NCBI GenBank assembly: GCA_024644015.1
Contig: JAHELV010000014.1
Coordinates: 18,073-51,632 of the forward strand
DNA: 33,560 nt
Direction of reading: 5' to 3'
From: Nitriliruptorales bacterium
GTDB lineage: Bacteria > Actinomycetota > Nitriliruptoria > Euzebyales > JAHELV01
The notes under the pieces: generated by a model
What the model was told of the DNA's origin: nothing
Seen by the model: the letters and a program-made list of their open reading frames with translations, nothing else
Database searches by the model: none
In this document: piece by piece, positions 1-33,560 of the stretch
How the letters are laid out: each line of letters opens with the position of its first letter
Position numbering within the stretch: the stretch's first letter is position 1
Made by a program: the position numbers and the translations under genes

Positions 1-135
1 GGCAAGCAGCACGGCATGGTGACCATGGACCAGTCGCTGGCGACGCTGGTGCAACGCGGTCGCGTGACCTACCAGGCGGCGCTGGAGAAGTGCGCCAACG
101 TCGCCGACTTCAATCGTCTGTGCGGCCGCGCGTGA
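1..135 (+). CDS. pilT: Type IV pilus retraction ATPase PilT, C-terminal end (partial)
   Basis: Only the last 44 codons and the TGA stop are inside the window. The visible tail includes GMVTMDQSLATLVQRGRVTYQ followed by a region ending NVADFNRLCGRA. This matches the end of PilT/PilU-type secretion ATPases, where a methionine-rich 'M..SL..L...G.I....A' segment precedes a short basic tail. PilT is the cytoplasmic hexameric ATPase that powers pilus retraction. The next gene, 29 bases downstream, is the platform protein pilC, which supports the assignment. PilB has a similar tail and cannot be excluded from so little sequence. A PilT-like end is favoured by the short SL..LV..G tail and by the usual pilB-pilT-pilC order. 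Confidence 0.75.
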   Translation, partial: GKQHGMVTMDQSLATLVQRGRVTYQAALEKCANVADFNRLCGRA

Positions 136-164
136 CGCGCGGTTCGAGAACGGGGTAAACCAGC

Positions 165-1388
165 ATGGCAACCGCTACCACGTTCGCGTACGTCGTCCGC
201 GATCGCGCCGGCAAGACGAAGGAAGGCACCCTCGAGGCGCCCGACCAGCGAGCCGTGGCCACCAAGCTGCGCGACATGGGGTACGCGCCCGTGTCGATCA
301 CGCGGCAGGGGCAGTCGGCGTTGAAGAGGGACCTGGCGATCCCGGGCTTCAAGCCGAAGGTCGGGTTGAAGGACCTGGCGGTGTTCTCTCGCCAGTTCTC
401 GACCATGATCAACTCGGGCCTGTCGCTCATCCGCGCGTTGAACATTCTGGTCGAGCAGACCGAGAACAAGCGACTGGCCCAGATCCTCGGTGAGGTGCGG
501 ACCGACATCGAGGGCGGCAAAGGCCTGTCGACCAGCCTCGCCGAGCACGAAGAGTTCCCGAAGTTGTTCGTCGCGATGGTCAAGGCCGGTGAAATCGCAG
601 GAATGCTCGACGCCGTGCTGCTGCGGATCGCCGACACGCTGGAAAAGGACCTCGAACTGCGTCGGCGCATCAAATCGGCGATGACCTACCCGGTCGTCGT
701 TCTGATCATGGCGATCCTGCTGACCACTGTCATGCTGATCTTCATCGTGCCGGTCTTCGTGGGGATGTTCGAATCACTCGGCGGCACGTTGCCTCTGCCG
801 ACGCGGGTCCTGTTGGTGCTCTCGTCGATCGTGCGGAACTTCTGGTATATCCTCTTCTTCCTGCCGATCATCGCGTGGCAGGCGTTCAAGTACGGGCGCA
901 AGCAGCCGAAGATCCGCTATCAGCTCGACGTCATCAAGCTGAAGCTGCCGGTCTTCGGGACGTTGTTCCACAAGATCGCACTGTCGCGGTTCACCAGGAA
1001 CTTCGGCAGCCTGCTCCGCGCCGGCGTGCCCATCCTGAGCACGCTCGAGATCACTGCGGAGACGGTGAACAACGGTGTCATCGCCAACGCCGTCGACGAC
1101 GTCAAGGACGCGGTCCGTGAGGGCGACAGCGTCGCTCGCCCGCTCGCCAAGCATGCGGTGTTCCCACCGATGGTCGTGCAGATGATGGCCGTCGGCGAGG
1201 AGACCGGAGCGATGGATGAGATGCTGATGAAGATCTCCGACTTCTACGACGACGAGGTGACGGCGTTGACCGAGTCGCTCACTGCAATGCTCGAGCCGCT
1301 CATGATCGGTGTGCTCGGCGGCATCGTCGGGGCCATGGTCATCGCGCTGTACATGCCGATGTTCAAGATCTTCGAACTCATCAAGTAG
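165..1388 (+). CDS. pilC: Type IV pilus inner-membrane platform protein PilC
   Basis: A 407-residue protein of the PilC/GspF family. It anchors the cytoplasmic motor ATPases (PilB/PilT) and passes their motion to the growing pilin helix. After a short N-terminal region (TFAYVVRDRAGKTKEGTLEA) it has two T2SSF repeats. Each carries the conserved acidic helix: KAGEIAGMLDAVL near residues 139-151 and VGEETGAMDEMLMKI near 342-356. Three hydrophobic segments are visible, about 172-200, 227-242 and 375-400. Length is normal for the family. The ATG start is preceded only by a weak purine stretch, but the N-terminus aligns with known family starts. It lies between pilT and the prepilins, and a strong hairpin follows it. 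Confidence 0.95.
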   Translation: MATATTFAYVVRDRAGKTKEGTLEAPDQRAVATKLRDMGYAPVSITRQGQSALKRDLAIPGFKPKVGLKDLAVFSRQFSTMINSGLSLIRALNILVEQTENKRLAQILGEVRTDIEGGKGLSTSLAEHEEFPKLFVAMVKAGEIAGMLDAVLLRIADTLEKDLELRRRIKSAMTYPVVVLIMAILLTTVMLIFIVPVFVGMFESLGGTLPLPTRVLLVLSSIVRNFWYILFFLPIIAWQAFKYGRKQPKIRYQLDVIKLKLPVFGTLFHKIALSRFTRNFGSLLRAGVPILSTLEITAETVNNGVIANAVDDVKDAVREGDSVARPLAKHAVFPPMVVQMMAVGEETGAMDEMLMKISDFYDDEVTALTESLTAMLEPLMIGVLGGIVGAMVIALYMPMFKIFELIK

Positions 1389-1410
1389 ACACGAACGAAA
1401 CGTTGCGACT

Positions 1411-1440
1411 GGTGCGCACCCGCCATCGCGGGTGCGCACC
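1411..1440 (+). terminator. Rho-independent-type hairpin after pilC
   Basis: The arms GGTGCGCACCCGC (1411-1423) and GCGGGTGCGCACC (1428-1440) form a perfect 13-bp stem with the loop CATC. It starts 22 bases after the pilC stop. No T-run follows, which is common for terminators of high-GC actinobacteria. It separates pilT-pilC from the prepilin gene, which therefore needs its own promoter. Confidence 0.75.
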
Positions 1441-1459
1441 GCTGTGTAGAGAGACATAC

Positions 1460-1477
1460 ATACTCAATAGTGAGTAT
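1460..1477. promoter_or_regulatory. AT-rich palindrome upstream of the first prepilin gene
   Basis: ATACTCA (1460-1466) and TGAGTAT (1471-1477) are perfect inverted arms around ATAG. The element sits in the most AT-rich patch of the intergenic region, between the pilC terminator and the pilin leader, where a promoter is expected. It could be an operator or part of the promoter. No clear -35/-10 pair could be fixed, so the role is inferred from position only. Confidence 0.4.
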
Positions 1478-1519
1478 CTGCTGAGCGAGCGCTTAGGCAC
1501 CTAGGGCGGGGGACGACAG

Positions 1520-1584
1520 GACCGGCGTAAACAATGCAAGCGGCAGGCGTCAGGAACTGCCGAAAGCCTTCCGACTTGCAGGTC
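1520..1584 (+). ncRNA. Candidate structured 5' leader RNA of the major pilin gene (possible pseudoknot)
   Basis: The leader can fold into a nested structure. The outer pair is GACC (1520-1523) with GGTC (1581-1584). Stacked on it is TGCAAG (1535-1540) with CTTGCA (1575-1580). Inside lies the hairpin CGGCAG (1541-1546)/CTGCCG (1557-1562). Its loop bases GGAA (1553-1556) can pair with TTCC (1569-1572) just downstream, giving an H-type pseudoknot. An 11-nt bulge, GGCGTAAACAA, remains in the 5' strand. This degree of interlocking complementarity suggests a functional RNA, possibly a riboswitch. By eye it does not satisfy the c-di-GMP-I or c-di-GMP-II consensus, so the class is unknown. The pairing was worked out by hand and not by energy calculation. 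Confidence 0.4.
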
Positions 1585-1590
1585 AAACGA

Positions 1591-1604
1591 GCACCAGGAG
1601 GTGC
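1591..1604 (+). promoter_or_regulatory. Shine-Dalgarno-sequestering hairpin of the first prepilin gene
   Basis: GCACC (1591-1595) and GGTGC (1600-1604) pair around the loop AGGA. A near-perfect SD, AGGAGG (1596-1601), lies across the loop and 3' arm. The TTG start at 1608 follows six bases later. When folded, the hairpin hides half of the ribosome-binding site. It follows the structured leader directly, so it is a natural expression platform for translational control. Confidence 0.5.
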
Positions 1605-1607
1605 GTT

Positions 1608-2003
1608 TTGTTCCTCGCAATTCGTAAGCGTCTGGACGAGCGTGAAGACGGGTTCACCCTGATCGAGCTGCTCGTCGTCGTGATCATCATCGGGATCCTG
1701 GCGGCTATCGCAATCCCGGCCTTCCTGAACCAGCGCACGAGCGCATGGCAGGCTTCGGTCGAGTCGGACGTCCGCAACGCGGCGATCGACATGGAGACCG
1801 CCGCCACCCAGAACGGCGGCAACTACCCGGCCGCGCTGCCGGGGACGGTGCAGACGTCCGCCAACGTCGCGCTGGCGCTGGACGGTACCAGCAACGCGAA
1901 CCAGTTCTGCATCGTTGGCACGCACGCCAGCATCGGCGCAGCCAGCGCGTGGTTCGACAGTGACCAGGGAGGGCTCGAGACCGGCGGTGGAGGCGGCTGC
2001 TAG
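1608..2003 (+). CDS. pilA: Type IV prepilin (first pilin, PilA-like)
   Basis: A 131-residue type IV prepilin. A short charged leader of 15 residues ends in glycine (G15), and mature pilin begins at F16. The sequence FTLIELLVVVIIIGILAAIA is the classic N-methylated assembly helix, with the conserved glutamate at mature position 5 (E20). The prepilin peptidase is expected to cut between G15 and F16. The C-terminal part has only two cysteines, C101 and the last residue C131, likely bridging the D-region loop. Glycine-rich residues precede the final Cys. The start is TTG, chosen because AGGAGG lies six bases upstream and because it gives a normal leader. Expression is probably controlled by the leader RNA and the SD hairpin described here. 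A strong hairpin follows the stop. Confidence 0.93.
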   Translation: MFLAIRKRLDEREDGFTLIELLVVVIIIGILAAIAIPAFLNQRTSAWQASVESDVRNAAIDMETAATQNGGNYPAALPGTVQTSANVALALDGTSNANQFCIVGTHASIGAASAWFDSDQGGLETGGGGGC

Positions 2004-2018
2004 CTGAGCCTCACCCCT

Positions 2019-2051
2019 CGAGGCCGGCGGTTCCTGGAACCGCCGGCCTCG
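2019..2051 (+). terminator. Strong hairpin between the two prepilin genes
   Basis: Complementary arms 2019-2034 and 2036-2051 (including GAGGCCGGCGGTTCC and its exact complement) form an almost uninterrupted 16-bp stem; the real loop would take up the innermost bases. It starts 16 bases after the stop of the first pilin gene and is followed by GCTCGTTGTC without a clear T-run. It probably ends or attenuates the first pilin transcript, which would make the second pilin less abundant. Confidence 0.7.
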
Positions 2052-2094
2052 CTCGTTGTCCCCCAACGCACAACTCGTCCGAAGGTGGCCCACC

Positions 2095-2454
2095 GTGTCA
2101 GACAACTCCGCAGGATTCACGCTCATCGAGACCCTGGTCGTCGTCATCATCGTCGGTGTGCTCGCGGCGATCGCCATCCCGCAGTTCCTGCGCCAGCGCG
2201 AAGAGGCGTGGCAGGGCGCCGTGAACTCGGACCTCCGCAACGCCGCGCTCGAGGTCGCGCTCGAGGCCGCCAACAACGGCGGCCAGTATCCGCTGGTCCT
2301 CCCCGCGTCGATCGTCACGTCGCCGAATGTGGCGGTCACGTTCGGGGCCGGCGCGACGGCGGCACGGATCTGCCTCAAGGGCGACCACACGGCGCTTGCC
2401 GCCAGCACCTACTACGACAGCGACGCGGGTGGTCTGACCAACGCCGCCTGTTGA
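2095..2454 (+). CDS. Second type IV prepilin
   Basis: A 119-residue prepilin closely related to its upstream neighbour. The leader is MSDNSAG, cut after G7, and mature pilin starts FTLIETLVVVIIVGVLAAIA with Glu at mature position 5. As in the first pilin, two cysteines (C93 and the terminal C119) could close a C-terminal loop. Shared features such as AIP-FL-QR, SD-RNAA and NNGG.YP indicate a tandem gene duplication. The GTG start at 2095 is preferred because GAAGGTGG (2081-2088) lies six bases before it and gives a short leader. A TTG at 2056 would add 13 residues, but it lies five bases after the terminator stem and lacks an SD. It may be a second major pilin or a minor pilin; the sequence does not decide. 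Confidence 0.9.
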   Translation: MSDNSAGFTLIETLVVVIIVGVLAAIAIPQFLRQREEAWQGAVNSDLRNAALEVALEAANNGGQYPLVLPASIVTSPNVAVTFGAGATAARICLKGDHTALAASTYYDSDAGGLTNAAC

Positions 2455-2680
2455 GGGCCCAGTCCGACCGTTCGCGTGCCTCGAGCAGCGCCAACGGTGG
2501 ACGCGCGGGCTGTTGTCCGCGGCGGTGTGGTCGATCGGCACCAAGTGCTCAAGAGTCGACCTGCGATGACGACAGGGAACGGTGATCCGCCCAGTGGTTG
2601 ATGAGCACCGTGCGTACACACGCGATGGGTGGGACACAGAGCACCACCCGATGCGATCAGCGTCTCGAGAGGAATCAGTT

Positions 2681-2896
2681 GTGTCGAGCCAATCTTCGAT
2701 GCCACGCGAGCGGCTACTGACCGTTGCCGAGGTCGCTGACCACATGCGTGTGTCCAGCATGACCGTGTACCGCCTCATCAAGGCGGGCTCGCTCAAGGCC
2801 GTGCGGGTCGGCAAGAACTACCGGATCCGCACCAGCGACCTCGACGCGTACCTGCGGTCGTCGAGCGTCGACTCGCACGATGCGGAGCGCGCCTGA
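2681..2896 (+). CDS. Small excisionase-family helix-turn-helix DNA-binding protein
   Basis: A 71-residue protein made almost entirely of one winged-helix/HTH_17 domain (MerR/excisionase superfamily). It reads LLTVAEVADHMRVSSMTVYR, then a segment with IKAGSLKAVRVGKNYRIR and a second helix, SDLDAYLRS. The first helix pair contacts the DNA groove in this family. The GTG start at 2681 is chosen because GAGAGGAA (2667-2674) lies six bases upstream; GTG at 2582 would add 33 residues of unconserved sequence. Its stop overlaps the pilM start by ATGA, so it is translated with the pilus assembly genes and may regulate pilin or pilus expression; that role is inferred. The 226 bases before it, after the second pilin, hold no gene or clear promoter that I can identify. 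Confidence 0.85.
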   Translation: MSSQSSMPRERLLTVAEVADHMRVSSMTVYRLIKAGSLKAVRVGKNYRIRTSDLDAYLRSSSVDSHDAERA

Positions 2897-4059
2897 TGTC
2901 CGCGCCGATCGGGCTGGACATCGGATCGAGCGGCGTGAGGGCCGCTCAGGTCCGTCACGGGCGCAACGGCACGTCGCTCGAGCGCTTCGGTGAGGTGATG
3001 CTGCCCACCGGATCGGTCCGCGACGGCGAGATCGTCGACCCCGAGGTCGTCGTCACCGCGCTCCGGGAGCTGTGGAAGTCGGCGAAGCTGAAGGGCCGCG
3101 AGGTCTCGGTTGGACTCGCCAACCAGCAGGTCGTGGTGCGCCGACTTGATCTGCCGTACATGACGGAGAGCGAGCTGCGGTCGTCCCTGCCGATGCAGGT
3201 GGACGGACTGATCCCGATCCCGGTCGACGAGGCGGTGCTCGACTTCTGCTATCTCGGCGAGCGGGAAGGCGAGGAAGGCGAACGCATCGTGCGTGTCATG
3301 GTCGTCGCCGCGCTGCGCACGATGGTCAACGAGTTGCTGGCGGTCGTGCGCAGCGCCAAGCTCGACCCGGTCGGCATCGACCTCGACGCGTTCGCGGCGC
3401 TGAGAAGCCTGACGCCGCCCGACGTCCTGTCCGAGCCGACCACCGAACTGCTGGTCGACGTCGGTGGCACCGTGACCGACCTCGTCGTGCACAAGAACGG
3501 CGTACCGCACTTCGTCCGAACGGTGCTGTTCGGTGGTCAGGGCATGACGGCGATGCTGGCCGATCGGCTGGACCTCGAGCTCGCCGAAGCCGAGCGCCTC
3601 AAGCTGGAAATGGCCGCAACCGATGCCGCGCTGGTGGCCAACGGTTCAGTGCCGCTCATGGCGCACCACGACGTCGCGGCTGCGCAGGACGAACCCACCT
3701 CGCCGGTGACCCAGGACACCGAGGCGTCGGTCCCTGAGGACGACGGACCCGGCGACGATGACGCGGCGGACATTGTCCGCACGCAGACGCGGCGGTTGAT
3801 CAACGAGATCAAAGGCTCGATCGACTACTGCGCCTCGCAGCAGGACATCCCGTCGATCGAGCAGGTCGTGCTGACCGGCGGCGCGAGCCAGTGGCCGGGT
3901 CTCGCGGAGACGATGGCCGACGAGCTCGGCCTGGACATCGCGACCGGGTCGCCTCTGACCATGGTTGGCATCGGCAGTGGCGTCAGCGAGGACGAGCTGG
4001 CGATGGCGGCGCCCCGGCTTGCGGTGGCTGTCGGCCTCGCACTTGGAGTAGACCAATGA
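2896..4059 (+). CDS. pilM: Type IV pilus assembly protein PilM (actin-like ATPase)
   Basis: A 387-residue cytoplasmic protein with the actin/FtsA fold that binds the N-terminus of PilN and helps build the alignment subcomplex. Visible nucleotide-binding motifs are GLDIGSSGVRAAQV at the N-terminus (phosphate 1), LLVDVGGTVTDLVV near 185-198 (phosphate 2) and VVLTGGASQWPGL near 324-336 (adenosine). SVGLANQQVVVRRLDLP matches the PilM-specific subdomain. An acidic, low-complexity insertion of about 35-40 residues (roughly 254-294, containing PEDDGPGDDDAAD) interrupts the second half and is not typical. The ATG overlaps the HTH gene stop, and its own stop overlaps pilN by ATGA. Confidence 0.92.
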   Translation: MSAPIGLDIGSSGVRAAQVRHGRNGTSLERFGEVMLPTGSVRDGEIVDPEVVVTALRELWKSAKLKGREVSVGLANQQVVVRRLDLPYMTESELRSSLPMQVDGLIPIPVDEAVLDFCYLGEREGEEGERIVRVMVVAALRTMVNELLAVVRSAKLDPVGIDLDAFAALRSLTPPDVLSEPTTELLVDVGGTVTDLVVHKNGVPHFVRTVLFGGQGMTAMLADRLDLELAEAERLKLEMAATDAALVANGSVPLMAHHDVAAAQDEPTSPVTQDTEASVPEDDGPGDDDAADIVRTQTRRLINEIKGSIDYCASQQDIPSIEQVVLTGGASQWPGLAETMADELGLDIATGSPLTMVGIGSGVSEDELAMAAPRLAVAVGLALGVDQ

Positions 4060-4799
4060 GCGAGTCATTCGAACCGCTGGACGACGAAACCGCCCAGCTG
4101 CCGTCCGCCGCCGACACCGCTGCGGTGACGCGGGTTGCACGGGTCAACCTGCTGCCGGCCGAGATCGGTGTCGAGCGCCGCCAGCGCCGGATCGCCAAGT
4201 TCGCGGCCGGCCTCCTGGCCGCGTATGTCCTCGCGCTCGGCGGGCTCTACGCACTCAAGGTGGGTGACGTCAACGACGCACGCGCCGAACGCGACGAGAC
4301 CGACCGCCAGGTCGCCCTGCTGCGCACCGAGGTCGAGTCGCTCGCCGAGTATCAGAAGCTGCTCGACACGGTCGAGAACCGGGAGACACTGCTGACGGCC
4401 GCGATGGACAAGGAGCTGTCCTGGGCACGCATCCTCGGTGACCTGGCCCTCTCGTTCGACCGCCAGGCATCGCTGATCGGGCTCACCGGTGAGTCCACCG
4501 AGCCCGGGGTCTCCTCCGACGGCGCCGTCGCCGACACGGACGCCGTGTTCGACATGGGCGATCCCGTCGCGAAGGTCGACTTCACCGGTTACTCCGTCGA
4601 CCGGTTCGCTCCAGGTGTCGAAGAGGTGCTCGCCACGTTCGACGACGCCAACGGCTTCTACGACAGCTACCTGTCGACAGCCGGCGAAGAGGAACGCGGC
4701 ACCAGCAATGTCACCAACTTCATCGGTCGCGTACAGCTCGACGAGCGGGCCTACACCAACCGGTACGACGACGGACTTCCCGAGGAGAGCGTGCGATGA
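4056..4799 (+). CDS. pilN: Type IV pilus assembly protein PilN
   Basis: A 247-residue bitopic membrane protein. The N-terminal cytoplasmic segment carries the NLLP motif (residues 31-34) by which PilN docks into PilM. One membrane segment follows at about 49-67 (AGLLAAYVLALGGLYAL). A coiled coil comes next, about 70-110 (DARAERDETDRQVALLRTE), then an extracytoplasmic ferredoxin-like domain. The cytoplasmic part before NLLP is longer and more acidic than in proteobacterial PilN. The start is fixed by the ATGA overlap with pilM. The stop overlaps pilO by ATGA. PilN pairs with PilO to form the periplasmic or cell-wall-side part of the assembly platform. Confidence 0.9.
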   Translation: MSESFEPLDDETAQLPSAADTAAVTRVARVNLLPAEIGVERRQRRIAKFAAGLLAAYVLALGGLYALKVGDVNDARAERDETDRQVALLRTEVESLAEYQKLLDTVENRETLLTAAMDKELSWARILGDLALSFDRQASLIGLTGESTEPGVSSDGAVADTDAVFDMGDPVAKVDFTGYSVDRFAPGVEEVLATFDDANGFYDSYLSTAGEEERGTSNVTNFIGRVQLDERAYTNRYDDGLPEESVR

Positions 4800-5494
4800 C
4801 TCGCCGAGCCCCCCTGTTGGCTGCGCTCGCAGCCATACTGCTCACGGTCGCGTGGTGGTACCTGCTCTACCAGCCCCGGCGTGTCGAGCAGGCCGAGTTC
4901 ACCGAGCAGACCGCGCAGCTCGAAGCCGAGCGCGACCAGTTGCAGTCGCAGATCGCTGTGCTGCGTGAGGTCGAGGAGAACGAGGAGGACTACCGTTCCC
5001 AGCTCGTGCGGCTGCGCGACTACATCCCGGACGATCCAGGTCAGCCAAAGGCCCTGCGGTCACTACAGCAGGCCGCCGACGCCTCCGGTGTCGAGATCGC
5101 ACTGCTGACCTTCGCCGAACCCGAGCCGGTCGAGGACGCACCGGAGACGAACAAAGACCTGACAGCGCTGGCCCGCATCCCGACGCAGATGACCGTCACC
5201 GGCAGCTACTTCCAGGTCGTCGATCTGCTGCGCCGGATCGAGGTCGACCTGGCACGTGCCGTCAAGGTCGAGACCGTGACGATGGCCGAGGAAGCGGAGC
5301 AGTCCTTTCCCGACCTGACCGTCACGGCCATCGGCCACATCTTCTCGGTGCTGCCGGTGCTCGAGGCCGGCGCCGACGTCGAAGTCGTCGGGCCTGACGG
5401 TACGCCGTCGGAGGGTCCCAGTGAGGCCGCGTCAGACCAGGCCAGCCCCGCGCCGGCCGAGTCCGAGACGCCCGCCGGGGAGGGAACATCGTGA
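4796..5494 (+). CDS. pilO: Type IV pilus assembly protein PilO
   Basis: A 232-residue protein with one membrane segment at about 7-24 (LLAALAAILLTVAWWYLLY). A coiled coil follows at about 30-68 (EQTAQLEAERDQLQSQIA). The extracytoplasmic domain contains the PilO signature TVTGSYFQVVDLLRRIE, found where PilO proteins carry 'G.Y..l..Fl..L'. The C-terminal 40 residues are a Pro/Ser/Glu/Ala-rich tail (for example SEGPSEAASDQASPAPAES), likely disordered. It forms heterodimers with PilN. ATGA links it to pilN and GTGA to the next gene, so the four assembly proteins are tightly coupled. Confidence 0.88.
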   Translation: MTRRAPLLAALAAILLTVAWWYLLYQPRRVEQAEFTEQTAQLEAERDQLQSQIAVLREVEENEEDYRSQLVRLRDYIPDDPGQPKALRSLQQAADASGVEIALLTFAEPEPVEDAPETNKDLTALARIPTQMTVTGSYFQVVDLLRRIEVDLARAVKVETVTMAEEAEQSFPDLTVTAIGHIFSVLPVLEAGADVEVVGPDGTPSEGPSEAASDQASPAPAESETPAGEGTS

Positions 5495-6123
5495 GCACCG
5501 CACCGACTGAGCAGTCCCGCGTGAGCCGACCACTGCTGATCGGCCTGGGCGTCATCGCGGTCGCGGCAGTGGCGTATCTGGCACTGACCCAGCTCGGCGG
5601 TGGTGCCGAGCAGGACAGCGCCGACGGCGCCGAACCTGCGGTGGCCGCGTCCGAAACCGCAGAGGAATCCGAGGCGGCGGTCGAGCCCGCGGAACGCGGC
5701 TCCGAGGTCGCCGCGGTCGAGCCGACGTTCGAGGTCTTCGACGCCCGCGACCCGTTCGAGCAACTGGTCGCGGACACCACTGCGACCGACGCGACCGTCG
5801 GCACGACAGTTCCGACCGCGACCACACCGGTCGACGGCACCCAACCGGCCAGCTCGACCACACCGGTCGACGGAACGCAACCGGCGAGCGGCGACCCGTC
5901 GCAGACCACCGTCGGCGCGACCACCATCCTGCTCGAGGACGTGTTCACCGTCGGTGGTGTCGAGACGGCACTCATCGTGGTGGACAACAAGGGCTTCGAG
6001 GCGGTCGCCGGCGACACCGTCGCGGGAGAAGTGACCGTCCTCGACATCGCCCGCAACTGCGCCACGATGCGTTTCGAGGACCGGCGGTTCATCCTGTGCG
6101 AAGGTGAGCGGGTTCAGAAGTAG
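5491..6123 (+). CDS. PilP/GspC-like pilus assembly protein with N-terminal membrane anchor
   Basis: A 210-residue protein with one membrane segment at about 14-33 (PLLIGLGVIAVAAVAYLAL). A long Ala/Glu/Thr-rich linker follows, then a small beta-rich C-terminal domain (about 145-208). The motif DARDPFEQL near 84-92 resembles the RDPF motif of PilP and GspC. The domain ending VAGDTVAGEVTVLDI...RRFILCEGE resembles the homology-region domain that contacts the secretin in diderm systems. There is no lipobox, unlike proteobacterial PilP. The linker carries two copies of a 12-residue repeat (TTPVDGTQPAS), encoded by a 36-bp direct repeat starting at 5821. Overlap with pilO by GTGA and the position in the order M-N-O-P support the call. 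No secretin gene lies in this window. A terminator follows. Confidence 0.65.
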   Translation: MSTAPTEQSRVSRPLLIGLGVIAVAAVAYLALTQLGGGAEQDSADGAEPAVAASETAEESEAAVEPAERGSEVAAVEPTFEVFDARDPFEQLVADTTATDATVGTTVPTATTPVDGTQPASSTTPVDGTQPASGDPSQTTVGATTILLEDVFTVGGVETALIVVDNKGFEAVAGDTVAGEVTVLDIARNCATMRFEDRRFILCEGERVQK

Positions 6124-6132
6124 CGCCCCGGC

Positions 6133-6175
6133 CATGCGGACCGGCGCCGGCATCCTGCCGGCGCCGGTCCGTATG
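6133..6175 (+). terminator. Strong terminator-type hairpin ending the pilus operon
   Basis: Arms 6133-6152 and 6156-6175 are complementary over 20 pairs with one G-U pair. The core GGACCGGCGCCGGCA (6138-6152) matches its complement exactly around the loop TCC. It begins 10 bases after the stop of the PilP-like gene. No T-run follows. It separates the pilus operon from aroC. Confidence 0.8.
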
Positions 6176-6190
6176 CGGCGTCACGACTGC

Positions 6191-6196
6191 TACGGT
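6191..6196 (+). promoter_or_regulatory. Candidate -10 element of aroC
   Basis: TACGGT lies 10 bases before the aroC ATG, in the sequence CTGCTACGGT that recurs exactly at the well-supported pyrR promoter. It would place transcription start near 6203, so the mRNA would be almost leaderless. No good -35 hexamer is visible at the right distance. Confidence 0.4.
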
Positions 6197-6206
6197 GCGG
6201 TGAGCC

Positions 6207-7406
6207 ATGAGCCTGCGCTACCTGACCGCCGGTGAGTCCCACGGCCCCGCCCTCGTCGGCATCCTCGAGGGCATGCCGTCGGGCGTGCCCGTCGAGGGCG
6301 ACGCCATCGCCCATCAGCTCGCCCGGCGCCGCCACGGGCACGGGCGGTCACCGCGCATGCGCTTCGAGACCGACGCCTACGAGATCCTCGGCGGCGTCAG
6401 GCACGGGCTGACCCTGGGCTCTCCGGTCGCCGTCGTCATCCGCAACGCCGAGTGGCCCAAATGGCGGGAGGCGATGGGGGTTGACGCGCCGGACGATCCC
6501 GCTGCGGTTGCCGGAACCGCCCGAGGCAAACCGCTGACCCGACCCCGGCCGGGTCACGCTGACCTTGCCGGAATGCAGAAGTACCAGTTCGACGACGCAA
6601 GGAACGTCCTCGAGCGTGCGAGCGCCCGTGAGACGGCCATGCGGGTCGCGCTCGCCACCGTCGCGCGGGGCCTCCTCGACGCGGTCGACGTCACGGTGCT
6701 CTCCCACGTCGTGCGGATCGGCGACGTGGGAGTTGCCGACGGTACGGTCGCGACGCCCGACGACATCGGGCGCATCGACGACGACCCCGTTCGTTGCGTC
6801 GACCGTGCCGCGTCGCTGCGCATGCAGGACGCGATCGACCGGGCCAGGGCGGACCGCGACACGCTCGGCGGCGTCATCGAGGTGCTCGGCCACGGTGTAC
6901 CGCCGGGACTTGGCAGCCACGTGCACTGGGACCGCAAGCTCGACACACGCCTGGCCGCTGCGCTGATGAGCATCCAGGCGTTCAAAGCGGTCGAGATCGG
7001 CGACGGCGTGCAGCTCGGCGCCGTCCGCGGTTCGCAGGCCCACGACGAGATCGCCCCGGCGGAGGGCAACGGCGCCGCGGTCCGACGGCTGACCGACCGC
7101 TCGGGTGGGATCGAGGGCGGCATGACGACCGGCGCAGCGCTGCGCGTGCGCGCCACGATGAAGCCGATCTCCAGTCTCACGCAGCCGCTGCGGACGGTCG
7201 ACACCGCCAGCGGCGAAGAAGCCGTTGCGATCACGCAGCGTTCTGACGTGTGCGCGGTACCCCGCGCCGGGGTGGTTGCCGAGGGTGTGGTCGCGTTCGA
7301 GCTCGCGCGGGCGTTGCTCGACAAGACCGGCGGGGACTCGCTGGACGAGGTGCGCCGCAACCTCACGGAGTATCTGGCGCATCTGCCGGTCACGTCGGTG
7401 TCGTGA
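6207..7406 (+). CDS. aroC: Chorismate synthase
   Basis: A 399-residue enzyme that converts 5-enolpyruvylshikimate-3-phosphate to chorismate, using reduced FMN without net redox change. The N-terminus LRYLTAGESHGPALVGILEG is the first family signature. It is followed by RRRHGHGRSPRMRFETD and the segment EILGGVRHGLTLGSPVAVVI, typical FMN and substrate contacts. RPRPGHADLAGMQKY and ARNVLERASARETAMRVA are the later signatures. Length matches actinobacterial AroC (about 390-400). The ATG is preceded by a GGTGCGGTGAG purine stretch. The gene follows the pilus terminator and overlaps aroK by GTGA. Confidence 0.97.
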   Translation: MSLRYLTAGESHGPALVGILEGMPSGVPVEGDAIAHQLARRRHGHGRSPRMRFETDAYEILGGVRHGLTLGSPVAVVIRNAEWPKWREAMGVDAPDDPAAVAGTARGKPLTRPRPGHADLAGMQKYQFDDARNVLERASARETAMRVALATVARGLLDAVDVTVLSHVVRIGDVGVADGTVATPDDIGRIDDDPVRCVDRAASLRMQDAIDRARADRDTLGGVIEVLGHGVPPGLGSHVHWDRKLDTRLAAALMSIQAFKAVEIGDGVQLGAVRGSQAHDEIAPAEGNGAAVRRLTDRSGGIEGGMTTGAALRVRATMKPISSLTQPLRTVDTASGEEAVAITQRSDVCAVPRAGVVAEGVVAFELARALLDKTGGDSLDEVRRNLTEYLAHLPVTSVS

Positions 7407-7930
7407 CGTGCGCAGTCGTCACGCTGGTCGGTCTGATGGGCGCCGGCAAGAGCAGGGTCGGCCGAGCCGCCGCGGTCCTGCTGCAGCGCCCGTTCGTCGA
7501 CACCGACCGCCTGGTCGCCAAGGAGGCGGGCATGACCGTTGCAGAGATCTTCGACCGCGAGGGCGAGGCGGCGTTCCGCCGACGTGAGCGTGCGGCGCTG
7601 GTCGCCGCGCTCGACCGTCAAGGCGCGATCGTCTCGGTCGGTGGGGGAGCGGTCCTCGATGCGGACAATGTCACCCGCATGCGCGCCGCGGGCCAGGTGG
7701 TGTGGTTGCACGCGCAGCCTGTGACGCTGGCGGAGCGGCTCCGCAAGTCGGTCCTGCGCGGGGACCGGCCCCTGCTGGCCGACACCGACCCTGTCGAGGT
7801 GCTGACGCGGTTGCTCGCCGAGCGCCGTGAGGCCTACGCCGCCGCAGCCACGGCCACGTTGCACACCGATGGTCTCACGGTCGATGCGTCGGCGGCGCTG
7901 CTGGCTGAGTGGGTCCGGGAACACACGTGA
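7403..7930 (+). CDS. aroK: Shikimate kinase
   Basis: A 175-residue enzyme that phosphorylates shikimate at O3 with ATP. The Walker A loop is GLMGAGKS (residues 10-17). FVDTDRLV holds the Mg- and shikimate-binding aspartates. FDREGEAAFRRRE contains the shikimate-contacting Arg and VSVGGGAV the Gly-rich substrate loop. RGDRPLL is the lid arginine motif. The GTG start at 7403 overlaps the aroC stop and puts the P-loop at the normal distance from the N-terminus. The product feeds, through AroA (not in this window), into AroC. A 72-bp tandem repeat follows the stop. Confidence 0.96.
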   Translation: MTCAVVTLVGLMGAGKSRVGRAAAVLLQRPFVDTDRLVAKEAGMTVAEIFDREGEAAFRRRERAALVAALDRQGAIVSVGGGAVLDADNVTRMRAAGQVVWLHAQPVTLAERLRKSVLRGDRPLLADTDPVEVLTRLLAERREAYAAAATATLHTDGLTVDASAALLAEWVREHT

Positions 7931-7951
7931 CCGCCGTGCGACATGCCGCCC

Positions 7952-8135
7952 GGGTGCGGTTGTGGCCGGATGCGGGCGGGAGTGCGCCCGCCTGGGGCGG
8001 GGTGGCCCGTCTACGCGCGTTGTGGGTGCGGTCGGGACCGGATGCGGGCGGGAGTGCGCCCGCCCGAGGTGGGGTGGCCTGTCTACGCGCGTTGTGGGTG
8101 CGGTCGGGACCGTATGCGGGCGGAAGCGTACCCGC
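7952..8135. repeat. 72-bp tandem repeat filling the aroK-aroB gap
   Basis: Two full units (7952-8023 and 8024-8095) agree at about 65 of 72 positions. A third partial unit (8096-8135) stops exactly at the aroB start codon. Units 1 and 2 contain the inverted repeat GCGGGCG...CGCCCGC with a 6-base loop (7972-7991 in unit 1), so the transcript can form successive hairpins. The partial third unit is more diverged, with GCGGG/CCCGC arms. The unit length is a multiple of three, so reading frames stay open through the array by chance. The array lies between two co-oriented genes of the same pathway and leaves aroB with only a weak SD. Confidence 0.9.
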
Positions 8136-9224
8136 GTGACGGTCGAGCGGATCGCGGTGGGCGTCGCGACGCCCTACGACGTGACGGTCGGGCGCGGGCT
8201 GATCGACGACCTGTCGCGCTGGCTGCCGGCTGCCGGCGGCCGGCGTCGCGCCGCCGTCGTGACGACCGCACCGGTCGCGCAGCACTATGCGGCCCCCGTG
8301 ACAGCCGGGCTCGAGGCCGCCGGCCTGGTCGTGTATCTGCAGGACGTGCCGGACGGGGAGCCGGCCAAGTCGCTGGCGGTGCTGGGCGGGCTGTACGACT
8401 GGCTGGCGTCGATCCCGCTGGGACGTGGCGACCTGATCGTCGCGCTCGGTGGCGGCGTGGTCACCGACCTCGCCGGATTCGTCGCGGCGACCTGGCATCG
8501 CGGTGTGCGGGTGATGCACGTGCCGACGACGCTACTCGCCCAGGTCGACGCTGCGATCGGCGGCAAGACTGGCATCAACCTCGTGGCGGGGAAGAACCTG
8601 GTGGGCGCCTTTCATCAGCCGGTCGCGGTCGTCGCCGACATCGCAACGCTGGAGACGCTTCCCGCGCGCGAGCTGCGGGCGGGGATGGCAGAGGTGATCA
8701 AGTGCGGGTTCATACGCGATCCGATCATCCTCGACCTCATCGAGCGAGACCCGGTCGCGGCGCTCGACCCCTCCGGTGACGTCCTGGTCGAGCTGGCACG
8801 CCGTGCGGTTGCCGTCAAGGCACAGATCGTCGCGGCCGACGTGTTCGAGCGCGGTGACCGGGCGCTGCTGAACTACGGCCACACCCTCGGTCACGCGCTG
8901 GAGACACTCACCGCTTATACGCGCTACAGGCATGGCGAGGCGGTCGGGTTGGGCATGCGCTTCGCGGCCCACGTCAGCGAGCTCACAGGGGTCGCCGCGC
9001 CGGGCCTGCACGACCGCACGACACGAATCTTGACAAAGGTCGGACTGCCGATCGTGGCCGACCCCGTCGACAGCGACGAGGTCTTCGCCGTCATGGCGCG
9101 CGACAAGAAGGTGCGCGACGGACTGCAACTGGTGCTCTGCACGCGTCCGGGTGAGGCCGACGTCGTCGCGGCGCCGGCGCGGCGCCTGCTGACGACGGCA
9201 CTGACCGGCCTGCAACGACGATAA
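8136..9224 (+). CDS. aroB: 3-dehydroquinate synthase
   Basis: A 362-residue NAD- and metal-dependent enzyme that cyclises DAHP to 3-dehydroquinate, the second step of the shikimate pathway. LIVALGGGVVTDLAGFVAAT (about 102-121) is the NAD-binding Gly-rich motif. VPTTLLAQVDAAIGGKTGIN and GKNLVGAFHQP bind phosphate and substrate. GMAEVIKCGF, LNYGHTLGHALE and YRHGEAVGLGM hold the metal-binding Glu and His residues. The GTG start at 8136 gives a normal N-terminus (TVERIAVGVATPYDVTVGRG) and lies exactly at the end of the 72-bp repeat array. The SD (GGGCGGAAG) is weak and partly inside a short hairpin. Reading-frame extension further upstream is only repeat sequence and is not believed. Confidence 0.95.
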   Translation: MTVERIAVGVATPYDVTVGRGLIDDLSRWLPAAGGRRRAAVVTTAPVAQHYAAPVTAGLEAAGLVVYLQDVPDGEPAKSLAVLGGLYDWLASIPLGRGDLIVALGGGVVTDLAGFVAATWHRGVRVMHVPTTLLAQVDAAIGGKTGINLVAGKNLVGAFHQPVAVVADIATLETLPARELRAGMAEVIKCGFIRDPIILDLIERDPVAALDPSGDVLVELARRAVAVKAQIVAADVFERGDRALLNYGHTLGHALETLTAYTRYRHGEAVGLGMRFAAHVSELTGVAAPGLHDRTTRILTKVGLPIVADPVDSDEVFAVMARDKKVRDGLQLVLCTRPGEADVVAAPARRLLTTALTGLQRR

Positions 9225-9268
9225 GGTGCAGCGCTGTCGCGAGACCCTGCATCGACTCAGGAGGTAGC

Positions 9269-9709
9269 GTGCGCATTCTGCTCGCGAACGGCCCGAACCT
9301 GTCGCAGCTCGGCCATCGTTCGCCCGACGTGTACGGCACCGCCTCCATCTCCGACATCGTGGCGGCCGTCAAACGCGTGCACGACGATGTCGACGACTTC
9401 GTCACCGAGTACGAGGGGGCGCTGATCGAGCGGCTCCACAGGGCGCGGACCGACGGTACGGCGGCCGTCGTCGTCAACGCCGGTGCGCTGACCCACTACA
9501 GCTACGCCCTGCGGGACGCGATCGAGCTCATCGAGCTGCCAACGGTCGAGGTGCATCTGTCTCAGATCGCGGCGCGGGAGCCGTTCCGCCACCACAGCGT
9601 CATCAGCGCGGTCGTCGACGTCACGATCACCGGTGCAGGAGCCTACGGCTACGAGCTTGCGGTGCTGGCCGCCCGGCAGCTGGTCGCAGCCCGGCACGGC
9701 GCGGACTGA
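9269..9709 (+). CDS. aroQ: Type II 3-dehydroquinate dehydratase
   Basis: A 146-residue enzyme that removes water from 3-dehydroquinate to give 3-dehydroshikimate; type II enzymes are dodecamers. The N-terminal motif ANGPNLSQLGHRSPDVYG carries the catalytic Arg and Tyr of the lid loop. NAGALTHYSYALRDA and VEVHLSQIAAREPFRHHS correspond to the active-site strands and include the catalytic His. Several normally conserved positions differ. The usual NPGAYTH is NAGALTH, and the Asn after HLS is Gln. The start GTG at 9269 has AGGAGGT three bases before it, a tight but acceptable spacing. It closes the aroC-aroK-aroB-aroQ block. Confidence 0.9.
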   Translation: MRILLANGPNLSQLGHRSPDVYGTASISDIVAAVKRVHDDVDDFVTEYEGALIERLHRARTDGTAAVVVNAGALTHYSYALRDAIELIELPTVEVHLSQIAAREPFRHHSVISAVVDVTITGAGAYGYELAVLAARQLVAARHGAD

Positions 9710-9712
9710 CGG

Positions 9713-9718
9713 TACACT
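9713..9718 (+). promoter_or_regulatory. Possible -10 element upstream of efp
   Basis: TACACT lies just after the aroQ stop and about 105 bases before efp. A small hairpin, GGCGAT/ATCGCC (9731-9745), follows. No convincing -35 hexamer is seen, so this is tentative; efp may be read from the aro promoter. Confidence 0.25.
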
Positions 9719-9823
9719 CGCGCTTCAACCGGCGATCGCATCGCCGCTCCTGCTCATCGCGTGTCCGGCCGTCGTGGTCGGGCCGCGTCGCCGCAACACG
9801 CCCCACGATCCTGAGGTAGTTCC

Positions 9824-10381
9824 ATGGTGTCCACCAACAGCCTGAAGAACGGCATGACGCTGAACATCGACGGCGAGTTGTGGCGCGTCGAGTACTTCCA
9901 GCACGTCAAGCCCGGCAAGGGCGGCGCGTTCGTGCGGACCACGCTGAAGGGTGTGCGCAGCGGCAAGACCGTGGACCGGACGTTTCGGGCCGGCGAGAAC
10001 GTCGATCAGGCGATCCTGACCCGTCGCCGGTTGCAGTACCTGTACCGCGAAGGCCAGCAGCTGGTGTTCATGGACACCGAGCACTTCGAGCAGACCTTCG
10101 TCTCCGACGAGGCGATAGGTGATGCGGCCCTGTGGTTCGTCGAGGGTGACACGATCGAACTGGTCTTCCACGAGGACGAGGTTGTCGGTATCAACCTGCC
10201 CGCGAGCGTCGAGCTGGCCGTGTCCGAGACCGAGCCTGGCATCCAGGGCGACCGTGTGTCGGGTGCGACCAAACCCGCCACGCTCGAAACCGGCGCCGTC
10301 GTCCAGGTGCCGCTGTTCATCAACCCCGGCGAACGCGTCAAAGTCGACACCAGAACCGGCGAGTACAGCTCACGGGCGTGA
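9824..10381 (+). CDS. efp: Translation elongation factor P
   Basis: A 185-residue, three-domain beta-barrel protein that binds between the P and E sites of the ribosome and relieves stalling at polyproline. The N-terminal KOW-like domain contains FQHVKPGKGGAFVRTTLK. K32 sits in the tip loop position that is modified in some bacteria. The middle OB domain includes the region with EGQQLVFMDTEHFEQTFV, and the C-terminal domain ends in VPLFINPGERVKVDTRTGEY, the family signature. The ATG follows GAGGTAG at good spacing. The TGA stop lies inside the first unit of the 39-bp tandem array. Confidence 0.97.
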   Translation: MVSTNSLKNGMTLNIDGELWRVEYFQHVKPGKGGAFVRTTLKGVRSGKTVDRTFRAGENVDQAILTRRRLQYLYREGQQLVFMDTEHFEQTFVSDEAIGDAALWFVEGDTIELVFHEDEVVGINLPASVELAVSETEPGIQGDRVSGATKPATLETGAVVQVPLFINPGERVKVDTRTGEYSSRA

Positions 10382-10531
10382 GCGCCTCAAGTAGCGTCAG
10401 CGGTAGGCGCCGTGGCGTGAGCGCCTCAAGTAGCGTCAGCGGTAGGCGCCGTGGCGTGAGCGCCTCAAGTAGCGTCAGCGGTAGGCGCCGTGGCGTGAGC
10501 GCCTCAAGTAGCGTCAGCGGTAGGCGCCCTG
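10376..10531. repeat. Four 39-bp tandem repeats between efp and nusB
   Basis: Units at 10376-10414, 10415-10453, 10454-10492 and 10493-10531 are identical except for one substitution in the last (10529). The first unit contains the efp stop codon and the last ends two bases before the nusB GTG. At each unit junction AGGCGC and GCGCCT can pair, and each unit carries an SD-like CGGTAGG. The unit length is a multiple of three, so copy-number changes keep the efp stop in frame. Perfect identity suggests recent expansion or gene conversion. There are no spacers, so this is not a CRISPR array. A partial solitary copy lies at 33537-33554. Confidence 0.95.
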
Positions 10532-10532
10532 G

Positions 10533-10985
10533 GTGACGCGATCTCGACACCAAGATCGGCAGCGCGCGCTCGCGCTGCTGTACGAAGCCGACGTGCGCCG
10601 CGACGACATCGGCGACGTCCTGGCGCGCAGCACACAGGACGATCCCCCGGCCGCATTCACCGTGGCGCTGGTCGAGGGCGTCGCGCGCACCGGAGAGCGG
10701 CTGGACAGCGTGATCGCGACGTACGCGCGAGGGTGGAGCATCGAGCGCATGCCGGTGGTGGACCGCAACCTGTTGCGGCTCGGCGTGTGGGAGCTGCTGC
10801 ACTCCGACGTTCCCGTCGCGGTCGTGATCGACGAGGCGGTTGAGCTCGCCAACGAGCTGTCCACCCCGGACTCGGGCCGGTTCATCAACGGCGTGCTCGC
10901 GCAGGTCGCGCGCAGCGAGGCCGATGTGGCCGCGGCGCGCTCGGACGCCGCGGCTCGCGGTGGCGGCGGGCCGGCCTCGTTGTGA
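10533..10985 (+). CDS. nusB: Transcription antitermination factor NusB
   Basis: A 150-residue all-helical RNA-binding protein that joins NusE (S10) on boxA RNA in rRNA antitermination. The N-terminal region RHQDRQRALALLYEADV, the segment LVEGVARTGERLDSVIATYA, the motif RGWSIERMPVVDRNLLRLG, and the C-terminal AVVIDEAVELANELSTPDSG with RFINGVLAQVA are family hallmarks. A Gly/Ala-rich tail follows. The GTG start at 10533 lies two bases after the tandem-repeat array, and the only SD candidate (CGGTAGG, 10518-10524) is supplied by the last repeat. Its stop codon lies within the -35 region of the pyrR promoter. Confidence 0.95.
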   Translation: MTRSRHQDRQRALALLYEADVRRDDIGDVLARSTQDDPPAAFTVALVEGVARTGERLDSVIATYARGWSIERMPVVDRNLLRLGVWELLHSDVPVAVVIDEAVELANELSTPDSGRFINGVLAQVARSEADVAAARSDAAARGGGGPASL

Positions 10986-11008
10986 CCGGTGGGGTCGCCT
11001 GCTACGGT
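10980..11008 (+). promoter_or_regulatory. Promoter of the pyrimidine operon
   Basis: TTGTGA (10980-10985) and TACGGT (11003-11008) are separated by 17 bases, a good vegetative sigma-factor arrangement. The -35 overlaps the nusB stop. Transcription would start near 11015, a few bases before the PyrR-binding hairpin, leaving a leader of about 45 bases. The -10 context CTGCTACGGT is shared with aroC. Confidence 0.65.
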
Positions 11009-11019
11009 CTCGCCGACGC

Positions 11020-11051
11020 CCTTTAAGCCTGGTCCCGTGAGGCCAGAAAGG
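11020..11051 (+). promoter_or_regulatory. PyrR-binding RNA hairpin overlapping the pyrR ribosome-binding site
   Basis: CCTTT (11020-11024) pairs with AAAGG (11047-11051). After a 4-base bulge, CTGG (11029-11032) pairs with CCAG (11043-11046). The terminal loop reads TCCCGTGAGG, close to the known PyrR loop consensus UCCAGAGAGG. The pyrR SD, AAAGGT (11047-11052), is in the lower stem, six bases before the TTG start. PyrR with bound UMP should therefore block ribosome entry. This is translational repression, as established for mycobacterial PyrR, and not Bacillus-type attenuation; no terminator is visible. Confidence 0.85.
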
Positions 11052-11058
11052 TCGAACG

Positions 11059-11631
11059 TTGCCGTCAGCCCGCGCACCCATACCTTCGGCTTCCAGCGGT
11101 CCGTCGCGTGAGGTCCTCGACGCGGACGCGATTCGGCGGGCTGTGCGGCGCATGGCGCACGAGATCCTCGAGCGCCACCCGCTCGCCGCTGATCTGGTCC
11201 TGATGGGGATCCACTCCCGCGGTGTTCCGCTCGCCGGTCGCCTCGCGCGCGACATCGAGCAGATCGAGCGCGTGTCGGTGCCCACGGGCACCCTCGACGT
11301 CGCGTTGTACCGCGACGACTACGCGCGGATGGGGCCCCGTCCGCTGGAACGCACCCATTTTCCCGTCGACACCGAAGGCCAGACGGTCATCCTCGTCGAC
11401 GACGTGTTGTACACCGGCCGGACCATCAGGGGGGCGATGGAGGCGGTCATCGACCAGGGACGTCCCGCTGCAATCGAGTTGGCGGCACTGGTCGATCGCG
11501 GCCACCGGGAGCTGCCGATCCGCGCCGACTACGTCGGCAAGAACCTGCCGACGGCCGCGGACGAGATCGTCCGCGTCCGTGTCGTCGAGCACGACGGCGT
11601 CGACACCGTCTCGATCGAGCCCGCGGAGTGA
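11059..11631 (+). CDS. pyrR: Bifunctional pyr operon regulator / uracil phosphoribosyltransferase PyrR
   Basis: A 190-residue protein of the type I phosphoribosyltransferase fold. It binds pyr leader RNA when charged with UMP/UTP and has weak uracil phosphoribosyltransferase activity. Key parts are the N-terminal helix region with [11 protein letters not shown], the [18 protein letters not shown] substrate segment and the PRPP-binding motif [37 protein letters not shown] is the PyrR-specific RNA-binding region. The start is TTG at 11059, with its SD inside the PyrR-binding hairpin. GTG at 11628 and ATG codons at 11631 and 11637 couple it to pyrB. Confidence 0.95.
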
Positions 11632-11636
11632 TGACG

Positions 11637-12611
11637 ATGACGCACGACCACATCCTCGACCCACCCGCGGGTGGGCGCACGGGCGGCCTGTCGCACCTGC
11701 TTGACATGCAGACGCTCGACAGGGGCTCGATAACCGAGATCCTCGACACTGCACGGGCGTTCCACGAGTTGGCCGCGCGTCCGATCAAGAAGGTCCCGAC
11801 GCTGCGCGGCCGCACGGTGTGCAACTTGTTCTTCGAGGACTCGACGCGCACCCGCGTGAGCTTCGAGATCGCGGCCAAGCGCCTGTCCGCCGACGTGCTG
11901 AACTTCTCGGCGAAGGGCTCCAGCGTGTCCAAGGGCGAGTCGCTCAAGGACACTGCGCTGACCCTGCAGGCGATGGGTGTCGACGCGATCGTCGTCCGTC
12001 ACCACGCGTCGGGTGCACCGCTCCAGCTGACCCGCTGGGTGGATGCGAAGGTGCTCAATGCAGGTGACGGCGGGCATCAGCATCCCACGCAGGCGCTGCT
12101 CGATCTGTTCACGATCCGTGAGCACTTCGGCCGGCTCGACGGCCTGCACGTCGCTGTTGTGGGCGATGTGCTGCACTCGCGGGTGGCGCGCAGCCTCGTA
12201 CAGGGGCTTGCGACCATGTCGGCCGGTGTCACGCTGGTGGGACCGCCGACGCTGCTGCCGCTGGCGGCCGACCGGTGGGACGTCGATGTGACCCACGACC
12301 TGGACCCGGTCCTCGGCAAGGTCGACGTCGTGTACCTGTTGCGCGTGCAGCGTGAACGCATGCACGAGCAGTTCATTCCGTCGATCCGCGAGTACGGCCG
12401 GCTGTGGGGGATGGACCGCCGGCGGCTCGGACAACTCGCCGAGCACGCTGCGATCATGCACCCTGGTCCGATGAACCGCGGGATCGAGCTGACGGCGGAC
12501 GTCGCCGACGCGCCGAACGCGCTGATCACCCAGCAGGTGGCCAACGGCGTCGCTGTGCGCATGAGCTGCCTGTACCTGATGCTGGGCGGCGAGACCGCCG
12601 ACCGAGGCTGA
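11637..12611 (+). CDS. pyrB: Aspartate carbamoyltransferase catalytic subunit
   Basis: Catalyses carbamoyl phosphate + aspartate to carbamoyl aspartate, the first committed pyrimidine step. The carbamoyl-phosphate motif [13 protein letters not shown] contains STRT at residues 69-72. [20 protein letters not shown] is the 80s-loop region. [16 protein letters not shown] contains HPTQ at 149-152. [11 protein letters not shown] is the C-terminal signature. ATG at 11637 (324 residues) is chosen because GGAG (11625-11628) lies eight bases upstream. GTG at 11628 and ATG at 11631 are alternatives that add two or three residues and overlap pyrR. No regulatory chain (pyrI) is present. Confidence 0.96.
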
Positions 12612-12619
12612 GAGGCGAC

Positions 12620-13948
12620 ATGAGCGATTCGGTGTTCACCTTCACGGGCGCGCGCGTCGTCGATCCAGCCAGTGGACGGGACCAGGCTGCCAACGTCGTG
12701 GTCGACGGCGACCGCATCGCGTCGGTTGGCAGGGCGTCGCGTGGTCTCGCGATCCCGGCGGAAGGTCTGGTGCTGGCACCCGGACTGGTCGATCTGCACG
12801 TCCACCTGCGGGAACCTGGGGGCGAGGACGCCGAGACCGTCGAGAGCGGCACGACGGCCGCGGCCGCCGGTGGGTACACCGCGGTCTGTCCCATGGCGAA
12901 CACGCAGCCGGTCGCCGACCATGCGGGGGTGATCGAGCAGGTGCTCCGTCTGGCGCGCGAAGCAGCGATGTGCGACGTGTTCCCGGTGGGTGCGGTGACG
13001 CGGGGTCTGGCCGGCGAGGAGCTGGCCGAGTTGGGTGCGATGGCGGCCGTGGGCGTTCGCTGCTTCTCCGATGATGGACATCCCGTGCAGTCCGCGCGCG
13101 TCATGCGCCGTGCGTTGGCGTACGCTCGCACGTGGGACGCGATCGTCTGCAATCACGCTGAGGAACGAACGTTGACGGGCGGCGCGCAGATGCACGAGGG
13201 CGCCCAGTCGGATCTGCTGGGCCTGACCGGATGGCCCCGCGAGGCCGAGGAATCGATGGTTGCGCGCGACCTGATCCTGGCGCGCGGCCTGGGCGCCCGG
13301 CTACACGTGCCCCACGTGTCGACCGCGGAGACCGTGGCGCTGATCCGTGCGGCGAAGGCAGACAGGATCCGAGTCACTGCGGAGGCGACGCCGCACCACT
13401 TCACGCTGACCGACGACGAGGTGTCGACCTACGATCCCGTGTACAAGGTCAACCCACCGCTGCGGCTCAAGACCGACGTCGAGGCCGTGCGGGAGGGCCT
13501 CGCGGACGGCACGATCGACGCGATCGCCACGGACCACGCGCCCCATCCGCCGGAGGAGAAGGAACGCGAATGGGCCGCGGCGCCGTGCGGCATGCTCGGC
13601 CTCGAGACCGCGTTGGCGGTCACGATCACCGAGTTGGTGCGGCCCGGTGTGCTGACACTGTCGGAGGCGGTGGCAGCGCTGTCGACCAAGCCTGCCCGCA
13701 GCCGTGACATGGTCGGCCACGGCGGACCGATCGCTGCCGGCACTCCGGCCAACCTGGTGCTCTTCGACCCCGAGCAGCGGTGGACGGTCACCGCACGCAG
13801 CTCGCACAGCCGCAGCCGCAACACACCGTTCGCGGGTCGGCAGCTGTGGGGTCGCGTGCGCCACACGCTGCTCCGCGGGCGGTTCACGGTCCGCGACGGT
13901 GAACCGCTGCGACCGGCACATGAGGACGGAATGGGCGACGGCGCGTGA
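12620..13948 (+). CDS. pyrC: Dihydroorotase (class I)
   Basis: A 442-residue zinc amidohydrolase that closes carbamoyl aspartate to dihydroorotate. The metal-binding motif DLHVHLREPGGED is near residues 59-71. GGYTAVCPMANTQP is the substrate-binding signature of class I enzymes. Further metal or catalytic residues lie in CFSDDGHPV, NHAEE, HVPHVSTAE and AIATDHAPH. The extended length and aspartate-type site separate it from the short class II (E. coli) form. ATG at 12620 is eight bases after the pyrB stop, with GAGAGG as SD. The stop overlaps the carA start region (TGATG). Confidence 0.96.
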   Translation: MSDSVFTFTGARVVDPASGRDQAANVVVDGDRIASVGRASRGLAIPAEGLVLAPGLVDLHVHLREPGGEDAETVESGTTAAAAGGYTAVCPMANTQPVADHAGVIEQVLRLAREAAMCDVFPVGAVTRGLAGEELAELGAMAAVGVRCFSDDGHPVQSARVMRRALAYARTWDAIVCNHAEERTLTGGAQMHEGAQSDLLGLTGWPREAEESMVARDLILARGLGARLHVPHVSTAETVALIRAAKADRIRVTAEATPHHFTLTDDEVSTYDPVYKVNPPLRLKTDVEAVREGLADGTIDAIATDHAPHPPEEKEREWAAAPCGMLGLETALAVTITELVRPGVLTLSEAVAALSTKPARSRDMVGHGGPIAAGTPANLVLFDPEQRWTVTARSSHSRSRNTPFAGRQLWGRVRHTLLRGRFTVRDGEPLRPAHEDGMGDGA

Positions 13949-15166
13949 TGATTGCACGACCACCCCGGGCGGTGCTGGTGCTCGAAGACGGTGAGATGTT
14001 CGCCGGCGAAGCTTTCGCAGCGGCCGGGACGGCCACCGGTGAGGTGGTCTTCAACACCAGCCTCACCGGCTACCAGGAGGTCCTGACCGACCCCAGCTAC
14101 CACCGGCAGCTGGTCGCGATGACCGCGCCACATCAGGGCAACTACGGCACGAGCGACCAGGATGCCGAGGCGACGTCGGTGCAGGCGGCCGGCTTCATCG
14201 TGCGCTCGGCGAGTCGCACCTACTCCAACTGGCGCGCGACTGGCGGACTCCCCGAGACCCTGGCCGCAGCGGGGGTGGTCGGGATCAGCGAGGTTGACAC
14301 CCGCAGGCTGGCGCGCCACATCCGCTCAGCAGGAGCGATGCGCGCGGGGATCAGCACGGAACTGGTCGACCGCGACGCGCTCCTGGAGGTGGTTCGCGCG
14401 GCGCCGCCGATGGCCGGTGCCGACCTGGCTCGCGAGGTGACGACGAGCCGGGTCTACGACGTCGACACGCCGGACGCGCCGTTCCGCGTGGTGGCGTACG
14501 ACTTCGGGATCAAGCGCAGCATCCTGCGTCTGCTGGCAGCGGCCGGGTGCGCCGTCCGCGTGGTCCCGGCCACGACCGCTGCTGAGCGCGTGCTCGCGTG
14601 GGAGCCCGACGGGGTGTTCTGCTCGAACGGACCGGGCGATCCGGCGGCGGTCACCTACGGCAGCGCTGCGATCGCGACCGTGCTCGGGGCGGAGGTGCCG
14701 CTGTTCGGTATCTGCCTCGGGCACCAGCTGCTGGGCCGGGCGCTCGGCGCGACGACGTACAAGCTGCCGTTCGGGCACCGGGGTACGAACCAGCCGGTGC
14801 GCGACCAGGTGCGAGGGACGGTCGAGATTTCGACCCACAACCACGGTTTTGCGGTCGACAACGCCTCGTTGGCGCGTGCCGACCGCTTCGGAGCAGTCGT
14901 CGTCTCGCACGTCAACCTCAACGACGGCGTCAATGAGGGGTTGCGCTGCGCCGACGCGCCGGCATTCAGCGTCCAGTACCACCCTGAGGCCGCACCGGGC
15001 CCCCATGACGGACGGCACCTGTTCGGTGAGTTCGCCGACCTGATGCGCCGCTGCGGGCGCGGCCGGTCGACCACCTGGCCCGAACCAGGCGCTGCATCGC
15101 CTCTGGGTGTGGTCGATATGGAACCGGGCTCCGCATCGCCTCCTCTCGATGGGAAAAGGAGCCGCG

Positions 15167-15180
<14 letters not shown>
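13948..15180 (+). CDS. carA: Carbamoyl-phosphate synthase small (glutaminase) subunit
   Basis: A 410-residue glutaminase that supplies ammonia to CarB. The N-terminal domain includes the stretch [20 protein letters not shown]. The class I amidotransferase domain has [14 protein letters not shown] with nucleophile C256 and YHPEA with H345 and E347. [11 protein letters not shown] is the family loop. ATG at 13948 overlaps the pyrC stop by one base; GTG at 13945 is an alternative. The protein continues about 35 residues past the normal end. This tail is Pro/Gly/Ser-rich, comes from a partly duplicated DNA segment (15082 and 15121) and overlaps the start of carB by 14 bases. The tail is unlikely to be catalytic. 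Confidence 0.95.
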
Positions 15181-18465
<3,285 letters not shown>

Positions 18466-18469
<4 letters not shown>

Positions 18470-19275
18470 CCGCGACCGCCACGGCGACCGTCCGCTCGAC
18501 GACGGCGACACTGGTCGGCAGGCGTCGCGCCGCCGCCTACCACGTGTGCAGCTTCTCGGCGCCCGACATCGTCGCCGCAGCGACCCCCGGCCAGTTCGTC
18601 AGCGTCTCCGTGGGCGCGCCCGGTACCCTGCTGCGACGTCCGTTCGCCGTCGCCGGCGTCGATGTCGCCGCGGGCATTCTCGACCTTGTCATCGCCGTTG
18701 TCGGCGAGGGGACCGCGTGGCTCGTCGGACAGCCGGTGTCGACCGTGCTGGCGATGACCGGACCGCTGGGTCGAGGATTCGTCATGCCCGTGACGTCGGC
18801 CCGCTGCGTCCTGGTCGGAGGCGGCTACGGGGTGGCGGCCCTCGAGTGGCTCGGCCAGCTGCTGGTGTCACGCGGTCACGTCGTCGAGCTGCTCAGCGGC
18901 GCCGCGACCGTCCGGGCGCTGTATCCGGTGTCACGTCTGGACACCGGCACCGCCTCGGTGATCGAGACGACCGAGGACGGTAGCCGCGGCCACGCCGGGC
19001 TGGTGACCGATGTGCTCGACGAGCGCCTGACAGGTGACGACACCGCGGTGTTCGCCTGCGGTCCGATGCCCATGCTCGCAGCGGTCGCCCGCATCGCCGC
19101 CGGCCGTGGGCGTCCGTGCCAGGTCGCGGTCGAGGAGCACATGGGCTGCTCGGTGGGGGTCTGCATGACGTGCGTCGTGCCGACGACCGACGGGTACACC
19201 CGCGCCTGCATCGACGGGCCGGTCATGGACGCCAGTCGCATCGCGTGGGACCACGTGCGAGGTGGTTCGTCGTGA
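18466..19275 (+). CDS. pyrK: Dihydroorotate dehydrogenase electron transfer subunit (PyrK)
   Basis: A 269-residue FAD and 2Fe-2S protein that passes electrons from PyrD to NAD. The flavin-binding motif RRPFAVAG follows GQFVSVSV in the ferredoxin-reductase barrel. [15 protein letters not shown] is the nucleotide-binding fold start, and [10 protein letters not shown] is the typical CGP motif. Iron-sulphur ligands are C228-X4-C233-X2-C236-X11-C248 near the C-terminus ([14 protein letters not shown]). ATG overlaps the carB stop, and its own stop overlaps pyrD by GTGA. The presence of PyrK means the adjacent PyrD is a class 1B, NAD-dependent enzyme; many other actinobacteria use a class 2 quinone-linked form. 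Confidence 0.93.
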
Positions 19276-20216
19276 CTGGTGTGCCCGCCGGCATCGATCT
19301 CTCGGTGGACCTGGGACCGCTGCGTCTGCGCAACCCGGTCGTCACGGCCAGCGGCTGCTTCGCGAGCGGCCGTGAGATGGCGCGGTTCTTCGACCTTGCG
19401 ACGCTCGGAGCGATCGTCACGAAGTCGGTGACGCTGGAGCCTCGCGCCGGCCTGCCGCCGCCCCGGATGGCCGAGACGGCGAGCGGCATGCTCAACGCGA
19501 TCGGTCTGCAGAACCCTGGTGTGGACGCGTGGATCGCGCGCGACCTGCCGTGGCTGGCAGCCCAGGACGTCCCTGTGATCGCCAGCATCGCCGGCCAGAC
19601 CGTTGACGAGTACAGGCTGCTCGCCAAGCGGCTCGACAACGTCGCGGGGATCTCGGCGCTCGAGGTCAACATCTCGTGCCCCAACGTCGAGGACAGGGGT
19701 GTCGTGTTCGCATGCCGGGCCGGCGCGACGGCCGCTGCGATCTCGGCGGTCACGTCGACGACGGACCTGCCGGTGTTCGCCAAGCTGACGCCTGACGTCA
19801 CCGACATCGCCGGGATCGCCGCAGCAGCGCTGGAGGCCGGTGCGACCGGCGTCAGCGTGATCAACACGCTGCTGGGCATGGCGATCGATGTCGAGACCCG
19901 GCGGCCGAAGCTGGCGGCCGGCACCGGGGGCCTGTCGGGTCCGGCGATCAGGCCCGTCGCAGTCCGTGCCGTCCACCAGGTGTGGCAGGCGCTGGGTCCC
20001 GTGCCGATCATTGGAATCGGTGGCGCCCGCACGGCGCAGGACGTCGTCGAGCTCATCATGGCCGGCGCCGGGGCGGTCGCGATCGGTACCGCCACGTTCG
20101 CAGACCCGTTGGCGATCCCACAGGCGGTCGACGGGCTGCGCCGGTGGCTGGAGGACCACGACGAACGCGGCGTCGCCGATCTGTGCGGCGCGGTCCGTGG
20201 CCCGGTAGCGACATGA
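19272..20216 (+). CDS. pyrD: Dihydroorotate dehydrogenase, class 1B catalytic subunit
   Basis: A 314-residue FMN TIM-barrel enzyme that oxidises dihydroorotate to orotate. LRNPVVTASGCFASG is the N-terminal FMN site. Further signatures are KSVTLEPRAGLPPPRMAET and NAIGLQNPG. LEVNISCPN contains the catalytic cysteine C136 typical of class 1 enzymes; class 2 enzymes use serine. GTGGLSGPAIRP and IIGIGGARTAQDVVE bind the FMN phosphate. The GTG start at 19272 is fixed by the overlap with pyrK, and the stop overlaps pyrF by ATGA, so the two subunits are translated together. Confidence 0.96.
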   Translation: MTGVPAGIDLSVDLGPLRLRNPVVTASGCFASGREMARFFDLATLGAIVTKSVTLEPRAGLPPPRMAETASGMLNAIGLQNPGVDAWIARDLPWLAAQDVPVIASIAGQTVDEYRLLAKRLDNVAGISALEVNISCPNVEDRGVVFACRAGATAAAISAVTSTTDLPVFAKLTPDVTDIAGIAAAALEAGATGVSVINTLLGMAIDVETRRPKLAAGTGGLSGPAIRPVAVRAVHQVWQALGPVPIIGIGGARTAQDVVELIMAGAGAVAIGTATFADPLAIPQAVDGLRRWLEDHDERGVADLCGAVRGPVAT

Positions 20217-20914
20217 CGACTGACGTTCGCATCGCCGTCGCGCTCGACACCGCCGACGAGCGCCGGCTGGTGGAGCTGGCGACCGCGTTGGCCGGTGAGG
20301 CCGACGTGCTGAAGGTCGGACTCGAGGCGCTCACGGCGCTGGGGCCTCGAGCGATCGATCTGGCTGCGCGATCCGCACCGGTGTTCTGCGACCTCAAGCT
20401 GCACGACATCCCCAACACTGTGGCCGCGGCAGCCGCAGCGGCCGCCGCGCACGGTGCCAGAATGGTGACGGTGCACGCGAGTGGCGGCCCGGCGATGATG
20501 TCGGCTGCGGCACGGGCCGCACCGGCGGTGGATGTTCTTGCGGTCACCGTGCTGACCAGTCTGGACGACGCCATGTTGGCCGAGCTGGGCATGGGCGCAG
20601 CCGGCACTGTGGTTCCCCAACTGGCCCGGCTTGCGATCGAAGCCGGCGCAGCCGGTATTGTGTGCGCTGGGCACGAGGTCGCACGAGTTCGTGACGTGGT
20701 CGGTGGCGCTGCCACCGTGGTCGTGCCGGGTGTCCGGCCGGAGGGAGCTGCCATGCAGGATCAGGCGCGGGTCGTGACGCCCCGTGCCGCGGTTGACGCG
20801 GGTGCCGACATGCTCGTGGTCGGCCGGCCGGTCACCAGGGCCGACGACCCGGTGGCGGCGTTGCGGACGATCCGGCGGCAGATCGTGGAAGCGCGATCGA
20901 CGGAAGAGGCATAA
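20213..20914 (+). CDS. pyrF: Orotidine-5'-phosphate decarboxylase (type 1)
   Basis: A 233-residue TIM-barrel enzyme that decarboxylates OMP to UMP, the last pathway step. RIAVALDTADERR is the first strand. LKVGLEALTALGP binds the base, and the catalytic motif FCDLKLHDIPNTV has D60, K62 and D65. VVVPGVRPEGAAMQDQ and MLVVGRPVTRADDP form the phosphate-binding C-terminal loops. This is the short bacterial type 1 form, unlike the longer type 2 enzyme found in mycobacteria and Streptomyces. ATG overlaps the pyrD stop; pyrE follows after five bases. Confidence 0.95.
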   Translation: MTTDVRIAVALDTADERRLVELATALAGEADVLKVGLEALTALGPRAIDLAARSAPVFCDLKLHDIPNTVAAAAAAAAAHGARMVTVHASGGPAMMSAAARAAPAVDVLAVTVLTSLDDAMLAELGMGAAGTVVPQLARLAIEAGAAGIVCAGHEVARVRDVVGGAATVVVPGVRPEGAAMQDQARVVTPRAAVDAGADMLVVGRPVTRADDPVAALRTIRRQIVEARSTEEA

Positions 20915-20919
20915 CAGCG

Positions 20920-21435
20920 GTGGCGACGCGAGAACGTCTTGCCAGGCGAATACGGTCACGGTCACACATGACCGGCCACTTCGTCCTGCGCTCAGGGGCG
21001 ACCAGTGGGGAGTACTTCGACAAGTACATGTTCGAGGCCGACCCTCCGCTGCTCTGGGACATCGCCGAGGCAATGGCGGCACTGGTGCCCGACGACGTCG
21101 ACGCGCTCGCAGGTCTCGAGCTGGGCGGCATTCCGCTCGCGGTCGTGCTCTCCCAGGTCACAGGACTGCCAACGCGGTTCGTCCGCAAGCAGACCAAGGC
21201 CTACGGCACCGGCCGGTTGGCGGAAGGCGGCGAGGTCGACGGGCTGCGGCTGTTGATCGTGGAGGACGTGATCACGACCGGTGGGCAGGTCCGCGCGTCG
21301 GCCGCCGATCTGCGTGCGCGCGGTGCGATCGTCGATCAGGTCCTCTGCGTGATCGACCGCGAGGCTGGGGGCGCGCAGAAGCTTGCCGAAGACGACCTGA
21401 AGCTGTCAGCGCTGTTCACCGCCAGCGAGCTGTGA
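20920..21435 (+). CDS. pyrE: Orotate phosphoribosyltransferase
   Basis: A 171-residue enzyme that joins orotate to PRPP to give OMP. GHFVLRSGATSGEYFDKY is the substrate loop. LELGGIPLAVVLS and the segment RFVRKQTKAYGTG bind PRPP and base, and LLIVEDVITTGGQVRAS is the PRPP motif with the acidic pair. It is shorter than the E. coli and Bacillus enzymes, but all motifs are present. GTG at 20920 is preceded by GAAGAGG. It is the last gene of the pyr operon; two hairpins follow the stop. Confidence 0.94.
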   Translation: MATRERLARRIRSRSHMTGHFVLRSGATSGEYFDKYMFEADPPLLWDIAEAMAALVPDDVDALAGLELGGIPLAVVLSQVTGLPTRFVRKQTKAYGTGRLAEGGEVDGLRLLIVEDVITTGGQVRASAADLRARGAIVDQVLCVIDREAGGAQKLAEDDLKLSALFTASEL

Positions 21436-21473
21436 GGCGTACCACTGTTGTGGCGGACAACGTCTGATCGGAC

Positions 21474-21530
21474 AGGTCCACCCCGTTCGGGATGGGCCTG
21501 CCTGCGGTAGCGGCCATCCGGCCACCTACC
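21474..21530 (+). terminator. Paired hairpins ending the pyr operon
   Basis: The first stem runs 21474-21499 (AGGTCCACCCCG with CGGGATGGGCCT; one mismatch and one G-U pair). The second runs 21506-21530: GGTAG...CTACC outside and GGCC...GGCC inside, around the loop ATCC. They lie between pyrE and the mihF promoter, about 40 bases after the stop. No T-run follows. Confidence 0.6.
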
Positions 21531-21556
21531 CTGTGACGAAACGTCGATGACGGACG

Positions 21557-21584
21557 TTGACCCGCCTGGCCCGCTGGATAGGAT
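21557..21584 (+). promoter_or_regulatory. Strong vegetative promoter of mihF-gmk-rpoZ
   Basis: TTGACC (21557-21562) and TAGGAT (21579-21584) are 16 bases apart, a close match to the actinobacterial HrdB/SigA consensus (TTGACn and TAgnnT). Transcription would start near 21591, giving a leader of about 30 bases with a good SD before mihF. This is the clearest promoter in the window. Confidence 0.8.
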
Positions 21585-21621
21585 GCGCGGACAGCCCGGC
21601 GAGGTCGTTCGAGGAGGACCC

Positions 21622-21939
21622 ATGCCGTTACCTGAGCTCGACGACGATGCTCGTCGCGACGCACTGAACAAGGCCGCCGAGGCGCGGAAGCTGCGTGCGG
21701 AGATGAAGCACCGGCTCAAGGCCGGCGAGATCGACCTCCAGCACGTGCTGTCGCGCGCCGACGCCGACGACGTCATTGCCAAGACCCGGGTTTCGGAGAT
21801 CCTCGAAGCGATGCCCAAGGTCGGACGGGTGCGAGCGCGACGACTCATGGAGCGCCTCGACATCTCGTCGTCGCGCCGGCTGCGTGGACTGGGAGTCAAC
21901 CAGCGGGAGCGGCTGCTCGCGGAGTTCTCCGAGCGGTGA
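21622..21939 (+). CDS. mihF: Actinobacterial integration host factor MihF
   Basis: A 105-residue nucleoid protein found only in Actinobacteria and unrelated in fold to IHF of proteobacteria. It binds DNA, bends it and compacts the chromosome. The N-terminal helix (ALNKAAEARKLRAEMKHRLK) is followed by a helix-two-turn-helix domain: VLSRADADDVIAKTRVSEIL, then PKVGRVRARRLMERLDI, ending RLRGLGVNQRERLLAEF. This matches mycobacterial and Streptomyces mIHF along its length. ATG at 21622 is chosen because AGGAGG lies just upstream and gives the usual size; in-frame ATG at 21547 lies before the predicted -35. It is the first gene of a new transcription unit and precedes gmk, as in other actinobacteria. 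Confidence 0.95.
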   Translation: MPLPELDDDARRDALNKAAEARKLRAEMKHRLKAGEIDLQHVLSRADADDVIAKTRVSEILEAMPKVGRVRARRLMERLDISSSRRLRGLGVNQRERLLAEFSER

Positions 21940-21985
21940 CGGCAGCCGGCTCAGCGCCGCGGCGGCGAAGGGCGGGTCGCCGGCG

Positions 21986-22546
21986 GTGAGTGGCGCGATC
22001 GCCGTGCTCAGTGGACCCGGTGGTGTGGGCAAGGGCACGTTGGTCGCCGCGCTCAGGCACCGTCTGCCGAGGTGGTCGGTGGCCGTGTCGGCCACGACAC
22101 GGGCGTCCAGGGAAGGCGAGCGCGATGGTGTGGACTACCACTTCGTTTCCGACGCCGAGTTCGACCGTCTGATCGCCGACGGTGAGCTGCTCGAATGGGC
22201 CACCTTCGGGGGGAACCGCTACGGCACGCTGTGGCGCAGCGTCCGTGACCCGCTGTCACAGGACCGGTGCGTCCTGCTCGAGCTGGAGGTCCGCGGCGCG
22301 CTCGCCGTCCGCAAGGAGTTTCCCGACGCGTCACTGATCTTCCTGCATCCGCCGAGTCTCGACACGTTGACTTCACGGCTGCGGCAGCGAGGCACCGACG
22401 ACGACCGCCGGGTCGCTGAACGCATGGCGCTCGCCGAGTGGGAGCTGGCGCAGGCGGACGCGTTCGACCACCATGTGACCAACGACGATCTCGAAGCGGC
22501 CGCGGCACAGATCGTCCGTATACTGGGCGACGCCGCCGACCCCTAG
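21986..22546 (+). CDS. gmk: Guanylate kinase
   Basis: A 186-residue kinase that converts GMP to GDP with ATP. The P-loop is GPGGVGKGT. SATTRASREGERDGVDYHFV is the GMP-binding signature, with Ala where most have Pro (TTRxPR). LLEWATFGGNRYGT follows, with the Tyr and Thr that bind GMP. RLRQRGTDDD is the lid. The GTG start at 21986 places the P-loop 10 residues from the N-terminus and has a GAAGGGCGGG stretch upstream. The stop TAG is 48 bases before the apparent rpoZ start. A TATACT sequence near the 3' end may be an rpoZ promoter. Confidence 0.94.
   Translation: MSGAIAVLSGPGGVGKGTLVAALRHRLPRWSVAVSATTRASREGERDGVDYHFVSDAEFDRLIADGELLEWATFGGNRYGTLWRSVRDPLSQDRCVLLELEVRGALAVRKEFPDASLIFLHPPSLDTLTSRLRQRGTDDDRRVAERMALAEWELAQADAFDHHVTNDDLEAAAAQIVRILGDAADP
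22519..22524 (+). promoter_or_regulatory. Possible internal promoter -10 for rpoZ within the gmk 3' end
   Basis: TATACT matches the -10 consensus at five of six positions, unusual in such GC-rich coding DNA. It lies about 70 bases upstream of rpoZ. No good -35 hexamer is seen at 16-18 bases. Placement is suggestive only. Confidence 0.3.
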
Positions 22547-22594
22547 CGTCAGGCGGACTCGTACGTCAACAGCCTGGAACGCAAGGAGTGCGTC

Positions 22595-22966
22595 ATCGCA
22601 ACCATCGACGAGCTGCTGTCGAAGGTCGACAGCAAGTACACGCTGGTGCACCTCTCCGCGCAGCGGGCGCGCGAGATCAACGACTACTACCACTCGCTGG
22701 GCGAGGGGCTCGGTCAGTACACCCCGCCACTGGTCGAGCAGGTCGACTCCAACAAGCCGCTGTCGATCGCCCTCGAGGAGATCGCCGCCGAGAAGATCGT
22801 GCCCCAGTACGGTGGCGACGTCCGCCGCGCCGCTGAGGACTTCCTGGGCGGTGGTGCTGAGATCTACACGCTGGGTGACGCCGGCATCGACGACCTCGGC
22901 AGCCTCGACGGCGACCTGGGCGTGGCCGACGAGGGCCCTGTGGCCGACGAGCCGACGGCGGACTAG
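22595..22966 (+). CDS. rpoZ: RNA polymerase omega subunit, apparent ATC start
   Basis: A 123-residue omega subunit that helps assemble and stabilise RNA polymerase by binding beta prime. [20 protein letters not shown] and the segment [19 protein letters not shown] match actinobacterial RpoZ, followed by [20 protein letters not shown] long acidic C-terminal tail (about 90-123) is added. The conserved N-terminus has no ATG, GTG or TTG start. The frame is open back to the gmk stop (22544), with only a CTG at 22574. AAGGAG (22583-22588) stands exactly six bases before an ATC at 22595, where homologues have ATG. ATC is therefore proposed as the initiation codon. GTG at 22646 would remove the conserved first helix. 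Confidence 0.88.
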
Positions 22967-22976
22967 CGGCTGTTCG

Positions 22977-24194
22977 ATGACGGTGGCCCCAGAGGTGCTC
23001 GCGGGGCGCCATGTACTGCTGGTGGTGTCAGGCGGCATCGCCGCCTACAAGTCCGCGAACCTGGCTCGTGCCCTGCTGCGCGCGGGCGCGAGCGTGCAGG
23101 CCCTGCTGACCGCCGCGGCCGGGAAGTTCGTCGGCCCGGCGACGTTCGAGGGCCTGACCGGTCGGCACGTCCCGCTGGACGTGTTCAGCGACACCGGCCA
23201 GGTGCCCCACATCCATCTGGCGCGTGAGGCCGACGTCGCCGTGTTCGCGCCGACGACGGCCAACCTCATCGCCAAGCTGGCGGTCGGCATCGCCGACGAC
23301 CTGGTCACCAGCACCGCGCTGATGCTCGACTGTCCGATCGTCGTGGCCCCCGCGATGCACACGGAGATGTGGCGACACGCGGCGACACAGGCCAATGTCG
23401 CGACCCTGCGCCGGCGCGGGGTCCGCATCGTCGGCCCCGACGACGGGCCGCTGGCGGCCGGCGACGTCGGCGAGGGCCGGCTGGCGGAGGAATCCGCGAT
23501 CGTCGACGCCGTCCGCGCGGCGGTCGGTCCGTCAGATTCGCCGCTCGCCGGACGCCGTGTGATCGTCTCCGCGGGCGGCACGCGCGAGCCGATCGACCCG
23601 GTCCGGTTCGTCGGCAACCGCTCGAGCGGGAAGATGGGGTACGCACTGGCTCGTGAGGCGGCGCGCCGCGGTGGCCGCGTCGACCTGGTGGCCGCCCCCA
23701 ATCATCTCGACGACCCCGTCGGCGTGCGGGTGCACCATGTCGAAACCGCCGAGCAGATGCGCTCGGTGATCGTGTCGCTCGTCGACGACGCCGACGTCGT
23801 GATGAAGGCGGCAGCGGTCGCCGACTTCAGGCCCGCGCAGTACAGCGACCGCAAGATCAAGAAGGACAGCGGTGATCTGGCACAGATCAAGCTCGTCGAG
23901 AACCCGGACATCCTCGCTGAGCTCGGCGCGCGCAAGGCCGGCCGGGTCCTGGTCGGCTTCGCGGCCGAGACGGACTTGGCCGAGGACCACGGTCGTGAGA
24001 AGCTGCGCCGCAAGGGTCTGGACCTCATCGTCGTCAACCGGGTCGACATGGCCGACGCCGGGTTCAGCGTCGACACGAACCGGGCGGTGCTGATCCGGGC
24101 CGATGGCGGCCGTCGTGAGGTGCCGTTGACGACGAAGGACCGGTTGGCGGGCGTGGTGTGTGACGAGGTCGAGGAGCTGCTCGCGCAGCGCTAG
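22977..24194 (+). CDS. coaBC: Bifunctional phosphopantothenoylcysteine decarboxylase / phosphopantothenate-cysteine ligase
   Basis: A 405-residue two-domain enzyme of CoA synthesis. The N-terminal CoaC flavodoxin-like domain has [20 protein letters not shown], the His-containing [20 protein letters not shown] (H78) and [11 protein letters not shown]. The C-terminal CoaB domain starts near residue 188 with [17 protein letters not shown] and the segment [13 protein letters not shown]. It contains KIKK (lysine for acyl transfer) and LVGFAAETD, then [12 protein letters not shown], where the CTP-binding Asn lies. In E. coli the CoaC catalytic Cys sits in ACGxxGxGRM; here the matching stretch reads [11 protein letters not shown], without Cys. 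ATG at 22977 follows rpoZ by 10 bases. Confidence 0.95.
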
Positions 24195-24235
24195 GCCGGA
24201 CGCCACGCGCAGCCCACGACAGAAAGGACGCCACG

Positions 24236-25447
24236 GTGATCGCTGGCCCACGGTTGTTCACGTCTGAATCGGTGACCGAGGGGCATCCCGACAAGGTCGC
24301 CGATCAGGTATCGGACGCCGTCCTCGACGAGGTGCTCGCCACCGAACCGAACCCGGCCGCGGCTCGTGTGGCGTGTGAGACGTTCGTCACGACCGGGCTC
24401 GTGCTGGTCGGTGGCGAGATCACCACGTCGACGTACGTCGACATCGCACAGATCGCGCGCCAGACGATCATCGACATCGGCTACGACCACGCGGGCGCCG
24501 GCTTCGACGGCAGGACCTGTGGGGTGTTGATCGCGCTCGACGAGCAGTCCCCGGACATCGCCGACGGCGTCGACCGCTCATATGAGCTGCGGGCCGGCGT
24601 CACCGGGGTCGACGCTGAGCTCGACAGCCTCGGTGCCGGTGACCAGGGGATGATGTTCGGCTACGCCTGCCGCGAGACCGACGCGCTGATGCCGTTGCCG
24701 ATTCAGCTCGCGCACCGCATCGCTGAACGGCTGTCGGACGTCCGCCGGCACGGCGTCGTGCCGTATCTGCTCCCGGACGGCAAGACCCAGGTGACGGTGG
24801 CGTACGAGGGTGACAAGCCGGTGCGCGTCGAGCGCGTCCTCATCTCGACCCAGCACCGCGCCGACATCGACATCGACACCCTGCTGACGCCCGATCTGGT
24901 CGAGCACGTCATCGCCCCTGTCGTGCCGGGCGGTATCGCGTGGGACGACGAGGACGTGCTGGTCAACCCCAGCGGGCGGTTCGAGCTCGGTGGACCGCAG
25001 GCCGACGCGGGCCTGACGGGACGCAAGATCATCGTCGACACGTACGGCGGGATGTCCCGTCACGGCGGTGGCGCGTTCAGCGGGAAGGATCCCACGAAGG
25101 TCGACCGGTCGGCCGCGTACGCCGCGCGTTGGGTGGCCAAACACGTCGTTGCATCCGGTCTCGCCGACCGCGCGGAGCTGCAGGTCGCGTACGCCATCGG
25201 CAAGGCCCGGCCGGTGAGCATCGCGCTCGACACGTTCGGCTCGGAGCATCATGATCCGCAGCGCATCCTCGCCGGGATCGAGGAGGTCTTCGACCTGCGC
25301 CCCGCCGCCATCATCCGCGATCTGCGACTACTCCGGCCGGTGTTCCGAAAGACGGCGGCCTACGGGCACTTCGGGCGTGACGGCGACGGCTTCACGTGGG
25401 AGCGGACCGAACATGTCAACGATCTGCTGCGGGCCGCCGGGGCGTAG
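24236..25447 (+). CDS. metK: S-adenosylmethionine synthetase
   Basis: A 403-residue enzyme that makes SAM from methionine and ATP. The N-terminus [17 protein letters not shown] carries the catalytic His and ATP site. [12 protein letters not shown] (near 136) is signature 1, and [19 protein letters not shown] is signature 2, the P-loop-like motif. [10 protein letters not shown] and [12 protein letters not shown] complete the tripartite fold. GTG at 24236 is preceded by AGAAAGGA at eight bases. The 41-base gap to coaBC is too short for a SAM riboswitch, and none is seen. Confidence 0.97.
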
Positions 25448-25472
25448 GCCACACGGATCCGAGGGCCGAACG

Positions 25473-27425
25473 GTGACCCGTGAGCTCCGGTACGCGCAGG
25501 TCGTGGTCGACGTCGAGCCGGCTCACCTCGACCGTCCGTTCGACTACGCAATCCCCGACGGGTACGAGGTCGCGTTCGGTCACGAAGTGCTCGTGAGCTT
25601 CGCCGGCAGGCGCCGGACCGGCTGGGTCGTCGGCTGCACGGACCGCACGACGGTGGCACCCGAGCGCACCAAGGACCTGCTGGGGGTCCGGGGTGACCTG
25701 CCGCGCTTCGACGGCGATGATCTGCAGCTGTACCGGTGGGTCGCCGAGCGCTGGGGTGGCACGCTGGCGAGCGTGCTGCGCCACGCCCTGCCTCGGCGCG
25801 TGGCCGCGGTCGATCGCTCGGTCGCCGGCTGGGGGAAGGCGCCGACGGCGACGTCGACGACGCGACCGCCGTGTCCGACCGCGGCGTGGCGCTCGTACGC
25901 TGGATCGCCGTTGCTCCGCGCGGTCTCGTCGCCGGCGAGGCCCGATGGCCATGCTCCGGCGTTCTGGCTGCGGCCGCTTCCCGGTGACGACCTCGCGGCG
26001 CTGATGACCGACGTCGTCGCACGGTGTCTGGCTGCGGGGCGTGGTGCGCTGGTACTGGTGCCCGATCCGCAGTCGTCGGTGCCCGACGCATGCCTGGCGT
26101 TGGCCGGAGCCGCCGGCGCAGACCTGCGGGGCGCCCGATCGGACCGCACCCGGTACCGCGCGTTCCTGCGTGGTCGGACCGGGCATGCGCGCGTGCTCGT
26201 CGGAGAGCGGGCAGGGGTCTTCGGGCCTGTGCGCGACCTCGGCCTGATCGTCGTCGTCGACGAGGCGAACCCGGCGTACAAGGAGCGGCGAAGCCCACGG
26301 CATCACGCCCGCGACGTCGCGCTCGCGCGTGGACGGCTGACCGGGGCGGCGACCGTGCTCACCGGCGCGTTGCCCAGCGCCGCCGTGTGGCGCCTGATGG
26401 GACGCGGAGACATCGCGCCGATCGACGCGCCACGGGAGACGATCAGGGGTCGCGCCCCCCGGGTCGACGTCGTCGGTCCCGGCCAGCGCCAGACGGTGCG
26501 CAGCCGGCTGTCCGGTCCGGCCGACCACGCGCTGCGTGGCGCGGTGGCGACCGGGGGCGCGGCGGTCGTGCTGGTTGCCCGTCGCGGCGATGGCACGGTG
26601 CTCGCATGCCGTCGTTGCGGGCTGCGGGTGTCCTGCCCCGTGTGTGACAGCGCACTGGCACCCGCTGGAGTGTCGAGCCGGCGCTGCGCGACGTGCGGCT
26701 GGGAGGGTTCGGCCACCGCTTGCGACGCCTGCGACGGCGACCAGTTCGCGCCGCTCGCGGCCGGTACCACACGGTGGGCGGCCGAGTTGCGCCGAGCGCA
26801 CCCCGATGCCGACGTCGCGGTGATGGAGGGGTTCGATGCGTCCGGTCCCCGGCGACGGCCCGCGATCGCCGTGATGACGCGTGGCAGCGTTGTGCGGCGC
26901 CCCGCGTGGCTCGGTGACGAGGTGGCGCAGGTGCTCATCCTGCCCGACGCCGATGCGTTGCTGGGACGGCCGCGGTACGACGCTGCGGAGGACCTGGTGC
27001 GCCTGTGCCTGAGCGTGGTGTGGGCCCGGCGTATGATCATCCAGACGCGACAGCCGACGGATCCGGCGGTCCAGGCGCTGGTGCGGTGGGACGCCGAAGG
27101 CTACTGGCGCGGCGAGGCGCAGCGACGCGCCATGCTGGGCTACCCACCAGCGCGGGCGCTGATCCATCTCGACGCGCCGCCCGCGACGGCCGACGCGGTC
27201 GCGGGGGACGTCCAGGCCGCGTTACCCGACGATGACCAGATGGGTGGCCCGGACCTGAACGGCCGGCTCGTCGTGAAGAGCGCGGACCCGCGTGGCACGC
27301 TGTCGGCTCTGGACCGGTTGCGTCGGCGCTGGTCGAGCGAAGATCTGCGGGTGGTCGTGGATGTCGACCCGGTACCCGCTCTGGACAGGAGCTTCGCGGA
27401 CCCTGGTACCGCGAAACACGGATAG
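25473..27425 (+). CDS. priA: PriA-like primosomal protein N' without helicase motifs
   Basis: A 650-residue protein of the actinobacterial PriA type. The N-terminal DNA-binding domain (LDRPFDYAIPDGYEVAFGHE, VLVSFAGRRRTGWVVG) recognises fork 3' ends. Where helicases have Walker A, the sequence is AGRGALVLVPDPQSS without GKT. The DEEH box reads DEANPAYKE. ATPase activity is therefore not expected, as known for this clade. Eight cysteines form two zinc sites: C379, C382, C388, C391, C405, C408, C417 and C420 (pattern CRRC, CPVC, CATC, CDAC). YWRGEAQRRAMLGYPPA is the C-terminal signature. GTG at 25473 starts at the conserved N-terminus; the open frame further upstream overlaps metK and is not coding. 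Confidence 0.9.
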   Translation: MTRELRYAQVVVDVEPAHLDRPFDYAIPDGYEVAFGHEVLVSFAGRRRTGWVVGCTDRTTVAPERTKDLLGVRGDLPRFDGDDLQLYRWVAERWGGTLASVLRHALPRRVAAVDRSVAGWGKAPTATSTTRPPCPTAAWRSYAGSPLLRAVSSPARPDGHAPAFWLRPLPGDDLAALMTDVVARCLAAGRGALVLVPDPQSSVPDACLALAGAAGADLRGARSDRTRYRAFLRGRTGHARVLVGERAGVFGPVRDLGLIVVVDEANPAYKERRSPRHHARDVALARGRLTGAATVLTGALPSAAVWRLMGRGDIAPIDAPRETIRGRAPRVDVVGPGQRQTVRSRLSGPADHALRGAVATGGAAVVLVARRGDGTVLACRRCGLRVSCPVCDSALAPAGVSSRRCATCGWEGSATACDACDGDQFAPLAAGTTRWAAELRRAHPDADVAVMEGFDASGPRRRPAIAVMTRGSVVRRPAWLGDEVAQVLILPDADALLGRPRYDAAEDLVRLCLSVVWARRMIIQTRQPTDPAVQALVRWDAEGYWRGEAQRRAMLGYPPARALIHLDAPPATADAVAGDVQAALPDDDQMGGPDLNGRLVVKSADPRGTLSALDRLRRRWSSEDLRVVVDVDPVPALDRSFADPGTAKHG

Positions 27426-27458
27426 GACCGGCTTCGCCGGACACGAGTAGAGGATCGC

Positions 27459-27983
27459 ATGGCACGGCTGGACATCAAGATCTTCGGCGATCCGATCCTG
27501 CGGATGCGCGCCCGCGAGGTGACGACCTTCGATGGCGGCCTGCACGCGCTGGCCGGTGACATGCTCGACACGTTGCGGGCGGCCAACGGCGTCGGGCTCG
27601 CCGCCAACCAGGTGGGCGTGCTCAAGCGGCTGTTCGTGTGGGAGCACGCGGGACGCGATGGCGTGTTCGTCAATCCCGAGGTCGTCGAAACCTCGACCGA
27701 GACCGAGATCGCCGACGAGGGCTGTCTGTCGTTCCCGGGCCTGTTCTACCCGTCCGAGCGCCCCCTGCGCGCCCGTCTCCGCGGAGTGGATGTGTACGGC
27801 GAACCCCACGAGGAGGTGGGCGAAGGGCTGTTCGCCCGAATCCTGCTGCATGAACTGGACCACCTCAACGGGATCCTGTTCATCGACCATCTGGCGCGCC
27901 ACGATCGCAAGGAGGCGATGCGCCGGATTCGTCGCGGCGAGCTGGAACAGCCGCACGAGCCGGCGTCGGCGCCAGAGCTATGA
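27459..27983 (+). CDS. def: Peptide deformylase
   Basis: A 174-residue metalloenzyme that removes the formyl group from new proteins. Motif 1 is GVGLAANQVG, motif 2 EGCLSFPGL with metal ligand C89, and motif 3 HELDHLNG with metal ligands H131 and H135 and catalytic E132. A positively charged helix and an acidic tail follow. ATG at 27459 is preceded by AGAGGATC. The gene overlaps fmt by ATGA, so the enzymes that add and remove the formyl group are co-translated. Confidence 0.97.
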   Translation: MARLDIKIFGDPILRMRAREVTTFDGGLHALAGDMLDTLRAANGVGLAANQVGVLKRLFVWEHAGRDGVFVNPEVVETSTETEIADEGCLSFPGLFYPSERPLRARLRGVDVYGEPHEEVGEGLFARILLHELDHLNGILFIDHLARHDRKEAMRRIRRGELEQPHEPASAPEL

Positions 27984-28903
27984 GGGTCGCGTTCTTCGGC
28001 ACACCAGCGCCGGCGGTGCCGGCCCTCGAGGCGCTCGTGGCGGATCCACGCGTCGCTGTGCCGCTCGTCGTGACCAACCCCGACCGCCCGCGAGGGCGCG
28101 GATACGAGTTGGCACCACCACCTGTGAAGACCGCTGCGCTCGACGCGGGGCTCGCCGTGGCCCAGCCGGTGAAAGCCTCCCAGGTCAGCGAACAGCTCGA
28201 CAGCCTGGCGCTCGACGCGTGTGCGGTGGTCGCGTACGGGCAGATCCTGCCGTCGTCGCTGTTGGCCATCCCCTCCCATGGCTTCGTCAACCTGCACTTC
28301 TCGCTGCTGCCGGCGTGGCGCGGCGCCGCTCCCGTGCCCGCGACGATCCTGCACGGTGATCGCGAAACGGGGGTCACCTGCTTCGTGCTCGACGCCGGCA
28401 TGGACACCGGGCCGGTGCTGGCGACACGCACGACACGGATCGGCCTCGATGAAACCGCCGGCGAGTTGACCGGACGCCTCGCCGCGCTGGGCGCCCCGCT
28501 TCTGGTCGAGGCCGTCGTCGGCCTGATCGGCGGCTCGTTGCTGTCGCGGCCCCAGGATCACGCGCGCGCGACGTATGCCGCCAAGATCTCATCGGACGAC
28601 GCCCGCATCGACTGGGACGTCGAAGCCGAGCGGGTGCACCGCGTCGTACGGGCCTACAACCCGGTGCCGGGCGCGCACACCAGCTTCCGTGGTGCGCGGC
28701 TCAAGGTGCACCGCGCGCAGGTCGTGCCGGGAACCGGCCCGCCGGGAACCGTGATCGCGATCGACGATCGCACCGGAGCACCGCTGGTCTCGTGCGCGGC
28801 CGGTGCGGTGCGGCTCGACGAGGTGCAGCCGGCTGGCAAGCGCGTCATGACCGGTGCGGCGTTCACCAACGGGTACCGGCCGGTGGGCGAGCGGATGACG
28901 TGA
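27980..28903 (+). CDS. fmt: Methionyl-tRNA formyltransferase
   Basis: A 307-residue enzyme that formylates initiator Met-tRNA with 10-formyl-tetrahydrofolate. The N-terminal Rossmann domain begins MRVAFFGTPAPAVPALEAL. NLHFSLLPAWRGAAPVPATI has the catalytic Asn and His and the SLLPxWRGAAP signature; LDAGMDTGPVL contains the catalytic Asp. The C-terminal OB-like domain (from about 205) binds tRNA, with VVRAYNPVPGAHTSF at its start. Overlaps def at the 5' end and rsmB (GTGA) at the 3' end. Confidence 0.96.
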   Translation: MRVAFFGTPAPAVPALEALVADPRVAVPLVVTNPDRPRGRGYELAPPPVKTAALDAGLAVAQPVKASQVSEQLDSLALDACAVVAYGQILPSSLLAIPSHGFVNLHFSLLPAWRGAAPVPATILHGDRETGVTCFVLDAGMDTGPVLATRTTRIGLDETAGELTGRLAALGAPLLVEAVVGLIGGSLLSRPQDHARATYAAKISSDDARIDWDVEAERVHRVVRAYNPVPGAHTSFRGARLKVHRAQVVPGTGPPGTVIAIDDRTGAPLVSCAAGAVRLDEVQPAGKRVMTGAAFTNGYRPVGERMT

Positions 28904-30213
28904 CCGCAACCCGTACCGCCGACGCCCGGGCGGTCGCCTGGCACATCATCCGGGCGGTGCATCGCGACGGGCAGTGGACCGGGCCCGCTGTGGACCGCGC
29001 GTTGCGGTCCAGTGACCTCGACGGGCGGGATCGTGCCTTCGCGAGCAATCTTGCGTTCCAGACGCTGCGGTGGCAGGGCACGCTCGACTGGGCGCTCAGC
29101 CAGGTGGTGCGGCGTCCGCTCAGCGCGGTCGAGCCCGGACTGCACGATCTGCTGCGCATGGGGGCGTGGCAACTGTTGTATGGGCGGATGCCGGACCGGG
29201 CGGCCGTGTCGGCGACGGTCGAGGTCGCCCGCGCGGTGCTGGGCGTCCGCACGGTCGGATTCTGCAACGGTGTGCTACGGGCCCTCGCGCGTCGTCGCGA
29301 ACGGTTGCCGTGGCCCGACACCGACTCGGTCAGCGGCCTCGCACTGCGGACGGGCTATCCGAACTGGGTGGTCGAGGCCGCGATCGAGCGGTTCGGACCC
29401 GACGCCACGGCACAGCTGGAAGCGGGCAACCAGCCAGCGGGGCTGACCGTCCGCGGCGACGATGTCGCGACGTTGCGCGCGCGGCTCGAGGCTGCGGGCG
29501 CAACGGTACGGGCGGGCCGGCTGAGTCCCGACGCGCTGCACGTCGACGGCATCACGCCGGGCGACCTGGTCGACCGGTTTCCCGACGCTGTGATCCAGGA
29601 CGAGGCCTCGATGGTCGTGGGGCACACCGTCGCCGCGGCGGTGCCGGCCGGCACGAAGGTGCTGGACGTGTGCGCCGCGCCTGGCGGCAAGGCGACGCAT
29701 CTCGCGGCGCTGGGGCTTGCGACCATCGCGGCGGACCGCAGCCCCGTGCGCCTGACCACGGTCGCGCGGCTTGCAGCGCGGCTCGGGCTCCCGCTCGGGT
29801 TCGTCGTCGCCGATGGCACACGGTCGCCGTGGCGCCCGGACGCGTTCGGCGCCGTGCTGATCGACGCGCCGTGCAGCGGCCTCGGCGTCGTCAGGCGGCG
29901 GCCGGAGCTGCGCTGGCGGCGGCGATCGGCCGACGTCACGTCGCTGTCGGCTCTGCAGGGCGAGTTGCTGGCGGTCGCCGCCCCGTGCGTCGAACCTGCT
30001 GGCGCGTTGATCTACAGCGTGTGCACGTGGACCAGGGCCGAGACCGTCGACGTCGTGAGCGCGTTCGTGGCCCGGCACCCGGGTTTCTCGCTCGCGACGG
30101 TCGCCCCGCCGGCCGACGCCGCGGGCGGCAGCGGTGGCACCGACGTCCAGCTGACCCCGGCCGCGCACGGGTGCGATGGCATGTACATCGCCGTTATGCG
30201 CCGACGGGAGTGA
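28900..30213 (+). CDS. rsmB: 16S rRNA m5C967 methyltransferase RsmB
   Basis: A 437-residue SAM-dependent RNA methyltransferase. The N-terminal 130 residues are a NusB-like RNA-binding domain (LAFQTLRWQGTLDWAL, LHDLLRMGAWQLLYGRMP, RAVLGVRTVGFCNGVLRALA). The catalytic domain has the SAM motif VLDVCAAPGGKATHLAALG. IDAPCSGLGVVRRRPELRW contains C325, and IYSVCTWTRAE contains the second cysteine, C375. In this family one Cys attacks the base and the other releases it. GTG at 28900 overlaps the fmt stop. It ends the housekeeping run, and the FMN-controlled rib operon follows after a 273-base gap. Confidence 0.93.
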   Translation: MTATRTADARAVAWHIIRAVHRDGQWTGPAVDRALRSSDLDGRDRAFASNLAFQTLRWQGTLDWALSQVVRRPLSAVEPGLHDLLRMGAWQLLYGRMPDRAAVSATVEVARAVLGVRTVGFCNGVLRALARRRERLPWPDTDSVSGLALRTGYPNWVVEAAIERFGPDATAQLEAGNQPAGLTVRGDDVATLRARLEAAGATVRAGRLSPDALHVDGITPGDLVDRFPDAVIQDEASMVVGHTVAAAVPAGTKVLDVCAAPGGKATHLAALGLATIAADRSPVRLTTVARLAARLGLPLGFVVADGTRSPWRPDAFGAVLIDAPCSGLGVVRRRPELRWRRRSADVTSLSALQGELLAVAAPCVEPAGALIYSVCTWTRAETVDVVSAFVARHPGFSLATVAPPADAAGGSGGTDVQLTPAAHGCDGMYIAVMRRRE

Positions 30214-30287
30214 TCCAGCGACCGGTGATCGGGCCCTGCATGCCGCACCCCACGTTCCCGCGCCCCCCGTCGAGCGCTGTTTGCCGC

Positions 30288-30321
30288 TACGCTGGTGTCG
30301 CGATCGTGACACACGATCGCG
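30288..30321 (+). promoter_or_regulatory. Likely rib promoter -10 and a perfect 10-bp hairpin at the mRNA 5' end
   Basis: TACGCT (30288-30293) is a plausible -10 that would start transcription near 30300. CGCGATCGTG (30299-30308) and CACGATCGCG (30312-30321) form a perfect 10-bp stem with loop ACA. The stem ends exactly one base before P1 of the FMN riboswitch. It could protect the 5' end or stack on the aptamer; as DNA it could also be an operator. No clear -35 is seen. Confidence 0.5.
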
Positions 30322-30474
30322 CGCCTTCGGGGCAGGGTGAAATTCCCGACCGGCGGTGTCCCGCGCAGCAGCGCGGGGAGCCCGCGACCCGACCGGCACG
30401 GTGCCGGACGGTGGACCTGGTGAGTCTGCGTACAAGGCCAGGGCCGACGGTGAGAGTCCGGAGAGGAGAAGGCG
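30322..30474 (+). ncRNA. FMN riboswitch (RFN element)
   Basis: The conserved aptamer is complete. CTTCGGGGCAGGGTGAAATT (from 30325) leads into CCCGACCGGCGGT. GAGCCCGCGACC lies in the middle, CTGGTGAGTCTGC follows, and GGGCCGACGGTGAGAGTCCG precedes the end. P1 forms between CGCCTTC (30322-30328) and GAAGGCG (30468-30474). The variable arm includes CCCGCGC/GCGCGGG (30360-30376). No terminator follows. The ribD SD, GGAAAGG (30474-30480), touches the 3' strand of P1, so FMN binding most likely blocks translation. It controls ribD-ribE-ribBA by feedback. Confidence 0.95.
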
Positions 30475-30486
30475 GAAAGGTCATCG

Positions 30487-31566
30487 ATGGATGACGTGCG
30501 CGCGATGGGGCGCGCCCTCGAGCTTGCCGAGCGCGGTCGGTCGACGGTGTCGCCCAACCCCATGGTCGGCTGTGTGATCGTGGGGGACGGTCAGGTGGTC
30601 GGCGAAGGCTGGCACAGTGTCGTCGGCGGGCCGCACGCCGAGATCGTGGCCCTGCGGGCTGCCGGTGATCGCGCCCGTGGCGCCACCATGTACACCACAC
30701 TGGAGCCCTGTGTTCACACCGGGCGCACCCCGCCATGTGTCGACGCCGTGATCCGGGCCGGCGTGGAGCGCGTGGTGGTCGCTTGCCCGGACCCCAATCC
30801 TGTTGCCTCGGGCGGTGCCGGCGCGCTGCGCCGGGCCGGTGTCGCCGTGCAGCTCGGCGTGCGTCGGGACGAGGCGGCGACGCAGAATCTCGTGTTCCTT
30901 CATGGTGTACGGACGGGCCGGCCGTTCGTCGTGTGCAAAGGTGCCGTCAGCCTGGACGGCCGGGTGACCGCGGCCGACGGTTCCTCGCGCTGGTTGACCA
31001 GCGCGCCGGCGCGGCGTCACGCCCACGAGCTGCGCAGCCGGGTCGACGCGATGCTGGTCGGATCTGGAACCGTGCTGGCCGACGACCCGCAACTGACGGT
31101 GCGGCTCGACGGGTGGGCGGGTCCGCAGCCGCTGCGGGTCGTGCTCGACGGTCGCGCCCGCAGCCCGGCCGCTGCGCACGTGTTCGACCCGGCGACCCCA
31201 TCGCTGCTGATGGTGGCGCCGGGCGCCCGCGATGAAGCGCTGCGCGCTGCCGGTGTCGCGGTCGTCACCGTCAAGGTCGGAGCGGACGGGCGACTGGACG
31301 TGCGCGCGGTCCTCGACGAGTTGTGGCGGCGCGATGTGCGCAGCGTCCTCGTGGAGGGCGGGCCGACGGTGACAACGTCGTTCATCGACAGCGGCTGCTT
31401 CGATCGGCTGGTGCTGTACGTCGCGCCACTGCTACTCGGCGACGGTGGCCTGCCGCTGGTCGCCGGCGGGCCGCAGTCGTTGGCAGCTGCCGAACGGTTC
31501 GTCCTCGAACAGGTCGAGCAGGTGGGCGACGACGCGGTCCTACACCTGGCGAGGCGAGAGGACTAG
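30487..31566 (+). CDS. ribD: Bifunctional riboflavin biosynthesis deaminase/reductase RibD
   Basis: A 359-residue two-domain enzyme for the second and third steps after GTP cyclohydrolase II. The N-terminal deaminase has the zinc motifs GGPHAEIVAL (H50, catalytic E52) and TLEPCVHTGRTPPC (C75 and C84). VSPNPMVGCVIV binds substrate. The C-terminal reductase starts near residue 146 with RPFVVCKGAVSLDGRVTAAD. It includes DAMLVGSGTVLADDPQLTVR and the NADPH-binding VLVEGGPTVTTSFID. ATG at 30487 lies six bases after the SD that abuts the riboswitch. ribE starts three bases after its stop. Confidence 0.96.
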   Translation: MDDVRAMGRALELAERGRSTVSPNPMVGCVIVGDGQVVGEGWHSVVGGPHAEIVALRAAGDRARGATMYTTLEPCVHTGRTPPCVDAVIRAGVERVVVACPDPNPVASGGAGALRRAGVAVQLGVRRDEAATQNLVFLHGVRTGRPFVVCKGAVSLDGRVTAADGSSRWLTSAPARRHAHELRSRVDAMLVGSGTVLADDPQLTVRLDGWAGPQPLRVVLDGRARSPAAAHVFDPATPSLLMVAPGARDEALRAAGVAVVTVKVGADGRLDVRAVLDELWRRDVRSVLVEGGPTVTTSFIDSGCFDRLVLYVAPLLLGDGGLPLVAGGPQSLAAAERFVLEQVEQVGDDAVLHLARRED

Positions 31567-31569
31567 CCG

Positions 31570-32262
31570 ATGTTCACCGGAATCGTGGAGGCGGTCGGCA
31601 CGGTCGTGCGGGTGTCGCCCGGGCCGGCCGGAGCCCGGCTTGTCATCGCGCACCCCATGGCCAGACAGCTCGCGGTCGGCGACTCCGTGAGTGTCAACGG
31701 GTGCTGCGTCACCGTCACCGGGCACGCCGAGGACGGGTTCGCCGCGGATCTGATGGGCGAGACGCTGGATCGCACGACCCTGGGGCAGCTGGCGGCCGAC
31801 GCACCGGTGAACCTGGAACGCGCGCTGGCGGCAGGCGCCCGGCTCGGCGGCCACCTCGTGCAGGGTCACGTCGACGGTGTCGGCACCATCGCCACGCTGA
31901 CGCCGCATGACGCCTGGACGGTGATGGCTGTGAGAGCCGAGCCCCGACTCGGTCCCTACATCGTCGAGAAGGGCTCGATCGCGGTCGACGGGATTTCCCT
32001 GACGGTGATGGGCGTCGGGTCCACCGCGGACGGCGACGTGACGTTCGACATCGGCCTGATCCCGCACACCCTCGACGTGACCGTGCTCGGTCGACGTGAG
32101 GCTGGCGACCGGGTCAATCTCGAGATCGACGTCGTCGCGAAGTACGTCGAACGGCTGCTCGCGGGGGGAGCGGCGACGCCGTACGGGACCGCGGCCGACG
32201 GTGCGACCGGTGGCGCCGGCCAGGGTGAACTGAGCGCAGACCGTGGAAAGCACGACGATTGA
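31570..32262 (+). CDS. ribE: Riboflavin synthase alpha chain
   Basis: A 230-residue enzyme that dismutates two 6,7-dimethyl-8-ribityllumazine molecules to riboflavin. It has two lumazine-binding barrels. The first begins [15 protein letters not shown], with [13 protein letters not shown]. The second begins near residue 97 with [15 protein letters not shown], with [13 protein letters not shown]. The last 25-30 residues are a Gly/Ala-rich acidic tail not needed for the fold. TGA overlaps an ATG at 32262 that could be an early start for ribBA. Confidence 0.95.
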
Positions 32263-32312
32263 TGTGTGAGCCGGCGATGCCACCCGGACCGCCGGGGACC
32301 GAGCGAAGCGAG

Positions 32313-33560
32313 ATGACTGAGATGCGCCTGTCCGGCATCCCTGTGGCGATCGAGCGCATCCGCAATGGCGGCTGCGTCGTGGTCGTCGACGACCAGGATC
32401 GCGAGAACGAGGGCGACCTCATCATGGCCGCCGAGTGGGCGACGCCCGAGTCGATCGGCTTCTTCGTGCGGCACACGTCCGGCGTGATCTGCATGGCGAC
32501 CACCGGCGCGCGTCTCGACGCGTTGGAACTGCCGCAGATGGTGTCCATGAACACCGATCCCAAGGGGACGGCCTTCACCGTATCGGTCGACGTACGTGGC
32601 AAGACCACCACGGGAATCTCCGCCGCCGATCGTGCCGCGACAATCCTGGCGCTCGTCGACGACGACACGAAGCCCGCCGATCTGCAGCGTCCCGGTCACG
32701 TGTTCCCGTTGCGGGCCGCGCCGGGCGGAGTGCTCAAGCGGGCGGGGCACACCGAGGCCGCGGTCGATCTGGCGCGGATGGCCGGGTTGCGCCCGGCCGG
32801 CGTGCTGTGCGAAATCGTCAACGACGACGGCACGATGGCCCGGCTGCCCGACCTCGAGCGGTTCGCCGCCGAACATGACCTGCCACTGATCTCGATCGCG
32901 GAACTCATTGCGTATCGGCGGCAGCACGAACGCCTCGTCCGCCGTGTGGCCGAGACCACCATCCCGACGCCGTACGGTCCCTTCACCGCGATCGCCTACG
33001 AGTCGGACATCGACAGCTATCAGCACCTGGCGTTCGTTCGCGGCGAGGTGGCAGACCAGCCCGACGTGCTCGTGCGCATGCACTCCGAGTGCCTCACCGG
33101 AGACGTGTTCTCCAGCCTCCGTTGCGACTGCGGGACGCAGCTGCACGACGCGATCCGCCAGATCGCGGAGGCCGGGCGCGGTGTCGTCGTCTACATCCGC
33201 GGCCATGAGGGCCGGGGGATCGGCATCGTGCACAAGCTGCAGGCCTACAAGCTGCAGGACGGAGGCCGCGACACCGTCGAGGCCAACATCGATCTGGGTC
33301 TACCCGCCGACGCGCGCGACTACGGGACCGGGGCACAGATCCTGGTCGACCTCGGCTTGTCGACGCTGCGCCTGTTGACGAACAACCCGGCGAAGCGCGC
33401 GGGTCTGGAAGGCTATGGTCTACAGATCGTCGAGCGCGTTCCGCTCGAGACGACGCCGACCGACGAGAACCTGCGCTACCTGCAGACCAAACGCGACCGC
33501 ATGGGTCACGAGCTCGAGCTGCCGGACGTGCAGCAGGTAGCGCCAGCGGTAGGCACACAG
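32313..33560 (+). CDS. ribBA: Bifunctional DHBP synthase / GTP cyclohydrolase II RibBA (3' end cut by window)
   Basis: 416 codons are visible and the frame is still open at the window edge. The N-terminal RibB domain makes dihydroxybutanone phosphate: [36 protein letters not shown] and [12 protein letters not shown]. The C-terminal RibA domain opens [23 protein letters not shown] has zinc ligands C260, C271 and C273, and [19 protein letters not shown] and [12 protein letters not shown] follow. [14 protein letters not shown] is the usual end. The coding sequence continues past it into a copy of the 39-bp repeat motif. ATG at 32313 is chosen by fit to family N-termini. ATG codons at 32262, 32277 and 32322 are alternatives, and no start has a strong SD. 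Confidence 0.93.
33537..33554. repeat. Solitary partial copy of the efp-nusB repeat
   Basis: GTAGCGCCAGCGGTAGGC matches bases 17-34 of the 39-bp unit found at 10376-10531 at 17 of 18 positions. It lies at the very end of the window in the ribBA C-terminal coding region, so more units may follow beyond the edge. Confidence 0.6.

Follow-up and report, generated by a model that had tools for sequence, protein, structure and literature searches.

The pilA leader of a Nitriliruptorales bacterium may derive from a c-di-GMP-I riboswitch leader by loss of the aptamer

The GEMM or c-di-GMP-I riboswitch (RF01051) is known to control pilus genes elsewhere among bacteria. Among the 66 genomes of the class searched here, aptamers of the c-di-GMP-I-GGC type (RF03167) stand in the pilA leaders of four sister families (f2, f3, f4 and f5), some of them below the gathering score. 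Whole-genome counts, made on incomplete genomes and with stricter filters that may miss weak matches, place RF03167 in 37/66 genomes at E up to 0.01 and in 12/66 over the gathering score. The window's own family, represented by four genomes, had no match in this whole-genome search. In f2 the aptamer sits between GCAAG and CTTGC, and pilA leaders that bear a GEMM have GCAAG at the corresponding position. The pilA leaders in other families of the class are preceded by CTYAAG-N14/15-GCCGAT, which is close to the flagellar/WhiG consensus TAAA / GCCGATAA (PMC8325347). A second route from c-di-GMP to pili is described in Rubrobacter, where RsiG-(c-di-GMP)-WhiG is reported to control type IV pili (PMC8325347).

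The window (the whole 33,560-nt stretch analysed, G000:C118:18073-51632) carries a type IV pilus cluster. A sequence-only reading had proposed that positions 1520-1584, upstream of the major pilin gene, form a new pseudoknotted regulatory RNA from four complementary pairs. All four pairs are found where that reading placed them, and the features of the locus are as follows.

165-1388: PilC gene
1492-1519, plus strand: candidate WhiG/flagellar-type pilA promoter, with -35 CTTAGG (1492-1497), a 14-nt spacer and -10 GACGACAG (1512-1519)
1520-1523 and 1581-1584: outer pair GACC / GGTC
1525-1607, plus strand: predicted 5′ UTR of the pilA mRNA, from the candidate promoter position
1535-1540 and 1575-1580, plus strand: TGCAAG and CTTGCA, the 5′ and 3′ strands of the enclosing helix P0
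1541-1546 and 1557-1562: CGGCAG / CTGCCG, inner stem of the pseudoknot fold P
1553-1556 and 1569-1572: GGAA / TTCC, pseudoknot pair
1541-1548, plus strand: 5′ side of hairpin B, CGG (1541-1543) and AGGC (1545-1548)
1549-1565, plus strand: apical loop of hairpin B, 17 nt, which includes GGAA (1553-1556) and CTGCCG (1557-1562) of fold P
1566-1573, plus strand: 3′ side of hairpin B, GCCT (1566-1569) and CCG (1571-1573); TTCC is 1569-1572
1591-1604, plus strand: ribosome-site hairpin GCACC-AGGA-GGTGC, holding AGGAGG (1596-1601)
1608-2003, plus strand: pilA, the major type IV pilin gene, with a TTG start, a Pfam N_methyl match (PF07963, 3e-8) and the prepilin motif GFTLIELLVVVI
2095-2454: second pilin gene
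Downstream: an HTH gene, PilM and PilO, further members of the pilus cluster

In dinucleotide shuffles of the 65-mer, nested 6-bp/6-bp helices arose in 23/20,000 cases, and in 2/20,000 together with the pseudoknot. Over the whole plus strand of the window, the nested architecture was observed 31 times against 23 in shuffled windows (10 against 7 with the pseudoknot). Since this is only slightly above the shuffles, the pattern alone is weak evidence, and the case is therefore carried by conservation and context.

A DNA search of the 66 genomes yielded one close homologue, G001, which belongs to the same genus and is 86% identical. The block 1458-1735 is 84.8% identical between the two, yet the 3′ part of pilA is unalignable; identity in the long blocks that align along this stretch is 75-83%. 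Within the 46-nt core identity reaches 91%, against 60-69% in neighbouring stretches, and the four substitutions all fall at positions that are unpaired in both folds. Both strands of P0 are unchanged in G001, as is the ribosome-site hairpin. In the apical loop only 1549, 1550 and 1565 differ, leaving 14 consecutive bases identical. These invariant bases are the best argument that selection covers more than hairpin B. The description of the segment as a structured leader of the major pilin was right, and its hairpin is conserved. On contig C200 of G001, insertions make both the pilC-pilA and the pilA-HTH gap a few kb longer than in the window, and the former holds two ORFs of 388 and 450 aa that match no NCBIfam model.

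Searching the 66 genomes with a covariance model of the two leaders (R1) gave no convincing further member. A weak match in G011 (22 bits) rests largely on the flanks, and matches in G005, G058 and G009 (13-18 bits) lie at unrelated sites and were taken as chance. Similarly, a pattern scan of the genome contigs, for which about a dozen chance matches had been estimated beforehand, returned 32 stretches, the only recognised pilA leaders being those of G001 (L088) and G011 (L106). Beyond these we read L087, which appears to be transposase coding sequence.

At 9.6 bits, the promoter candidate at pilA is a weak match alone: sites of the training set reach 15.5-21.9 bits, and the 95% level in shuffles is 11.0. 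A site with a strong -35 lies before the HTH/pilM operon (2548-2575, CTCAAG-N14-GACGACAG, 17.6 bits), with the same GACGACAGG and spacing as at pilA. In G001, GACGACAGG is kept at pilA, and the counterpart of the pilM-operon promoter reads CTCAAG with GTCGACAGG. An initial candidate at 1463 (CTCAAT ... AGCGAGCG) reached 4.4 bits and was dropped for 1492-1519. With its -10 at 1512-1519, transcription would start near 1525, inside the proposed element, and GACC (1520-1523) would therefore not be in the RNA. The outer GACC/GGTC helix fails on a further count, as G001 has GAAC and AGGT here, which are unable to pair. The purine-rich bulge that had been offered as a ligand pocket is not conserved and probably precedes the transcript start or coincides with it; given the loss of the outer pair and the position of GACC, it is probably just the beginning of the transcript.

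Inside the enclosing helix two mutually exclusive folds compete, the TGCAAG/CTTGCA helix being common to both. Hairpin B is a long imperfect hairpin, GCAAG-CGG-C-AGGC ... GCCT-T-CCG-A-CTTGC, and is essentially the predicted optimum in both genomes (-21.6 kcal/mol in the window and -20.6 in G001; -18.2 and -17.4 without the small apical pairs). In fold P the two nested helices, TGCAAG and CGGCAG, contribute -14.3 kcal/mol, and GGAA/UUCC adds about -2. The folding z-score is -2.0 for 76 nt; the 46-nt core gives -3.0 in the window and -2.3 in G001. The stems of the proposed pseudoknot are all invariant in G001, but the competing hairpin B is predicted to be more stable and is equally invariant, with no compensatory change in the stems of either fold. 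As both are fully conserved, two sequences cannot separate them. That the four core substitutions avoid all stems has a hypergeometric probability of 0.006 for fold P (32 paired positions) and 0.03 for hairpin B, values that are only suggestive and cannot decide, since they come from four substitutions in one comparison.

The enclosing helix can be followed further afield. In eight sister-family leaders, the cognate strands of P0 pair with a mean of -17.7 kcal/mol against -14.9 for swapped strands, a difference reached in 41/20,000 permutations (about 0.2%), and in 138/20,000 when the invariant GCAAG/CTTGC was left out. This is support rather than proof, since the eight leaders share ancestry, and we placed the strand boundaries manually at GCAAG and CTTGC once the pattern had been noticed. 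The test was used in place of a duplex search of the whole 5′ against the whole 3′ aptamer flanks, whose segments were too long to be informative. On this comparison TGCAAG/CTTGCA is a real helix, matching that which encloses the RF03167 aptamers in sister-family pilA leaders, and hairpin B has the same form as the sister-family enclosing helix. Likewise, GCACC(N)GGAGGTG, as in the ribosome-site hairpin, is seen again in several sister-family leaders.

The aptamer itself is missing. Rfam searches of 1 kb, of 141 nt and of the G001 leader, run both at the gathering score and with E relaxed to 10, returned nothing relevant, and none of RF01051, RF03167 and RF01786 matched the leader of either genome even at the relaxed limit. 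Read against the sister-family leaders, 1525-1607 lacks the core GGCAAACC ... GACGCAAAGCC ... GGGCTGCC. The window leader shares with the RF03167 leaders the gene, a similar upstream position, a candidate promoter of the same type, the ribosome-site hairpin and, as in f2, an enclosing helix of GCAAG/CTTGC type, whereas it has neither the aptamer nor the GGCAAACC / GACGCAAAGCC / GGGCTGCCTCG core, and only 34 nt separate its helix strands against well over 100 nt in those leaders. A pilus-gene leader with an enclosing helix and a ribosome-site hairpin is the setting of c-di-GMP-I members, a context that alone does not define the class. We also considered c-di-GMP-II (RF01786), of which the string AAACAATG and a pseudoknot strand followed by GA are reminiscent; here, AAACAATG lies outside the helix, and with no model match the resemblance was rejected. 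The leader is therefore a member of none of these three classes. The link to c-di-GMP that had been suggested is real in context, with RF03167 riboswitches at the same pilA-leader position in sister families. Two sequences with no compensatory change and no second gene context do not establish a new riboswitch class.

A FliA/WhiG-family sigma factor scores over the cut-off in the window's genome, G000 (best model WhiG, 330 bits), and in G001, and GGDEF domains number 13 and 14, respectively. In G002 and G003 we found no pilA match and no FliA/WhiG-type sigma over the cut-off, and each has 3 GGDEF domains. Sigma factor, high GGDEF content, pilA and hairpin leader thus co-occur in G000 and G001. 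With its WhiG-type sigma gene and the candidate WhiG-type promoters upstream of pilA and of the pilM operon, the window's genome recalls the Rubrobacter RsiG-(c-di-GMP)-WhiG system, which differs in acting at transcription initiation, and from whose consensus GCCGATAA the window promoters deviate.

Several explanations compete for these data. One would dispense with a dedicated RNA element, explaining the conservation by the promoter, the ribosome site and a short divergence, with the inner stems arising by chance in a high-GC genome. The modest window-wide excess over shuffles, the single homologue and the level of identity in the long aligned blocks all agree with it, but the enclosing helix has a supported counterpart in sister-family leaders and the core is better conserved than its neighbouring stretches; we regard this account as unlikely. 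A CsrA-type leader, in which the upstream-loop CAGGA and the ribosome-site CCAGGAGG would act as paired GGA sites repressing pilA translation, draws on two CAGGA motifs in predicted loops (1551-1555 and 1595-1599), the second over the ribosome site, and on a CsrA gene in G000 (86.6 bits) that adjoins fliW in a flagellar cluster on C144 (L128). However, the three remaining genomes of the genus yielded no CsrA, among them G001 (87% complete), which keeps the leader, and AGGAGG is an ordinary ribosome site. We think such a leader very improbable.

A further possibility is that, within the enclosing helix, the c-di-GMP-I aptamer gave way to a new, small, pseudoknotted one that senses c-di-GMP or some other ligand, with fold P as the bound state and hairpin B as the free state; TTCC, once released from the pseudoknot, could pair with the ribosome site. 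The gene and position are those of the sister-family c-di-GMP riboswitches, the genome is rich in GGDEF domains yet has no RF03167 match, and the two mutually exclusive folds are fully conserved, with the four substitutions sparing the 32 fold-P positions. Against this, there is one homologue with zero compensatory changes, no second convincing copy in G000, G001 or the rest of the class, and no Rfam match; moreover, hairpin B is predicted to be the more stable fold, and since P0 is common to both folds it is not evident how a switch would affect access to the ribosome site. A replacement of this kind is distinctly unlikely. Its more specific form, a pseudoknotted RNA of ~46 nt that replaced the c-di-GMP-I aptamer on an inherited expression platform and responds to c-di-GMP or a related nucleotide, would be a new and very compact c-di-GMP riboswitch class born by aptamer swapping, and we hold it to be highly unlikely.

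We favour, with a probability of about one half, the reading that this pilA leader is a c-di-GMP-I derivative in which the WhiG-type promoter, the enclosing helix and the ribosome-site hairpin were kept and the aptamer was lost. In related families the order is WhiG-type promoter, GCAAG, c-di-GMP-I-GGC aptamer, CTTGC, ribosome-site hairpin and pilA; in the syntenic leader of the window's family a 34-nt stem-loop stands in the aptamer's place. We infer loss rather than late gain by parsimony, because four other families of the class have the aptamer at pilA. With no recognisable aptamer remnant, however, loss in situ and wholesale replacement look alike. The hairpin most likely forms constitutively and would set the stability and translation of an abundant pilA mRNA; c-di-GMP control, if kept, might act at transcription via the WhiG-type sigma factor. 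Two points count against the lost-aptamer reading: the element is present in two sequences only, and the 14 identical loop bases, with flanks at 60-69%, would be more than a passive filler loop needs. If it is right, this is a traceable riboswitch leader without its sensor but with the flanking helix kept, in a genome still rich in c-di-GMP signalling and with a WhiG-type sigma factor. This raises the question of whether pilin control has moved from RNA to transcription initiation or whether a new sensor sits on the same platform.

Two other GEMM-less pilA leaders are found in the order, in G011 and G014, and suggest repeated aptamer loss; that of G011 keeps GCAAG...CTTGC around unrelated filler. 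In G011 a 121-nt pilA leader occurs twice (L106 3005-3125 and 3632-3752), 627 bases apart, each copy preceding a pilin gene, and both pilins have the same N-terminus. Within the window, perfect inverted repeats lie 3′ of pilC (1411-1440, 13-nt arms and a 4-nt loop) and 3′ of pilA (2019-2051, 16-nt arms and a 1-nt loop), and are probably terminator or processing hairpins. An FMN riboswitch (RF00050, 76.2 bits) lies at 30319-30477; as a conservation yardstick it gave no alignment, the matching part of G001 being beyond the contig end. Finally, eight pilA-leader GEMMs of 22-45 bits (gathering score 59) have a variant core: L013 1316-1409 (plus strand), L016 1331-1413 (plus strand), L026 184-280 (minus strand), L041, L042, L045, L046 and L048. 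In these, GGGCGA... and AGCAA(C/T)G(C/T)CACGGG, with small variations, replace GGCAAACC and CGCAAAGCCACGGG, possibly reflecting an altered ligand pocket.
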